A DNA stretch of 64,000 nucleotides from Roseibium sp. MMSF_3544 (GTDB taxonomy: Bacteria; Pseudomonadota; Alphaproteobacteria; Rhizobiales; Stappiaceae): contig NZ_JASHKA010000004.1 of the NCBI RefSeq assembly GCF_030732845.1, positions 248,001 through 312,000 on the forward strand, given 5' to 3'. Below are positions 1 to 64,000 of the stretch, in pieces. A program made the translations under genes and the position numbers. Within the stretch, counting starts at the first letter, position 1, and every line of letters begins with the position of its first letter. The notes under the pieces were generated by a model that ran no database searches, was not told the DNA's origin, and worked only from the letters and a program-made list of their open reading frames with translations.

Positions 1-284
1 TCGGCACACGCATCTCGGTCTCACGCACGGATGGTTCACTTGAGTTTTCGGACTGTCATGTCCTTGCCAACGATATCGTTAACCGGCTTCCTATTTCCCT
101 GATATCGTCAGTTTTTCCCTTTCCTCGCTTTCCCCAGCAACTCCTGCTCTGGTTCGGAAAAACGCCGACAAATGCTGAAAACAGCGTCACTTCCGCGCTT
201 TTCCCTTGCACTTGAGCAGCGAAATCTTCGACCCTGCCAAGAATCACAATCTTAAACGATCCACCTTGCCCCAATGAGACCTGA

Positions 285-1520
285 ATGAGCCCGTCCACAG
301 ACCTTTCCTTTGATCCTTTGTCCGGGGCGTTCGCCCAGGATCCGCACCCTTCCTACGCCGCATTGCGCGCTCGGCCGGGACTGACCTATTTCGAGGATTT
401 CGACGTCTGGCTGGCTGCCCGATTTGACGATGTGTCGGCGATCGTGATGCATGACAAGATGGTCCGCTCCATGGAGCATGTTGCCACGGCTGAAGAAATT
501 GCCGCGCAGAAGCAGGCGGGCAACTGGCATGACATGCCGCACCATTCCCGTTTCGTGCAATTTTCTCTGCTCGACAGCGACGGTGATATTCATGACCGGT
601 TGCGGAAGCAGGTTTTCAAGCTGTTCACGCCAGTCATGGTCAACAAGCTTCGAGACGACATACAGGCCTATGTCGACAGCCTGATCGACAGCCTGACCGA
701 CAGGCCGGAAATCGACTTCGTGGAGGATCTGGCTGCTCACGTCCCCGGTCACATCATCGGGCGTATTCTGGGTGTCCCTGACGAAGACTGCCCGCAGCTT
801 CGCATCTGGTCGGAAAACATCGTCCAGTTTTTCGATATCGACCGGTCGGACGAACGCAAGGAATTGGCTGAGCGCAACACCACTGAATTCTATCACTATC
901 TTCTCGACCTGAAGGCGCGCCGCGAGGCCACGCCGCAGGACGATCTTCTTTCCCTGATGATAGAGGCCGAACGGCAAGGCCACATGAACCATGACGAGTT
1001 CTTCTCAACCGCAATGCTGATCCTGATGGCCGGGCACGGATCCACGATCGATGTTCTGGGAAGCGGCATGCATGCGCTTTTGAAGTTCCCCTCGGAAATG
1101 GCGCGTCTGCGAAACGATCCGACCCTGATGAAGACTGCGGTCCAGGAAATGTTCCGCTACGAATCGCCCCTTCCCTTCTTCCACCGATACTGCACGGAAG
1201 ATGTCGAAATCTGCGGCCAGAACTTCTCCCGAGGAACGAAGTTCGGCGTCCTTTACGGCTCAGCCAACCGCGACCCGGAGCAATTTCCGGATGCCGACAG
1301 GTTTGATGTCGGGCGAACCCCAAACTGGCACATCGCCTTTGGCCGTGGCGCCCATTTCTGTCTGGGAAACCATCTCGCCAGGCTCGACATGGACATCATC
1401 TTTTCAACGCTCTTGAGACGGTTCAAGTCGATCGAACTGGCGCAAGAAACCGTTTCCTACAAGCGCGGACTGTCGGTCAGGGGGCCTGAGAGGCTGACCG
1501 TGTCATGGAAGTCAAAGTGA
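285..1520 (+). CDS. Cytochrome P450
   Basis: Soluble bacterial-type P450 of 411 residues, a normal length for the class; no membrane anchor is visible. It should use reduced ferredoxin or a similar donor to activate O2 on an unknown substrate. The heme-binding loop FGRGAHFCLG is intact with the thiolate Cys at residue 359, and the K-helix ExxR is present (E288, R291). The I-helix reads AGHGST (residues 249-254), where most relatives have AGx(D/E)TT, so the acid is replaced by Gly and the first Thr by Ser. That may change proton delivery or indicate non-standard chemistry. The ATG follows a weak purine stretch (GAGAC). No ferredoxin or reductase gene is adjacent. The first 284 bases of the window hold no supportable gene. 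Family call is firm; substrate unknown. Confidence 0.93.
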   Translation: MSPSTDLSFDPLSGAFAQDPHPSYAALRARPGLTYFEDFDVWLAARFDDVSAIVMHDKMVRSMEHVATAEEIAAQKQAGNWHDMPHHSRFVQFSLLDSDGDIHDRLRKQVFKLFTPVMVNKLRDDIQAYVDSLIDSLTDRPEIDFVEDLAAHVPGHIIGRILGVPDEDCPQLRIWSENIVQFFDIDRSDERKELAERNTTEFYHYLLDLKARREATPQDDLLSLMIEAERQGHMNHDEFFSTAMLILMAGHGSTIDVLGSGMHALLKFPSEMARLRNDPTLMKTAVQEMFRYESPLPFFHRYCTEDVEICGQNFSRGTKFGVLYGSANRDPEQFPDADRFDVGRTPNWHIAFGRGAHFCLGNHLARLDMDIIFSTLLRRFKSIELAQETVSYKRGLSVRGPERLTVSWKSK

Positions 1521-2125
1521 GCAGAATGCGAAAACAGTTTTTTCAACGATTTCTTTTAATTGTATTATTCTTAACTATCGTGGCCGTGACAAATTATTTG
1601 ACACCATTTTTGACCTCGGACGCATTAACAAAACATTCCACGAAAATTTACATTATCACGACTTTTCTTTTACTATTATTTTTGTGCTTCCCGCTTTTGA
1701 CGGCACCTACAGAGACTTTGGATTTAACTCTCGGGCAAAAAGTGATCGTAACCTTATTTTCAATTTTGATTTGTGCTGCTTCGAGTACTGTTTTTTTGCA
1801 TACAATTCCGTATTTTTTCACGCTATTCGTACACACGGAGTCCACATCAATCTTCGAAGTCGACGGTGTCTACTATCAGCATAGAAATCGCCGGTTCGGT
1901 TGCCCCCAAGCGCTAGAAATTGAGAGTCAGCCAATCTGGGGAACAAGGCTTTGTGTGGATTACGCAACGAGTAAAATCGTGGATGAAGCTCTGACGCAAA
2001 GAATTCAAACGTCGTGCGAAATTCTTGTAACAGGCAAATCAAGCTGGTTCGGCATGATACCGGCAAGCGTTAGTTTGAGCGACCCAGGAATTAATAGGCC
2101 TTGCTATGTCTTTCGCCGCAACTAA
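1505..2125 (+). CDS. AT-rich orphan membrane protein
   Basis: Not recognised. The 206-residue product has three strongly hydrophobic segments (about residues 16-36, 47-66 and 79-109), then a polar C-terminal half of about 95 residues with four cysteines (133, 150, 171, 200), possibly disulfide-bonded if it lies outside the membrane. Base composition is much richer in A and T than every neighbour, with codons such as TTA and ATT rare elsewhere in the window. This suggests recent acquisition or an orphan gene. It overlaps the end of the P450 gene by 16 bases and the start of the phosphodiesterase gene by 20 bases, so translational coupling is possible. A second start at Met8 (1526) is equally plausible. 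The open frame over 600 bases with a clear membrane pattern supports a real gene; function cannot be assigned. Confidence 0.65.
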
Positions 2126-3359
2126 TTGCAAATTCATTCAAGTCCTGAACTTCGTTGCCAGGAGATTGCCTGTTTCCATGATCGGACTGTCGGTTGTGGT
2201 GCCACAGCTTTCTTTGGCCACCGAAGCAATCTCGCTTGGCCCCCGGCCCGCCTACCTCGTTCAGCAAATGCAAGAAAGCGAACTAAAGTCGAAGCTAGCC
2301 AGCTGCCTCGGCCAACCGGCAAAGCGCACCCTTTTCTCGATCGGTCACCGCGGCGCGCCCTTGCAGTTTCCCGAGCTCACCGAAGAAGGCTATCGCGCAG
2401 GCGCGCTGATGGGAGCGGGCATCCTCGAATGCGACGTCACCTTCACCAAGGACAAAGAACTGGTCTGCCGTCATTCGCAAAGCGACCTGCATACGACAAC
2501 CAACATTCTGGCGACAGATCTGGCCGCAAAATGCACCGGAGGATTTGTTCCGGCACAAGGTGACACACCCGCCTCCGCCGAATGCCGCACATCGGACATT
2601 ACGCTCGCCGAGTTCAGATCCTTGAGTGGGAAAATGGATGGCGCAAATAAGTCCGCACAAAGTGTGGATGATTACCTGAAGGGTACAGCCGGCTGGCGTA
2701 CCGAGCTTTACGGCCTTTCAGGGACGCTATTGACGCACGCGGAGTCGATTGCGCTCTTCAAGGATCTCGGTGTCAAATTCACACCCGAACTGAAGGCACC
2801 GGCAGTGGCGATGCCCTACGACGGCTTCAGCCAGAGCGACTATGCGCAAAAGCTAATTGATGATTACAAGGCCGCCGGCATCGCGCCGGAAGACGTCTTT
2901 CCGCAATCGTTCAATCTGCAGGATGTCCTCTACTGGATCGAAAACGAACCGGAATTTGGAAAGCAGGCCGTTTTCCTCGACGGTCGCCGGGACCTCAATC
3001 CTCTCGACCCGTCGACATTCTCACCGTCAATGCAGGAGCTGAAGGATGCTGGTGTGAATTACCTCGCACCGCCTCTTTTTGTTCTGCTCACCTTGGAGAA
3101 CGGCGAGATTGTTCCCTCGCCCTATGCCAGAGAAGCGAAAGCAGCCGGTCTCAACCTGATCACCTGGACACTGGAGCGCTCCGGCCCGCTCAACTCCGGC
3201 GGCGGCTGGTACTATCAGACAGTTGCGGAAGCGATCGACGGTGACGGAAAGATGCTGGAAGTCGTGGACGTTCTTGCAAAGGACGTTGGTGTAAAGGGTA
3301 TTTTTTCAGACTGGCCGGCGACAACCAGCTTCTACGCAAGCTGCATGGACCTTGAGTAA
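2106..3359 (+). CDS. Glycerophosphodiester phosphodiesterase, secreted
   Basis: Predicted GlpQ-type enzyme that hydrolyses glycerophosphodiesters to glycerol-3-phosphate and an alcohol, using a TIM-barrel GDPD domain. The motif [10 protein letters not shown] (residues 81-90) gives the catalytic His81-Arg82 pair; Glu108 and Asp110 in LECD are the expected metal ligands, and His123 in CRHS the second catalytic His. A hydrophobic stretch at residues 21-39 ending near ATEA looks like a signal peptide, so the enzyme should act in the periplasm. At 417 residues it is longer than cytosolic GDPDs, with insertions between the first His motif and the barrel core, as in the periplasmic subgroup. The start at 2106 overlaps the upstream AT-rich gene; Met25 is an alternative but would leave a signal peptide without a basic n-region. 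Confidence 0.88.
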
Positions 3360-3482
3360 TCCGCGCACGCCATGCACTGCTGTCGTGCCGGATCACAAAA
3401 TTGTTTCGAAGATTGCTAATCACTTCTTCACCCGTTGTGTTTAACATTTTGGAAATTAGAACCACGATTTGCGGCCAATCAG

Positions 3483-4892
3483 TTGAAAACACATCCACTT
3501 ACGAGCATCGACAGCCAGGTTCTTTACCGACAGTCACAACCGCTGGACGGAGAGAAGCTCTTCGGTTTCATAACCGAAGCGGCAAAGGCTGTTGGCACAG
3601 CCGAGGAAGATTGCGAACTTATCGAGGTTACCGAGGAGCTGGATGTCCGTGCTCGTTGCGCCGACTATCAGGTGCAGGTGACACAATCCGTTCCATTTGC
3701 GGAAGATGACTACCTCAAGATTGCCCTCGACACGTTTTCCTTCGAGACCTCGCTCAAAAGTGTTCCGGAAATTGACGACACCATCACCGCCTGCATCCAC
3801 GTTTCCGTGCAAAAACGTGCGATGGGGGAGGAAGACGCACCCGCCAGGAGTTCCAACCTGGCCGATGCGCAGATTGCAGCGTTCAGTGGTTCTAGCGAAG
3901 CATTGTCAGCCATGGCGCTGGCAAAGGACGTCGTGGCGCGCATCGTTCAGAATACCCAGCCGGCTTCCGTCTTCTGGGGACCGAGCGTGTTTCTTGTGGA
4001 ACCTGAGAAATTTCTCGAACTTGCTTCGGCCAAGAACCCGCTCTCGCTATACCTGCATTGTCATGTCTACAGCCACTATTCTCCGGACGCCGGCAAGCGG
4101 CTGTTCGGTGTCATCGCTTCCGGAGCGCAGTGGCTCATCGGCCGAAACGTTGAATTCAAACCTTCACCGCTGCCGCCTCAGTACCTTGTTGAAAAAGTCT
4201 ATGATTTTGTCCGCTTCACGCTGAAAAACGATGGGCTGCTGAGCGAAAGTGACGTGTTCGGCAGGGACGAAAATGAAAGAATACGGCCGATCATGCATCG
4301 GAGCAGCGGCAGCGGCCCCGACAGTGTCGAGCTGAAGGTGATCTACAATCCGGAGTTCGGCATCACGCATGACACTTCGCTGAGGTTCGACGACTTGGAG
4401 ACCACCGGTCTTGGGTCATTCGACGATCCACATCTTGAGGACGAAGATACAGATCTAAACCCAAACGATCCGGTCGACGCTGCCATTCTTGAACGGCTCG
4501 CGGAACTCAACAAGGATGCACCGGCCCCCTCAAGCGATCATTCTGCGAAGGTGGACGCGCAAGCTCTACCAGACGTTCCTGCTCCCGATGCACTGGTTCC
4601 AGAGACAACAGCTCCAGAAGCAACAGCTCCAGAGGTAACGGCTCCAGCGGTCTCGGAGCCTACGGTTCCGGAACAGGGGACGGTAGCGCCAGAAGCAACG
4701 CCAGCTCCGGATATGGCCCCAGCTCCTGAACCCGTTCAGCGCCCGCGAACGGTCCAGCCGCAGGCGCAGAAGATGTCTATGGCCGAGTTGAGGGATTTTG
4801 CGAAAGAAGCGCAGGTGCCTTTGGCGGCAATCGAAGACAGGCCAAAAAAACGCGGCCTTCTCGGCAAATTCTTCAAGAAAAAGTCAGGCTGA
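3483..4892 (+). CDS. Hypothetical protein with Pro/Ala-rich linker
   Basis: Not recognised. The product of about 469 residues has a mixed alpha/beta-looking N-terminal region of about 300 residues with no signal peptide. An acidic stretch and a low-complexity linker follow (bases about 4560-4740) built of PEATAPEVTAPA-like units, then a short basic tail ending in FFKKKSG. The layout, a folded domain, a flexible acidic/proline linker and a cationic C-terminus, suggests a protein that contacts membrane, nucleic acid or a partner through its tail; that is inference. The start is uncertain: TTG at 3483 gives MKTHPLTSIDSQ, and TTG at 3435 is an in-frame alternative; neither has a good ribosome-binding site. 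It converges on merR with 12 bases between stops. Codon use resembles the core genes, so it is probably native. Confidence 0.75.
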   Translation: MKTHPLTSIDSQVLYRQSQPLDGEKLFGFITEAAKAVGTAEEDCELIEVTEELDVRARCADYQVQVTQSVPFAEDDYLKIALDTFSFETSLKSVPEIDDTITACIHVSVQKRAMGEEDAPARSSNLADAQIAAFSGSSEALSAMALAKDVVARIVQNTQPASVFWGPSVFLVEPEKFLELASAKNPLSLYLHCHVYSHYSPDAGKRLFGVIASGAQWLIGRNVEFKPSPLPPQYLVEKVYDFVRFTLKNDGLLSESDVFGRDENERIRPIMHRSSGSGPDSVELKVIYNPEFGITHDTSLRFDDLETTGLGSFDDPHLEDEDTDLNPNDPVDAAILERLAELNKDAPAPSSDHSAKVDAQALPDVPAPDALVPETTAPEATAPEVTAPAVSEPTVPEQGTVAPEATPAPDMAPAPEPVQRPRTVQPQAQKMSMAELRDFAKEAQVPLAAIEDRPKKRGLLGKFFKKKSG

Positions 4893-4904
4893 TCTAGCGT
4901 CTGT

Positions 4905-5489
4905 TCAACGGGCCTGGTCAAGCGTCCGCTTGCACTCGAGTAGCTCAAACAGCGTTGCCTGCAAACGCCGTATGTCCTCTTTCGAAACCGCCGGCTGTAC
5001 CGCAGAGGCCCCGGGTGTAGGTTTCTCGCCCCGAAGCCGGTTCAGTATATTGAGCCCACCCGATTGGGGGAGCGACCCGCCCTCGTCATGGTCTTGTTCG
5101 CCAAGCACACCATTGGGCAGCGCTTCGTCCTGTACCACCTGGGAACTGGCTGCTGCGTTGGCCGGGGCTTCTTCATTCTGGATAACGGTGGGTTGAAGCG
5201 GTGAAGCATCTTCCCGCCAGATCTGCATGACGAAGCGTTGTCCCTGCTCTTTCAGGATCCGCTGCACGCCCTTGATCGTGTAGCCTTCACCGTAAAGCAG
5301 GTGCCTGATACCCTTGAGCAGCTCAACATCGTCAGGACGATAGTAGCGTCTTCCGCCTCCCCGCTTCAGCGGCTTTATCTGGGAAAACCGCGTCTCCCAG
5401 AAGCGCAGCACATGCTGCGGCAAGTCCAGGTCGTCTGCGACTTCGCTGATTGTTCTAAAGGCGTCTGGGCTTTTGTCCTGCGAGGTCAT
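4905..5489 (-). CDS. MerR family transcriptional regulator
   Basis: A 194-residue regulator with an N-terminal MerR-type winged helix-turn-helix at about residues 11-80 ([20 protein letters not shown], then the wing [12 protein letters not shown]). The remaining 110 residues are not a recognised effector domain: they are polar with few cysteines, so a metal sensor is unlikely. It lies just downstream of ihfA (11-base gap, same strand), an arrangement conserved in many Hyphomicrobiales, which suggests co-transcription. Because the upstream genes are plsX and fabH, a link to lipid or envelope control is possible but not shown. Family call is strong from the HTH; targets unknown. Confidence 0.92.
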
Positions 5490-5500
5490 CCGATCTCAGA

Positions 5501-5815
5501 TTATTTGTTGGCCTGTCCTGTCAACGCATCATTGATACGCTGTTTCAATACGTTAGATGGTTTGAAGACCATCACGCGGCGCGGTGAAATCGGTACTTCC
5601 TCGCCGGTCTTCGGGTTGCGGCCTATACGTTCTCCCTTGGAGCGGACCACAAATGAACCGAAGCTTGATAATTTTACCGATTCTCCGGTAACAAGACAGT
5701 CTGAAATTTCAGAAAGTACACGTTCGACCAATTCAGATGACTCGGTCCGAGACAAGCCAACCTTTTGATAAACGGCTTCACACAAATCCGCTCGGGTAAT
5801 AGTCCGATTGCCCAT
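5501..5815 (-). CDS. ihfA: Integration host factor subunit alpha
   Basis: HU/IHF-family DNA-bending protein of 104 residues. It pairs with IhfB and bends DNA at specific sites in recombination, replication and sigma-54 transcription. The sequence shows the alpha-subunit start [17 protein letters not shown], the conserved dimer core [11 protein letters not shown], and the DNA-inserting beta arm [12 protein letters not shown], whose Pro intercalates. The ATG at 5815 is chosen because it gives the family length; an upstream in-frame ATG at 5857 would add a 14-residue extension not seen in the family. It lies between fabH and merR on the same strand, with 143 bases between the fabH stop and this start that probably carry its own promoter. 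Confidence 0.97.
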
Positions 5816-5958
5816 AACCCCTCCACATCGACGCCAGCGATCTGGCTGATTTTGCAAGAGAACTCCAACGCAAGGCCCTACGGTATTGCCTCACGGCGAG
5901 CCGGTCAACCGGAACTCTTCAACAAGATCAGATTTGTAGAGGGTGGCAACCGCACCAC

Positions 5959-6936
5959 TTACCAGCGTAGCAGCACCGATCCCCAGGTGAATCCGCCGCC
6001 CATAGCCTCAAGCATCAAAAGATCGTTCTTTTTGACACGTCCGTCCTTGACCGCCGTGTCGAGGGCAAGTGGGATTGAGGCAGCCGACGTGTTGCCGTGT
6101 AGCTGAACTGTGGTCACGACCTTCTCGGGCGCAATGCCGAGTTTTTTGGCGCTGGCATCGATAATGCGCTTGTTCGCCTGGTGCGGAACAAACCAGTCCA
6201 GGTCATCCGATGTCAGACCCGTCGCCTCGTAGGCGTCTTCGATCACATCCGTGATCATGCCTACGGCGTGCTTGAAGACTTCCCTGCCTTCCATGCGCAG
6301 GTAGCCGACGGTCTGGGTTGCCGAAGGCCCGCCGTCGACATAGAGCTTGTCCTTGTGACGGCCGTCAGAGCGAAGATGAGAGGTCAGTATGCCCCGGTCT
6401 TCGTTGCTTCCCGCGCAATCGCTTTTTTCCAGCACCACCGCACCGGCACCGTCGCCGAACAGGACACAGGTCGTACGATCCTGCCAGTCCAGGATGCGCG
6501 AAAAGGTCTCGGCGCCGATAACCAGGCATCTTTCGGATAGCCCTGCCCGAATGTAAGCATCCGCCGTCGTCATGGCATACACGAAGCCGGAGCACACGGC
6601 CTGAACGTCGAACGCACAGCCATGGGTTATGCCCAACCCGGCCTGAACCGTGACCGAAGTCGCCGGAAAGGTGTTGTCCGGAGTAGCTGTCGCCAGAATG
6701 ATTGTGTCGATGTCCGACGCCTCGCGGCCCGCATCCGACAAGGCTGCCTGGGCCGCTTCCAGTGCGAGATCCGACGTGACCTGCCCTTCCCTGGCAATAT
6801 GGCGCTGCTCGATGCCTGTCCGCTGAACAATCCATTCATCGGACGTATCCACCATCTTTGCCAGATCGCTGTTGGTCAGCACTTTTTCCGGCAGGAAACT
6901 GCCACAACCGGTCACGATTGAACGGATTACGCTCAC
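5959..6936 (-). CDS. fabH: Beta-ketoacyl-ACP synthase III
   Basis: Initiates type II fatty acid synthesis by condensing acetyl-CoA with malonyl-ACP in the cytoplasm. The 325 residues match the usual length. The catalytic triad is complete: Cys115 in VQAVCSGF, His252 in VPHQANKRI, and Asn282 in LHGNTSAAS. The C-terminal [13 protein letters not shown] is typical. Its start overlaps the plsX stop by 4 bases (ATGA type), so the two are translationally coupled. This plsX-fabH pairing links phospholipid and fatty acid synthesis and is widely conserved. Confidence 0.98.
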
Positions 6937-7997
6937 GAATCACCTTCCGCTGTCGGCGCGGCTTCTGCGAAGCGGCCGCGATGATAATGCACAAGATCCT
7001 GAGCAATCTTGTGGGTCAGTTCATTTTTCACCATGTCATAGGCCAGATCGATGGCCGACGCATAGCCTTCCGCATCTGTCCCGCCATGGCTTTTGATCAC
7101 AATGCCGTTCAATCCGAGAAACACACCGCCATTGACTTTGCGCGGATCCATTTTCTCGCGCAGCAGATCAAAGGCGCCTTTGGCGAAGAGATAGCCGATC
7201 TTCGACATAAATGTCCGGTTCATCGCCGACCGCAGGTAGCTGCCAATCTGCTTGGCCGTTCCCTCGGCCGTTTTCAGCGCAATGTTGCCGGCAAATCCTT
7301 CCGTCACGACAACGTCCACCGTTCCCTTGCCGAGATCGCTGCCTTCAACAAATCCCGCATATTCCAGCGAGCGTAATGGGGTTTCCCGCAAGAGGCGGCC
7401 GGCTGTGCGGACTTCTTCGAGCCCCTTGACCTCTTCAACGCCGATATTGAGCAAACCGACGCTCGGTCGTTGAACGCCGAACAGGGCCCGCGCCATTGCG
7501 CCGCCCAGAATTGCAAAATCGATCAGCTGCTGTGCATCAGCGCCAATCGTGGCCCCGACGTCCAGCACAACGGATTCCCCGCGTGTCGTTGGCCAGATCG
7601 CCGCAATCGCGGGACGTTCGATATTGGCCATCGTGCGGAGGCAGAACTTGGACATGGCCATCAACGCACCGGTGTTGCCTGCGGAAACCGCAACAGATGC
7701 ATCGCCGGATTTCACCGCTTCAATGGACCGCCACATGCTCGAGCGCCACCGCCCCTGGCGCAGTGCCTGGCTGGGTTTCGTATCCATCGCGATCGATACG
7801 TCACAGTGGTGCAGGACAGAAGCCTCTTTCACCCGCGGATACTGCTCCAACAACGGGAGCAGAACGTTTTCGTTGCCATAGAGAAGGAAGCGAATTTCCG
7901 GGTGACGAACGAGCGCAATTTCAGCTCCGGGAATGACAACTTCGGCCCCGCTATCGCCACCCATCGCATCCAAGGAAATCGGAATTGTTTTCGCCAT
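6933..7997 (-). CDS. plsX: Phosphate acyltransferase PlsX
   Basis: Converts acyl-ACP to acyl-phosphate, the donor for PlsY in phospholipid synthesis; a peripheral membrane enzyme. The 354 residues begin with the family signature [19 protein letters not shown], and the central regions [12 protein letters not shown] and [20 protein letters not shown] are typical of PlsX. The gene heads a plsX-fabH unit and lies 214 bases downstream of the DUF177 gene on the same strand. In many bacteria the order is DUF177-(rpmF)-plsX-fabH; rpmF is absent here, as usual in this group. Confidence 0.98.
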
Positions 7998-8211
7998 TCA
8001 AAAGGTCTTTTAACGTTTCGCTTACACGTGCCGCATCGGATGATGCCGCAAGAAAAGTCCCACCCATTTGGCAGGAGCCCGGATCGGGCGCGAACATAAC
8101 GGTTTTGCACGGAGTGACAACAGTTTTCCTGTGCTCACGCAGAACTGGCGTTGAAAACGCATGGTAAGGACAATCCGACGTTGTTGATCCCGTTTCGATT
8201 GGCCATCAATG

Positions 8212-8784
8212 TCAGTCTTCGGAATCGTTTTTCAACGCCTGCAAGGCAGCAAATGGCGACGGTTTCGAATCTTCTTCTTTATCGGGCACAGTTTCTTCTT
8301 CACTGCCGCCTTCGAATTCGGCGCCTGGCTTGCGCGGGAACGGATCAAGCGAAAGCGCAAGCTCTTCGCAGATTACCGCACCGAGATCCAGCACGCCGTC
8401 GACGATGGCGTCAGGCGGATCAAGTGATTCCAGGTCAATTTCGATTTCACCTGCCTCGTTCAGATCTCTTACTTTCCGAGGCCTACTCGAGACGGGTTCG
8501 AAGGTCCTGTCGACGTCCAGGGTCACGTGGCTCTCAAACGGCTCGAGCGAAACAACACAGTTCTGTGTGATGTCGGCGCTGACCTCTCCAACAACACGCA
8601 GGCCTTCCTTTCTGTAAGGCTTGAGCGTGAAGCTAGCTTTCAAGTCCTTCATTGCGACAAGATCATACGCAGCTGAAATAGACTTCAGCTCCCTTGCATC
8701 CGGCTGCACCACAATCGTCTCATCCTTGTCGACAACTTTCCTGGCATTGACCGAATGGGAAAAGGGAAATGTTTCTGATGCCAT
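8212..8784 (-). CDS. DUF177 (YceD-type) protein
   Basis: The 190-residue protein belongs to the DUF177/YceD family, small proteins usually encoded beside rpmF-plsX. In other bacteria and plastids, relatives are linked to 23S rRNA or ribosome maturation. The conserved core is visible: an N-terminal beta-rich region beginning SETFPFSHSVNARKV and the central CVVSLEPFESHVTLDVDRTF-like block with a single Cys. The acidic C-terminal tail (GGSEEETVPDKEEDSK) is common. The ATG at 8784 gives this start; longer in-frame readings would overlap the upstream bc1-chaperone gene. It follows that gene by 31 bases on the same strand. Confidence 0.9.
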   Translation of the reverse strand: MASETFPFSHSVNARKVVDKDETIVVQPDARELKSISAAYDLVAMKDLKASFTLKPYRKEGLRVVGEVSADITQNCVVSLEPFESHVTLDVDRTFEPVSSRPRKVRDLNEAGEIEIDLESLDPPDAIVDGVLDLGAVICEELALSLDPFPRKPGAEFEGGSEEETVPDKEEDSKPSPFAALQALKNDSED

Positions 8785-8815
8785 TGTTTTTCTTTCGTTT
8801 CGTCGCTGACGCGCA

Positions 8816-9364
8816 TCAGACCTTGAGCGTCGCAAATGCGTTGGGATCTGGCCAAGTGAGATTACCGTCCATGAGAGCCGCAGTGGGCTGTTCGGCCAGA
8901 GTTTTCGCAGCTTCCAGTGCGTAGTATGCGAGCCTCTTTTGCGCAAGCTGCTCGGGATTGTCCGGGTAGATATTGCGCCCCAACGCTGCTGCAAGTTCCT
9001 CCGGATCGCCGTTATCGATGGCTGGAATATAGACATCCGCGCGGCCATAAAAAGCTTCGCCCATCACTTTCACCTTCTTGGGGACACGGGTATCGCTCAC
9101 ACCCATTTCCCGCAACGACGCGTCCATGTCCTGGAAAAACAGGTCGAAAACGTCCTGGGTGAATTCGGCAACCTTTGCGCCCTCCCCGCGCATGCGCCTG
9201 AAATAAAGCACTGCGTGCATCACGATCAGATCGAACCGGCCGTCGATCGTGTCGGGAACAAGAAAGTCTGTATAAAAGACCGGCTGCCGCGCTTGAGCCA
9301 CGATTTCACAATAAACCTTGTGCTCGGCATCACGTGACCGGCGGCGGAACAGGCCGAAAACCAT
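8816..9364 (-). CDS. Ubiquinol-cytochrome c chaperone family protein
   Basis: A 182-residue protein matching the CBP3/ubiquinol-cytochrome c chaperone family, which assists cytochrome bc1 assembly in mitochondria and alphaproteobacteria. Recognisable features are FYTDFLVPDTIDGRFDLIVM, HAVLYFRRM, and the following FTQDVFDLFFQDMDASLREM and VKVMGEAFYGR segments. There is no signal peptide, so it should be cytoplasmic. The ATG at 9364 is chosen because GGAG lies 6 bases upstream; an ATG 12 bases earlier is possible. The gene is divergent from bamE, with a 114-base shared promoter region, and precedes the DUF177 gene. Confidence 0.9.
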   Translation of the reverse strand: MVFGLFRRRSRDAEHKVYCEIVAQARQPVFYTDFLVPDTIDGRFDLIVMHAVLYFRRMRGEGAKVAEFTQDVFDLFFQDMDASLREMGVSDTRVPKKVKVMGEAFYGRADVYIPAIDNGDPEELAAALGRNIYPDNPEQLAQKRLAYYALEAAKTLAEQPTAALMDGNLTWPDPNAFATLKV

Positions 9365-9445
9365 GACCGTCTCCATTTGACTCAGGTGTTGCCTTGTGCC
9401 CTATCCCACGATAGTGACTTTGCCAAGCAACGAAATTCGAAAGAA

Positions 9446-9461
9446 GCCAGACTGATCTGGC
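9446..9461. promoter_or_regulatory. Inverted repeat before bamE
   Basis: Perfect 6-bp inverted repeat GCCAGA-CTGA-TCTGGC ending 17 bases before the bamE ATG. It could be an operator or a small hairpin in the 5' leader. A chance occurrence cannot be excluded. Confidence 0.3.
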
Positions 9462-9478
9462 AAAATGGGACTTCTTAG

Positions 9479-9916
9479 ATGAACTTCAAGGCGAGCGCCC
9501 TGATCCTTCCGCTTCTGGCCACACTGCCGCTCGGCGGCTGCTTCACCACCACCTATACCCACGGCCATGTCGTTACAACGGACATGCTGAACCAGGTGCA
9601 GGTCGGCTCCAGCCGGGAACAGGTTGAACTCGTGCTCGGGTCGCCGTCAACGACGTCTAGCCTGAGCGGCGACGCCTACTATTACATATCGCAGAAAACC
9701 GCTACGACAGCCTTCCTGGCGCCCGATATTGTCGAACAGCGTGTTGTTGCCGTCTATTTTGATGAAGAAGGCTTCGTTCAGGACCTTGGCAACTACACTC
9801 TGGAAGACGGCAAGATTGTCGATATCGTCACCCGCGAAACCCGAACCGGCGGCGCCGACTACGGTTTCCTGACGCAAATCTTGGCGGGCGCGACCAATCC
9901 TGGCCTTGGACTGTAA
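9479..9916 (+). CDS. bamE: Outer membrane assembly lipoprotein BamE
   Basis: SmpA/OmlA-type lipoprotein, a component of the BAM complex that inserts beta-barrel proteins into the outer membrane. The 145-residue precursor has a lipoprotein signal peptide ending in the lipobox LGGC (Cys21). The conserved BamE core follows: VGSSREQVELVLGSPSTTS, then a YYISQK strand and the VVAVYFDEEGFVQDLGNYTL beta hairpin. It stands alone on the plus strand, divergent from the bc1-chaperone gene. The abundant porin encoded at 52.9-54.0 kb would be one client of the BAM machinery. Confidence 0.95.
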   Translation: MNFKASALILPLLATLPLGGCFTTTYTHGHVVTTDMLNQVQVGSSREQVELVLGSPSTTSSLSGDAYYYISQKTATTAFLAPDIVEQRVVAVYFDEEGFVQDLGNYTLEDGKIVDIVTRETRTGGADYGFLTQILAGATNPGLGL

Positions 9917-10259
9917 TTGACCGGCGGCTGCTTAGCGTAGCCGCGGCCAACCTCAATCCGACAATAAAGTGCGTTGCCGGGGCTACCCCGGCTATTCCGG
10001 GGAAATGCTGCTTTCCATTCGTTTCGCTATCTCGGCAGCCTCGTCAACTTGGATCAGACGTCTCCAGTTTGCCAAGTGATCTTGTCGATCCTGCTGTTTT
10101 CGGAGTAAACGGCTATCAACCGGCTGATCGTCGCATTGCATTGATCGGCTCGGAAACGAGTTCGACTGATCGGGCCACTGCTCTGGGCCGCTCATGCGAT
10201 CGGAGAAAGCGCGTGAATACCAATACTGGCTGCCGCAAAACGCCGAGGAAATCCAAGGA
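9917..10259. other. Intergenic region bamE-UXS
   Basis: 343 bases with no convincing gene. It holds two GC-rich inverted repeats just after bamE: CGGCT...AGCCG near 9925-9950 and GCCGGGG-CTA-CCCCGGC at 9976-9992. Neither is followed by a T tract, so they are weak terminator candidates. The right part should carry the promoter of the UXS gene. An in-frame ATG at 10194 could extend that protein by 22 residues, but it lacks a good ribosome-binding site. Confidence 0.5.
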
Positions 10260-11204
10260 ATGAAGATCTCGAACAGAAAAAGAGTGCTCGTGACGGGCGG
10301 TGCCGGGTTCCTGGGATCTCATTTGTGCGAGCGATTGCTGCGCGATGGTTCGGACGTTTTGTGTATCGACAATCTCTACAGCGGCACGAAGGACAATATT
10401 GAACACCTTCTGTCGAATCCCCGTTTCGAATTTCAACGCCATGACGTTACGTTTCCGGTGTATCTGGAAGTCGACGAAATCTACAACCTCGCCTGTCCTG
10501 CATCTCCCGTGCACTATCAGCGCGATCCGGTGCAAACGACAAAAACGAGCGTGCACGGGTCCATCAACATGCTTGGTCTCGCCAAGCGCACCGGCGCACG
10601 CATCTTCCAGGCATCGACCAGCGAGGTGTATGGTGACCCCGAGGTCCATCCCCAGACCGAGGATTATTGGGGCCGCGTCAATCCGATAGGTGTTCGGTCC
10701 TGCTACGATGAGGGCAAGCGCTGCGCGGAAACGCTGTTTTTCGATTACAATCGCCAGCACGGCCTGGAGATTAAAGTCGCGAGAATATTCAACACCTACG
10801 GGCCACGCATGCACCCGAATGACGGCAGGGTCGTCAGTAACTTCATCGTGCAGGCCCTGCAGGGCAACGACATCACTATCTATGGGGACGGACTGCAGAC
10901 GCGCAGTTTCTGCTACGTGGACGACCTGATTGAAGGTTTCGTCCGGCTGATGTCGTCACCGGCAGACCTGACAGGACCGATCAACCTGGGTAACCCTTCC
11001 GAATTTACGATCCGCGAGCTTGCAGAGGCCGTTCTTGAGCTTGTCGGCGGCTCGTCTTCGCTTGTGTTCCGCCCGCTTCCGCATGATGATCCGATGCAGC
11101 GGCAGCCTAATATCTCGATGGCAAAGCAACATCTTGACTGGACGCCCGAAATCCCGCTGCGAGAGGGATTGAAGAAGACCATTTCCTATTTCAGGAACTT
11201 GTAA
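10260..11204 (+). CDS. UDP-glucuronate decarboxylase (UDP-xylose synthase)
   Basis: Extended short-chain dehydrogenase of 314 residues predicted to convert UDP-glucuronate to UDP-xylose, a precursor for surface polysaccharide. The NAD-binding Rossmann motif [12 protein letters not shown] starts at residue 11. The UXS-diagnostic [12 protein letters not shown] motif, the STSEVYGDP segment and the catalytic YxxxK (Tyr149, Lys153 in SCYDEGKR) are all present. The ATG at 10260 is preferred because GAGGAA lies 9 bases upstream and the family starts just before the Rossmann strand. A glycosyltransferase follows after 6 bases, so the pair probably makes and transfers a sugar. UXS rather than another epimerase is well supported by the CPASPVHY motif. 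Confidence 0.92.
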
Positions 11205-11210
11205 GAACCA

Positions 11211-12191
11211 ATGATCCCTTCCAGCTCACCTCTCATTATCGTCACACCGGTCTATGAAGACTTTGAGGCGAGCAGCCGGCTGTTCAAAGAACTTCAGGCG
11301 GAGTTTGGCGACGACGTTTTCATCGTTGCCGTCGACGACGGTTCCGTCAGACAGCCACTCGATGCGTCAGGACTGGACGGCGCCGGAGTGAGAGGCGCAG
11401 TACTCAAGCTGAGAAGAAATGTCGGCCATCAAAAGGCAATTGCCATTGGCCTCGGCTATGTTGCAACCCACATCGGTGCCAGGCAGTCGGTCGTTGTAAT
11501 GGATTCAGACGGCGAAGATGTGCCCGGCTCAATTCCGCAACTTCTGGAGAGGCTGCATTCGGATCAAGTTGATGTGGTCGTGGCGCGCCGAAGAAGCAGG
11601 GTTGAAACGCTTCGTTTCAAGACCTTTTATGCGATCTACAAGCGCCTCTTCCGGATCGTGACAGGCCGAACCATCAGCTTCGGCAATTTCATGGCGGTGA
11701 AAGCGGACGGTGTGAGGCGCCTCTCGGCCATGCCGGAATTGTCAATTCATGTTGCGTCCGCTGTCCTTGCCTCCAAATTGCGAATTGATACCTGTCCACT
11801 GGACCGCGGTCCCCGGTATGCCGGTCAATCAAAGATGAATTTCGTCGGCCTCGCGTTGCACGGCTTCAAGGGCATGATGGTCTTCGCGGAAGATGTCTTG
11901 GTGCGCGTCGGCATTGCCTCTGCGATCGTCGCCATCTTGTCCGTACTTGGCGGCATCACTGCCGTCCTGCTCAAGGCGATCGGTTACTCGACCCCCGGCT
12001 GGTTTTCCGTGGCCCTGGGGATCCTGGTCCTGATGTTCATGCAGACGGGTGTGCTGGCACTCATGACGCTTATGCTCACCGGGGTGGTCCGCAGCGGAAC
12101 GGTTACGTCCGAACTGGACTATAACGACTTCATCGATGAAATCCTGGTCAGCAAAAGCGCCGAGCCGGTGACCAAGGTCATCAGCTCTTAA
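11211..12191 (+). CDS. Membrane glycosyltransferase family 2 (GtrB/DPM1-like)
   Basis: A 326-residue GT-A fold glycosyltransferase. The N-terminal catalytic domain (residues 1 to about 215) begins with IIVTPVYEDFEAS, has VDDGS and the metal-binding MDSDGEDVP motif. Two C-terminal transmembrane segments follow (about 225-260 and 265-300), as in polyprenyl-phosphate sugar transferases such as GtrB or ArnC. The gene is 6 bases behind the UDP-xylose synthase gene, so it may load a pentose or related sugar onto undecaprenyl phosphate or another lipid acceptor; the sugar is inference. A strong bidirectional hairpin lies after the stop. Confidence 0.9.
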   Translation: MIPSSSPLIIVTPVYEDFEASSRLFKELQAEFGDDVFIVAVDDGSVRQPLDASGLDGAGVRGAVLKLRRNVGHQKAIAIGLGYVATHIGARQSVVVMDSDGEDVPGSIPQLLERLHSDQVDVVVARRRSRVETLRFKTFYAIYKRLFRIVTGRTISFGNFMAVKADGVRRLSAMPELSIHVASAVLASKLRIDTCPLDRGPRYAGQSKMNFVGLALHGFKGMMVFAEDVLVRVGIASAIVAILSVLGGITAVLLKAIGYSTPGWFSVALGILVLMFMQTGVLALMTLMLTGVVRSGTVTSELDYNDFIDEILVSKSAEPVTKVISS

Positions 12192-12223
12192 ACCAGACGG
12201 CAAACTCTCTCGACAAAACTGAA

Positions 12224-12252
12224 AACGGCGAGCCCTTTTGGGGCTCGCCGTT
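12224..12252. terminator. Bidirectional terminator, GT2/hppA
   Basis: Perfect 12-bp stem AACGGCGAGCCC / GGGCTCGCCGTT with a 5-base loop, placed between the convergent glycosyltransferase and hppA genes. On the minus strand it is followed by a T-rich run (TTTTCAGTTTTG), so it best serves hppA; it may also stop the plus-strand unit. Confidence 0.85.
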
Positions 12253-12284
12253 ATGATGTTCAGACCAGATCTGACTTTATGCTT

Positions 12285-14423
12285 CTAATGAGCGAGGATC
12301 GCCAGCAGGAGCAAGGCCATGATGTTGGTGATCTTGATCATCGGGTTCACCGCAGGGCCTGCAGTGTCCTTGTAGGGGTCACCGACCGTGTCACCGGTAA
12401 CAGACGCCTTGTGCGCTTCGCCGCCCTTCTGGTGCGTCACGCCGTCCTTGTCGGTGAAGCCGTCCTCGAACGACTTCTTGGCGTTATCCCAGGCGCCGCC
12501 GCCTGCGGTCATCGAGATTGCAACGAACAAGCCCGTCACGATCACGCCAAGCAGCATGGCGCCGAGAGCCGCGAAGGCGTCGGCCGGTGTCGCCACGGCA
12601 CGCACCACGAAGAAAACGACGATCGGTGACAGCACCGGCAGCAGCGACGGGATGATCATTTCCCGGATGGCCGCCTTTGTGAGCATGTCAACCGCACGAC
12701 CGTAGTCGGGCCGTTCCGTGCCTTCCATGATGCCCGGCTTTTCCTTGAACTGGCGGCGGACTTCTTCCACCACCGCACCGGCTGCACGGCCAACTGCCGT
12801 CATGGAAATCCCGCCGAACAGATACGGCAGCAGACCACCGAACAGCAGACCGGCGACCACATAGGGATTGGACAGGGTGAAGAGCGTGCTCACGTCGATG
12901 CCGGCGAAAATCGATCCTTCCTCAGCATTGCTGGAGAAGTATCTCAAATCTTCCGTATAGGCCGCAAACAGCACCAGAGCACCGAGACCGGCCGAACCGA
13001 TGGCGTAGCCTTTGGTCACCGCCTTGGTGGTGTTGCCGACCGCGTCGAGCGCATCTGTCGTGGTCCGCACTTCTGCCGGAAGGTCGGCCATTTCCGCGAT
13101 ACCGCCGGCGTTGTCCGTCACCGGACCGAATGCATCGAGGGCAACGACCATACCTGCCAGCGCCAGCATCGTGGTCACCGCGATCGCGATACCGAACAGC
13201 CCTGCAAAGCTGTAGGTGACCAGGATACCCGCGATAATGATGATCGCCGGAAGGGCGGTCGCTTCAAGCGAAACAGCCAGACCCTGGATCACGTTGGTGC
13301 CGTGGCCGGTGACAGACGCCTGTGCGATGGACTTCACCGGACGATAGTCGGTTCCTGTGTAGTACTCGGTCACCCAAATGATCAGCCCCGTAACAATCAG
13401 ACCGACAACGCCGCAAATGAAGAGATCAAGGCCGGTGAAGGTCGTACCGCCCTCGATCGAATATTCGGTGCCGCCACCGAGCCATCCGAAAATAATCACG
13501 GCAAGTGCGACAGCTGACAGAACTGACGTGGCAATGAAGCCTTTGTAGAGTGCGCCCATGATGGAGTTGTTTTCGCCAAGCTTGACGAAGAACGTGCCGA
13601 TAATCGACGTCACAACGCAGCTTGCACCGATCAGGAGCGGCAGAAGCATCAGCTCCATGGCCTGCGCGCCGCTGAAGAAGATCGACGCCAGAACCATGGT
13701 CGCGACCACGGTCACCGCGTAGGTTTCGAAAAGGTCGGCCGCCATGCCCGCACAGTCGCCGACGTTATCGCCGACGTTGTCGGCAATTGTCGCCGGATTG
13801 CGCGGATCGTCTTCCGGAATTCCGGCTTCGACCTTACCGACCAGGTCGCCGCCAACGTCGGCGCCCTTGGTGAAGATACCGCCGCCGAGACGGGCGAAGA
13901 TCGAAATCAGAGACGCGCCGAAGCCGAGTGCGACAAGAGCGTCGATCACCGTGCGATCGGTGGCTTCATATCCCATCATACCGGTGAGGATCGCGTAGTA
14001 GACCGCAACACCCAATAGCGCCAGCCCGGCAACCAAAAGGCCGGTGACGGCACCGGCCTTGAATGCGATTTCCAGCCCGGCTCCGAGGCTCTGGCTGGCG
14101 GCCTGGGCCGTGCGCACGTTGGCGCGGACTGAAACCATCATGCCGATGTAACCGGCAGCACCTGAGAGGACGGCTCCGATGGCAAAACCGATTGCCGCAG
14201 GTCCGGAAAGCAATATCCAGGCAAGAACGAAAACAACCGCACCAACGATGGCGATTGTCGTGTACTGCCGGTTGAGATATGCACTGGCCCCTTCCTGAAT
14301 CGCCCCCGCGATTTCCTGCATGCGGGCGTTACCCGCATCCGCCGCCATGACGGACTGAATTGCCCATGCGCCGTACGCAATGGACAAGAGGCCACAAACA
14401 ATGATGATGACGAGCTCGATCAT
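12285..14423 (-). CDS. hppA: H+-translocating pyrophosphatase (K+-independent)
   Basis: Integral membrane pyrophosphatase of 712 residues that couples PPi hydrolysis to H+ pumping across the cytoplasmic membrane; about 16 hydrophobic segments are expected. The active-site signature [13 protein letters not shown] is present, as are the downstream [19 protein letters not shown] loop and the C-terminal [17 protein letters not shown] motif. The segment [16 protein letters not shown] carries Lys where K+-dependent enzymes have Ala, which classifies this as a K+-independent proton pump by the rule established for the family. GGGAGGAAGT immediately precedes the ATG, a strong ribosome-binding site. 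The gene stands alone. Confidence 0.97.
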
Positions 14424-14481
14424 ACTTCCTCCCAGAAATGCGGCGGCCTGTTTTTGTTGTCGTTATAACCACCAGACTGCG

Positions 14482-14507
14482 CTTCACGCGTTTTCCTCCG
14501 CGTGAAG
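14482..14507 (-). other. Hairpin in hppA leader
   Basis: Perfect 9-bp inverted repeat CTTCACGCG / CGCGTGAAG with an 8-base loop, 59-84 bases before the hppA ATG. Read on the hppA strand the loop contains GAGGAAAA with no start codon close behind; on the other strand it carries CCTC-type anti-Shine-Dalgarno bases. It could be a leader structure, a small RNA stem, or chance. Confidence 0.35.
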
Positions 14508-14641
14508 AGAGCACAGATAGCAACAAAGCGGAGCGCTTCGTCAAGCTCTCACTTGGTTTAATTTCGCTCTTCCGTTGCGGCAGCATTTGGTGCAATGCGG
14601 AAATTTTGCTGCACGGACGAAGTGGATTTTTGTGAACGGCC

Positions 14642-15865
14642 CTAAACGGTTGTAACTGCTTTCCTTTCCGCGAGCACGAGCCACGCCAGCAATCCGAGCG
14701 AAAGGATTACGAACGGAAAAACCAATACATTTACCGTGCCCCAGCCAAAGGCATTCAAAAGCGCGCCCGACGAAAACGAAGCTGCGGCAACGAATCCGAA
14801 CACCAGAAAATCGTTGACTGCCTGGACAAGGTTCCGCTCAGCAGGTCTGTAAGTGTCGGTCAGCATGGCGGTCGCACCGATGAAACCGAAATTCCAGCCG
14901 AGTCCCAGCAGGACCAGCGCCGTCCAGAAATGCGCCAGTTCCAGCCCGGAGAGGGCCACGATCGAGCAACCAGCCAGGAGAGCGAGGCCTATGGCGACTA
15001 TGCGCTCCTTGCCGAAGCGCGCGATCAGGTGACCTGTGAAGAAACTTGGTCCGAACATGGCCAGCACATGCCACTGAATTCCAAGCGCTGCGTCTGTTTC
15101 AGACAAGCCGCAAGCGATCATGGCCAGCGGTGTCGCCGTCATCACAAGGCTCATCAGGGCGTAGGAACAGATGCCGCAAGCCGCGGACACGATGAACCTC
15201 GGTTGCGACATGATCTTCAATAAGGGGCGACCACCGCCCTGCGTGCGGTTTTGCCGCGGCGGCTTCGGGATTTTTATGAAAACAAGAAGGAAAAGCGCAA
15301 CCAGCGCTAGTCCGGCCTGTGCCAGGTACGTACCCGCAAACAGAATCGGTTGGAACAAGTCCTTCGTTGCGATCACGGTTTGTGGTCCGACAATGCCGGC
15401 CAGCACGCCCCCTGCCAGAACCCAGGAGATGGCCTTCGGCTTGAACGCCTCGCTCGCCGTATCAGCGGCCGCGAACCTGTATTGCTGGACAAATGCACCG
15501 GCAAATCCCCCCAATGCACAGGCCAGGGCAAACAGACTGAAATCATCCCGGAACACGGCGAAGGACGCCAGCAATCCGCTGGCTACCCCCAAGAGAGACG
15601 CACCGGTGAACCCGGCGCGGCGACCGAACCTGCGCATGATCATTCCCGCAGGTATCGTGCCGAAAGCCGTTCCAAGCACCATTGCTGAAACTGGTAGTGT
15701 TGCCAGAGACTTGTCTTCATCGAGCATCATGTAGCCCACCAGCGGGCCGGTCGCGATCACGATGGAAGCGGACGCGCCACCGAGCGCCTGTGCCAGGGCC
15801 AAGAGCACAGCGTTTCGTTTTGCCAATCGATCATCGACCAAGGGTTCCGGCGTCGCGGTCGTCAT
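14642..15865 (-). CDS. MFS transporter
   Basis: A 407-residue major facilitator superfamily permease with about 12 hydrophobic helices. The MFS loop 2-3 motif appears as GMIMRRFGRRAGF, and its half-copy in the second bundle as GHLIARFGKERIV. A cytoplasmic linker (IPKPPRQNRTQGGGRPLL) separates the two six-helix halves. No substrate-defining motif is recognised; it resembles sugar or drug exporters in general layout only. It has no obvious partner genes: thiL lies downstream on the same strand with a 114-base gap, and hppA begins beyond a 218-base region in the other direction. Confidence 0.9.
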   Translation of the reverse strand: MTTATPEPLVDDRLAKRNAVLLALAQALGGASASIVIATGPLVGYMMLDEDKSLATLPVSAMVLGTAFGTIPAGMIMRRFGRRAGFTGASLLGVASGLLASFAVFRDDFSLFALACALGGFAGAFVQQYRFAAADTASEAFKPKAISWVLAGGVLAGIVGPQTVIATKDLFQPILFAGTYLAQAGLALVALFLLVFIKIPKPPRQNRTQGGGRPLLKIMSQPRFIVSAACGICSYALMSLVMTATPLAMIACGLSETDAALGIQWHVLAMFGPSFFTGHLIARFGKERIVAIGLALLAGCSIVALSGLELAHFWTALVLLGLGWNFGFIGATAMLTDTYRPAERNLVQAVNDFLVFGFVAAASFSSGALLNAFGWGTVNVLVFPFVILSLGLLAWLVLAERKAVTTV

Positions 15866-15979
15866 TCATTCAATCTCGAAATGGGCGGGCAGTGTTTCAC
15901 AGAAGCGTGCCCTTCATAGGTAGCACGGCTCCGGCGACCGGTCATACCCTGAACTTCACCGGCAGGACAGACGTGATGC

Positions 15980-16978
15980 TCAGAAATGCGTGAAGCCGTC
16001 GCCCGCCTGAAACGAAATTTGCTGCCCGCCATCCATTAGGGTGACTTGGCCAGCATCCTTCGTAACGCGGCCGATCTCCGCGACCGGGCAACCGGCGGAA
16101 GCAGCTTCCTGGCTAAACCGCACAGCGTCTGCAGCGGGAACCGTCGCCAGGATTTCATAATCGTCGCCGCCATTCAGAAAGGACAGATAGTCATTTCCGG
16201 CAGATGTCTGCAGGCGTTTCAGCGCATCGGACAGTGGTATCTTTGCCAGATCAATCTCAAGGCCTGCACCGGACACACGCGCCATGTGTTCACTGTCCGC
16301 GAACAAGCCGTCGGATATGTCCATCGCCGCCGAAGCCCGCCGGCAAATCAGTTCCGCAAGACACGTTCGCGGGCGTGGTAGGAGGTAGCGGCCCAGAACG
16401 TGTTGTTCTTCCGCCTCGTTCAGAGACCGCTCACGGCAAAAGCTGTCGTCAAGCCTTGCCTTCAGCCCCGCTGCCGCATCCCCGATTGTGCCGGATACAA
16501 ACAAGACGTCGCCGGATTTTGCACCGGAGCGCCTGACGGCGCGGCCGGAAGGCACCTCACCAATGGCAGTGATCGAAACCTGCAGCCCGTTTCCGGACCG
16601 GATTGTATCGCCTCCGAACAGTCGGACCTCATAGGCCGCCTGATCGTCGGCAAGACCGGCACAAAAGCGTTCCAGCCAGTCCGCGGTCCAGTCCGCGGGC
16701 AATGCAAGACCGAGCAGGTATCCACGCGGCGTGGCCCCTTTGGCGGCAATGTCAGACAGATTTACCCGCAATGCCTTGGCAGCGATGGCCTGCGGCGGGT
16801 CTTCAGCAAAAAAGTGCACGCCGGCGGCAAGAACGTCCTTTGTCAGAACGAGATCATAACCGCTTCGGGGAGAAAACACCGCAGCGTCGTCTGTTAGTCC
16901 CACACTCCCGGGGTCACTCGCCAATGGTGCGAAATACGTCCTGATGAGTTCAAACTCGCCTGGCCGGGTATCAGCCAT
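15980..16978 (-). CDS. thiL: Thiamine-monophosphate kinase
   Basis: Phosphorylates thiamine monophosphate to thiamine pyrophosphate with ATP, the last step of cofactor synthesis. The 332 residues show the AIR-synthase-like fold: N-terminal GEFELIRTYFAPL, the Asp-containing GLTDDAAVFSP, KALRVNLSDIAAKGATPRGY and LFGGDTIRS metal/nucleotide motifs, and AAMDISDGLFADSEHM. It ends the nrdR-ribD-ribE-ribH-nusB-thiL run with only 2 bases between the nusB stop and its start, so it is almost certainly co-transcribed with nusB. Confidence 0.96.
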   Translation of the reverse strand: MADTRPGEFELIRTYFAPLASDPGSVGLTDDAAVFSPRSGYDLVLTKDVLAAGVHFFAEDPPQAIAAKALRVNLSDIAAKGATPRGYLLGLALPADWTADWLERFCAGLADDQAAYEVRLFGGDTIRSGNGLQVSITAIGEVPSGRAVRRSGAKSGDVLFVSGTIGDAAAGLKARLDDSFCRERSLNEAEEQHVLGRYLLPRPRTCLAELICRRASAAMDISDGLFADSEHMARVSGAGLEIDLAKIPLSDALKRLQTSAGNDYLSFLNGGDDYEILATVPAADAVRFSQEAASAGCPVAEIGRVTKDAGQVTLMDGGQQISFQAGDGFTHF

Positions 16979-16980
16979 GA

Positions 16981-17499
16981 TCAGGAGGCGCCATCCGCCT
17001 TTTGAGCGTCAAATTCCGCATCCCGGAGCTCGTGCGCTAGACGGTCGAGCACGCCGTTCACCAAACCCGGTTCGTCATCTTCGAAAAACGCTTTGGCGAC
17101 GTCGATGTACTCAGAGATGATCACTTTTGCCGGCACATCCTTGCGGCGCAACAGTTCATAAGAGCCAGAGCGAAGAATGGCGCGGAGAAGGCTGTCGATC
17201 CGCTTCAGCGGCCAGTCTTCCGTCAACGCGGTATGGATATAAGGATCAAGGAACTTCTGGTCCTCGACAACACCGGCGACGATATGTTTGAACCACTGCT
17301 CGTCGGCATCGCGGTATTGTTCACCGTCGATCTCCTTGCCCAGCCGGAATGCCGTAAATTCACTGACGACGCTTGTCAGCGGCGCGCCGCCGACATCCAT
17401 CTGGTAGAGCGCCTGAACGGCAGCCAGACGCGCGACGCCCCGCTTGTTTGCCGGTCGCACGGTCTTAGCCGGTTTTTCCGGGTCGGCCTTTCCGTTCAT
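16981..17499 (-). CDS. nusB: Transcription antitermination protein NusB
   Basis: All-helical RNA-binding factor of 172 residues that, with NusE (S10), binds boxA RNA to promote rRNA antitermination. The core includes [15 protein letters not shown] at the N-terminus, [16 protein letters not shown], and the conserved [13 protein letters not shown] and [12 protein letters not shown] segments. The N-terminus carries a basic extension of about 20 residues, common in alphaproteobacteria. Its start lies 5 bases after the ribH stop, and thiL follows 2 bases after its own stop. The ribH-nusB-thiL order is conserved. Confidence 0.97.
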
Positions 17500-17504
17500 T
17501 TTGC

Positions 17505-17954
17505 TTACACTCCAAGCCGTTCGCGCAAGGCGATCATATCAAGCGCTGCCCGTGCTGCGGCACCGCCCTTGTTCTTGTCTCCCACCTTCGCGCGCGCCCA
17601 CGCCTGCTCGGCGTTCTCCACAGTCAGAATACCATTTCCAAGGGCAAGGTCAGCATCGACGATCAAATCCATGATCACCCGGTTGGACTCGTTGGCAACG
17701 ATGTCATAGTGCGTGGTTTCACCGCGAATGACGACGCCAAGAAGGACGAACCCGTCATAGAGAACACCGTCATTTTCCATTGCGGTCATGACCATGGACA
17801 AGGCAGCAGGTATCTCAAGGACACCCGGAACCGCAATCCGGTCGTAGGTAGCGCCGGCAGCCTCGATCTCCTTGACAGCTCCTTCCGCTAGGGCGTCAGC
17901 AAGGTCGTCGTAAAATCTGGCTTCGATGATCAGCAGTTTGCGTTCAGCGCTCAT
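17505..17954 (-). CDS. ribH: 6,7-dimethyl-8-ribityllumazine synthase
   Basis: Condenses 5-amino-6-ribitylaminouracil with dihydroxybutanone phosphate, the penultimate step of riboflavin synthesis. The 149 residues include [14 protein letters not shown], the substrate loop [26 protein letters not shown] and the conserved [16 protein letters not shown]. It follows ribE on the same strand but with a 152-base gap, larger than other gaps in this operon; relatives often have ribBA in that position. A GC-rich hairpin lies in the gap. Confidence 0.97.
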
Positions 17955-18037
17955 GTGTCCTGATATCCTTTAAGGGGCCGCGACAGGAACCACGTCCGTC
18001 CCGGTTTGTCCAGTCTCAATCGTGCAACACAGCCAAT

Positions 18038-18063
18038 ACCGGACGGGGTCTTTGCCGTCCGGT
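18038..18063. other. Hairpin between ribE and ribH
   Basis: Perfect 9-bp inverted repeat ACCGGACGG / CCGTCCGGT with an 8-base loop inside the 152-base ribE-ribH gap. No T tract follows on the operon strand, so it is more likely an attenuating or RNA-stability structure than a full terminator. The consensus of an FMN riboswitch was not seen. Confidence 0.4.
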
Positions 18064-18106
18064 CGCTTGCGCGCTTTCATGTCCTTCGAAGGTGTTGGGA
18101 AGTCCC

Positions 18107-18718
18107 CTACCCGGTCTTTGCGAATTCCGCAAGGCGCGCGGCATAACGCGCCATCATGTCGACTTCCAGATTGACCTTGTCGCCGACGCTGCGGTCCGAC
18201 CATGTGGTCACTTCAAGCGTGTGCGGAATGAGGAAGACCGAAAACAGGAGACCGTCCACCTCATTGACCGTCAAGGAAGTGCCATCAAGGGCAACGGACC
18301 CCTTTTTCGCTATGAAGGGAGCGGCCTCTTCAGGCGCTTCAAACTGAAGATAGACCGACTCCGGATGCTCCACCAGCTTGACGATCGTCGCCACTCCGTC
18401 GACGTGGCCAAGGACGAGATGTCCGCCCAGTTCCGCCCCCATCGTCAGGGACCGTTCCAGGTTCAGTTTCTGGCCCGTCTTCCAGTCCGAAACATTTGTC
18501 AGCGCCATTGTTTCCGCGGCGCTGTCGATATCGAACCAGTTGCCGTTCGAACTGTTGGCTTTGGCCGTCACCGTGTGACAGACACCGGCACAGGAGATCG
18601 AGGCGCCTATGTCGAATGTGTCGGTATCATAAGCAGTTCGGATGCGGGTTTTCCGGCCCGACGGAACATCTTCGATTGAGAGAATTTCGCCCAGATCGGT
18701 CACAATCCCGGTAAACAT
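18107..18718 (-). CDS. ribE: Riboflavin synthase alpha subunit
   Basis: Dismutates two lumazine molecules to riboflavin and a pyrimidine. The 203-residue protein has the invariant start MFTGIVTDLG and the internally duplicated lumazine-binding barrel: N-half with ISCAGVCHTVT, C-half with GTSLTVNEVDG. The ATG at 18718 gives the invariant N-terminus; an upstream in-frame alternative adds four residues. It starts 1 base from the ribD stop, so the two are tightly coupled. Confidence 0.96.
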   Translation of the reverse strand: MFTGIVTDLGEILSIEDVPSGRKTRIRTAYDTDTFDIGASISCAGVCHTVTAKANSSNGNWFDIDSAAETMALTNVSDWKTGQKLNLERSLTMGAELGGHLVLGHVDGVATIVKLVEHPESVYLQFEAPEEAAPFIAKKGSVALDGTSLTVNEVDGLLFSVFLIPHTLEVTTWSDRSVGDKVNLEVDMMARYAARLAEFAKTG

Positions 18719-18719
18719 G

Positions 18720-19844
18720 TCAAGCTCCACGGCGTCTTAGATAAATGTAGCTGTCGCAACCGAACTTTCCGGCATCGATCCGCTCGAATTTGGGATCTGA
18801 AAAGACTTCTTCAAGAGCAAGGTCGTGCAGAGCCGGTATGCCGTCGTCCCCGATTTCGATGTCTCCCGTCACGACACAAAGGTCATCGACAAGGTCCGCC
18901 TTCAAAAAGGACTCCGCCATGCGTGCACCGCCTTCCACCATGACGCGGGTGATACCCCTGGTCGCGAGCGCACTGAGGATCACTGACGGTTCAATGAAAC
19001 GGTCGCCGGCAGGAACACGAATAACATTGACCCCGGCAGCGGCAAGAACATCGATCTTGTCCGGATCTGCATCGTTCCCGCAAATAAGCCAGACCGGAAC
19101 ATCGACACAGGTTCGCACCAGCTTGGAATCCAGCGGCAGGCGGGCGCAGCGATCCACCACCACGCGGACCGGAGAGCGCTCGGCAAGTCCCGGCAGCCGG
19201 CAGGTTAGCATCGGATCATCGGCGAGTGCTGTTCCGGAGCCGACAAGGATGGCGTCGTGCTCTGCCCTGAAGCCGTGAACTTTCCGCATCGCGAGCGGTC
19301 CGGAGATCTTGACCTGGCCTTCGCCCGCGCGGCCGATATAACCGTCTTTGGAGACGGCCAGCTTCAAAAAGACATGCGGGCGCTGCTTGCGCTGCCGCAA
19401 CGCGAAGCCATGATATATCGGCTCCACGGTCTCTTCGCGCACACCGACCGTAACCTCGACACCACCATCGCGCAGCATCTCCACACCTCTGCCGGCGACA
19501 CGCGGATTGGGATCGAGCATGCCGATGACCACCCGCTTGACACCCGCCTCTATCAACGCCAGTGAACAAGGCGGCGTTCGGCCATAGTGCGAACAGGGTT
19601 CCAGAGTGACGTAACAGGTCGCGCCGCGTGCCTTGTCACCAGCATGACGAAGGGCATTTACCTCCGCATGCGCCATTCCGGGTCTTGAGGTCACTCCCCG
19701 CCCGACGAGGACAGGACCGTCCTTCTCGTCTCGCACGATGAGCGCGGCGACAGCCGGATTGGGCCAGACGCGCCCGAGTCCGCGCCGGGCAAGACGCTCG
19801 GCTGCGGCCATGAAATGCAAATCTATGTTGTTTTGAGCAGACAT
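18720..19844 (-). CDS. ribD: Bifunctional riboflavin deaminase/reductase RibD
   Basis: Carries out the deamination and side-chain reduction steps that convert the GTP cyclohydrolase II product on the way to riboflavin. Domain 1 is a zinc cytidine-deaminase-type fold (HAEVNALRHAGDKA with the zinc His and catalytic Glu, then TLEPCSHYGRTPPC with the Cys ligands). Domain 2 is the NADPH reductase (MRKVHGFRAEHDAILVGSGT, and GITRVMVEGGARMAESFL). The ATG at 19844 is used; an in-frame GTG at 19868 overlapping the nrdR stop is an alternative start. Total length about 374 residues, normal for RibD. Confidence 0.95.
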   Translation of the reverse strand: MSAQNNIDLHFMAAAERLARRGLGRVWPNPAVAALIVRDEKDGPVLVGRGVTSRPGMAHAEVNALRHAGDKARGATCYVTLEPCSHYGRTPPCSLALIEAGVKRVVIGMLDPNPRVAGRGVEMLRDGGVEVTVGVREETVEPIYHGFALRQRKQRPHVFLKLAVSKDGYIGRAGEGQVKISGPLAMRKVHGFRAEHDAILVGSGTALADDPMLTCRLPGLAERSPVRVVVDRCARLPLDSKLVRTCVDVPVWLICGNDADPDKIDVLAAAGVNVIRVPAGDRFIEPSVILSALATRGITRVMVEGGARMAESFLKADLVDDLCVVTGDIEIGDDGIPALHDLALEEVFSDPKFERIDAGKFGCDSYIYLRRRGA

Positions 19845-19864
19845 AAGTTTTCGTTCGCAGACGA

Positions 19865-20341
19865 TCACTGGTCTTTCAGAGCAGAGCTCTCGGGGTCACT
19901 GAGTTCATCCAGCAGCGCCTCGAAATCCTTGGCTTCGCGGAAGTTCCTGTAAACGGACGCAAAGCGTACATAGGCCACATCGTCGATGCCTTTCAGGCCT
20001 TCCATGACGTGGTTGCCGATGGTTTCGGCCGTGATTTCACTTTCTCCGGAACTTTCGAGCTGCCGTACGATGCCACTGACCATGCGTTCGATCCGATCTG
20101 GGTCGACAGGACGCTTGCGAACGGCAATCTGGACGGAGCGGATGAGCTTTTCACGGTCAAAAGGAACGCGGCGCCCTGAGCGTTTCAGGACCATCAGTTC
20201 GCGCAATTGGATCCGCTCGAAGGTCGTAAACCGGCCGCCGCAAGTATTGCAGATCCTGCGGCGGCGAATGGCGGTGTTGTCCTCGGTGGGACGGGAATCC
20301 TTAACCTGGGTTTCCTCGCCACCGCAAAACGGACATCTCAT
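19865..20341 (-). CDS. nrdR: Transcriptional repressor NrdR
   Basis: ATP-cone repressor of ribonucleotide reductase genes. The 158 residues start with the zinc ribbon [17 protein letters not shown] ... [14 protein letters not shown] (four Cys in two CxxC pairs), followed by the ATP-cone ([19 protein letters not shown]). It begins 27 bases after glyA and precedes ribD, the common alphaproteobacterial order glyA-nrdR-ribD. Its targets would be nrd genes elsewhere on the chromosome. Confidence 0.97.
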
Positions 20342-20368
20342 GTCAAAAAGCTCCTGACCGGACCGGTA

Positions 20369-21676
20369 TTAATCCCCGTAGATCGGGAACCGGGCTGTCA
20401 GTGCTTCTACCTTGGCTTTGACGGCTGCTTCAACCGCCGCGTTGCCCTCTTCACTGTTTGAGGCCTTCAAACCATCCAACACTTCCGTGATCAGCCCGGC
20501 AACTTCGCGGAATTCCGCAACCCCAAACCCGCGGGTCGTGGCCGCGGGCGTGCCAAGCCGGATACCGGATGTGACGAACGGTTTTTCCGGGTCGAACGGA
20601 ATGCCGTTCTTGTTGCAGGTGATGTTTGCGCGTCCAAGCGCCTTTTCAGCAGACTTGCCGGTCGCATTCTTCGGGCGCAGGTCCACCAGCATCAGGTGAT
20701 TGTCCGTGCCACCGGAAACAATGTCGAGCCCCTGCTCTTTCAATGCCTCGGCAAGTGCCTTGGCATTTTCGGTGACGGCACGGGCATAGGCCTTGAATTC
20801 CGGCTGAAGAGCTTCCTTGAACGCCACGGCCTTTGCGGCGATCACATGCATGAGAGGGCCGCCCTGGAGGCCAGGGAAAACCGCAGAATTGAACTTCTTT
20901 GCAAGCGCTTCGTCGTTCGACAGGATCACGCCGCCACGAGGACCGCGCAAAGACTTGTGTGTCGTGCTGGTTACGACGTGGGCGTGGGGGATCGGAGACG
21001 GGTGCACGCCGCCAGCGACAAGGCCAGCGATGTGGGCCATGTCGACCATCAGGTAGGCACCGATGCTGTCTGCGATCTCGCGGAATTTCTTCCAGTCCCA
21101 AACACGGGAATAAGCCGTTCCACCCGCCAGAATGAGCTTCGGCTTGTGTTCGTGGGCAAGACGCTCGACTTCTTCCATGTCGAGCAGATGATCGTCCTCG
21201 CGCACGCCATAGGACACAACATTGAACCACTTGCCGGACATGTTGACCGGAGAGCCGTGGGTCAGGTGGCCGCCGGAGTTGAGATCAAGGCCCATGAAAG
21301 TGTCGCCCGGCTGCAGCAGCGCCAGGAATACCGCCTGGTTCATCTGGCTGCCGGAGTTGGGCTGAACGTTTGCGAACTGGCAGCCGAACAGCTCCTTGGC
21401 CCGCTCGATAGCGAGCGTTTCGGCGACATCGGCAAACTCGCAACCGCCGTAGTAGCGTTTGCCCGGATAGCCTTCGGCATATTTGTTGGTGAAAATTGAG
21501 CCCTGGGCTTCCAGAACAGCGCGGGAAACGATGTTCTCTGAAGCGATCAGCTCGATCTCGTGCTGCTGACGGCCGAGCTCCTGCTGAATGGTGCCGAAAA
21601 TATCCGCATCGGCCTCAGCGAGACTGCGGGTGAAGAAACCGGAATGGGATTGCCCCGAGCTTTCCATCAAAGACAT
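20369..21676 (-). CDS. glyA: Serine hydroxymethyltransferase
   Basis: PLP enzyme that interconverts serine and glycine and feeds one-carbon units to tetrahydrofolate. The 435 residues include the N-terminal [26 protein letters not shown], and the PLP-lysine motif [16 protein letters not shown]. The ATG at 21676 is chosen because AGGA lies about 8 bases upstream and the family starts near here; an in-frame extension of 17 residues lacks a ribosome-binding site. It leads the glyA-nrdR-rib unit. No glycine or folate riboswitch was recognised in the 218 bases upstream. Confidence 0.97.
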
Positions 21677-21894
21677 CGCACGATCCTTTAGTTCATTTGC
21701 CAAGAACCTGGCCCCGGCGGTCTTCAACGTTCAGACCTTCTTGCACCCGTTGGCCGACTTGGCGCGAGGAATTAACACAGCGCCCCTGCAGAACCAAGGG
21801 GCATACCGACGCGGTCAATTGGGAAAACGACGCGTTTGCGTTCAAGGAATCTTTTTCCCAGCGAAAATATTCACCCGGAGCTAGCCGGCCCGGG

Positions 21895-22122
21895 TCAGTA
21901 AAGTGTCGGATCCGACGCCCGGCTGCCGGTCGACGCAATCTGCTGAATACGGCGAAGCAATTTGCGCACGGCAATGCGCTTCAGGTCTTCTTGCGCAGCA
22001 GATGCCGGGCCAAATGTCGAGACCTCGATGCCGGTTGCGGCATCGATCGCAATCACCTTCACCTGCTTCCCGATCGGATGGTACTCCAGATAGATTTCGC
22101 CTGGTCGCGGATCGCGACTCAT
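21895..22122 (-). CDS. Small conserved protein (DUF6898-like)
   Basis: A 75-residue protein with the pattern PGEIYLEYHPIGKQVKVIAID ... GIEVSTFGPASAAQEDLKRIAVRKLLRRI. It resembles short alphaproteobacterial proteins of the DUF6898 type found next to glyA; that assignment is from memory and not verified. No signal peptide or membrane segment is present; a beta hairpin followed by a basic helix is likely. The even composition, conserved look and position favour a real gene. Function unknown. Confidence 0.75.
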   Translation of the reverse strand: MSRDPRPGEIYLEYHPIGKQVKVIAIDAATGIEVSTFGPASAAQEDLKRIAVRKLLRRIQQIASTGSRASDPTLY

Positions 22123-22158
22123 CTTGGATCTCCCGACTGTGTCATGCCCAAAAAGCCA

Positions 22159-22191
22159 CGAAACGCCGGCCTTATCAAGACCGGCGTTTCG
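22159..22191 (-). terminator. Terminator, original ldt terminator
   Basis: Perfect 11-bp stem CGAAACGCCGG / CCGGCGTTTCG with an 11-base loop. On the minus strand it is followed by GTGGCTTTTTGG, a short T run. If the MITE-like element at 22225-22488 is removed, this hairpin lies about 30 bases after the ldt stop, so it is the likely native terminator of that gene. Confidence 0.8.
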
Positions 22192-22224
22192 TTGTTTACA
22201 GTCGTTTTTTTGGTCGGAAACCTA

Positions 22225-22488
22225 GGGTCAAGACTCATTAATTTGGCTGAATTGGTAGGGATAAATTTGTTCGGATACGAGGCGCAAAGCTGCAGGAAAC
22301 CGTCCGGTTTCCAAAGATTTGCAACGACGTTGCCGCGCAAATTCACCCTATCCTGAAGGGACGCAAAAACGGATTCAATCTGCCGCGTCAAACCGCTCAA
22401 CCGGGCAGGAAGCCCGCTTGTCGCGCTTTTCCTTGCAGCTCATCGCCGTTTGCTGCGCCAATTCAACCAAATTAATGGGTCCTGACCC
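22225..22488. mobile_element. MITE-like element with 33-bp terminal inverted repeats
   Basis: A 264-bp non-coding insertion. Its ends, including flanking TA, match as inverted repeats over 33 bases with 3 mismatches: 22223-22255 (TAGGGTCAAGACTC, then ATTAATTTGGCTGAATTGG) and 22458-22490 read in reverse. The flanks are CTAG on both sides with TA duplicated, the target preference of IS630/Tc1-type transposases, so a related transposase elsewhere probably moved it. An internal palindrome GGAAACCG-TC-CGGTTTCC lies at 22295-22312. No transposase gene is inside; a 93-codon frame across it has no family features. Length, terminal repeats and target duplication together make this a convincing miniature element. 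Confidence 0.85.
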
Positions 22489-23813
22489 TAGAGCCGCGCC
22501 TGCGTTTCCGTCCCCGTGCCGTAGAGATCATCCCGGTTGTAGATGTCTTCGCGGAAGTGGATGACACCGTCGGAATTGGCCCAGGCGGTCACGTAGGTCA
22601 TGTAAAGCGGAATGGATTTCTTCAGCTTCACATCCTCGCGCTCGCCGGTCCGGATAATGGAATCAACGCGCGTGCGGTTCCAATCCGGGGTGGTGGACTG
22701 CAGCAGCCAGGTTACCAGCTCACGTACGTTCTGGACGCGTACACATCCGGAGGAATGGAAGCGCTGGCTTTCCCCGAAGAGCGTCTTCGACGGTGTATCG
22801 TGCAGATAGACCTGATGTTTGTTGTGGAAATTGATACGAACAGATCCCAGCGAGTTTTCCGCGCCCGGATCCTGCGTGAAGCGATACTGGGTCGCTTCGT
22901 CCGTATTCCAGTCGATCTGCTGCCAAGCCAGCTCATTGCCGCTCCAGTCGAAGATGCGGATGTTGTTCTTGGCCAGATACTGCGGATCTTCCTTCATTTT
23001 CGGGATGAGATCCTTGCGAATGATCGAAACCGGCACCGTCCAGTACGGATTGAAGTTCAATTCGTAGATCTTGCTGTTCAGGATCGGCGTCTGGCGGTCG
23101 ATTTTTCCAACGACGGCCGTGTGGCGCGAGCGCACTCGCCCCTCCTCGACGGCCTCAATCTCGGCCGCAGGAATGTTCACCATCACATAGCGGTCGCCCA
23201 AAAATCCTGACATGGACCGCAGACGGACGAGGTTGGTTTCAAGCTGTCTCAGTCTCACGTCCGCAGGAATGTTCAGCGCCTGGACCGTGTCTTCGCCCAT
23301 AATTCCGTCCGGGATCAGGCCGTGGCGCAACTGAAAGCGGCGCAGCCCAGAATCCACATAGGAATCAAAGGTATCGGAAAGACCGGCTTGCTGTTCAAGA
23401 TCGCCGGATCCGATCAAGCGGCGGCGCAGTTCAACAACGCGCGGGTCCTTGGCACCGATGCGGAGCGCCTTGCCACCACCAGTGACTGTTCCCCAACCGC
23501 CTGCCTGGACAATGCGCTGATAGCGGTCGATCGCAACCGAGATGTAGTCGGCTGTTGCCGGTGACAGGGTCGGCGCTGACGAATTGACTTCGGTGATGTT
23601 TTCGGTGGCAATGTCGAAGTTATCGGTCCATTCGACATTTTGACGGTTCTGCTGCAAGGACTGCAATGCGGTCTGCGCGCTTGCCGGAGTCCCAAATGCC
23701 AGAAGGCTTCCCAGTCCGATTGCACATGTGCTCAGGACCAGTTTCCCAACACCCTGGTTCACGTAACGCGTCTTCCCGGTCGTTCCGGCTAAAAGGTGCA
23801 TTGCCATCCTCAT
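22488..23813 (-). CDS. L,D-transpeptidase with peptidoglycan-binding domain
   Basis: Periplasmic YkuD-type enzyme of about 441 residues that forms 3-3 cross-links in peptidoglycan or attaches proteins to it. Order: signal peptide (hydrophobic LVLSTCAIGLGSLLAFG ending ASAQ), a peptidoglycan-binding domain (DPRVVELRRRL ... GLRRFQLRHGLIPDGIMGEDT), then the YkuD domain with the catalytic motif HDTPSK ... RFHSSGCVRVQN containing the nucleophilic Cys. It corresponds to the LdtP-type enzymes controlled by LdtR in Liberibacter and rhizobia. The stop codon TAG lies exactly at the edge of the MITE-like insertion. Several ATGs compete at the start; 23813 has AAGG 7 bases upstream. Confidence 0.92.
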   Translation of the reverse strand: MRMAMHLLAGTTGKTRYVNQGVGKLVLSTCAIGLGSLLAFGTPASAQTALQSLQQNRQNVEWTDNFDIATENITEVNSSAPTLSPATADYISVAIDRYQRIVQAGGWGTVTGGGKALRIGAKDPRVVELRRRLIGSGDLEQQAGLSDTFDSYVDSGLRRFQLRHGLIPDGIMGEDTVQALNIPADVRLRQLETNLVRLRSMSGFLGDRYVMVNIPAAEIEAVEEGRVRSRHTAVVGKIDRQTPILNSKIYELNFNPYWTVPVSIIRKDLIPKMKEDPQYLAKNNIRIFDWSGNELAWQQIDWNTDEATQYRFTQDPGAENSLGSVRINFHNKHQVYLHDTPSKTLFGESQRFHSSGCVRVQNVRELVTWLLQSTTPDWNRTRVDSIIRTGEREDVKLKKSIPLYMTYVTAWANSDGVIHFREDIYNRDDLYGTGTETQARL

Positions 23814-23844
23814 TCGCTGCGCCTTACACATCCAAATTTAATTG

Positions 23845-23881
23845 CGGTTTCAATCGGCTGTTCCAGTCCAAATCGAAACCG
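23845..23881. promoter_or_regulatory. Imperfect inverted repeat in ldt promoter region
   Basis: Arms CGGTTTCAAT (23845-23854) and ATCGAAACCG (23872-23881) are inverted with one mismatch and a 17-base spacer, 32-68 bases before the ldt start. The arrangement fits a dimeric regulator contacting two half-sites; LdtR, encoded just upstream, is the obvious candidate, but this is inference. Confidence 0.45.
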
Positions 23882-24124
23882 ATTGTTTCATGTCTGTTCA
23901 TTAGCGGAAGGATGTTAACAAATCGCTTGATTTCTTAACCATGTCTCCGCATGGAGCGCCGCACAAAGCCACCCTTTTGTGACCACAAGATGTCAGCAGA
24001 CGGCAGAAGGGCGCAATTTCCCAGTCGCCTGAGCCCTTTTGGGGGCATCCAAGCCTTCCTGAACAGGTATGAAGGAAATTCAGATGGATGAAACGCAAAT
24101 TTGCGTGAACCGCATAAAGAAAAA

Positions 24125-24145
24125 GCACCGCCCACTGGGCGGTGC
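24125..24145 (-). terminator. ldtR terminator
   Basis: Perfect 9-bp stem GCACCGCCC / GGGCGGTGC with a 3-base loop, followed on the minus strand by TTTTTCTTT. A typical rho-independent terminator 26 bases after the ldtR stop, so ldtR and ldt are separate transcripts. Confidence 0.9.
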
Positions 24146-24171
24146 CTTGTCATCCGGATTTGCTGCGTAGC

Positions 24172-24687
24172 TTAAAGGCGATAGAGAATCTGGTCTGTCC
24201 AGAAACGCTCCAGACGGCGCAGCGACTTGTTGAGGGCAACAAAGTCCTGCGGACCGATTTCGCCGACCTGTTCAACGGACAGGATGTGACGCTCATAAAG
24301 ATCGTTGACGATCTTGGCGACTTCCTGGCCCTTGTCCGTCAGGCTTACGCGGACAGACCGGCGGTCCATGCGCGAACGCTGATGGTGGATATAGCCGGTT
24401 TCGACCAGTTTCTTCAGGTTATAGGAAACGTTCGATCCAAGGTAATAGCCGCGGGTCCGCAGCTCACCTGCGGTCAGCTCGGCATCACCAATGTTGAACA
24501 GCAGCAGAGCCTGCACGCTGTTGACATCGGAGCGACCCATGCGATCGAATTCATCCTTGATGACGTCCAGAAGACGACGATGCAGTCTTTCGACAAGAGT
24601 CAGAGCTTCAAGATAAAGTGGCTTGATTTCCACTTCTTCCGCTTCGCCCGGTGAAACAGCGTCGACTGCCCTACTTGCGGTGATCAT
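24172..24687 (-). CDS. ldtR: MarR-family regulator LdtR
   Basis: Winged-helix MarR-type regulator of 171 residues. It closely resembles LdtR, which in Liberibacter and Sinorhizobium controls an L,D-transpeptidase gene and osmotic/acid stress tolerance. Seen in the sequence: dimerisation helix EALTLVERLHRRLLDVIKDE, recognition helix region LGSNVSYNLKKLVETGYI and wing HHQRSRMDRRSVRVSLTDKG. The ATG at 24687 has AGAGG about 10 bases upstream; longer readings lack a site. The neighbouring ldt gene is its expected target. The leader has an inverted repeat GGCGG / CCGCC near 24719-24736. Confidence 0.93.
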   Translation of the reverse strand: MITASRAVDAVSPGEAEEVEIKPLYLEALTLVERLHRRLLDVIKDEFDRMGRSDVNSVQALLLFNIGDAELTAGELRTRGYYLGSNVSYNLKKLVETGYIHHQRSRMDRRSVRVSLTDKGQEVAKIVNDLYERHILSVEQVGEIGPQDFVALNKSLRRLERFWTDQILYRL

Positions 24688-24843
24688 GTGATTGCGCCTC
24701 TTATAGTACCCGTTAATGGGCGGATATGTTCCCGCCTTGAGACACAATCTAACCGAGCGATTCTAAAATCCGCTTAAGAGACACGCTGAATCCTTCGTTA
24801 ACGTTTGAAGGCCATTTCAGGCACCTGATTCAGATTTTGTTCA

Positions 24844-25734
24844 TCATGTTCCGCGCAGGAATTTCACGATGCCGGAGAAGTCCTGTGCGTCACCGCCGCT
24901 GTTGCAGAACAGCGTGTAAAGCGCTGCTGCCTCGGCCCCGAGAGGTGTCGCGGCTCCGGATGTGCTGGCCGCCTCCTGGGCAAGCTTCAGGTCCTTGAGC
25001 ATCATCGCCGCGGCAAAGCCTGGCTGGTAGTCACGGTTCGCCGGAGAGGCCGGAAGCGGTCCTGGGACCGGGCAGTAGGAGGTCAGCGACCAGCACTGGC
25101 CGGATGCCGTTGAGGAAATGTCAAACAGCTTCTGCGCGTCCAATCCGAGCTTTTCGGCAAGGACAAACGCTTCGCAGACGCCAATCATCGAGATGCCGAG
25201 AAGCATGTTGTTGCAGATCTTGGCGGCCTGGCCGTTCCCCGCGCCGCCCGCATGCACGATCGTCTTGCCCATGATGTCGAGAAAAGGCTTCGCCGCCGCG
25301 AAGGCCTCGTCGCTGCCGCCAACCATGAAGGTCAGCGTTCCCGCTGTCGCGCCCCCGACGCCGCCGGAAACGGGCGCATCAACCATCGGCATGCCTTTTT
25401 CGGCCGCAGCCGCACTGACGACACGTGCGCTGTCCACATCGATGGTGGAGGAATCAATCATCAGTGTGCCTGGCTTCGCGCTCTCGAAGATCCCGCCCTC
25501 GCCCTGATAGATCTGACGGACATGTTTGCCGGCGGGCAGCATGGTGACGATGACATCCGCGGCCGCAGCAAGGTCCGAGACACCGTTGGCTGTTTCACCG
25601 CCGGCTTCGGCATGCGCCGACATGGCGGCCTCGGCCAGGTCAAACCCAATGACGCGATGGCCTGCCTTGACCAGGTTGATCGCCATGGGGCCACCCATAT
25701 TGCCCAATCCAATGAAGCCGATTGTGCTCGCCAT
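24844..25734 (-). CDS. mmsB: 3-hydroxyisobutyrate dehydrogenase
   Basis: Oxidises 3-hydroxyisobutyrate to methylmalonate semialdehyde with NAD+, a late step in valine breakdown. The 296 residues have the N-terminal Rossmann motif GFIGLGNMGGPMAINLVKAG, the substrate loop DAPVSGGVGGATAGTL and the catalytic-Lys helix GNGQAAKICNNMLLG. The C-terminal PGFAAAMMLKDLKLAQ is typical. It follows the valine-pathway genes on the same strand with a small membrane protein gene in between. The methylmalonate-semialdehyde dehydrogenase (mmsA) is not in the window. Confidence 0.95.
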   Translation of the reverse strand: MASTIGFIGLGNMGGPMAINLVKAGHRVIGFDLAEAAMSAHAEAGGETANGVSDLAAAADVIVTMLPAGKHVRQIYQGEGGIFESAKPGTLMIDSSTIDVDSARVVSAAAAEKGMPMVDAPVSGGVGGATAGTLTFMVGGSDEAFAAAKPFLDIMGKTIVHAGGAGNGQAAKICNNMLLGISMIGVCEAFVLAEKLGLDAQKLFDISSTASGQCWSLTSYCPVPGPLPASPANRDYQPGFAAAMMLKDLKLAQEAASTSGAATPLGAEAAALYTLFCNSGGDAQDFSGIVKFLRGT

Positions 25735-25832
25735 ACGTTTTCTCCCAGATCGTGTTTTTTGAGTCTTTTGAATCGGTTGCCAGATTCAATTGAAGCAATT
25801 TCGCGGGCCGTCCCGCAATTCGGCCATTCGGC

Positions 25833-26252
25833 TTACCCGGTCGCGGCCCGGTTTTCCTTATGCATCAGGTAAACCAGCCCGGCGTAAATCGCGACGGTGA
25901 TCAGATAAAAGGTGATCTCGTAAGGACGGCGGCCATAAAGATCGGAAAAGGCGGTGTGCATCACGATCTGGCACAGGCAGCGGAAGATCCACATGACCGT
26001 GCCCCAGGACACTGTCAGCCAGAGGCCCGTTGCGGCAACCAGATCGAGGACGGCGAAAAAAACGGTCGCCACCTGAAGTTCGATCGGCATGTCCCAGAAA
26101 AAATTGCCGTGCCATTCCACGATACCGATGATCCGCGCCCAGTAGATCACGCCTCCCCCGATCAGAATGACCGCGATGCCCCGCAGGTACCAGATAAGGA
26201 TGGTGCTCCAGGGCGGGCGGGCATCGACGAGGTCCTGAAAGCTTGTGATCAT
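25833..26252 (-). CDS. Small membrane protein (DUF6163-like)
   Basis: A 139-residue protein with about four hydrophobic segments (roughly 20-42, 55-75, 82-105 and 115-132) and short polar ends. It resembles a small alphaproteobacterial membrane family (DUF6163 from memory, not verified). It lies between the 3-hydroxyisobutyryl-CoA hydrolase gene (18 bases upstream) and mmsB (98 bases downstream), all on one strand, so it is probably co-expressed with valine catabolism. Function unknown; a role in transport or in membrane placement of the pathway would be speculation. Confidence 0.8.
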   Translation of the reverse strand: MITSFQDLVDARPPWSTILIWYLRGIAVILIGGGVIYWARIIGIVEWHGNFFWDMPIELQVATVFFAVLDLVAATGLWLTVSWGTVMWIFRCLCQIVMHTAFSDLYGRRPYEITFYLITVAIYAGLVYLMHKENRAATG

Positions 26253-26270
26253 GGCCGGTCCGGTTGTGCG

Positions 26271-27305
26271 TTAAAGAGGAAGATCTCCGTCAGACGGTTC
26301 CTCGAAATACGACGCAAGCTCCGTTCTGTCTACTTGGATGAAATCCGACGGCGTCCACTTCGGTGACTGGTCCTTGTCGACGACCACTGCGCGAATGCCC
26401 TCAAAGAAATCGACACCATGAAGGATACGAGACGCGATCCGATACTCAAGCTTCATGCACTCGTTGAAGAAAAGGTCTTTGCCGCGTTGCATCTGCTCAA
26501 ACGCGATCAAAACGCTTGTTGGGGATTTCTCGCGAATGATTTTTGCCGTCTTTAGGCCGAAGGCCGTTTCAGAGCGGTCCAAACGATCGAGAATTTCTTC
26601 GACGGAACGCCCCGAAAAAGCCTCTTCAACAAGCACTTCGTTTTCCAAAAGCGGCCCCTTTTCAGGAACGACGAGAAACGGCTTCAGCGCTTCATCAATG
26701 TCGCTCGCCGTTTCCAGCACCTGCTCCACGTCCGCAAGGCTCGACTGTGCAACGGCGTGCGTCAGAACGCCGGTACCAAGAGCATCGCCCTGCTTGAGCC
26801 GGCTGCCGGCGAGCGCGCAATAGACGCCCGCGCTTTTAGGCATGCGCGGCAGAAAATACGTCCCGCCCACATCGGGGAAGAAACCGATCCCCGTTTCAGG
26901 CATGGAAAAGAGTGTTTTTTCAGTTCCGATCCGATGGCTGCCGTGGACCGAAACGCCGACACCGCCCCCCATGACGATACCGTCAATCAGGGCAACATAA
27001 GGTTTCGGGTAGGCTTTGATCCGGGCATTCAACGTGTATTCGTCCCGGAAAAACCCCTTCAGGTCATCCACCCTGCCCGCCAGATTGGCATCATAGATAC
27101 TGCGGATGTCCCCACCGGCGCAAAAGGCCTTTCCCCCCGCTCCCCTGATGACCACATGGGCAACCGACGGATCATCCGCCCATCGGTCAAGGTGGTCTGC
27201 AAGGGCTCTGACCTTGGCGTGTGTCAGAGCATTGAGCGCTTGCGGCCGGTTCAAGGTCACAAACCCGGCCTTGCCCCGGACTTCAAAAAGGATTTCGTCG
27301 CTCAT
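26271..27305 (-). CDS. 3-hydroxyisobutyryl-CoA hydrolase
   Basis: Crotonase-fold hydrolase that releases 3-hydroxyisobutyrate from its CoA thioester in valine degradation. The 344 residues contain FVTLNRPQALNAL, the oxyanion-hole segment GKAFCAGGDIRSIY, and the second Gly-rich region DGIVMGGGVGVSVHGS followed by FSMPETGIGFFPDVGGTY. The C-terminal extension and RASILHGVDFFEGIRAVVVDKD-like end are diagnostic of the HIBCH group rather than simple enoyl-CoA hydratase. The ATG at 27305 has AAGG 8 bases upstream. Gene order with isobutyryl-CoA dehydrogenase and mmsB supports the assignment. Confidence 0.93.
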   Translation of the reverse strand: MSDEILFEVRGKAGFVTLNRPQALNALTHAKVRALADHLDRWADDPSVAHVVIRGAGGKAFCAGGDIRSIYDANLAGRVDDLKGFFRDEYTLNARIKAYPKPYVALIDGIVMGGGVGVSVHGSHRIGTEKTLFSMPETGIGFFPDVGGTYFLPRMPKSAGVYCALAGSRLKQGDALGTGVLTHAVAQSSLADVEQVLETASDIDEALKPFLVVPEKGPLLENEVLVEEAFSGRSVEEILDRLDRSETAFGLKTAKIIREKSPTSVLIAFEQMQRGKDLFFNECMKLEYRIASRILHGVDFFEGIRAVVVDKDQSPKWTPSDFIQVDRTELASYFEEPSDGDLPL

Positions 27306-27361
27306 CAAATCGCCTTGCCGAAAAAGAGAGTCATTTCAAGACACAGATCCAGTTGCTTCAC

Positions 27362-28501
27362 TCAGTCTTTCAACAAGTGGCGGGCAATGATGAGCCGCAT
27401 GATCTCGTTGGTCCCTTCCAGGATCTGGTGCACGCGCACGTCCCGGAAGTACCGTTCAATCGGGTAGTCGCGCAGATAACCATACCCGCCGTGCAACTGG
27501 AGCGCCTCATTGACCACCTTGAAGCCGGTGTCGGTTGCCAGCCGCTTGGCCATGGCGGCAAGTTTGGTGGCCTCGTGGGACTTTGCGTCGATCGCGGCGG
27601 CGGCCTTGTGAAGAAGCAGCCGGGCCGCTTCAAGTTCGGTTGCCATGTCGGCAAGGCGGAACTGCAGCGCCTGGAAATCGGAAATTGGCCTGCCGAATTG
27701 CTTGCGTTCCTGCATATAAGTGAGCGCATGACCCAGACAGGCCTGGGCAGCTCCAAGCGAGCACGCTCCGATATTGATCCTTCCGCCATCCAGTGCGGAC
27801 ATGGCGATCTTGAAGCCCTGCCCTTCTTCGCCGACCAGATTGGATTTCGGCACACGGCAATCCTGGAAATTGACCTGGGCGGTCGGCTGGCTCTTCCAGC
27901 CGAGCTTGACTTCGTTGGCACCAAAGCTGAGACCCGGCGTTCCCTTTTCAACGAGCAGGCAGGAAACGCCTGAAGGTCCCTCGCCGCCGGTGCGCACCAT
28001 CACTGCATAAAGGTCGCTCACGCCGCCGCCGGAGATGAATGCCTTGGAGCCGTTAAGAATATAATGGTCGCCATCGTCGCTTGCGCTGGTGCGCAGGCTT
28101 GCCGCGTCGGAGCCGGAGCCGGGTTCGGTCAGGCAATAACTGGTGAGCAGCTCCATGGAACACAGGCTTGAGAGGAATTTCTGCCGCAGCTCTTCAGAGC
28201 CGAACCTATCGATGATCCAGGCAACCATGTTGTGAATCGACAGATAGGCGGCGGTCGACGTGCAGCCCTTGGAGAGTTCCTCAAAGATCAGCGCCGCGTC
28301 GAGCCGAGACAAGGCCGATCCGCCGACGTCCTCCTTGACGTAAATTCCGCCAAATCCGAGTTCTGCCGCCTTGCGCAAGGTCGGGATCGGGAAAATGCTA
28401 TCTTCGTCCCACTGCTTTGCATTCGGCGCGAGCTCTTCGCGGGAAAAACTTGCGGCCATATCCTGAAAGGCGCGCTGATCTTCATTCGGTGAAAAGTCCA
28501 C
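27362..28501 (-). CDS. Isobutyryl-CoA dehydrogenase (acyl-CoA dehydrogenase)
   Basis: FAD flavoenzyme of 379 residues, predicted to oxidise isobutyryl-CoA to methacrylyl-CoA. Acyl-CoA dehydrogenase signatures are complete: [26 protein letters not shown], the FAD/tetramer region [16 protein letters not shown], and the C-terminal [21 protein letters not shown] followed by [13 protein letters not shown] with the catalytic Glu. GTG is the start, with GGGAGG 6 bases upstream. Its place beside HIBCH and mmsB points to valine rather than fatty acid use. It is the first gene of the unit; a perfect palindrome is 84 bases upstream. Confidence 0.94.
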
Positions 28502-28584
28502 GTTCGTCCTCCCGTTTGCGCCCGAGCGCGGCGTCTTTGAAAGCCGGTCATTCGCCCTGCCATTGCGGCAGCACTAAAACATAT

Positions 28585-28600
28585 TTGACGCAAACGTCAA
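28585..28600. promoter_or_regulatory. Perfect palindrome before valine-catabolic operon
   Basis: TTGACG-CAAA-CGTCAA, a perfect 6-bp inverted repeat with a 4-base centre, between the divergent isobutyryl-CoA dehydrogenase and hemB genes. It has the look of an operator for a MerR/TetR-type regulator of branched-chain acid breakdown (LiuR-like sites have this general form). Three further TGCGT half-site-like words lie at about 28650-28677. Confidence 0.55.
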
Positions 28601-28669
28601 ACAATCTCTTTTTTGTTTTTATTTTCAGTTATTTTACAGAATGTTGGAATGCGTCAATCTGCGTGCTAG

Positions 28670-29767
<1,098 letters not shown>

Positions 29768-30230
29768 GCGGCACGCGTCCTCACGCGGCGATGCGGGTTT
29801 GATGCTTGATGTGCAGCAGCAGTCGATCAACCCTTCGAGATGGGCGAATTCCATTTTTGAGGCGAACATTCGCACTGCTGCAAGAATAGCCAATGGGCAC
29901 TTCACGTGTCGATGGCAAGCGGATCCCACAGGTTTGTCGTCATCCCCGACTTGATCGGGGATCCAATTCAAGGTGCCACAATATCCGGAAATGGTTGCAT
30001 CGCCATATCAATTGCCGCAAGCACGTAATCTCAGCCGTCAGCTCTGCAACCAGTGCCCCCCCCCGATCAAGTCGGAGATGACACAGTCTTTGCGGTGACG
30101 GGATCGGACCAAACACTTTCGGCGGATCCACCGCTTCATCAGGCATTAAAGGGGCAGATTCATCTGCGGAATTTGCGTTTCCCCGCCACAATCCCCACAT
30201 GTGGATCATCACTTTTTCGGGAGCCGCTTC
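29768..30230. other. Intergenic region hemB-RDD
   Basis: 463 bases without a supportable gene. It contains the 144-bp palindromic repeat at 29939-30082; the remainder should carry the promoter of the RDD gene, with GGGAG 7 bases before its ATG. Confidence 0.6.
29939..30082. repeat. Palindromic intergenic repeat
   Basis: A 144-bp unit bounded by 22-bp inverted ends with one mismatch: GTCATCCCCGACTTGATCGG on the left and its reverse complement ending GAGATGAC on the right. The left end also contains the short palindrome CCCCGACTTGATCGGGG. Very similar words occur as dispersed intergenic palindromes in many alphaproteobacteria. It has no coding potential; it may form a long hairpin in the hemB transcript tail. 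Confidence 0.75.
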
Positions 30231-30737
30231 ATGTCAGCAGACACCTCCGCCGACTATGTCCGTCAGGATGTATTTGACCCAGTTCGCCATCCGGAACTCT
30301 TTGCGGGTGTGCGCAGCCGGCGGATCTTTGCCTTTTTCATCGATGTAATCGTGATTGCGCTGCTGACGTTCGGAGCGGGCATTCTGGTGTTCGTGCTGGG
30401 CGTGTTCACGCTCGGGCTCGGCTTTCTGCTCTATGGTATTCTTCCGGCAGCGGTTGCCCTGCTTTATGTAGCCTTCACGCTTGGAGGACCGCAGGCGTCA
30501 ACGCTCGGAATGCGCGCCATGGGCCTTGAAATGCGTCTTTGGTACGGCGCCCGGCCCTATCCGCTGCTTGCCGCTGTCCATGCGCTGCTGTTCTGGTTTT
30601 CAGTCTCGCTGCTGACACCGCTGATCCTGCTGGTTGCTCTCTTTTCCGACCGCAAGCGCCTGCTCCATGACATCATCCTGGGCGTTGTCGTGATCAACTC
30701 TGCCTATCATCGACAGCATGTTTACGGGCAGGAGTAA
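30231..30737 (+). CDS. RDD family membrane protein
   Basis: A 168-residue membrane protein with the RDD domain: the name-giving motif is represented by SRRIFAFFIDVIVIALL near the first helix, a second long hydrophobic span GILVFVLGVFTLGLGFLLYG, the LGGPQASTLGMRAMGLEMRLW loop and a third helix LFWFSVSLLTPLILLVALF followed by DRKRLLHDIILGVVV. RDD proteins have been linked to small-solute or Na+ transport, but the role here is unknown. ATG at 30231 has GGGAG upstream; an upstream GTG at 30201 is less likely. Convergent with tspO. Confidence 0.88.
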   Translation: MSADTSADYVRQDVFDPVRHPELFAGVRSRRIFAFFIDVIVIALLTFGAGILVFVLGVFTLGLGFLLYGILPAAVALLYVAFTLGGPQASTLGMRAMGLEMRLWYGARPYPLLAAVHALLFWFSVSLLTPLILLVALFSDRKRLLHDIILGVVVINSAYHRQHVYGQE

Positions 30738-30761
30738 ACGAGAACGGTCGACAATCTCGTT
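30737..30761. terminator. Weak hairpin between RDD and tspO genes
   Basis: 7-bp inverted repeat AACGAGA / TCTCGTT with an 11-base loop, starting in the RDD stop region between two convergent genes. No strong T tract, so termination is only suggested. Confidence 0.3.
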
Positions 30762-30772
30762 GCGTCAAGGTT

Positions 30773-31246
30773 TCAGTTAAGCAGCGCCAGAGACAGGTTG
30801 AGGACGCTCGCGAAGCCCACCCAGGCGGCATAAGGCAGGAACAGCAGCGCCGAGACTCTGTCCGCTTGCCAGTTGGCCCAGACGAACAAAACGATCACGG
30901 CGACCATTGCAATGCTTACCGCCAAAGCCGTCCACAACAGATGCAGGGCAAAGAAGAGCGGTGACCAGAGCCAATTGAGGCACATCTGGCCATACCAGAG
31001 ATACATCGCGCTCGACTGCGGGGAGCGCAAGAAGCACCGCCAGCCTGCAACTGCGATGAACAGGTAAAGCATCGTCCAGACAGGACCGAAGATCCAGTTG
31101 GGCGGGTTGAAGACAGGTTTATTGAGATCCTGGTACCAGCTTCTGGGCGCCGTCTGGATGCCGATGAAACTGCCCATTCCCAGGACAACAAGCACGAACA
31201 GCACAAGCAATGCCAGGGAACGCGGGCTGCGAAATTGCTCGGTCAA
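30773..31246 (-). CDS. TspO/MBR family protein
   Basis: Five-helix membrane protein of about 157 residues, related to the tryptophan-rich sensory protein that binds tetrapyrroles in Rhodobacter. Typical features: SFIGIQTAPRSWYQDLNKP, FNPPNWIFGPVWTMLYLFIA, and LNWLWSPLFFALHLLW with the Trp-rich pattern. Placing it near hemB may be more than chance, since TspO proteins handle porphyrins. The start is uncertain: TTG at 31246 has AGGAAG upstream and gives the family length; an ATG at 31309 would add a hydrophilic extension with no ribosome-binding site. Confidence 0.88.
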   Translation of the reverse strand: MTEQFRSPRSLALLVLFVLVVLGMGSFIGIQTAPRSWYQDLNKPVFNPPNWIFGPVWTMLYLFIAVAGWRCFLRSPQSSAMYLWYGQMCLNWLWSPLFFALHLLWTALAVSIAMVAVIVLFVWANWQADRVSALLFLPYAAWVGFASVLNLSLALLN

Positions 31247-31405
31247 AACGCCTAACTTCCTGAAATTCAAGAGAACCGTACTGTGATGCCATCCGTCACA
31301 CTTGTCCATAAATCGCTATCTGGCTCATAAGCCCTTTCAATGACCGAACCGCCTGTTTTAAACTGAGCGTTGGTCGAGTGTGGCCAAATGGCTTTGGGCA
31401 GGTGA

Positions 31406-33241
31406 ATGCATTCCGTTGATATTGCGATGGCGCTAACCTTTGTGGTGATCGCGTCGACAGTCATCCTGTACGCCCTCGAGCGCTACCCAATCGAGACGGT
31501 TGCCCTCGGATCCGTGACCGCTTTCATTGTTATTTTTTCTGTTCTTCCGGTGGAAACGCCGGACGGCAAGGCCGTTACGACCGCGGATTTCCTGATGGGA
31601 TTTGCAAATCCGGCGCTCGTGACGGTGATTTGCCTGCTGATTATTGGACAGGGTCTGTTTCAGACGGACGCGCTGGAAGGTCCAGCCAAGGCAATCGTCA
31701 GAATGACGCGTGGCAGGTCTGCATTCGCCACGATCCCCATCCTGCTCGTGGTGGCCGTTCTCAGTGCCTTTTTGAACAATACCCCGGTTGTCGTCATGTT
31801 CCTGCCGATCCTGACCGCGGTGGCTGCGACGGTCGGCCAGTCCCCTTCCCGGGTTTTGATGCCGCTCTCTTTCATTGCGATCCTCGGTGGCATGACCACG
31901 CTGATCGGCTCTTCCACCAATCTGCTGGTCGCAAACTATGCTGCCCAGACATCCGACCTCAGACTAAGCTTTTTCAGCTTCACGCCGATCGGTCTGATGC
32001 TTGCCAGCGTTGGAGCGGTCTATGTTTTTTTCGTCATGCCGCACCTGATGACGGCACGCAAAACCATGGCGGAAGAGTTTCAGGCGACGTCCGGAAAACA
32101 ATTCATTGCCCAGATAGAAATCACATATGGACACCCCCTTGTTGGCGTGGAAGCCGTCTCGGGCATGTTCCCGAACCTCAAGGACATGACCGTCCGGCTG
32201 GTGCAACGGGGCCAGAAACCGCTGTTGCCACCGTTTGAGAACGTGGTCCTGTCACCCGGTGACACGGTCATCGTCGCTGCGACCAGAACGGCCCTTGCCA
32301 ATGCGCTGGCGCGCCGGCAGCCGCTGATGGAAACCGAGGCTGAAAACAACAGCGCCGGCCGCGATCAACAGGCTGCTCAGCCGGGCTCCATCAGTCTCGC
32401 CGAAGTGGTTGTTGCGCCCGCATCAAGACTGATGGGCAGGACCTTGCCGCAATCCGGATTTTACACCGACACCGGCTGTCTGGTCATGGGTATCCAAAGA
32501 CGCAGCCGCATGCCCCGCATGGCCATGAACGATATACGCATGGAAGCGGGCGACGTTCTGCTGGTTGCCGGAAACGAAGACGAAATCGCACGCCTGCGGG
32601 GCAATCGCGACGTCCTGCTTCTGGACTGGTCGACCGCGGAAGTGCCGAGGCGGCGCTATGCGCCACGAGCCCTTGCGATCTTTGCTTGCGTCGTCGTGCT
32701 TGCCGCGTCCGGACTGGTTCCGATTGTCTCGGCAGCGATCGGTGGAACCTTTGCAATGATTGCAACAGGCTGCCTCAACATCCGGCAGGCCATGCGTGCC
32801 ATTGACAGCCGGATTTTCATGCTGGTCGGTGCCTCGCTGGCTGCTGCCGTTGCTCTAGAGGCAACCGGCGGGGCAACGGCGATCGCAGCCGGTCTGGTCC
32901 ACATGCTGCAGGGAGCGTCAGCCGCCACGGTTCTGTCCGCCCTCTTCTTTCTCGTGATGGTTCTGACCAACTTCCTGTCCAACAACGCCGCCGCCGTCCT
33001 GTTCACGCCGATCGCCATCAATCTGGCCGAACAGATCGGCCAGCCTCCGGAGGCATTTGTCGTTTGCCTGATCATCGCGGCAAACACGTCTTTCGCGACA
33101 CCGGTCGGTTATCAGACCAACCTGATTGTCATGGGACCGGGGCACTACCGGTTCATCGACTTCATCCGGGCTGGTGCACCGCTGGCAATTATTTTATGGT
33201 TGACCTTCTCTATGGTCGCGCCATGGTACTATGGGATGTAG
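31406..33241 (+). CDS. SLC13-type permease with RCK_C domains
   Basis: A 611-residue transporter of the divalent anion:sodium symporter superfamily. N-terminal helices carry FLNNTPVVVMFLPIL, and the hairpin motif GGMTTLIGSSTNLLVANY; the C-terminal half repeats it as LTNFLSNNAAAVLFTPIA and NTSFATPVGYQTNLIVMG, with both Asn/Thr substrate-Na+ motifs. Between the halves (about residues 225-425) lie two TrkA-C-like cytoplasmic domains (IEITYGHPLVGVEAVSG and VVVAPASRLMGRTLP), as in sulfate or silicate transporter relatives. Substrate unknown (sulfate or a dicarboxylate is possible). Bpt follows after 30 bases on the same strand. Confidence 0.9.
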   Translation: MHSVDIAMALTFVVIASTVILYALERYPIETVALGSVTAFIVIFSVLPVETPDGKAVTTADFLMGFANPALVTVICLLIIGQGLFQTDALEGPAKAIVRMTRGRSAFATIPILLVVAVLSAFLNNTPVVVMFLPILTAVAATVGQSPSRVLMPLSFIAILGGMTTLIGSSTNLLVANYAAQTSDLRLSFFSFTPIGLMLASVGAVYVFFVMPHLMTARKTMAEEFQATSGKQFIAQIEITYGHPLVGVEAVSGMFPNLKDMTVRLVQRGQKPLLPPFENVVLSPGDTVIVAATRTALANALARRQPLMETEAENNSAGRDQQAAQPGSISLAEVVVAPASRLMGRTLPQSGFYTDTGCLVMGIQRRSRMPRMAMNDIRMEAGDVLLVAGNEDEIARLRGNRDVLLLDWSTAEVPRRRYAPRALAIFACVVVLAASGLVPIVSAAIGGTFAMIATGCLNIRQAMRAIDSRIFMLVGASLAAAVALEATGGATAIAAGLVHMLQGASAATVLSALFFLVMVLTNFLSNNAAAVLFTPIAINLAEQIGQPPEAFVVCLIIAANTSFATPVGYQTNLIVMGPGHYRFIDFIRAGAPLAIILWLTFSMVAPWYYGM

Positions 33242-33271
33242 AAAAGCTTTGAGCTATCGCGGGACAACACG

Positions 33272-34045
33272 GTGACACGGCACCCCACAGATCATCCGCA
33301 ATTCTATCTGACCGCGCCAGCGCCCTGTCCCTATCTGGACGGCAAGCAAGAACGCAAGGTGTTTACGCATCTTGTTGGCCACGGCGCCCCGGCCCTCAAC
33401 GAGGTGCTGACCCAGGGCGGCTTCCGGCGCAGCCAGAACATTGCCTATCGTCCGGCCTGCGAGCAGTGCCAGGCCTGCATATCGGTGCGCGTGCGCGTCA
33501 ACGATTTCAAATGGAGCAAATCCCTCAAACGGGTGTGGAAAGCCGGAGCAGACATTGTCGGCGCAAGGCTGCCCGCAAGCCCGTCGGCGGAGCAGTATGA
33601 TCTCTTCAGAGACTATCTCCAGGCACGCCACGAAGACGGCGGCATGACGGAAATGAGCGTTCTCGATTACGCCATGATGGTCGAAGATACCCACGTTGAG
33701 ACACTGGTGATCGAATACAGGCGCCGCGGGCCGGACAGTTTCGTCACCGGAAACGGCGAAGGACCGCTCCTGGGCGTCGCGCTCAGCGACCAGCTGTCAG
33801 ACGGCCTTTCGATGGTCTATTCGTTCTATGATCCCGATTATGCAGGTACGACGCTCGGTACCTACATGATCCTTGATCACATCGAACGCGCCCGAAAACT
33901 GCGCCTTCCTTACGTCTATCTTGGATACTGGGTCGAAGGGTCGGCGAAGATGGCCTACAAGGCGCGCTTCAAACCGCAGGAACACCTAGGCCCGAACGGA
34001 TGGGCCGTCGTGGAGGCAGACACGTCAGCGGGCAGCGACACTTAA
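33272..34045 (+). CDS. bpt: Aspartate/glutamate leucyltransferase (arginyltransferase family)
   Basis: Adds Leu from leucyl-tRNA to proteins with N-terminal Asp or Glu, routing them to the Clp N-end degradation pathway. The 257 residues show the ATE/Bpt fold: [37 protein letters not shown] with the conserved Cys pair, and the C-terminal [20 protein letters not shown] and [23 protein letters not shown] start with GGGA upstream. It follows the SLC13 gene by 30 bases and converges on the uracil-DNA glycosylase gene with 18 bases between stops. Confidence 0.95.
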
Positions 34046-34063
34046 AGTCTGTGTCTTCAATCG

Positions 34064-34729
34064 TCAGCTGTCCGGAATGTGGTTTCGGATTTTCTCAAAA
34101 ACGTCACGAAACATCTTCTCGGTCAGCCGACCGGTGTTGGTGTTGTAACGCGAGCAGTGATAGCTGTCGAAAAGTGAGAATTCGAAGCCGTTAAGCGGAT
34201 ACTCGGCGCCATGCGCGAACTTGTAGTCCGCTCGCCTCAGTTCAAGGGCCGACAAAAAGGTATCATGGGCAATCCGGCCCAGCGCCAGCACCGCACGAAT
34301 GGACGGATTGGCCGCAAGTGTTGAAAGCAGATAAGGCCGGCAGGTCCTGATTTCAGGTCCGGTCGGCTTGTTTTGTGGCGGGAGGCACCGCACAGCGTTG
34401 GTGATCATTGCGTCTTTCAGGCGCAGACCGTCATCGGGACGCGCCTGATAGGCCCCCTCCGCAAACCCGAAATCCAGCAGCGTCTTGTACAAAAGATCGC
34501 CGGCATAGTCGCCGGTGAACGGACGTCCGGTGCAGTTGGCGCCTTTCATACCGGGCGCCAGGCCGATCACGAGTAATCGCGGTGCCTCCGACGTGAACGA
34601 AGGCACCGGAGCGTTATGCCAGTCCGGGAAGGTTTCCTTCAGCTCTTCGCGCAAAGCGACGAGCCTTGGGCAGTCCGGACAATCCAAAGGCGGATCTACC
34701 GGCCCGTAATTTCCCTCAAGAACTGACAT
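34064..34729 (-). CDS. Uracil-DNA glycosylase, family 5-like
   Basis: A 221-residue iron-sulfur glycosylase that removes uracil (and possibly other deaminated bases) from DNA. Visible: the N-terminal CPDC pair (Cys17, Cys20), the catalytic-pocket segment GLAPGMKGANCTGRPFTGD, and RCLPPQNKPTGPEIRTC giving the second Cys pair for a 4Fe-4S cluster, followed by SYHCSRYNTNTGRL as the minor-groove motif. The GLAPGxxGAN pattern fits family 5 better than family 4. The ATG at 34729 gives the family start. The gene lies 10 bases behind the NYN-domain gene. Confidence 0.9.
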   Translation of the reverse strand: MSVLEGNYGPVDPPLDCPDCPRLVALREELKETFPDWHNAPVPSFTSEAPRLLVIGLAPGMKGANCTGRPFTGDYAGDLLYKTLLDFGFAEGAYQARPDDGLRLKDAMITNAVRCLPPQNKPTGPEIRTCRPYLLSTLAANPSIRAVLALGRIAHDTFLSALELRRADYKFAHGAEYPLNGFEFSLFDSYHCSRYNTNTGRLTEKMFRDVFEKIRNHIPDS

Positions 34730-34739
34730 TTTTTGAGAC

Positions 34740-35336
34740 TTAGTAGTCCTCGTCCTCATCTTCGTCATCGTCGACTTGCGACGACATTTGCGGACGCACG
34801 GGCCTTTCGGACGGATCACGGCCGATCTTGTTGGCAAGGCTTGCCAGGTCGATGAAGTGGTCGGCCTGACGGCGCAGATCGTCGGCGATCATCGGTGGCT
34901 GCGTTTTCAGTGTGGACACCACACTGACCTTGCGGCCTTTGCGCTGAAGTGCCTCGACGAGCGACCGGAAGTCGCCGTCGCCGGAGAACAGGACCACATG
35001 GTCGACGGATTCCACAAGCTCCATGGCATCGACTGCAAGCTCGATATCCATGTTGCCCTTGACTTTCCGTCTTCCGGCGCTGTCCACGAATTCCTTCACC
35101 GGCTTGGTGATGACCTTGTAGCCGTTGTAGTCCAGCCAGTCGATCAGCGGGCGGATGGACGAGTATTCCTGATCCTCGATCAGCGCGGTGTAATAGTACG
35201 CGCGCAAAAGGTATGCCTGTCCCTGGAACTCTTTCAACAGCCGTTTGTAATCGATATCAAATCCGATTGCTTTTGCCGTCGAATACAAGTTGGCTCCATC
35301 AATAAACAGGGCAACTTTTTCTCGAGCGTCAAACAT
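34740..35336 (-). CDS. NYN domain protein (LabA/DUF88 family)
   Basis: Predicted PIN-like ribonuclease of 198 residues. The acidic active-site residues of the NYN fold are visible: VALFIDGANLY (Asp13), KGNMDIELAVDAMELV, and VVLFSGDGDFRSLVEAL. A short very acidic tail (DDDEDEDEDY) ends the protein. Related LabA proteins act in RNA turnover or regulation, but the target here is unknown. It is the first gene of a pair with the uracil-DNA glycosylase gene, so the two may be co-expressed. The start is at an ATG preceded by a purine-rich stretch. Confidence 0.9.
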   Translation of the reverse strand: MFDAREKVALFIDGANLYSTAKAIGFDIDYKRLLKEFQGQAYLLRAYYYTALIEDQEYSSIRPLIDWLDYNGYKVITKPVKEFVDSAGRRKVKGNMDIELAVDAMELVESVDHVVLFSGDGDFRSLVEALQRKGRKVSVVSTLKTQPPMIADDLRRQADHFIDLASLANKIGRDPSERPVRPQMSSQVDDDEDEDEDY

Positions 35337-35713
35337 ATTATTTGAAACCTTTCCGAGTTAAATGCGACGTCAAATGCGAGCAAGAAAGAGCTCGGCTCCC
35401 GCAGCCAAACCCGGTTTGTCGACCACTTAATCAACGCATTTTGCTGAGAAGACTTTTAACGTATGCCGCCGCTTCACTCAGCTTATTGTTTTCTTTTTCC
35501 TGCAGACCCTGATGATTCTTATAGGTCCGGCTTAGTGCCCTACACCATAATATTGGGCCGCCGCAATGCAAAAGCGAGCGCCTGCTGAAAAAAATCGATA
35601 AAATCTCAGCACAAAGTAGTGTCTACCTCTGTAATCTGACAAGGGGTTGCTTTTTCCAAGTCTGATCACTATACGCTGGTTTTTCAAGTTCCTTTAGCCT
35701 ATGGAGACGTCGA
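35337..35713. other. Divergent intergenic region NYN-rpoZ
   Basis: 377 bases between divergent genes with no supportable gene. The rpoZ promoter candidate is at 35647-35675. The region is richer in A and T than its surroundings; no known RNA family was recognised in it. Confidence 0.6.
35647..35675 (+). promoter_or_regulatory. Sigma-70-like promoter of rpoZ
   Basis: TTGCTT (35647-35652) and TATACG (35670-35675) separated by 17 bases, 39 bases before the rpoZ ATG. A reasonable match to the housekeeping consensus; not proven. Confidence 0.5.
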
Positions 35714-36115
35714 ATGGCGCGCGTGACCGTCGAGGACTGCATCGACAAGGTCGAAAACCGGTTTGAGCTGGTGCTGCTTGCTGCGCATCGCGCTCGCATG
35801 ATCTCAAGCGGTTCGCCGCTGACAATTGACCGCGACAACGACAAGAACCCTGTCGTCGCGCTGCGTGAGATCGCCGAGCAGACTGTCAGCCCGGAAGACA
35901 TGAAAGAAGACCTGATCCACTCACTTCAGAAGTTTGTTGAGGTGGATGAGCCTGAAGCGGAAGCCGTGCCGGTTGTTCCGTCTGCCAATCAGCATCAGGT
36001 AACGCAGGTCAACGCTGTGGACGACAGCGCTGTAGAATTCGACCGCATGTCTGAAGAAGACCTGCTGCGCGGTCTGGAAGGTCTGGTGCCGCCGGAGCGG
36101 ACCGACGACATTTGA
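35714..36115 (+). CDS. rpoZ: RNA polymerase omega subunit
   Basis: Small subunit that helps assemble beta-prime into RNA polymerase and forms part of a ppGpp site. The 133 residues begin [20 protein letters not shown] with [11 protein letters not shown] and [15 protein letters not shown], the conserved core; the acidic C-terminal half is typical of alphaproteobacterial omega. The adjacent rel gene makes ppGpp, whose action omega influences. A terminator follows, so rel has its own transcription or readthrough. Confidence 0.97.
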
Positions 36116-36130
36116 TTTTTCGTCCTTATC

Positions 36131-36171
36131 CCGTCTGAGACGCGACCTCAATATTATCGCGTTTCAGGCGG
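36131..36171 (+). terminator. Terminator after rpoZ
   Basis: A 15-bp imperfect stem (CCGTCTGAGACGCGA / TCGCGTTTCAGGCGG, two G-U type mismatches) with an 11-base loop, followed by ATTTTCTTT. Rho-independent form, 16 bases after the rpoZ stop. Confidence 0.75.
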
Positions 36172-36223
36172 ATTTTCTTTATCCGGCTGACGTTTCAGCC
36201 GGTTGCCGGGGTCGGTTGCGGCC

Positions 36224-38470
<2,247 letters not shown>

Positions 38471-38500
38471 GTTTGGTAACGACTAAGAGGATTGTCTTTC

Positions 38501-39082
38501 ATGACCCGCGATGACGTTTTGTCCATCTTCCGTGAAGCCGGCGCAATTTTGGAAGGGCACTTTATCCTGACTTCCGGTCTGCGCAGCCCGGTTTTTCTTC
38601 AAAAGGCACGGGTGTTCATGTATCCGGACAAGACCGAGCGACTGTGCAGCGCCTTGGCAGACAAGATCAGGGAGGCCGGTCTCGGGCAGATCGATTATGT
38701 CGTCTCCCCTGCCCTTGGCGGGCTGATCCCAGGTTATGAAACCGCCCGCCACCTGAAGATCCCGGCAATGTGGGTGGAACGCGAAGACGGTGAATTCCGC
38801 CTGCGCCGTTTCGAGATGCCGCAAGGAGCGCGGGTTGTTGTCGTGGAAGACATCGTTACAACAGGCCTGTCAAGCCGCGAGACGGTAACCTCGTTGAAAG
38901 CTCTTGGTGCTGAAGTCCTCGGTGTGGCCTGCCTGATTGACCGGTCCGGTGGCGAAGCCGATGCATCGGTTCCGATCATCGCACTGGCCGAGTACAAGGT
39001 GCCGGCCTACGAACCGGACAATCTGCCGCCGGAACTGGCCGCCCTGCCGGCGGTCAAACCGGGGAGCCGCGGATTGAGCTGA
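38501..39082 (+). CDS. pyrE: Orotate phosphoribosyltransferase
   Basis: Transfers the phosphoribosyl group from PRPP to orotate, forming OMP in pyrimidine synthesis. The 193 residues contain [20 protein letters not shown], the PRPP-binding motif [14 protein letters not shown], and [18 protein letters not shown]. The ATG at 38501 follows AAGAGG; a TTG at 38492 would lack proper spacing. It lies 30 bases behind rel; the DUF2062 gene follows after 32 bases. Confidence 0.96.
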
Positions 39083-39114
39083 ACAACAAAACGTAGCAGG
39101 GCTGAAACACATTC

Positions 39115-39717
39115 ATGCTGTTCCAACGCAGAGATAGGCCATCGCGCATTGAGCGCTTGCGCGTCGCCGTTTGGCCTCGGAACAGCTGGGCGCGGTCGAC
39201 CCGGTATTTCGGCAAGAGAGTGCTTAGGCTTACAGCCACACCGCACGCAATCGCGGTAGGTTTCGCCGCCGGAGCCTTCGCGTCTTGCACACCCCTGGTT
39301 GGGTTTCATTTTCTGACAGGATTTGCCCTTGCCTACATTGTGCGCGGAAACCTGATCGCATCCGCGCTCGGCACATCGATCGGCAATCCGCTGACCTTCC
39401 CGTTCATCTGGGCCTTCACCTTCAAGATCGGACAGTGGATCCTGCACGGACGGGCTCCCAAAACCGATGCTCATCACGTGCATCAGCAATTCCAGGAAGG
39501 CCTTTTTGAAAAATCGTTCGACGCCCTTTGGCCAATGCTCAAGCCCATGTTTATCGGCGCCGTTCCGCTCGGTCTTGTCGTCGGATCGGTGTCCTACGTG
39601 ATCGTCTATAAAAGCGTTGAAGTCTACCAGCGCCGCAGAAAGCAGACGCTTGCCAAAAGGGGCAAACACCCCTACGCGCAGCCCACATCTACAATGGAAG
39701 AAGACCGCAGCGCTTGA
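39115..39717 (+). CDS. DUF2062 membrane protein
   Basis: A 200-residue protein with two main hydrophobic hairpins. The DUF2062 core is clear: TATPHAIAVGFAAGAFASCTPLVGFHF, then AYIVRGNLIASALGTSIGNPLTFPFIW, and a third membrane span VPLGLVVGSVSYVIVYKSV, with a basic C-terminal tail. DUF2062 proteins are common beside pyrE/rel or lipid genes and are of unknown function. It shares the strand with pyrE (32 bases before). A small repeat remnant lies immediately after its stop. Confidence 0.9.
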   Translation: MLFQRRDRPSRIERLRVAVWPRNSWARSTRYFGKRVLRLTATPHAIAVGFAAGAFASCTPLVGFHFLTGFALAYIVRGNLIASALGTSIGNPLTFPFIWAFTFKIGQWILHGRAPKTDAHHVHQQFQEGLFEKSFDALWPMLKPMFIGAVPLGLVVGSVSYVIVYKSVEVYQRRRKQTLAKRGKHPYAQPTSTMEEDRSA

Positions 39718-39729
39718 GTTTCGCGGCCC

Positions 39730-39762
39730 GGGACCCACTTTAGGATTGATGGGTTCTGACCC
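39730..39762. repeat. Possible decayed MITE end
   Basis: The word ATTGATGGGTTCTGACCC (39745-39762) matches 16 of 18 bases of the right end of the MITE-like element at 22225-22488 (ATTAATGGGTCCTGACCC). With GGGACCC at 39730 it forms a short imperfect inverted repeat. It sits between the DUF2062 and acpS genes; likely a solo or degraded end of the same family. Confidence 0.4.
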
Positions 39763-39813
39763 GAGGATACTGACTCATAAAGCTGAGAAGTCTAAAAAAG
39801 GGCTCTAATCCAG

Positions 39814-40245
39814 ATGATCTTGGGCATTGGCAGCGACCTGATCGACATTCGTCGAATCGAAAAAACCCTCGACCGTTTCGGCGACAGGTTCACAAACAGA
39901 GTTTTTACCGAAATTGAAAGAGCGAAATCCGACAGGCGCAAGCTGCGCGCAGCGTCCTACGCCAAGCGTTTCGCTGCAAAGGAAGCCTGTTCCAAGGCTC
40001 TTGGCAGCGGGATCCGCATGGGTGTCGCCTGGCGGGAAATGGGTGTCGTCAACCTGCCTTCAGGAAAACCGACGATGTCGCTCACAGGCGGCGCTGCGCA
40101 GCGGCTTGCCGGTATGACGCCAGAGGGCTTCATAACGACCATCGACCTCACGATCACGGACGATTTTCCACTGGCGCAAGCATTCGTCGTGATATCCGCC
40201 TGGCCTCAGGATTGGCCATTGCCGCCATCCACAGGCCCTGCTTGA
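39814..40245 (+). CDS. acpS: Holo-ACP synthase
   Basis: Transfers the phosphopantetheine arm from CoA to acyl carrier protein. The 143 residues start [18 protein letters not shown] with the metal Asp8, and contain [21 protein letters not shown] with the second acidic ligand and the conserved Lys. The C-terminus ([18 protein letters not shown]) is slightly longer than the E. coli form. No pdxJ is present between DUF2062 and acpS, unlike in some relatives. lepB follows after 116 bases. Confidence 0.96.
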
Positions 40246-40361
40246 GCCCATTGCCAACTGCATCGCTTGCTGCATTGCTTCCAACGGCGTGAACCGCTAA
40301 GAGTTTCGCTCGGTGGCGGCCATGCGGAGCAGGACCGCAAAAACGTACTTTAAGGGATATT

Positions 40362-41114
40362 ATGAGCGTGTCGGAAAACAAGAAGGATAACGAAGGCGGT
40401 CTTTACGAGACACTGAAGGTCGTCGTCCAGGCACTGTTGCTTGCCCTCATTGTCAGGACGTTCCTGTTTCAGCCGTTCAATATCCCGTCCGGGTCCATGA
40501 AAGACACGTTGCTCATCGGCGACTATCTGTTCGTGTCGAAATACAGCTACGGCTATTCCCGGTATTCGTTCCCGTTCGGACTGGTCCCCTTTTCAGGAAG
40601 GGTTTGGGCTGCGGAACCCCAGCGCGGTGACGTTGCCGTGTTCAAACTGCCGACCGATACCTCCATCGACTATATCAAGCGCGTGATCGGTTTGCCTGGC
40701 GATACCGTGCAGGTTCGCGACGGTGTCGTCTATATCAACGACGAACCGGTCAAAAGAGAACGGATCGACGACTATATCGAGACCTCTGCTTCTGGAGCCG
40801 TCCGGCGCGTGCCCCGCTTCAGGGAAACGCTGCCAAACGGTGTTTCATACGATACGCTCGACCTGACGACACGTGGGCAACTGGACAACACACGTGTTTT
40901 CGAGGTGCCGGAAGGCCATTATTTCATGATGGGCGACAACCGCGACAACTCCGTTGACAGCCGCGTTCTGTCCAAGGTGGGTTACGTTCCATTCGAGAAC
41001 TTCATGGGCCGCGCCGAAATTCTGTTCTTCTCGATCGAGGAAGGCACGCCTGCCTACTATATCTGGACATGGCCGTGGACAGTGCGCTGGAACCGGATCG
41101 GAAAAACGCTCTGA
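40362..41114 (+). CDS. lepB: Signal peptidase I
   Basis: Membrane-bound protease that removes signal peptides from secreted proteins. The 250 residues have one N-terminal helix (VVVQALLLALIVRTFLF) and the Ser-Lys dyad: Ser45 in IPSGSMKDTL, Lys106 in DYIKRVIGLPGD. The box GDNRDNSVDSR is intact. AAGGGATATT precedes the ATG. It starts the lepB-rnc-era-recO run; a second, shorter signal peptidase is encoded after recO on the opposite strand. Confidence 0.97.
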   Translation: MSVSENKKDNEGGLYETLKVVVQALLLALIVRTFLFQPFNIPSGSMKDTLLIGDYLFVSKYSYGYSRYSFPFGLVPFSGRVWAAEPQRGDVAVFKLPTDTSIDYIKRVIGLPGDTVQVRDGVVYINDEPVKRERIDDYIETSASGAVRRVPRFRETLPNGVSYDTLDLTTRGQLDNTRVFEVPEGHYFMMGDNRDNSVDSRVLSKVGYVPFENFMGRAEILFFSIEEGTPAYYIWTWPWTVRWNRIGKTL

Positions 41115-41144
41115 GTCAGACCGGCTCGGGGCGTAAACAGGCGC

Positions 41145-41852
41145 ATGACACAGAAACAAAAACAAAACGCGGTTTCGAGCCTGAAGGCGGCCTTGCACTA
41201 TGAATTCAAGGACCTGGAACTGCTGCGCACCGCGCTGACACATGCCAGCGCTTTGTCACCGTCTGAAACCGTTGCCGGCAGCTATCAGCGGCTTGAATTT
41301 CTGGGTGACCGGGTGCTCGGCCTTGTGATCGCCTCCATGCTGCATGCCCATTTCCCCAAAGCGGATGAAGGCGAGCTCGCACGGCGTTTCAATCATATGG
41401 TCAAGCGTGAAACCTGCGCCGAAATCGCACAGGAACTCGGCGTCGGCGACGCCATGCGGATCGGCTTGGCGGAAGCGCAAACAGGCGGCCGCAAGAAATC
41501 AGCACTTTTGGCCGATATCTGTGAAGCTGTGATCGCGGCTATCTATCTCGACGGTGGTTTTGAAGCCGCGGAAAGCTTCGTCAAGCGCCTTTGGGAACCG
41601 CGTATGCTATCCTGGACCGGCCCGCTCCGCGATGCCAAGACAACGCTGCAGGAGTGGGCGCAGTCCAAAAGCCTGCCGACACCGCGCTACGAGGTGAGCG
41701 CGCGCGAGGGTCCGGATCATGCGCCCAATTTTACGGTCTCGGTGATTGTGCAAGGGCTGACACCCGGAGCGGGGCAAGGCGGTTCGAAACGCATCGCGGA
41801 ACAAAATGCTGCCGAAGCGGTTCTTCGCCGCGAAGGCGTCTGGAAGGAATAA
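41145..41852 (+). CDS. rnc: Ribonuclease III
   Basis: Double-strand-specific endoribonuclease for rRNA and mRNA processing. The 235 residues contain the catalytic box QRLEFLGDRVLGLVIASMLH (Glu and Asp metal ligands), the second acidic site LLADICEAVIAAIYLDGG, and a C-terminal double-stranded RNA-binding domain (TTLQEWAQSKSLPTPRY ... GSKRIAEQNAAEAVL). It lies 30 bases after lepB, and era begins within 8 bases of its stop, so lepB-rnc-era-recO is almost certainly one operon. Confidence 0.97.
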   Translation: MTQKQKQNAVSSLKAALHYEFKDLELLRTALTHASALSPSETVAGSYQRLEFLGDRVLGLVIASMLHAHFPKADEGELARRFNHMVKRETCAEIAQELGVGDAMRIGLAEAQTGGRKKSALLADICEAVIAAIYLDGGFEAAESFVKRLWEPRMLSWTGPLRDAKTTLQEWAQSKSLPTPRYEVSAREGPDHAPNFTVSVIVQGLTPGAGQGGSKRIAEQNAAEAVLRREGVWKE

Positions 41853-41859
41853 CGGTCAA

Positions 41860-42861
41860 TTGAGCGACGAAAACGACCCTGGCGATCCGCGCGACGAGGA
41901 TGACGGCTTTGTACCACCGTCGGGACGGTTCGATATGCCTTTGCCTGAACCCTTGCCTGAGATGCCCGGTGGAACAAAGGCCGGTTTCATCGCGCTGATC
42001 GGCGCACCAAATGCCGGCAAGTCCACGCTCATAAACCAGCTTGTCGGCACCAAGGTTTCCATTGTGACGCACAAGGTGCAGACAACCCGATCCATTGTGC
42101 GCGGTGTCGCCATGCATGGTTCGGCGCAGCTCGTGTTCATCGATACGCCCGGGATCTTCAAGCCGAAACGCCGCCTTGACAGGGCGATGGTCGATACCGC
42201 CTGGGGCGGTGCGCGCGACGCGGACGTAATTGCCCTTCTGATTGACGCCCGCAAGGGCATCGACGAGGAAGCAGAGAATATTCTCAAGCGGCTGAAAAGC
42301 CAGCCTGCCCCCAAGGTGCTGATCCTTAACAAGACTGATGTCGCGAAACGGGAAAAACTCCTCGATCTGGCGCAGAAGGCCAATGAGTATCTGCATTTTG
42401 AACAGACCTTCATGATCTCCGCGCTGACAGGAGACGGCACCGCGGCCATTCTCGATCACTTCGCCTCGAAAGTGCCGGAAGGGCCGTGGCTTTACCCTGA
42501 CGACCAGCCGTCCGATCTGCCACTGCGCTTACTGGCCGCAGAAATCACCCGCGAGAAACTGTTCGAGCGGCTGCATCAGGAACTGCCCTATATTTCGACA
42601 GTTGAAACCGAGCAGTGGCAGAGCCGCAAAGACGGATCCGCCCGCATTGAGCAGACGATCTATGTGGAGCGGGACAGCCAGAAAAGCATTGTCCTTGGCA
42701 AAGGCGGCCAGACGATCAAGGCGATTTCGAAGGCCGCCCGAGAAGAGCTTGCAGAGATCATCGAAGCCCCCGTGCATCTGTTCCTGTTCGTGAAGGTGCG
42801 CGGAAACTGGGCCGACGATCCGGAACGTTACAAGGAAATGGGTCTCGAATTTCCTAAGTGA
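41860..42861 (+). CDS. era: GTPase Era
   Basis: GTP-binding protein that assists 16S rRNA maturation and 30S assembly. GTPase motifs: G1 GAPNAGKST, G3 DTPG, G4 NKTD, followed by a C-terminal KH RNA-binding domain with VLGKGGQTIKAISKAAREEL. The start is uncertain: TTG at 41860 (about 10 bases after AAGGAA) gives 333 residues with an acidic N-terminal extension, while ATG at 41935 gives a more usual 308. An upstream ATG at 41806 lies inside rnc and is unlikely. recO follows immediately. Confidence 0.95.
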   Translation: MSDENDPGDPRDEDDGFVPPSGRFDMPLPEPLPEMPGGTKAGFIALIGAPNAGKSTLINQLVGTKVSIVTHKVQTTRSIVRGVAMHGSAQLVFIDTPGIFKPKRRLDRAMVDTAWGGARDADVIALLIDARKGIDEEAENILKRLKSQPAPKVLILNKTDVAKREKLLDLAQKANEYLHFEQTFMISALTGDGTAAILDHFASKVPEGPWLYPDDQPSDLPLRLLAAEITREKLFERLHQELPYISTVETEQWQSRKDGSARIEQTIYVERDSQKSIVLGKGGQTIKAISKAAREELAEIIEAPVHLFLFVKVRGNWADDPERYKEMGLEFPK

Positions 42862-42876
42862 TTGGGGTCAGGACGT

Positions 42877-43638
42877 TTGGAATGGAATAGCCGCGGCGTG
42901 GTTCTGACCACCCGCAAACACGGCGAAAACGATATCATTCTGGAGGTCATGACACTCGATCATGGCCGGCACCTCGGCCTTGTCCGCGCTGGCCGCTCGC
43001 AACGCAACCGGCCCTTGCTTCAGCCTGGCAACGAATTGGATCTGACCTGGAAGGCCCGTCTTTCGGAACACCTGGGCGTATATCAGTTCGAGGCGGAAAA
43101 CCTGCGCGCAGCCAATCTCATGAATTCCGGTGTCGGACTTGCCAGCGTGCAGCATCTCGCATTCCTGCTCCGCTTGCTGCCTGAGCGGCACCCCTATCCG
43201 CGGCTCTTCGATGCGTTGAACGTTGTCCTGGAGCATCTCGACGCGCCAGACGCAGCTGCCGCCGTGCTGATCCGTTTCGAGCTGGAATTACTCAAAGACC
43301 TGGGAACCGGTCTCGACCTGTCGTCCTGTGCGGCGACCGGGCAAACGGAAGATCTTGTTTATGTCTCGCCCAAGTCGGCGCGCGCTGTGAGCCGGGAAGC
43401 GGGCCTTCCCTACCATGAGCGGCTTCTACCGCTTCCGTCCTTTCTGGTGGAAGGACAGAGACAGGCCGGGAGTGAATTGACCTGGGTTGACGTGAGCGAG
43501 GGTTTTGAGCTGACCAGCCACTTCGTCACACGCTATCTACAAGATCGCGGTCACAGAGACGGCGGGACGAGAACACAACTCCTTGCGGCTCTTGAAAAGC
43601 GCTACAAAGAGGCGTTTCCCTGGAATTTCCAGCCGTAG
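42877..43638 (+). CDS. recO: DNA repair protein RecO
   Basis: RecFOR-pathway mediator that loads RecA on gapped DNA. The 253 residues begin MEWNSRGVVLTTRKHGENDIILEVMT, the family N-terminal OB fold, followed by LGLVRAGRSQRNRPLLQPGNEL and a helical C-terminal region. The characteristic Cys site is weak: RFELELLKDLGTGLDLSSCAATG keeps one Cys, and the second metal Cys pair of E. coli is not obvious. TTG at 42877 is used, with GGGG 9 bases upstream, consistent with the family start; TTG at 42862 is the alternative. It overlaps neither neighbour but follows era closely and converges with the second signal peptidase gene (1-base gap). Confidence 0.93.
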   Translation: MEWNSRGVVLTTRKHGENDIILEVMTLDHGRHLGLVRAGRSQRNRPLLQPGNELDLTWKARLSEHLGVYQFEAENLRAANLMNSGVGLASVQHLAFLLRLLPERHPYPRLFDALNVVLEHLDAPDAAAAVLIRFELELLKDLGTGLDLSSCAATGQTEDLVYVSPKSARAVSREAGLPYHERLLPLPSFLVEGQRQAGSELTWVDVSEGFELTSHFVTRYLQDRGHRDGGTRTQLLAALEKRYKEAFPWNFQP

Positions 43639-43639
43639 G

Positions 43640-44350
43640 TCAATCCAGACCCGGTTTCATGGAGCGCCAGACAAATCGTCTCGACGGTCCGGAAAAATAA
43701 ACGTGAGAAGCGACGCCGATGAGGTTTTCAGCGGGAATATAGCCTATGCGGGCCAGAACACGGCTATCGATGGAATTGTCCCTGTTGTCGCCGAGCACGA
43801 AATAGTGCCCCTCGGGAACAAGGTACTCTCGCGTGTCATCGAGCATACCGCTTTCTGTGAGATCCAGCGTTTCATAGTGGACGCCGTTCGGGAGCGTTTC
43901 CTGGTAGCGGGCAACCGAAGTGCTTCCGTTTGTCCTGGAGTGGTCACTGTAATCATCCAGGCGTTCGCGCAATATTGGCTCGCCGTTGATGTGCAGCAGC
44001 CCCGCCTTCATCTGGATCGTTTCTCCCGGAAGGCCGACAACACGCTTGACGTAGTCAATCGGAGGGTCGGTTGGCGCTTTGAACGTGACAACGTCGCCGC
44101 GCCTCACCTGTACACGCGGCATCTGGTCGGGACTGTAAGTGCGCAAAATCTCGTCAAACGGAAACGACACCGGAATTTGGACGTAGAAGCGATCGCCAAT
44201 TTCAAGCGTTGGTTTCATGCTTCCCGATGGAGAAGAAAACGCCTTCAACCTGTCCGCCGACGCATTGAACCAGACATATCCGGTATCAGCTCCGACAGTT
44301 GCGAGTGCCAAAAGAAACGGCAGTCCCAAAGAGTACAATTTCAGTTTCAA
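43640..44350 (-). CDS. Second signal peptidase I
   Basis: A 236-residue S26 protease, shorter than LepB and clearly divergent from it. The N-terminal single helix (LYSLGLPFLLALATVGAD) is followed by Ser44 in FSSPSGSMKPTLEIGD and Lys102 in DYVKRVVGLPGE; the third box GDNRDNSIDSR is intact, so it should be active. Its role may be a special set of secreted or envelope proteins; relatives in alphaproteobacteria include accessory or conjugation-related peptidases, but no such genes are near. It is convergent with recO, with 1 base between stops. Confidence 0.93.
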   Translation of the reverse strand: MKLKLYSLGLPFLLALATVGADTGYVWFNASADRLKAFSSPSGSMKPTLEIGDRFYVQIPVSFPFDEILRTYSPDQMPRVQVRRGDVVTFKAPTDPPIDYVKRVVGLPGETIQMKAGLLHINGEPILRERLDDYSDHSRTNGSTSVARYQETLPNGVHYETLDLTESGMLDDTREYLVPEGHYFVLGDNRDNSIDSRVLARIGYIPAENLIGVASHVYFSGPSRRFVWRSMKPGLD

Positions 44351-44639
44351 GTTTTTGCTCGCACGAAAATGCTTCCGGTCAGGATCGGGACGTATGCATT
44401 AAAGCCCGAACTGGGGTGACAACCAACCAATTTTTGACGACGGTAAAAATGACACGGGCGCAAACGGGGGTATCAAGCACATCGGGTGACCTTGCCTCCG
44501 ACCCACCGGTTCGGATCGGTGCTCTTTCTGCCCCGCACGCGCGGCAAAGCAGTTGAAATCCGTTGAAAATCTGCCGCTTTGGTCGCTGATCCCATGTTCA
44601 CGAATTGCGTGGACGAGCCGAAGCAGTTAGCTAACAGAT

Positions 44640-46892
<2,253 letters not shown>

Positions 46893-46893
46893 G

Positions 46894-47805
46894 TCAGCTC
46901 CTGGCGCTTGCAGCAGTCAGCTGCCGCCATGCGCCCGGTGTCATTCCAAATGCGCGCTTGAAGTGCCTTGTCATGTGGCTTTGGTCGGAAAAACCGCTGT
47001 TCAATGCGACGTCCGCAAGAGGTTTCCCAAGCAAAAGCAATTGCTTAACATGCGCGAGCCGGCGCATCAGAAGGTACCGGTGCGGGCTTGTCCCGTAGGC
47101 CCGTTTGAACTGCCGGGACAAGGTGAAGCGATCGAGATTTGCCAGTTGTTCGAGATCGTTCACAGTTATGGGATCCTTGAAACTCTCCTTGATGAAATCG
47201 GTGCATCGCCGGAGCGCTCGCCAGTTCAACACGCCCGCACTGACACCACCGTTTCCTCCAAGGCTGCCAAGGGCGCTCGCAAGTTCGGCCAAAAGCGAAC
47301 TGCGTTTCAGGTCGCCCATTTCAACGTCGATGTCTTCAAGACAATCAATGAGGATCTTCTGCAATCGCGGGTCGGTGGAAACGGGATCGGCAAGATGAGG
47401 CAGGCTGGTGACGCCGGTTGTCTCAAGAGCTGCCTGAATGTCCTCCGGCTGAACATAAATCATGCGGTACTGCAGACCGCTCTCTGTTCCGGCGCCGCCG
47501 TCATGCAGTTCATCGGGATGAATGACGATGATTTGTCCGGGCAGCGATGCGTGCACCTGGCCACGATAGCTGAAGGTTTGAACACCACGCAGCGTCAGAC
47601 CGATTGCATAGGTGTCGTGCCGGTGCGGGTCGAACCCATTGCCCCGAAAACGGGCTTCTATCCGCTCGATCTTGTCTTCAACGGGCGCTATCCGGATTGA
47701 GTCCGTACCCGCTGTGCACAAACGTTCAAGACACCGCTCCTCTTCAGGCGCATTGCTTGGTCGAACCCCTACAGATCTCGTTCCTTTCGTGGAGTTCGCG
47801 CTCAT
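46894..47805 (-). CDS. AraC family transcriptional regulator
   Basis: A 303-residue activator-type regulator. The N-terminal half is a cupin ligand domain (FDPHRHDTYAIGLTLRGVQTF, then GQIIVIHPDELHDGGA), and the C-terminal half the two-HTH AraC domain (NDLEQLANLDRFTLSRQFKRAYG and PLADVALNSGFSDQSHMTRHFKRAFG). The ATG at 47805 is chosen; its codon overlaps the start codon of the divergent DUF2000 gene by two bases, so their promoters must lie inside each other's coding DNA. An earlier ATG (47904) would lie 100 bases into DUF2000. DUF2000 is its likely target, by proximity only. Confidence 0.9.
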   Translation of the reverse strand: MSANSTKGTRSVGVRPSNAPEEERCLERLCTAGTDSIRIAPVEDKIERIEARFRGNGFDPHRHDTYAIGLTLRGVQTFSYRGQVHASLPGQIIVIHPDELHDGGAGTESGLQYRMIYVQPEDIQAALETTGVTSLPHLADPVSTDPRLQKILIDCLEDIDVEMGDLKRSSLLAELASALGSLGGNGGVSAGVLNWRALRRCTDFIKESFKDPITVNDLEQLANLDRFTLSRQFKRAYGTSPHRYLLMRRLAHVKQLLLLGKPLADVALNSGFSDQSHMTRHFKRAFGMTPGAWRQLTAASARS

Positions 47806-48211
47806 GTTCGATACCAAATTCGTCATTGTTGTCCGTGAAGACCTGGCCGTCTGGCAGAAGCTGAATGTCACAGCGTTTCTGTCGACGGGCGTTGCCGCAG
47901 CCAAGCCGGAGCTTATCGGTGAGGCTTATCGCGACGCAGCAGGAAACAGCTATCACTCCATGAGCGTCCAACCAATCATCATTCTGAGCGCAGACACGAA
48001 TCTCATGAAGAAAGTCCACCAGCGGGCGCTGCAAAGAGACGTCGCATCAAGTCTTTACATCGAAGAGATGTTTACGACGGGACACGACAGGGCCAATCGG
48101 GAGATATTCGGGACGTTTTCTCCCGAAAATGCGGCTGTAGTTGGCATCGCGTTTCATGCCGACAAGAAAGTCGCCGACAAGATCACCAAAGGCGCACGCA
48201 TGCATGCGTAA
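47804..48211 (+). CDS. DUF2000 family protein
   Basis: A 135-residue soluble protein of the DUF2000 family, a peptidyl-tRNA-hydrolase-2-like fold of unknown function, often next to AraC-type regulators. Visible core: MFDTKFVIVVREDLAVWQKLNVTAFL, then IGEAYRDAAGNSYHSM and VHQRALQRDVASSLYIEEMF. The ATG at 47804 has GGAG 9 bases upstream. An upstream reading in the same frame would run into the AraC gene on the other strand and lacks support. The iron-type alcohol dehydrogenase gene follows after 95 bases on the same strand. Confidence 0.87.
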   Translation: MFDTKFVIVVREDLAVWQKLNVTAFLSTGVAAAKPELIGEAYRDAAGNSYHSMSVQPIIILSADTNLMKKVHQRALQRDVASSLYIEEMFTTGHDRANREIFGTFSPENAAVVGIAFHADKKVADKITKGARMHA

Positions 48212-48306
48212 TCGTCTCCGCCAATTCGTGCAATTTTCCAAGATGTCCCTCTCGACGGATGGTGCCATTCTGGGCAATCTGTGAGGTGTGCGAGACAGGG
48301 GAAAAC

Positions 48307-49470
48307 ATGATCGGTCCGTTTACGTTCAATACAAGCCAGCGCATCGTTTTTGAGAACGGCGCGGCCGACAAGATCGATCAGCATGCCGCATTCTGCCTGG
48401 GGCCGCGCCCCTTCCTCGTTACTGATCCAGGCATTGTTTCACTTGGTCTCGTTGACGGAGCCAAAGACGCCCTTTCTCAGGCTGGGTTTCACGTCGGCAA
48501 GTACTCCGAGGTCGTTGCCGATCCACCCAGATCCCTGATTGAGCAGGCACTCGAAGCGGCGAAAGTCCACGGGGCTACGTCTATCATCGGTTTCGGCGGC
48601 GGGTCTTCACTCGATGTTGCCAAACTCGTCGCGCTTTTGGCTGGAAGCGGCGAAGACCCTGATAACGCTTGGGGTATTGGCAATGCGACAGGACCTCGCC
48701 TACCGCTTGTTCTTGTCCCCACAACCGCCGGAACCGGTTCGGAAGTCACCCCGATCTCGATCATCACCGTTGGTGAGGAGGAAAAACGCGGCGTAGTCTC
48801 ACCTCTCCTTCTACCGGACTTGGCCATCCTGGACCCGCTTTTGACGTTAGGCCTTCCTGGCCCCGTCACCGCGGCCACCGGGATCGACGCCATGGTGCAT
48901 GCCATTGAGGCGTATGCCTCGAAATCAGAAAACAACAATCCCGTTTCCAGAAGCCTTGCGATCGAGGCGCTGCGCCTGCTTGGCGCGAACATTGAAACCG
49001 CGGTGTTCTCGCCGGCAAACGAAGACGCCAGGAGCGCGATGCTGCTCGGCTCGATGCTGGCCGGGATGGCATTTGCGAACTCACCTGTTGCTGCAGTTCA
49101 TGCCCTCGCCTATCCGCTTGGAAGCTCGTTCCACATTCCGCACGGGCTATCAAACGCGCTGGTCCTGCCTCATATTCTGAAATTCAACAATTCACTTGCA
49201 GCAGACACATATGCCGAGATCGCGCCGCATCTGTTCCCCGATCTGTCAACAACCGGCGATCCGGCCCTGAGAGCTGAGGAATTTGCAGACCGGCTGGCGG
49301 CCCTGTCTCACAAGCTCGGACTTCAAACCCGGCTAAGCGATGTTGGAATTGCCGAAGAACACCTTCCGAAACTGGCCAGTGACGCCATGAAACAGACGCG
49401 CCTTCTGGTCAACAATCCAAGGGAATTGACAGAAGAAGACGCCTTGGAAATCTACAGGGCCGCCCTATGA
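48307..49470 (+). CDS. Iron-containing alcohol dehydrogenase
   Basis: Group III (Fe2+/Zn2+) alcohol dehydrogenase of 387 residues using NAD(P)H. The nucleotide-binding IGFGGGSSLDVAKLVA, the metal-binding GIDAMVHAIEAYASK and HALAYPLGSSFHIPHGLSNA segments are complete, so it should be active. Substrate not defined by sequence; relatives handle short or hydroxylated alcohols, maleylacetate or 4-hydroxybutyrate. Start at the ATG preceded by AGGGGAAAAC. Its end overlaps the next gene by 4 bases (ATGA), indicating translational coupling to a thioesterase. Confidence 0.93.
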   Translation: MIGPFTFNTSQRIVFENGAADKIDQHAAFCLGPRPFLVTDPGIVSLGLVDGAKDALSQAGFHVGKYSEVVADPPRSLIEQALEAAKVHGATSIIGFGGGSSLDVAKLVALLAGSGEDPDNAWGIGNATGPRLPLVLVPTTAGTGSEVTPISIITVGEEEKRGVVSPLLLPDLAILDPLLTLGLPGPVTAATGIDAMVHAIEAYASKSENNNPVSRSLAIEALRLLGANIETAVFSPANEDARSAMLLGSMLAGMAFANSPVAAVHALAYPLGSSFHIPHGLSNALVLPHILKFNNSLAADTYAEIAPHLFPDLSTTGDPALRAEEFADRLAALSHKLGLQTRLSDVGIAEEHLPKLASDAMKQTRLLVNNPRELTEEDALEIYRAAL

Positions 49471-49925
49471 ACTCCACAAGTTATCCACAGGCTGTGCGCC
49501 CATATCCACTTTCGAAGTCCGACTTCAGAGCGTTTCAAACAATCCCCACCCGGTGGATGGATGTGGACATCTACGGACACGTCAACAACGTGCAGTATCT
49601 GAGCTTTTTTGATACTGCCGTAAACGGCTGGTATGTCGCCAATGGCTTGCTTGAGCCGCGGAAGAGCTCCGAAATCTTTCTCGTTGTCGAAACCGGCTGC
49701 AACTACTTTGCCGAGTTAACATTTCCAACCGTCGTTTCTGCGGGTCTGCGAATCGAGAAACTCGGCTCCAGCTCTGTGGTTTTTCGGGTAGGATTATTTG
49801 CCGGCAAAGAAACTGAAACAGCCGCGCACGGGCGCTTCGTTCATGTGCTCGTAGACAGGGAATCCCGCCGTCCAGTCCCCATTTCCGAACAAACCAGAAG
49901 CATTTTGGAAACTTTGACGGCTTAG
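49467..49925 (+). CDS. Acyl-CoA thioesterase (4HBT/hot-dog fold)
   Basis: A 152-residue hot-dog protein. The active-site signature TRWMDVDIYGHVNNVQYLSFFDTA contains the catalytic Asp and the His-Val-Asn loop of 4-hydroxybenzoyl-CoA/YbgC-type thioesterases. Overlapping its start with the alcohol dehydrogenase stop suggests a joint pathway: alcohol oxidation plus acyl-CoA hydrolysis. The early codons carry a perfect DnaA-box word TTATCCACA (49481-49489). Substrate unknown. Confidence 0.9.
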   Translation: MNSTSYPQAVRPYPLSKSDFRAFQTIPTRWMDVDIYGHVNNVQYLSFFDTAVNGWYVANGLLEPRKSSEIFLVVETGCNYFAELTFPTVVSAGLRIEKLGSSSVVFRVGLFAGKETETAAHGRFVHVLVDRESRRPVPISEQTRSILETLTA

Positions 49926-50109
49926 GAAATCGGTGCCTTGCGAGCAACCCGCTGTCCAGCACCTGTCACCAGAAAATCCACGGGAGAACCTACTGAAAAC
50001 CTGTGTGCGGACCTTGCACGATATACACAGTCGGTCCACATGTTATCCTCAGAATGTCAACGCCTGAACTCAACTGTTCACAGCAATTATTCAGCCTGTG
50101 GAAAAGCTG

Positions 50110-50589
50110 TTAGCCCAGGTTCTTCATGAGACGTGACTTCTCGCGCTGCCAGTCGCGCTTCTTTTCGGTTTCGCGCTTGTCATGCAGCTTTTTACCGCGC
50201 GCAAGGGCTAACTCGAGTTTCGCCCTTCCCTTATCGTTAAAATAGAGCTTGAGAGGGACAATGGTTTTGCCCTCTTTTTGAACGGCACCTGCAAGTTTCC
50301 CGATCTCGCGCTTGTGCAACAGAAGTTTGCGCGGCCGCCGGGGCTCGTGATTGAACCTGTTCGCCTGAAGATACTCGGGGATGTAGACGTTGTAGATCCA
50401 AATCTCGCCGCCATATTCGGCGGCATAGGATTCGGCAATATTCGCTTTGCCGTTGCGCAGGGATTTCACTTCCGTGCCCTTCAGCTCGATCCCCGCTTCC
50501 AGCGTATCCTCTATCTCGTAGTTGAATCGGGCTTTCCGGTTGTCAGAAATGATCTTTCGTCCCGGATCGCCTCCCTTTTTCGAAGCCAT
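50110..50589 (-). CDS. smpB: SsrA-binding protein
   Basis: Binds tmRNA and brings it to stalled ribosomes for trans-translation. The 159 residues show [28 protein letters not shown], the [25 protein letters not shown] core and the basic C-terminal tail ending [26 protein letters not shown], as needed for ribosomal binding. AAGGAC precedes the ATG. It begins 33 bases after dapA; a 6-bp hairpin CAGGGC / GCCCTG (50600-50616) lies in the gap just before its ribosome-binding site. The ssrA gene is not in the window. Confidence 0.97.
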
Positions 50590-50622
50590 TTTTGTCCTTC
50601 AGGGCAATCGGCCCTGTGTCAA

Positions 50623-51501
50623 TCAGTTGATCAGCCCCGCATGAGCCATTGCGTCGCGAATTTCCGCGCGCGTTTCCTCGGTGACCTTTACAAGCGGCAG
50701 CCGGAGTTCTTCCTCGATCTTGCCCAACAGTGAAAGCGCGTATTTCGCTCCGGTCGGATTCGGCTCAAGAAACAGCGCACGGTGGAGCGGTGCCAATCGG
50801 TCCTGATACTCAAGAGCCTTATGGTAATCTCCTGCCAGGGTCGCAGCCTGAAACTCCGCGCACATGCGCGGTGCCACGTTTGCCGTCACCGAAATGCAGC
50901 CAACGCCGCCATGTGCGTTGAACGCAAGTGCGGAAATGTCCTCGCCGGACAGCTGGATAAAGTCGGGACCACACAAATGGCGCTGCCGGCTCGCCTTTGC
51001 AAGGTCGGCGGTTGCATCCTTGACACCTTTGATGTTGTCGCAACTCTCATAGAGTTCCGCCATGGTTTCCGGCGTCATGTCTATGACGGAACGTCCCGGG
51101 ATGTTGTAGACGATGATCGGCAAGCCAACGGCGTTGCTGACGGCGTTGAAATGCGCCTTCAATCCGGCCTGGTTCGGCTTGTTGTAGTAAGGCGTCACAA
51201 TCAAAAGGCCATCCGCGCCAGCCTTTTCGGCATAGCGGGCGAAGTCGATCGCTTCCAGCGTGTTGTTTGATCCAGCGCCTGCAATAACGGGAACGCGTCC
51301 AGCTGCAGCTTCCACGCACAACTCAATCACGCGCTTGTGCTCGTCATGGCTGAGTGTCGGGCTCTCACCGGTCGTTCCGACAGGCACCAAACCGGTAGAA
51401 CCTTCGGCTATCTGCCACTCCACGAAGTCCTGAAACCGTTTCTCATCAAGCGCTCCGTCCTTAAACGGGGTAATCAGCGCTGGAATGGAGCCTCTAAACA
51501 T
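50623..51501 (-). CDS. dapA: 4-hydroxy-tetrahydrodipicolinate synthase
   Basis: First committed step of lysine and meso-diaminopimelate synthesis, joining pyruvate and aspartate semialdehyde. The 292-residue TIM barrel has the Schiff-base Lys161 ([10 protein letters not shown]), the triad Tyr132 ([10 protein letters not shown]) and Thr43/Thr44 in [10 protein letters not shown], so it is active. It precedes smpB by 33 bases on the same strand, an order frequent in alphaproteobacteria. It is divergent from the alpha/beta hydrolase gene, with 275 bases between. Confidence 0.97.
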
Positions 51502-51776
51502 CTCGGTTTCCTCTTGGACGATTCTTCATGTTCCGGCGAGCGTACTCGACCTGTCTCAATGGTGGCGCAACATACTCATCTGCCGCAAAAGGAGCAATGC
51601 TTCCGGTTCGTTTCAGGCACCCCTGCGCGATTTTCTTTCACGTGTTGCGCTCTTTCAGCGACACCTCGCTGCTACGTTGGCTCAAGGGTAAGGACACTTC
51701 CTATTGGCAGCTTCTCAAAATCGGCACTATCTTCGATCAACAACATAATGGAATGGAAACGTTTTTGGAGATCGTC

Positions 51777-52718
51777 ATGAGCACTGCGCCGCAAGAAGCG
51801 CTGACCGGCACCCTGCCCTCAACAGCATCAGAACCTGTCGAGTTTACCTGGAAGAGTTCTGATGGTCTGCAGCTTTCGGGCCGCGACTGGGCGCCCGCTG
51901 AAACCGGCACCGACGAAACCTGCGAGAAAATTCCGGTCGTGTGCCTGCCCGGCCTTTCGAGAAATTCTCGTGATTTCAATGATATTGCACGTTTTCTTCA
52001 AGCTTCAGGTCATCGTGTCATCGCCCTGGACTACCGTGGTCGTGGAAGAAGCGACTGGGATTCCGATTGGCGGAATTACGCGCTGCCAATCGAGGAAAAC
52101 GATATCGCAGCCGCGCTCGACTTTCTGGGTCTGGAGCGCTTTGCGGTGTTGGGCACGTCGCGCGGCGGACTGCACGCGCTTGCCATGTCACTCAGATATC
52201 CGGCAAGCCGGATGGCGGCCGTGATCTTCAACGATATCGGTCCGCATATCGAGATGAAGGCGATTCACCGGATTGCGGCAACGCTCGGTCACAAGATGAA
52301 GAGCGAGTCGATGGAAGAGGTCGCCACCAACCTGGAGCATACGATCGGTCTTCAGTTTCCCTCATTCGAACGCGAGGATTGGCTCAAACTGGCGGGACAA
52401 CTGGCGTCTGACCATGCCGGTCAGATCGTGATGGACTACGATCCTGCCCTCGCACACCAGCTGGCCAGTCTTGACGATGCCGCACCGGCGCCAGATCTGT
52501 GGCCGCTTTACGAAAAACTGAATGATCGCCCGGTTCTCATCATTCACGGCGAACACTCTGATCTTCTGAGCTCCGACACATGTAAACGCATGCTTGAAAC
52601 GCATCCGAACGCCCGGCTCAAGACCATTCCAGGCCAAGGTCATGCACCTGTGCTTTGGGAAGCGGAAACGCACGCGGCTGTTGCAGCGTTTTTGGAGCAA
52701 CTTCAGACTGAAAAATAG
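51777..52718 (+). CDS. Alpha/beta hydrolase
   Basis: A 313-residue serine hydrolase. The oxyanion region VVCLPGLSRNSRDFNDIARFL, the nucleophile elbow GTSRGGLHAL, the acid in HGEHSDLLS and the terminal His in GQGHAPVLWE make a complete triad. No signal peptide. It is of the general esterase/haloalkane-type fold, so a substrate cannot be named. The ATG at 51777 has GGAG 6 bases upstream; the long frame before it is without a ribosome-binding site. It is a single gene, followed by the porin terminator region on the other strand. Confidence 0.9.
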   Translation: MSTAPQEALTGTLPSTASEPVEFTWKSSDGLQLSGRDWAPAETGTDETCEKIPVVCLPGLSRNSRDFNDIARFLQASGHRVIALDYRGRGRSDWDSDWRNYALPIEENDIAAALDFLGLERFAVLGTSRGGLHALAMSLRYPASRMAAVIFNDIGPHIEMKAIHRIAATLGHKMKSESMEEVATNLEHTIGLQFPSFEREDWLKLAGQLASDHAGQIVMDYDPALAHQLASLDDAAPAPDLWPLYEKLNDRPVLIIHGEHSDLLSSDTCKRMLETHPNARLKTIPGQGHAPVLWEAETHAAVAAFLEQLQTEK

Positions 52719-52803
52719 GCGAAAACGCCGCTCCGCTGCTTTCGAACTTGGGTTCAGCTCCGACAAAAGCCAAATCGGTTCGCGCTATGCTTCAAACAAA
52801 AAG

Positions 52804-52829
52804 AAAACCCGGCGTTTCCGCCGGGTTTT
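52804..52829. terminator. Terminator, porin/hydrolase
   Basis: Perfect 11-bp stem AAAACCCGGCG / CGCCGGGTTTT with a 4-base loop between two convergent genes. It is flanked by A/T runs on both strands (TTTTCTTTTTG on the minus strand), so it can terminate both, and most strongly the porin. Confidence 0.9.
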
Positions 52830-52856
52830 CCGTCAAACCTCTATGAAGAGGATTGA

Positions 52857-54017
52857 TTAGAAGGTTTTCTGCGCACGTACGCGGAAGACCAACTCGTCCT
52901 GATCGCCAACGTTGTCGACGTCGGTGTTGGCATAACCAACGTCCGCACCGATACCGAAGGTGGAGACCGGCTCCCAAACAACCGAACCGTCGATTGCGTA
53001 GCGGGTCACGTCGTTGCCAGTGCCGGACATGTCGACTTCAGCGTAAGAACCGTCAAGCGCGAGGCCGATGGTCGGAGTCGCCTGGATGTAGATACCAGAG
53101 GACAGGGAGTAACCGCTGTTGGTGTCGTCGCCGGTGTAGTCGGAAACAGTGCCAGCAGCAATCGCGTTAGCGGAAGCCGAGATGCTGTCACCGATGTATT
53201 CCAGAGCGCCGTCAGCATAGAAACCCTGGAAGAAGATGTTGGAACCGGAGTTCGCGAACGGCAGGTTGAACACTGCACCAGCACCGATTGCCCAACCGAT
53301 GTTGTCTTCGCTACCCGGGTTCGTGCTGTTGAATGCAGCATCCGGGTAAACCTGGTGAAGAGCACCAGAGATCTGTGCAGAACCCCAACCCTGGGAGATA
53401 GCCAGAGCAGCTACGAGATCCGGAACGCGAGTACCGCCGTAAGCGCCGGTTTCACGTGCACGACGATCTTCGAGAGCGACCGTTGCGGAGAAGCCGTTGC
53501 CGAAAGCAGCGGTGTAAGCCAGCTGGTTGACGGTTTCATCGGACCAGTCACGACCGATCGGACCCGACCAAACCTGACCGGTGAAGATGTCGAAGTTAGA
53601 ACCGAGGTAACCAGCGGTGATGCCGCCCCACTGGATGTAGGCAGCGCCCATGTCGAAGGACTCAACCTGGTTGCTGATCTGACCTTCAAGAGTGAAGTAA
53701 GCGCGCAGCGTGCCGAATTCGGTAGCGGTACGAGCGTCGATGTACAGATAAGCTTCGGTCAGCCAGGTGTAACCGTCAGAGTCACGGTTGCTCCAGTTAC
53801 CATCGTCCAGAACGTTGTTGATGGTGACCTGTGCACGAACACGACCGCCAACACGCAGGCAGGTTTCGGTGCCCGGGATGTAGTAGAAGCGAGCGCCGTA
53901 AGCGTCACAAATACGTACGTAGTCAACCGGCTCCGGAGCAACCGGCAGATCGGCCGCCTGAGCGGTGGTAGCGGTAGCAGCGGCTGCTACGCCGAGCATC
54001 AAGCTCTTGAGTTTCAT
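52857..54017 (-). CDS. Alphaproteobacterial general porin
   Basis: A 386-residue outer-membrane beta-barrel of the Porin_2 family, for passive diffusion of small hydrophilic solutes. Signal peptide MKLKSLMLGVAAAATATTAQA, then the conserved N-terminal PVDYVRICDAYGARFYY and TCLRVGGRVRAQ with the paired Cys, alternating aromatic strands and the C-terminal Phe (RVRAQKTF) needed for BAM recognition. GGAGGTCAAA before the ATG and the strong terminator fit a highly expressed gene. Codon choice is noticeably biased toward common codons. Confidence 0.96.
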   Translation of the reverse strand: MKLKSLMLGVAAAATATTAQAADLPVAPEPVDYVRICDAYGARFYYIPGTETCLRVGGRVRAQVTINNVLDDGNWSNRDSDGYTWLTEAYLYIDARTATEFGTLRAYFTLEGQISNQVESFDMGAAYIQWGGITAGYLGSNFDIFTGQVWSGPIGRDWSDETVNQLAYTAAFGNGFSATVALEDRRARETGAYGGTRVPDLVAALAISQGWGSAQISGALHQVYPDAAFNSTNPGSEDNIGWAIGAGAVFNLPFANSGSNIFFQGFYADGALEYIGDSISASANAIAAGTVSDYTGDDTNSGYSLSSGIYIQATPTIGLALDGSYAEVDMSGTGNDVTRYAIDGSVVWEPVSTFGIGADVGYANTDVDNVGDQDELVFRVRAQKTF

Positions 54018-54430
54018 TTTGACCTCCAATCAGTCATTTCAATCGGCACAAACAGAAGTGCCACTTGTCCCCGCGAATTTACTCTGCGTTTGCTTCCGAC
54101 CGGAGGTTGGACGTCCGAGGCATGCAAACCAGTGCGGCGCGAAGCCGCTCGCAAGATGACCATACGCATCCGCATTGGCGGTTCAACACAGAATGCACTC
54201 TGTCGGGGGTCCCGGTGCTGTTTTCAAAAACCGGTGTTGCGCGAATGTCACAAAATCGGGGTCGATCTTTAGAAACTGTTAGGAAATGAGGGCTGTAACG
54301 GCCTGATTGCGTGGTGTGGACAAGCATCGAGGCGACCTGTTTGGCAGTGCATATCGGGTCGAGATTCGTGTTCTGTCGGCGCGGCAGACATCCCATTTCG
54401 GCGTAGTCGCGACTCTCGAATCGAATGTTT
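54018..54430. other. Intergenic region porin-pbpC
   Basis: 413 bases between porin and pbpC genes, both on the minus strand. It should carry the porin promoter and leader and the 3' region of pbpC. No gene is supported; small frames lack features. No clear promoter hexamers or regulator boxes could be assigned by eye. Confidence 0.5.
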
Positions 54431-56563
54431 CTAGCGCATCAGGACGGTCACCGCCGCGCTCTTGCCACTTGCGTCAACAATGGTGACATCCGCAAAGCCC
54501 GGTGCATCAGGTTGCCATATAAGCTGCCTGCCACTTTGACCGGTTGCGGGTAATGGAGCACCGTTGACGAGAATCGAAAACGGCGCCGTTCCCCCCTTGA
54601 ACTTGACCACGAGCGGTTGGGCCAACTGGAAACCACCTGAGTCGTTTGACAGCCCCAGATCCAGCTCGGCGCCGTTCGGGGGATAAGCTATTTCAAGGGC
54701 ATTGTTTGAGATCCGCCGTTCGATGCGCTGCGGGATCCGGGCAAACTCAAGCGAGCTCGGCACGTCGCCCTCAAGCGCCGACTGGGCCTCCGCCGGATAG
54801 GCAGGCAACGGCGCCCTATTCAGTCCGAGAGACTGAAAAACCGAAAAAAGGACAGGCACGGCCGCCTTGGCCCCTGTTTGACCGGGAACGGGAGAGCCGT
54901 CCGGCCTGCCGACCCACACGGCGGCAACATGGCGGCCATCATATCCGACCGCCCAAGCATCTCTGTAGCCATAAGAGGTACCCGTCTTGTAGGCGATATG
55001 CTGGGTCTCGGCACTGTTGATCTGCGGCATCCCGATCAGAATGTCGCTCACCAGGGCGGATGCCTTCGCTGTAAGAATCGGCGTCGCCTGCGGGCCTCCG
55101 GCTTCAGGAGCGCAGTCGGAGCGGCAAGAGCGGAGCACGACAGGCGCGCCTCCTCTGGCAACGGCGCCATAGGCCTGAGCAAGATCTTTCAACGACAGGC
55201 CAAGACCGCCGAGACTGATCGCAAGCCCGATGGACTTGCCCTTCTCCAGCGCAGGCTGAACGCCCGTGCGCTTCAGCCGCGCGATCAGCCTTGCAGGCCC
55301 GACTGCTTCAAGCAATTGAACGGCGGGCGTGTTCAAAGAGAGCTGCAAGGCTTCACGAAGCGTCACCGTTCCCTGATAGGCCTGGTCGAAGTTCGTTGGC
55401 CGGTAACCGCCGATATTGGTCGGCCGGTCGATGATCAGGCTTTCCGGAACACCGATCCCCTCTTCAAAGGCCAGCCCGTAAATCAGTGGTTTGAGAGTCG
55501 ACCCGGGAGAGCGAACTGCGCGTGTCATATCCACATGACCAAGACGGGTCTCGTCGAGAAGGTCTGGAGCTCCGATGCTCGCCAGGATTTCACCGCTTCC
55601 ATGGTCGGCAACCACAACGGAAAGGGAAATGGGAGCCGGAAATTCCGCTACACGTTTTTTTGCAACGCTCTCAAGCGTCGACTGCAGATCGCGGTTGAGC
55701 GTCAGCCGATGAACATTTCGTTCTGGATGTTTCGACAGTGCGTCGCGGCTTTCGTGTGCTGCGATCAGAGGCATTGCGAATCGTTTGGTACGCACTGGCT
55801 CTGCTGCCGACGCAGCGGCCTCGTCCTGCGAAATCACGCCTGCAGCCTCAGCCCGCATCAAAACCCTGTCGCGAGCTTTCCGCGCATTTTCGGGGAACCT
55901 GTCCGGCCTCCGTGCTTCCGGGCTCTGCGGCAAAGCCACGAGGAGCGCGGCCTCGGCGGCCGTCAGCCGGCGCGGTTCCTTGCCGAACCAGGTGAGGCTC
56001 GCCGCACGCACGCCTTCCAGATTGCCACCGAAAGGCGCGCGCAAGACGTAAATCCTGAGGATATCCTCCTTGGAGAAGGCTTCTTCAAGCTGAACGGCCT
56101 TCAGGACCTGCTCGTATTTGCGCCGCAGGCTCTTGGTCGGTGCCTCATCCAGCAGTCTTGCGACCTGCATGGTGAGGGTCGAGCCGCCAGCAACAATACG
56201 GCCATGTCTTACGCTTTGCAGCGCTGAGCGGACAAACGCACGTCCATCTACTCCGCCGTGTTCGAAGAAGCGCTTGTCCTCAAAGGCAAGCAGCATCTTT
56301 ACGTAAAGCGGGTCGATATCTTCCAGTTCAATAGGGAGCCGCCATTTCTCGTCATGGCTTGTAAACGCCCTTAGTAACCTGTCGTCGCGGTCGAGCACCA
56401 CGACCGACAGCGGCAGGTCGCTGATCTCGGGCAGCGGCGGAAGTCGGACATAATCGTGCCGTACCTTGTAGGCTCCAGCCACTAGCAACACGACAAGGCA
56501 AAGCCCGGCGACCGCAACAGATCGCCGGTACGTCAGCCAGAAGTGCCGCAACCGCCTTTGCAT
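54431..56563 (-). CDS. pbpC: Penicillin-binding protein 1C
   Basis: Bifunctional class A penicillin-binding protein of 710 residues. An N-terminal anchor helix (VAVAGLCLVVLLVAGAY), the GT51 glycosyltransferase with EDKRFFEHGGVDGRAF and GGSTLTMQVARLL, the transpeptidase with SPGSTLKPLIYG (Ser-x-x-Lys) and KTGTSYGYRDAW, and the BiPBP_C domain at the end. Its start is 6 bases after the alpha-2-macroglobulin gene stop, the usual yfhM-pbpC pairing, so the two are coupled. It probably repairs peptidoglycan under stress together with the macroglobulin. Confidence 0.95.
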   Translation of the reverse strand: MQRRLRHFWLTYRRSVAVAGLCLVVLLVAGAYKVRHDYVRLPPLPEISDLPLSVVVLDRDDRLLRAFTSHDEKWRLPIELEDIDPLYVKMLLAFEDKRFFEHGGVDGRAFVRSALQSVRHGRIVAGGSTLTMQVARLLDEAPTKSLRRKYEQVLKAVQLEEAFSKEDILRIYVLRAPFGGNLEGVRAASLTWFGKEPRRLTAAEAALLVALPQSPEARRPDRFPENARKARDRVLMRAEAAGVISQDEAAASAAEPVRTKRFAMPLIAAHESRDALSKHPERNVHRLTLNRDLQSTLESVAKKRVAEFPAPISLSVVVADHGSGEILASIGAPDLLDETRLGHVDMTRAVRSPGSTLKPLIYGLAFEEGIGVPESLIIDRPTNIGGYRPTNFDQAYQGTVTLREALQLSLNTPAVQLLEAVGPARLIARLKRTGVQPALEKGKSIGLAISLGGLGLSLKDLAQAYGAVARGGAPVVLRSCRSDCAPEAGGPQATPILTAKASALVSDILIGMPQINSAETQHIAYKTGTSYGYRDAWAVGYDGRHVAAVWVGRPDGSPVPGQTGAKAAVPVLFSVFQSLGLNRAPLPAYPAEAQSALEGDVPSSLEFARIPQRIERRISNNALEIAYPPNGAELDLGLSNDSGGFQLAQPLVVKFKGGTAPFSILVNGAPLPATGQSGRQLIWQPDAPGFADVTIVDASGKSAAVTVLMR

Positions 56564-56569
56564 GGGCGC

Positions 56570-59500
56570 TTACCGCGTCGGACCGAGCACCACGAAACGC
56601 GTCGTGTCGGTGATTGCACGCCGATCCGGCAGATACATGTCCTCAACCGAAGCCGGAGGATGAGCGAATTCTCCGGGAACAGCCGCGCGGGCGAGATAGG
56701 CGAAGGTCAATTCCTTCCCGCCTTGCCTTGTCTGATCGACGGCAACTTCGAACCTGTCCGAATAAAAGGCTGCATGCTGAGGCGAGTCGATCGTTGACAG
56801 GAAGGAGAGCCCTCCCAGGTCGCCGGAACGCACCAGACGCGGATTGTCGATCACCAGCCCGGCGGGCAAACGGTCAACGACCATCAGCCGGCCTGGACGA
56901 TCCGTCAGCGCACGCACGGTGACAACAACTGCGACACGCGTGTTGACCGGCACCGCCGAAGCGTCCACCGGATTGCCGTCGAGATCATAGATCGTGCGTT
57001 CAACAGCATAGTCCTTGCCGCCAGCCGGCTCCGGTGTCGAAGGCTGACCAACCACGGAGACCAGCAGATCAATGGCTTTGGTTCCGTTGTTGGTCACCTG
57101 TGCCGAGGTTTGAGCAACGTCGCCGCCGGCAAGAGACCAGGCCAGCCTTCCCGGTGTTTCCTCACCGCGAACCGAGATTTTTGCTTCTTCTGCCGACTCG
57201 TTGAGCGACTGTGCCGCCAAAAGCATCCAGGCCATATCCTGTGTCGACAAGTGCGAATTGTTCCGCTGTGCCGACTTCAGGAAATCGATTGCTTCGTCCG
57301 TCAGGCGTGCACCCATGGACGCCGAGACCACATAGTCGGTGACACCGGCACTGTCGCGCAGCGGGGAACCATAGTCGCTCCTGTAAGTCTGCTGCCTGTC
57401 ATCCGGCAGCGCGGCGAGCGCCGCGGTGAAACCGGTGGTCGCCCGATCCCGTTCGCCATATAGCGCCAGACTGGCGGCAACCTGTGCTTTTGCCAACGGC
57501 GTTGCAAAGCTCTGCAGCTTTGCATCGAGGTAGTAGCGCAGATCGCCCATCGAAGCGCGGCCGTTGCGGGCCAGCACATAGAGCGCATAGGCGATCCCCT
57601 CGCCCCCATTCTGGAAGTCGGACGCATAGGCGAGCCGGTTCTCCAGATTGTCCAGCGCGGTCGTGAAGGCGATGTCGGGAACCTTGTAGCCTTTCTCGCG
57701 GGCCCGGGTCAGGAAGTCTGTAACGTAGGCATCGAGCCAAGTGTCGCCGTCGCCATAGCTGTTCCAGAGACCGAAATCGCCCGAGGAGGACTGATTGGCA
57801 AGAATTGCCGCAATCGCCTTGACCACCCTCTCGCGGATCGCGTCGTCCCCGCCCAACCCGGCAGCTTCTGCGACTTCGCTTAAGTAAAGCAGCGGCAAGG
57901 CACGGCTGGTGGTCTGTTCAGTGCAGCCATAAGGGTACCTGTCGAGCGCAGCAAGAAGACCTGCAACATCAATGCTCGCTGCGCCACCTGCGGTCAGCGT
58001 TATGTCGACCGTGTCGGCCCGCAAGCCGTCGAAACTGTCGGCACTCAGGTTCAGGTTCCCACCTGCGGCAAGCTGAAATGCGGATCTGCGCACCACCGCA
58101 GGCTGGGTATCCTTGATATCAAGAGCAATCCGCTTGACCGTGCTTTTGCCGTCAGGACCGGTTAGCGATGCCACAAGTTCGCTGCTCATGGGCGCCGCAC
58201 CGGCACTGACTGGCAAGAGCGCAAGGGCTTTCTTGCCGTTTTCAATCTCCAGGCTGCGCACCTGACGTGGCGCATTGTCGAGCGAAAGTCCTTCTGCAGC
58301 GGTGACTTCGAGTTCGTAGCTTCCCGAGGCGCCATCTACATTGTCAATTTCAATGGCGATTCGCGATCTGTCACCGGGAGCAAGGAAGGCCGGGGCGCTC
58401 GCGGTCATCACGACGGGCGACCGTACTTCGACTTCCTGGTCGGCATGGCCGACACCGTCCTTTGTCCAGGCCACCGCAATCAGCTTCAGCGCGCCGTTGA
58501 ATGCCGGCACATCAAATGTGACGGTCGTTTCTCCGTTCGTGCCGACATCTACGAGACCGGAGAACAGGGCCACGGGTTCATCGTCGGGAGGTGGAGAATC
58601 AAGACGCAGCGACATGGCGTCGCCACCTGAGCGAACCCGGCCAACGCTGCCGGCCATCCTGTCGATCAACTGTCCGTAAAGATCCCTGATGTCCGTGCCC
58701 AACCGGCGCTGGCCGTAGTACCAGCCATCGGGGTCCGGTGTCTTGTAATCGGTCAGGTTCAAAATGCCCACATCAACGGCGGCAACCGTCAGATAAGCCT
58801 GGGTTCCAGCTTCCAGGTTGGCAAGCTTCACAGGCACATTCAGTGTTGTTTCTGGCAGGATCCGGTTCGGCGCCGACAATTCGACGTCAAGCGCGCGATT
58901 TCCTGGATCCACTTTCAGCCAGGACACTCCAATGGCTCTTGACGGCATGCGCTTTTGCGTGAGGTCCATCGGACGGTAAAGGCTCGCTGTGACATAAGCA
59001 CCTGCTCCCCAATCATCGCTGACGGGAATATCAACCTCGATTTCTTCCGCGGAAACTTCCACAGTCTGGCTGGCCAGCAAGCCGCCGGCGACGACATTCA
59101 CCACCGCGATCCCGGCCATTTGCGGTTTCAAGCGCAATTTGGCCGTCTCGCCGGGGCGATAGCTTGCCTTGTCCAGACCTACATCAAGATAATCCGGCGT
59201 ATCGGATGTCGCGTCGGCCGAATACCAGCCGGCATTGAAGGAAACGCTTGTCGCAGTTTGAATGGGACCGCTTCCCTTCACATCCAGACGGTACTCGCCC
59301 CATTCGACCGGAAGCGACAATTCGGCGGGCTCAGTCGCTGTAACGGTCAAATCACCGTTTGCAACCCGCGTCGAAGACGTAATCGGTTCAAACGACCAGC
59401 GGCCGTCCGAGCGGTACCACTGGTACCTCCGGTTGACCTTGGAGAGCGTCCAGCTCAGGCCGCTCGCATCCTGCTGCGTACCGTCGGCACCAACGACAAT

Positions 59501-62107
59501 GACAGAGAATGCGGCCGGCCCACCTTCGTCGACACCCCCTTCGAATGCCGGTTTGACGCCAATACGTGGCCCATTCAGCGCGACCGGCAAGTCCAGATCG
59601 CGTTCGACATAGCGTCCGCCGGCTTCGACGAGCCGGGCAACCAGCTCGCCGTCATAAAGCGCCGTCGTTTCCGGCAATTCGGGCAGCGTCACGTCAAAGG
59701 ACAGCTTTCCGTCCTCGTCCGTTTTCAAACCCGACGGAAGACCGCCCCGCTGGGAATAACTCTCCTCGCTTTCAAGGCCGAACTGATATCCCGGGAAGGC
59801 TTCAAGCGTGCGAACGGGCCGCACGATGACGTCGCCTTCGAGCGACTGGCCGCTAGCCGGTGACCCGTAGAGAAACTTTGCATCCAGAGAGACAGGTGTC
59901 GGCGACGTTCTACTGAAAGTCGACGCTGACGTTTTCAGCTCGAAATCAACCCGCTCGGGCTGGTAGTCCTCGACAAGAAACGTCTCTTGCGCGAGCGAGC
60001 GTCCCTTCGGATCGGCAAAGACCTGCCAGGACCAGATGCCCTGCTGCGCGGACTGGTCCAGAACGAGATCCTGCAAATGTCCGCCAAGGCCACCATCAGC
60101 GACCGTAAAGCGCGCATGTTCAACACCGTCCGGGCGGCTGAAGACGAATGTCAGCGGGAAGTCTTCCTGCGCGATGGCTTTTGCATTGCGCAGAAGCGCC
60201 TGTGCATGAACCGTCTCTCCGGCCTTGTAGATACCCCGATCCGTCCAGGTGAAGACGTCCAACGGCCCTGGCGCCGGACGCCCCTCGACACCGCGGTCAG
60301 ACAGATCAAATGCGGGTTTGCGCAGATCCAGGAAGGCATAGTCGCCCTCGCCTGTTTCGGCGATCAGGACGCCCGGCGCTAGTCCTCCGCGTCCGCGAGT
60401 CAGACCGGCTGCGAACTCGGCAAACCCTTCAGAGTTTGTGGCGACCTCGCCAAGGATCTCGTTGTTGACCGCAAGAAGCCTTACATTGACACCCTCGACC
60501 GCCTTGGCGGTCGAAAGAGATCGAATATTCGCGGCAATGCCACTGTCGCCCGTCAATGCCGTCAGGCCGAGGTCGGAAACCAGGAACCATTGTGTTGCGA
60601 GCGTGCCCCACTGGTTCTGAACATCCAGTTTCGAGCGGGCAGTCATGGCGTAGATGCCCGGTTTCAGCTCGACGCCGGTCTGTGAAATCGGAATTGCCGT
60701 GGTTATGTCCTGGTTGAGGCTGCTTTCAGTCTCGACGATCCCGGACCAGACTTTTTCCCCCAAGTCCTCTTCGATCCGGTCAGCCTGCCAGGAATCCAGT
60801 TGGCGCAGGAACCGGTTATCGCGCAAGACATCGGCCACTGACCGGCTGCCAACCCTGTAAATCGTTGCCTCGACTTCGGTCGTGTTGACCGACACGATCG
60901 GTATCGTCGGCTCTCCACCGGAGGGCAGCACGTAGGAACGTGACAGGAAATTCACCGAAGGTGAGCGGTCTCTTACATAGATCGACAACTCTGCGGTTTT
61001 CTCGAGCTTTTCACCATCGGCCGCCGGCAACCCGCTTCGAGCAGTCACCTGATAGCGCGCACCATGCTCAAGGCCGTCGGCGCAAATCTGCGATCCTTCC
61101 GTCTCGATCGAAACCGTGCCTGTTCCCCTAACCGTCACATAGGGGCTGAGATCTTCGCCAAGGGGAAGTTTTTGGGAGAAAACCAGGCAAATTCGCGGGG
61201 AAACGCTGTCTGAATCGACCTGATGATCGACTATGCGAAAGCCATGTTTTGCCACCAGGTCGTCGTAACGCTTGCGAAGATCCGGGTTTTCTTCAAGGAC
61301 GAGTGACGCCCGGAGAGATCTGATCGCCGACTTGAATTCACTGCGTCTTTCAAGAGCGCGCCCAAGAAGGTCGAGAGCAAAGGCCCGCTCCTGTGGATTG
61401 ATCGCACGCAGATAGGAATTGATGGCCGCCGAGATCGCGTTTTTCTGCTTGGATTCGCGATCCTGCCAGTTGTCAGGGTTCTGCAGAAGAAGCGCTGCGG
61501 TCAGATGGGTCCAGTCGTTGAAGTCGCCCGGTTCCAGCGCAAGCAACTGAACAAAATCGGCCTCTGCAAGCGCGCCGTTCCGATTGCTGAGGGCAGTCAG
61601 GCCGTTGTTCCGGATCTGCGCCACTGTCTGTCCGGTCGAGCGGGCGCCATTTGCAATGCTTAGCGAATATGTCTCTGCGCTTTCCAGTTGCGTATCGGGC
61701 AGGAAGGTCAGTTCGGCTTTCCTGTCGGCGCTCATGTCCGCGCGCGGCGCGTTGACTTCGACCACCCGGCCGGCAACTGCACCATTAAAACTTTGAAGCT
61801 GGCCGAAATCTGATTTCAGGAAACACCAACCGGCAGAGGTATTGAACGTGAACGCTCGGCACTGGTTGTCTTGCAGACACGCAGACTTGCAGCCCTCCAG
61901 ATCGACATCCTTGACCGTCTGATAGTCGCCACCGAAGAAGTCCGCGTCATCAATTGTCACGATCCGCCGGTCTTGCGCGTGGCCTTGAGGCGTCAGCATG
62001 GCCGTCACCGCAAGGGCTAGAAGAACTGCGGAAACCGGTGATTTTCTTCGCTGTTTGCCTGCTTGTGTGAAACGAATGGATTGTAAAACTGTCGAAAAAA
62101 GAAACAT
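56570..62107 (-). CDS. Bacterial alpha-2-macroglobulin with N-terminal PAN-like domain
   Basis: Giant periplasmic protease trap of 1845 residues. Signal peptide with cleavage near GHA-Q (residue 44), no lipobox, unlike the lipoprotein YfhM of E. coli. A PAN/apple-like Cys-rich domain follows (about residues 48-115: VDLEGCKSACLQDNQCRAFTF, then WCFLKSD), then TPR-like and MG domains, and the thioester motif CTEQ at residues 1395-1398 in YPYGCTEQTTS, which covalently traps attacking proteases. The terminal domains are complete. The ATG at 62107 has GGAGG 7 bases upstream. It is paired with pbpC; together they are thought to guard periplasm and cell wall when the outer membrane is breached. Confidence 0.94.
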   Translation of the reverse strand: MFLFSTVLQSIRFTQAGKQRRKSPVSAVLLALAVTAMLTPQGHAQDRRIVTIDDADFFGGDYQTVKDVDLEGCKSACLQDNQCRAFTFNTSAGWCFLKSDFGQLQSFNGAVAGRVVEVNAPRADMSADRKAELTFLPDTQLESAETYSLSIANGARSTGQTVAQIRNNGLTALSNRNGALAEADFVQLLALEPGDFNDWTHLTAALLLQNPDNWQDRESKQKNAISAAINSYLRAINPQERAFALDLLGRALERRSEFKSAIRSLRASLVLEENPDLRKRYDDLVAKHGFRIVDHQVDSDSVSPRICLVFSQKLPLGEDLSPYVTVRGTGTVSIETEGSQICADGLEHGARYQVTARSGLPAADGEKLEKTAELSIYVRDRSPSVNFLSRSYVLPSGGEPTIPIVSVNTTEVEATIYRVGSRSVADVLRDNRFLRQLDSWQADRIEEDLGEKVWSGIVETESSLNQDITTAIPISQTGVELKPGIYAMTARSKLDVQNQWGTLATQWFLVSDLGLTALTGDSGIAANIRSLSTAKAVEGVNVRLLAVNNEILGEVATNSEGFAEFAAGLTRGRGGLAPGVLIAETGEGDYAFLDLRKPAFDLSDRGVEGRPAPGPLDVFTWTDRGIYKAGETVHAQALLRNAKAIAQEDFPLTFVFSRPDGVEHARFTVADGGLGGHLQDLVLDQSAQQGIWSWQVFADPKGRSLAQETFLVEDYQPERVDFELKTSASTFSRTSPTPVSLDAKFLYGSPASGQSLEGDVIVRPVRTLEAFPGYQFGLESEESYSQRGGLPSGLKTDEDGKLSFDVTLPELPETTALYDGELVARLVEAGGRYVERDLDLPVALNGPRIGVKPAFEGGVDEGGPAAFSVIVVGADGTQQDASGLSWTLSKVNRRYQWYRSDGRWSFEPITSSTRVANGDLTVTATEPAELSLPVEWGEYRLDVKGSGPIQTATSVSFNAGWYSADATSDTPDYLDVGLDKASYRPGETAKLRLKPQMAGIAVVNVVAGGLLASQTVEVSAEEIEVDIPVSDDWGAGAYVTASLYRPMDLTQKRMPSRAIGVSWLKVDPGNRALDVELSAPNRILPETTLNVPVKLANLEAGTQAYLTVAAVDVGILNLTDYKTPDPDGWYYGQRRLGTDIRDLYGQLIDRMAGSVGRVRSGGDAMSLRLDSPPPDDEPVALFSGLVDVGTNGETTVTFDVPAFNGALKLIAVAWTKDGVGHADQEVEVRSPVVMTASAPAFLAPGDRSRIAIEIDNVDGASGSYELEVTAAEGLSLDNAPRQVRSLEIENGKKALALLPVSAGAAPMSSELVASLTGPDGKSTVKRIALDIKDTQPAVVRRSAFQLAAGGNLNLSADSFDGLRADTVDITLTAGGAASIDVAGLLAALDRYPYGCTEQTTSRALPLLYLSEVAEAAGLGGDDAIRERVVKAIAAILANQSSSGDFGLWNSYGDGDTWLDAYVTDFLTRAREKGYKVPDIAFTTALDNLENRLAYASDFQNGGEGIAYALYVLARNGRASMGDLRYYLDAKLQSFATPLAKAQVAASLALYGERDRATTGFTAALAALPDDRQQTYRSDYGSPLRDSAGVTDYVVSASMGARLTDEAIDFLKSAQRNNSHLSTQDMAWMLLAAQSLNESAEEAKISVRGEETPGRLAWSLAGGDVAQTSAQVTNNGTKAIDLLVSVVGQPSTPEPAGGKDYAVERTIYDLDGNPVDASAVPVNTRVAVVVTVRALTDRPGRLMVVDRLPAGLVIDNPRLVRSGDLGGLSFLSTIDSPQHAAFYSDRFEVAVDQTRQGGKELTFAYLARAAVPGEFAHPPASVEDMYLPDRRAITDTTRFVVLGPTR

Positions 62108-62194
62108 TGCCTGTCCTCCCGGACCGAGTAGTTCCTCTATCAAGGCACCGGAACGTGACAAGGACAAGGCAGAAAATGCCGTCAGGGTTTACGA

Positions 62195-62836
62195 TCAGCC
62201 GATCCGATCGACCAATTCATCGATCAGTGAAGCGACTTCCAGTGCTGCCTTGCTTGAGGGCGCTTCTTCGGTCACAGCGACCCCCCTGCCCATGGCCGCG
62301 GCAAAGACAGTCCTGTTGCCGAGGCGCGAATTCAAGGTGTCGTAGCCGGATTCGGCAATGGCTTCCGCCATCTCACCGGTCAGCGACGCACGCGGGGGGA
62401 CACGGTTCAAAACCAGCAAGGCAGGCGTGCGTTCGCGTGCCGCTAGGTCAATCGTCTGGGATGTGGCCCACAGGTCCACAGGTGTGGGCTGAACCGGGAC
62501 GATGACGAAATCAGCTGCGTCGATGGCCGGTTTTGCATCGGTGTCCGTCTTCGGCGCCGTGTCGACCACGACATAGCCGTGTGATCTTGCGAGCGACCTC
62601 GCTTCGCGGCGCGCTCCCCATCCGGAAGCGGTCCGGAACTCAAGGCCGGTCTCGTCTTCGCCCAGGCTTTCTTCGCGCGCTTCATACCAGGTGCCGAGCG
62701 ATCCTTGCGGATCGACATCGAGGATGGCAACCGGTTCTCCGGATTGCTTCGCAAGCGCCACAGCCAGATGCGCCGCCAGGGTTGTTTTACCCGAACCGCC
62801 CTTTTGCTGGGCGACAGTCAAAATCCGACCGGACAT
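62195..62836 (-). CDS. ParA family ATPase, orphan
   Basis: A 213-residue deviant-Walker ATPase. Walker [17 protein letters not shown] (KGGSGKT, residues 12-18), switch [12 protein letters not shown], and Walker [12 protein letters not shown] are typical of ParA/MinD-like enzymes. There is no ParB or HTH partner beside it, so it is not a classic plasmid system; such orphans position protein clusters or cell-pole cargo. GGAGGTTTGCG precedes the ATG. The alpha-2-macroglobulin gene begins 87 bases downstream on the same strand; a functional link is not evident. Confidence 0.9.
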
Positions 62837-62967
62837 CGCAAACCTCCAGAATTTGCGCCGTATATTGCGACGTCGCTTTTCGCAGTGCAACAAAACAATG
62901 CTGCGTGACAAAGAATTTCACTGGATTGCTCACAAAACCGGCTTGCGGCAACAAGCCGCGAGGCCGC

Positions 62968-64000
62968 TCATTTGCCTCCGAGCGCGTTGTAGACGTTCCA
63001 GGAAGGTCTGCCTGTCACCGGCATGCCATATTTGGCTTCCGCCTTGCGGATGCCGGCACGTGTGGCCGGTCCAACCTTGCCGTCTGCCTCGCCAACATCA
63101 AAGCCGTTTTTGTTGAGCAGTTTCTGCAATTCCAGGCGCTGTGCGCGGGACAGGCCCGGGTTGCTGGTCGGCCATGGGGTCACGAAAGGCTCGCCGCCGG
63201 AGACGAGCTCCGACAACAACGCGATCGCAAGGCCGTATGACGTTGAAGCGTTATAGGATCGCAGCGCGTTGAAGTTCCGGGTCACCAGAAACGCAGGACC
63301 GTTTGCACCGGCTGGCCTGATGAGAGCGGCTTCCGTCTTGCCCGAAAGATTGCCTCCGCCGATTTTCTTGAAACCGCGCTGTCCCCAGGTTGACAGGGCT
63401 GCACGTTTCTTGAGCCCGGACGGGCCGGAATACCCGGAGGGGACCTTGACTTCGTACCCCCAGGGTCGGCTGTCCCGCCAACCTGCATTTTTCAAGAAGT
63501 TGGCGGTCGATGCCAGCGCATCGGGAACCGAATTCACCAAATCCTTGCGCCCGTCGCCGTCAAAATCGACAGCCAGGCTGTTGTAGGTGCTCGGCATGAA
63601 CTGTGTCTGGCCGAACGCTCCGGCCCAGGACCCCTGAAAATCGCTCACCGGGACGTCGCCGCGGGAGGCAATCTGCAGCGTCTTGATCAGCTCGCCCCGG
63701 AAATATTTCTGCCGCCGTTTGCCGGCGCAAACCAGGTTGGCAAGCGCATGAGGCGTATAGAAATCGCCTTTGAATTGCCCGTAGTCGCTTTCAATGCCCC
63801 ATACGGCCAGAACAACGTGCCGATTGACGCCGTATCGCTTTTCGATAGCCGACAGGGTATTGCGATGTTTCTTGAGGTTTTTATTGCCGTCCTTGATGCG
63901 TTCGGCGTCGACAAGGAACGCCATATAGTCCCAGATCTCGGTCTTGTATTCCGGTTGAGATGTGGAAAAACGGATCACCTTTTCATCGAAAGATGCGCCT
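62968..64000 (-). CDS. Lytic murein transglycosylase (MltB-type), 5' end cut
   Basis: Partial gene; the reading frame stays open to the window end, so its start lies outside. It cleaves glycan strands of peptidoglycan to anhydromuropeptides. The SLT_2/GH103 domain is visible (RYGVNRHVVLAVWGIESDYGQF with the catalytic Glu, then GAFGQTQFMPSTY and DFDGDGRKDL), followed by a C-terminal peptidoglycan-binding domain (LQKLLNKNGFDVGEADGKVGPATRAGIRK). It probably has a signal peptide beyond the edge. A GTG at 63978 is in frame but would remove expected upstream residues. Confidence 0.93.
   Translation of the reverse strand, partial: GASFDEKVIRFSTSQPEYKTEIWDYMAFLVDAERIKDGNKNLKKHRNTLSAIEKRYGVNRHVVLAVWGIESDYGQFKGDFYTPHALANLVCAGKRRQKYFRGELIKTLQIASRGDVPVSDFQGSWAGAFGQTQFMPSTYNSLAVDFDGDGRKDLVNSVPDALASTANFLKNAGWRDSRPWGYEVKVPSGYSGPSGLKKRAALSTWGQRGFKKIGGGNLSGKTEAALIRPAGANGPAFLVTRNFNALRSYNASTSYGLAIALLSELVSGGEPFVTPWPTSNPGLSRAQRLELQKLLNKNGFDVGEADGKVGPATRAGIRKAEAKYGMPVTGRPSWNVYNALGGK

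What the first reader, a model, noticed from the sequence alone, without database searches (positions are those of the whole stretch)
22225..22488. MITE-like element inserted exactly at the stop codon of an L,D-transpeptidase
33-bp terminal inverted repeats with 3 mismatches, TA duplicated within CTAG on both sides, 264 bp with no transposase. In the minus-strand reading, the TAG stop of ldt lies at the element edge, and removing the element places a strong terminator about 30 bases after the stop. The insertion therefore lengthens the ldt 3' UTR by 264 bases without changing the protein. CTAG/TA targeting points to an IS630/Tc1-like transposase acting in trans.
Basis: partly seen in the sequence, partly recalled or inferred. 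Interest (0 to 1): 0.7.

Follow-up and report, generated by a model that had tools for sequence, protein, structure and literature searches.

The report
Foldable jumping DNA with swappable ends
A 264-base mobile DNA element sits exactly at a gene's stop codon; it belongs to a widespread bacterial family whose folded middle is conserved while its ends change, the reverse of what is usual for such elements.

Summary
It is 264 bp with near-perfect terminal repeats (TIRs) and TA duplicated inside CTAG, at the TAG stop of ldt. It is multicopy in its own genome and matches 29 of 45 genomes of its genus, own included. Relatives have empty CTAG sites at the ldt stop; two other species carry different subtypes at the same stop codon.

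The IS630/Tc1 reading is not supported: two insertion sequences sharing one 17-bp end encode two-ORF IS5-family transposases, and the target is YTAR.

The interior is a covarying fold: TIR stem, two arms, mini-hairpin (72 of 84 pairs with compensatory changes). An interior-only model finds mostly ~264-bp elements across Alphaproteobacteria and in other classes, including Azotobacter, many with unrelated TIRs. So the fold is conserved and the ends change.

Stop-codon insertion is explained by CTAG targeting plus selection against gene disruption. No partner IS with the same end was found in the own genome, and neither transposition nor transcription was tested; the function of the fold is inferred.

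The parts
22225..22488 (-). 264-bp non-autonomous element; the canonical (arm1 first) strand is the minus strand, same direction as ldt
22225..22255 (.). terminal inverted repeat, plus-strand left end (pairs with 22458-22488)
22458..22488 (.). terminal inverted repeat, plus-strand right end; its outer 17 bp (read on the minus strand) GGGTCAGGACCCATTAA occur at one end of two IS5-family elements
22223..22224 (.). TA target duplication, left
   Evidence: YTAR target
22489..22490 (.). TA target duplication, right; first two bases of the ldt TAG stop on the minus strand
22362..22457 (-). arm 1 of the conserved fold (A1 columns 33-136)
   Evidence: model R2
22351..22361 (-). central mini-hairpin (A1 columns 137-147)
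22256..22350 (-). arm 2 of the conserved fold (A1 columns 148-248)
   Evidence: model R1
22488..23831 (-).
22158..22192 (-). terminator-like hairpin of ldt, 29 nt after the stop in the joined flanks, 295 nt after it now
   Evidence: similar hairpin in relatives

Best explanation
A selfish, non-coding transposable element. IS5-family transposase (the two-ORF, IS711-like kind) probably acts in trans on its ends and inserts it into YTAR, mostly CTAG, duplicating TA. Because the element begins with G, insertion into a C-TAG stop codon regenerates TAG, so such insertions leave the protein intact and survive; the ldt copy is one of these. What keeps the family together is its roughly 200-bp interior, a conserved fold of two arms around a mini-hairpin closed by the TIR stem. 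Natural selection keeps this fold, while the terminal repeats change from lineage to lineage, presumably to match the transposase at hand. The fold most likely acts in cis as a single strand (RNA more likely than ssDNA) that helps the element persist. Shown: copies, target, fold, covariation, changing ends, empty sites. Inferred: trans-mobilisation, how the ends were changed, and the function of the fold.
For: Copies: own genome, 29 of 45 genomes of the genus. Length: 43 of 64 inverted end pairs within 5 kb are 261-266 bp (printed one too short). Target: YTAR in 91 of 99 TA-flanked copies. IS sharing one exact 17-bp end: L129, L179; six IS match the element model significantly only at their ends. 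Interior homology with 40 bp cut from each end: 47 of 55 distant elements, all on the same strand, versus 1 of 275 shuffles. Fold: 91.3% of cells paired versus 68.2% shuffled, 0 of 500 shuffles reach it, slid versions 45.3% or less, 72 of 84 pairs with changes on both sides; 12 unpaired interior columns keep one base in 33-37 of 38 rows. Changing ends: of 27 new loci found by an interior-only model 17 have a TA-flanked TIR pair, 14 of them 260-267 bp, about 10 with ends of no evident likeness to the window's by eye (control 0 of 86 positions). In the own genome L006 has interior identity 0.84 but 0.45 over the terminal 22 bp. Arm-1 tolerance: G-T 48 versus A-C 10, other loci 61 versus 10. Stop codons: 44 of 96 insertions at the stop of an ORF of 100 codons or more, 14 inside ORFs.
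Against: No IS with the window-type end was found in the own genome; the nearest in the genus, in G013 and G032, begin GGCTC. G036 has no IS5_3 match and G042, which has the most matches, only sub-cutoff ones. No IS was found for the GTGTGGTGCGCGG ends or, judged from end spacing alone, for the GGTCATACCCTC ends. L129 and L179 share the exact end on one side only. No transposition or transcript was measured. Arm 2 shows no G-T excess (14:24; 33:48), so the RNA reading rests on one arm; RNAalifold favours G-U when choosing pairs, and the alignment was fitted to the model. In L040 and L041 the ends are as conserved as the interior (0.70 and 0.80 against 0.73 and 0.68).
Confidence: 0.77

Rival explanations
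1. Ordinary IS5-derived MITE. The interior is passive, and pairing in the arms is kept by mutational repair of palindromes (template switching), not by selection.
For: Template switching can correct quasi-palindromes without selection (recalled). Arm 2 shows no G-T excess.
Against: Twelve unpaired interior columns keep one base in 33-37 of 38 rows, which palindrome correction does not explain. Length clusters at 261-266 bp (43 of 64 pairs) and 260-267 bp in 14 of 17 elements found without using the ends. Interior homology persists across the class without TIR likeness. Arm 1 has a G-T over A-C excess in two sets.
Confidence: 0.15
2. A variant of the best explanation in which the fold acts as DNA: the two arms extrude as hairpins (cruciform or ssDNA at the fork), bring the ends of a very short element together, and form part of the transposition substrate.
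For: TIRs pair with each other and the two arms flank a central hairpin. Orientation relative to the gene is even, 21:23. In 12 of 55 sources the arm-2 model also matches arm 1 on the opposite strand, so the arms look like inverted copies there.
Against: The arm-1 bias towards G-T over A-C on one strand fits RNA better. IS5-family elements with related ends lack such arms.
Confidence: 0.3
3. MITE of an IS630/Tc1-mariner transposase.
For: TA duplication is also typical of IS630/Tc1 (recalled).
Against: The IS found with this end are IS5 family. YTAR with TA duplication is published for IS711 (PMC2266754, passages). No IS630 element with these ends came up, but none was searched for as such.
Confidence: 0.03

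Closest known systems
IS711/IS6501 and related two-ORF IS5-family elements (IS5 membership of IS711 and the subgroup name IS427 are recalled)
   Same: 842 bp, 20-bp imperfect inverted repeats, two overlapping ORFs, TA duplicated in YTAR (PMC2266754, passages). The genus elements L216-L219, L222 and L230 are 833-841 bp with TA at both ends.
   Different: They encode transposase; the six IS compared match the element model significantly only at their ends.
Bacterial MITEs such as QMITE2 (Coxiella) and MITEPye1 (Paracoccus)
   Same: Short, no transposase, TIRs plus target duplication, stable predicted transcript folds, mostly intergenic or 3' of genes (PMC10969869 and PMC11578231, passages).
   Different: In the passages read no covarying fold conserved across classes and no exchange of TIRs around a conserved interior is described.
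Structured repeats of Borrelia plasmids
   Same: Compensatory changes in repeats lying downstream of, or overlapping, gene ends (PMC2674063, passages).
   Different: In the passages read: mostly short stem-loops in one genus, with no link to a transposase family.
CIR repeats of Caulobacter and other alpha-proteobacteria
   Same: Long intergenic repeats reported in the same class (title cited in PMC10969869; original paper not held).
   Different: Not tested: no CIR sequence was available, so an overlap cannot be excluded.

Membership tests
MITE (non-autonomous TIR element) | under 500 bp, TIRs, target duplication, no transposase | tested here: met
MITE (non-autonomous TIR element) | multicopy at unrelated sites | tested here: met
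MITE (non-autonomous TIR element) | TIRs shared with an autonomous partner in the same genome | tested here: inconclusive
   exact 17-bp end at one end of IS5-family elements L129 (Rhodovulum strictum) and L179; none found in the own genome
IS5-family (IS711-like) mobilisation | an IS sharing the end encodes an IS5-type transposase | tested here: met
   PF13340 + PF01609; NF033580, second ORF above cut-off
IS5-family (IS711-like) mobilisation | YTAR target with TA duplication | tested here: met
   91 of 99 TA-flanked copies; 20 of 119 copies lack TA on both sides
IS5-family (IS711-like) mobilisation | transposase moves the element | not testable with these tools
   needs a transposition assay
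IS630/Tc1-derived MITE | IS630-type transposase with the same ends | tested here: inconclusive
   the IS found with this end are IS5 family; IS630 transposases were not searched for separately
Known Rfam RNA family | covariance-model match | tested here: not met
   0 matches: window 21500-23000 to E 1; 8 loci at gathering scores
CIR repeats | sequence homology to CIR1/CIR2 (names recalled) | not tested
   no sequence held

The most novel reading that the evidence does not exclude
A mobile structured nucleic acid spread across Pseudomonadota in which the folded interior is the conserved replicator and the terminal repeats are exchangeable adaptors: it persists for very long times by refitting itself with the ends of whatever IS5-type transposase is present, and the fold acts as RNA or ssDNA.
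Probability: 0.5. Interest if true: 0.85.

Novelty: new variant of a known kind. Interest (0 to 1): 0.7.

Why it matters
MITEs are usually seen as IS debris: ends conserved, middle free to drift. Here the middle is conserved with extensive covariation and the ends vary, which implies a working part inside a bacterial MITE and a way to outlive any one transposase. It also gives a simple rule for why such elements sit exactly on stop codons: a CTAG target plus a first base G keeps TAG intact. The fold can be tested by ordinary mutagenesis.

Tried and rejected
IS630/Tc1: not supported, though not searched for as such.

Partner IS in the own genome: 14 end matches; the loci around some solo ends showed none. 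The own IS5 (C9:41187-41923) has a GGTGATGGACTCATTAA end of another type. L100 was first counted as a same-end IS, but its GGGTCAGG end pairs only over 1384 bp and the ORFs fit an 845-bp pair with GGCTC ends, so it is dropped. Of 35 IS or candidate loci scanned for TA-flanked TIR pairs, 17 gave one; L129 did not pass that scan because its two ends differ too much. Ends GTGTGGTGCGCGG: no IS. Ends GGTCATACCCTC: no IS-sized spacing seen; those loci were not scanned for transposases.

CcrM (GANTC) in the ends as a general control: dropped, because many end types lack GANTC.

Arms homologous as inverted copies: a sequence-HMM test failed (0 of 32), but the covariance model finds it in 12 of 55 sources, so it is reported as partial.

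Stop-codon targeting as a special preference: not supported. Against CTAG sites in the same flanks the stop:other ratio does not differ (29:22 versus 20:25, P 0.31); insertions inside ORFs are depleted (5 of 56 versus 18 of 63, P 0.01). Searches counted some elements on both strands; one search replaces them. One search printed lengths one too short. The lengths (88 of 99 at 262-266 bp) come from copies required to match the model end to end, so they are partly by construction.

Strand symmetry of G-T tolerance: one search suggested it for arm 2 (14:24), but another set gave 33:48 with 13 versus 15 sequences, so it is not claimed.

Phages: no match. Plasmids: 4 records, Phyllobacterium and Nitratireductor; none for L412 or L419.

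Rows dropped: 6 ambiguous-orientation elements of 38 for the subsets. The alignment with five of them flipped was not used for counts. In one search the second hits of L158, L106 and L174 overlap the first and were not counted; second hits of L128, L091, L153, L194 and L346 lie elsewhere. In one search, 6 of the 10 loci without a TIR pair are cut by contig ends, so the scan was centred off the match there; the same holds for L414 and L418.

Full report
WHAT IS THERE. The element occupies 22225-22488 with 31-bp ends, continued by CTA on each side (34 nt, 3 mismatches). ldt ends at its edge. The own genome has five near-full-length copies at 92-100%, this one included, and more diverged ones. 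In the genus, 29 of 45 genomes, own included, have matches; G042 alone has 38. The genus is Roseibium/Labrenzia by inference: contig lengths of G006 (168781 and 328969) equal those of Labrenzia alba records CXTY01000006 and CXTY01000003.

THE LDT SITE. ldt has a match in all 45 genomes. I read the 30 best loci: the window's own (L315) and 29 of 44 relatives. 27 relatives show no element in the 107 nt after the stop; six of these end in TAG, four as CTAG (L316, L317, L343, L344), followed within some tens of bases by a terminator-like hairpin. Two relatives, G036 (L318) and G042 (L319), carry elements at the same TAG. They are other subtypes: the window element is 0.61 identical to the G036 one and at most 0.60 to the G042 one, but 0.96 to another copy in its own genome. 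The G036 one is 0.92 identical to a copy elsewhere in the window's genome. The G042 element lies in the opposite orientation (nhmmer strand against ldt strand). So this stop codon was most likely hit three times independently. All three elements are 264 bp.

TARGET AND STOP CODONS. Of 119 distinct full-length insertions in held loci, 99 have TA on both sides, 58 as CTA..TAG and 91 as YTAR. Of 96 with enough flank, 44 lie at the stop of an ORF of 100 codons or more, 14 inside ORFs of 150 or more, 38 elsewhere. Genes run 21:23 with respect to the element. Compared with other CTAG sites in the same flanks (20 stop, 25 other, 18 inside), the CTAG insertions (29, 22, 5) show depletion inside ORFs (P 0.01) but no significant stop preference (P 0.31). 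Over all YTAR sites the stop excess is clear (P 7e-5), but that mixes target types. ORFs were called by simple rules, not by a gene finder. An annotated example: in Phyllobacterium plasmid NZ_CP104969.1 a CDS ends on the first base of the element and the next CDS is annotated as starting inside it.

WHO MOVES IT. Scanning end pairs in records found by exact end patterns (genome contigs: 120 stretches, scan stopped at its limit; viral contigs: 3) gave 64 inverted pairs within 5 kb; 43 are 261-266 bp after correcting the off-by-one. Four are IS-sized. L179 (846 bp) and L129 (866 bp, Rhodovulum strictum) carry the exact 17-bp end on one side and a variant (GGGTCAGGACTCATTGA, GGCTCCAGACTCATTGA) on the other. 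They encode a DUF4096 protein and a DDE_Tnp_1 protein, the latter above the cut-off of NCBIfam IS5 model NF033580. L100 also holds an IS5-type gene pair, but its own ends are ambiguous. L112 (837 bp) showed no IS5-like ORF by eye. In the genus, TA-flanked IS5-family elements have ends such as GGCTCAGGACTCATTGA, GGCTTCAGACTCATAA and GGATGCGGACTCATAAA (a pair was found in 17 of 35 loci scanned). Published IS711 is 842 bp, has two overlapping ORFs and duplicates TA in YTAR (PMC2266754, passages). No IS with the window-type end was found in the window's genome, so the mobiliser there is lost, diverged or missed. nhmmer with the full element model against six of these IS gives significant hits only at the ends.

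THE FOLD. 90 distinct elements bounded by recognisable ends 230-320 bp apart were collected: 47 are exactly 264 bp, 79 are 262-266. All 90 joined an iterated profile; as that profile is trained on them, one search is the proper test. With 40 bp cut from each end, a profile of 36 close copies finds 47 of 55 distant elements, all in one orientation, against 1 of 275 shuffles. On 38 dereplicated elements the consensus fold has 84 pairs in 11 helices: a TIR stem, arm 1, a mini-hairpin and arm 2. 91.3% of cells are paired against 68.2% shuffled; 72 pairs have changes on both sides; the covariation score is 0.596 against 0.177; 0 of 500 shuffles reach any of the five measures; slid versions stay at 45.3% or below. 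Each helix has pairs with changes on both sides. The structure was derived from this same alignment, which inflates the share of paired cells; related sequences also exceed the shuffles to some degree. Twelve unpaired columns of the interior keep one base in 33-37 of 38 rows. Six rows were ambiguous in orientation.

ENDS THAT CHANGE. In the genus, copies such as L006 (own genome) and L035 keep interior identity 0.84 but only 0.45 and 0.57 over the terminal 22 bp, in 264 bp; L034 shows 0.85 and 0.68. L040 and L041 do not show this (0.73/0.70 and 0.68/0.80), L032 and L038 have doubtful edges, and 3 of 11 loci gave no end pair. A model of mini-hairpin plus arm 2 with a few flanking bases (R1) hits 17 of 385 class genomes at E 1e-6 or better (one is the own genome, the other 16 lie in 16 other families; 9 candidates scored per genome). 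Of 27 new loci, 17 have a TA-flanked TIR pair with up to 4 mismatches in 18, 14 of them 260-267 bp, against 0 of 86 control positions in the same loci. By eye 3 of the 17 have window-like ends (L346, L348, L374), 3 have GGCCATGGACTCATAAAT-like ends that recall other IS5 ends, one is partly alike (L349, GGGTCTGAACCCAATTC), and 10 look unrelated, such as GTGTGGTGCGCGGTTATTTGG, GGACCTGTTGACAG and GAGCGGTTCTCGGTAGATAGGA. In 398 phylum genomes R1 hits 54, 38 of them outside the class; some hits are partial or weak and no shuffled-genome control was run. Seventeen of those loci were read, 7 of them outside the class. Three of the 7 are clear: L412 (264 bp), L421 (262 bp, between GTA and TAC) and L419 (239 bp). 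L417 is weak, L415 showed no end pair, L414 and L418 were cut. The L421 stretch led to an Azotobacter chroococcum plasmid copy (Gammaproteobacteria) of 265 bp between CTA and TAG with GGGTCTGTTGACG ends (R1 E 7.7e-8). An arm-1 model (R2) matches next to R1 on the same strand in 24 of 40 sources, two of them in part.

STRAND. In arm 1 the G-T and A-C cells on the canonical strand are 48 and 10 (24 sequences with more G-T, 0 with more A-C, 32 rows). In matches from other loci they are 61 and 10 (21 against 3), or 41 and 10 without close relatives (14 against 3), on an alignment fitted to the model. Arm 2 gives 14:24 and 33:48. This points to a single-stranded folded state of arm 1, RNA more naturally than DNA. 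The pair choice by RNAalifold favours G-U, but it applied equally to arm 2, which serves as an internal control.

FUNCTION. Shown: mobility traces, target, fold under constraint, change of ends. Inferred: IS5 transposase in trans; recombination with IS ends as the source of new TIRs; a cis-acting role of the fold. For ldt the direct effect, if the transcript runs through, is a 3' UTR longer by 266 nt (element plus TA) ending at the same terminator; no promoter-like site was found in 22100-22560.

KNOWN OR NEW. No Rfam family matches. In the listings of ten literature searches (at most 10 papers shown each, one search matched 558) and the passages of four papers I saw no description of this element. 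The library lacks most subscription papers, and ISfinder and the CIR paper could not be searched. Covarying repeats (Borrelia, PMC2674063) and MITEs overlapping gene ends are known (same paper, passages); a covarying interior conserved across classes with changing TIRs is what appears new.

Noticed in passing
L318 (G036) and L319 (G042), ldt stop codon: Two other species have different subtypes of the element at exactly the same ldt stop codon, one in the opposite orientation: a repeatedly used site.
   Followed up: yes
L348, L369, L374, L352, L133, L154, L354, L368, L185, L206, L180, L353: The arm-2 model also matches arm 1 on the opposite strand, so the two arms look like inverted copies of one motif in these 12 of 55 sources.
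   Followed up: partly
L097, L210 (302 bp), L153 (309 bp), L142 (299 bp), L098/L156 (278 bp): Longer forms of the element; in L153 the predicted fold shows extra hairpins at the central mini-hairpin.
   Followed up: no
L350, L367 (G263, 1.5-Mb genome): Short forms of 171 and 202 bp with quite different ends in a small genome.
   Followed up: no
L214 (IMG/VR contig) 8317-8582: A 266-bp member lies on a contig classed as viral.
   Followed up: no
G000:C9:41187-41923 (L232, L248, L252): The own genome has an IS5-family element whose readable end GGTGATGGACTCATTAA resembles the GGTGATGGACCCATAAA end of the G042 ldt-site element.
   Followed up: partly
window 22225-22255 and several IS5 ends: One end often reads GACTC, a GANTC (CcrM) methylation site (recalled), but many end types lack it.
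   Followed up: partly
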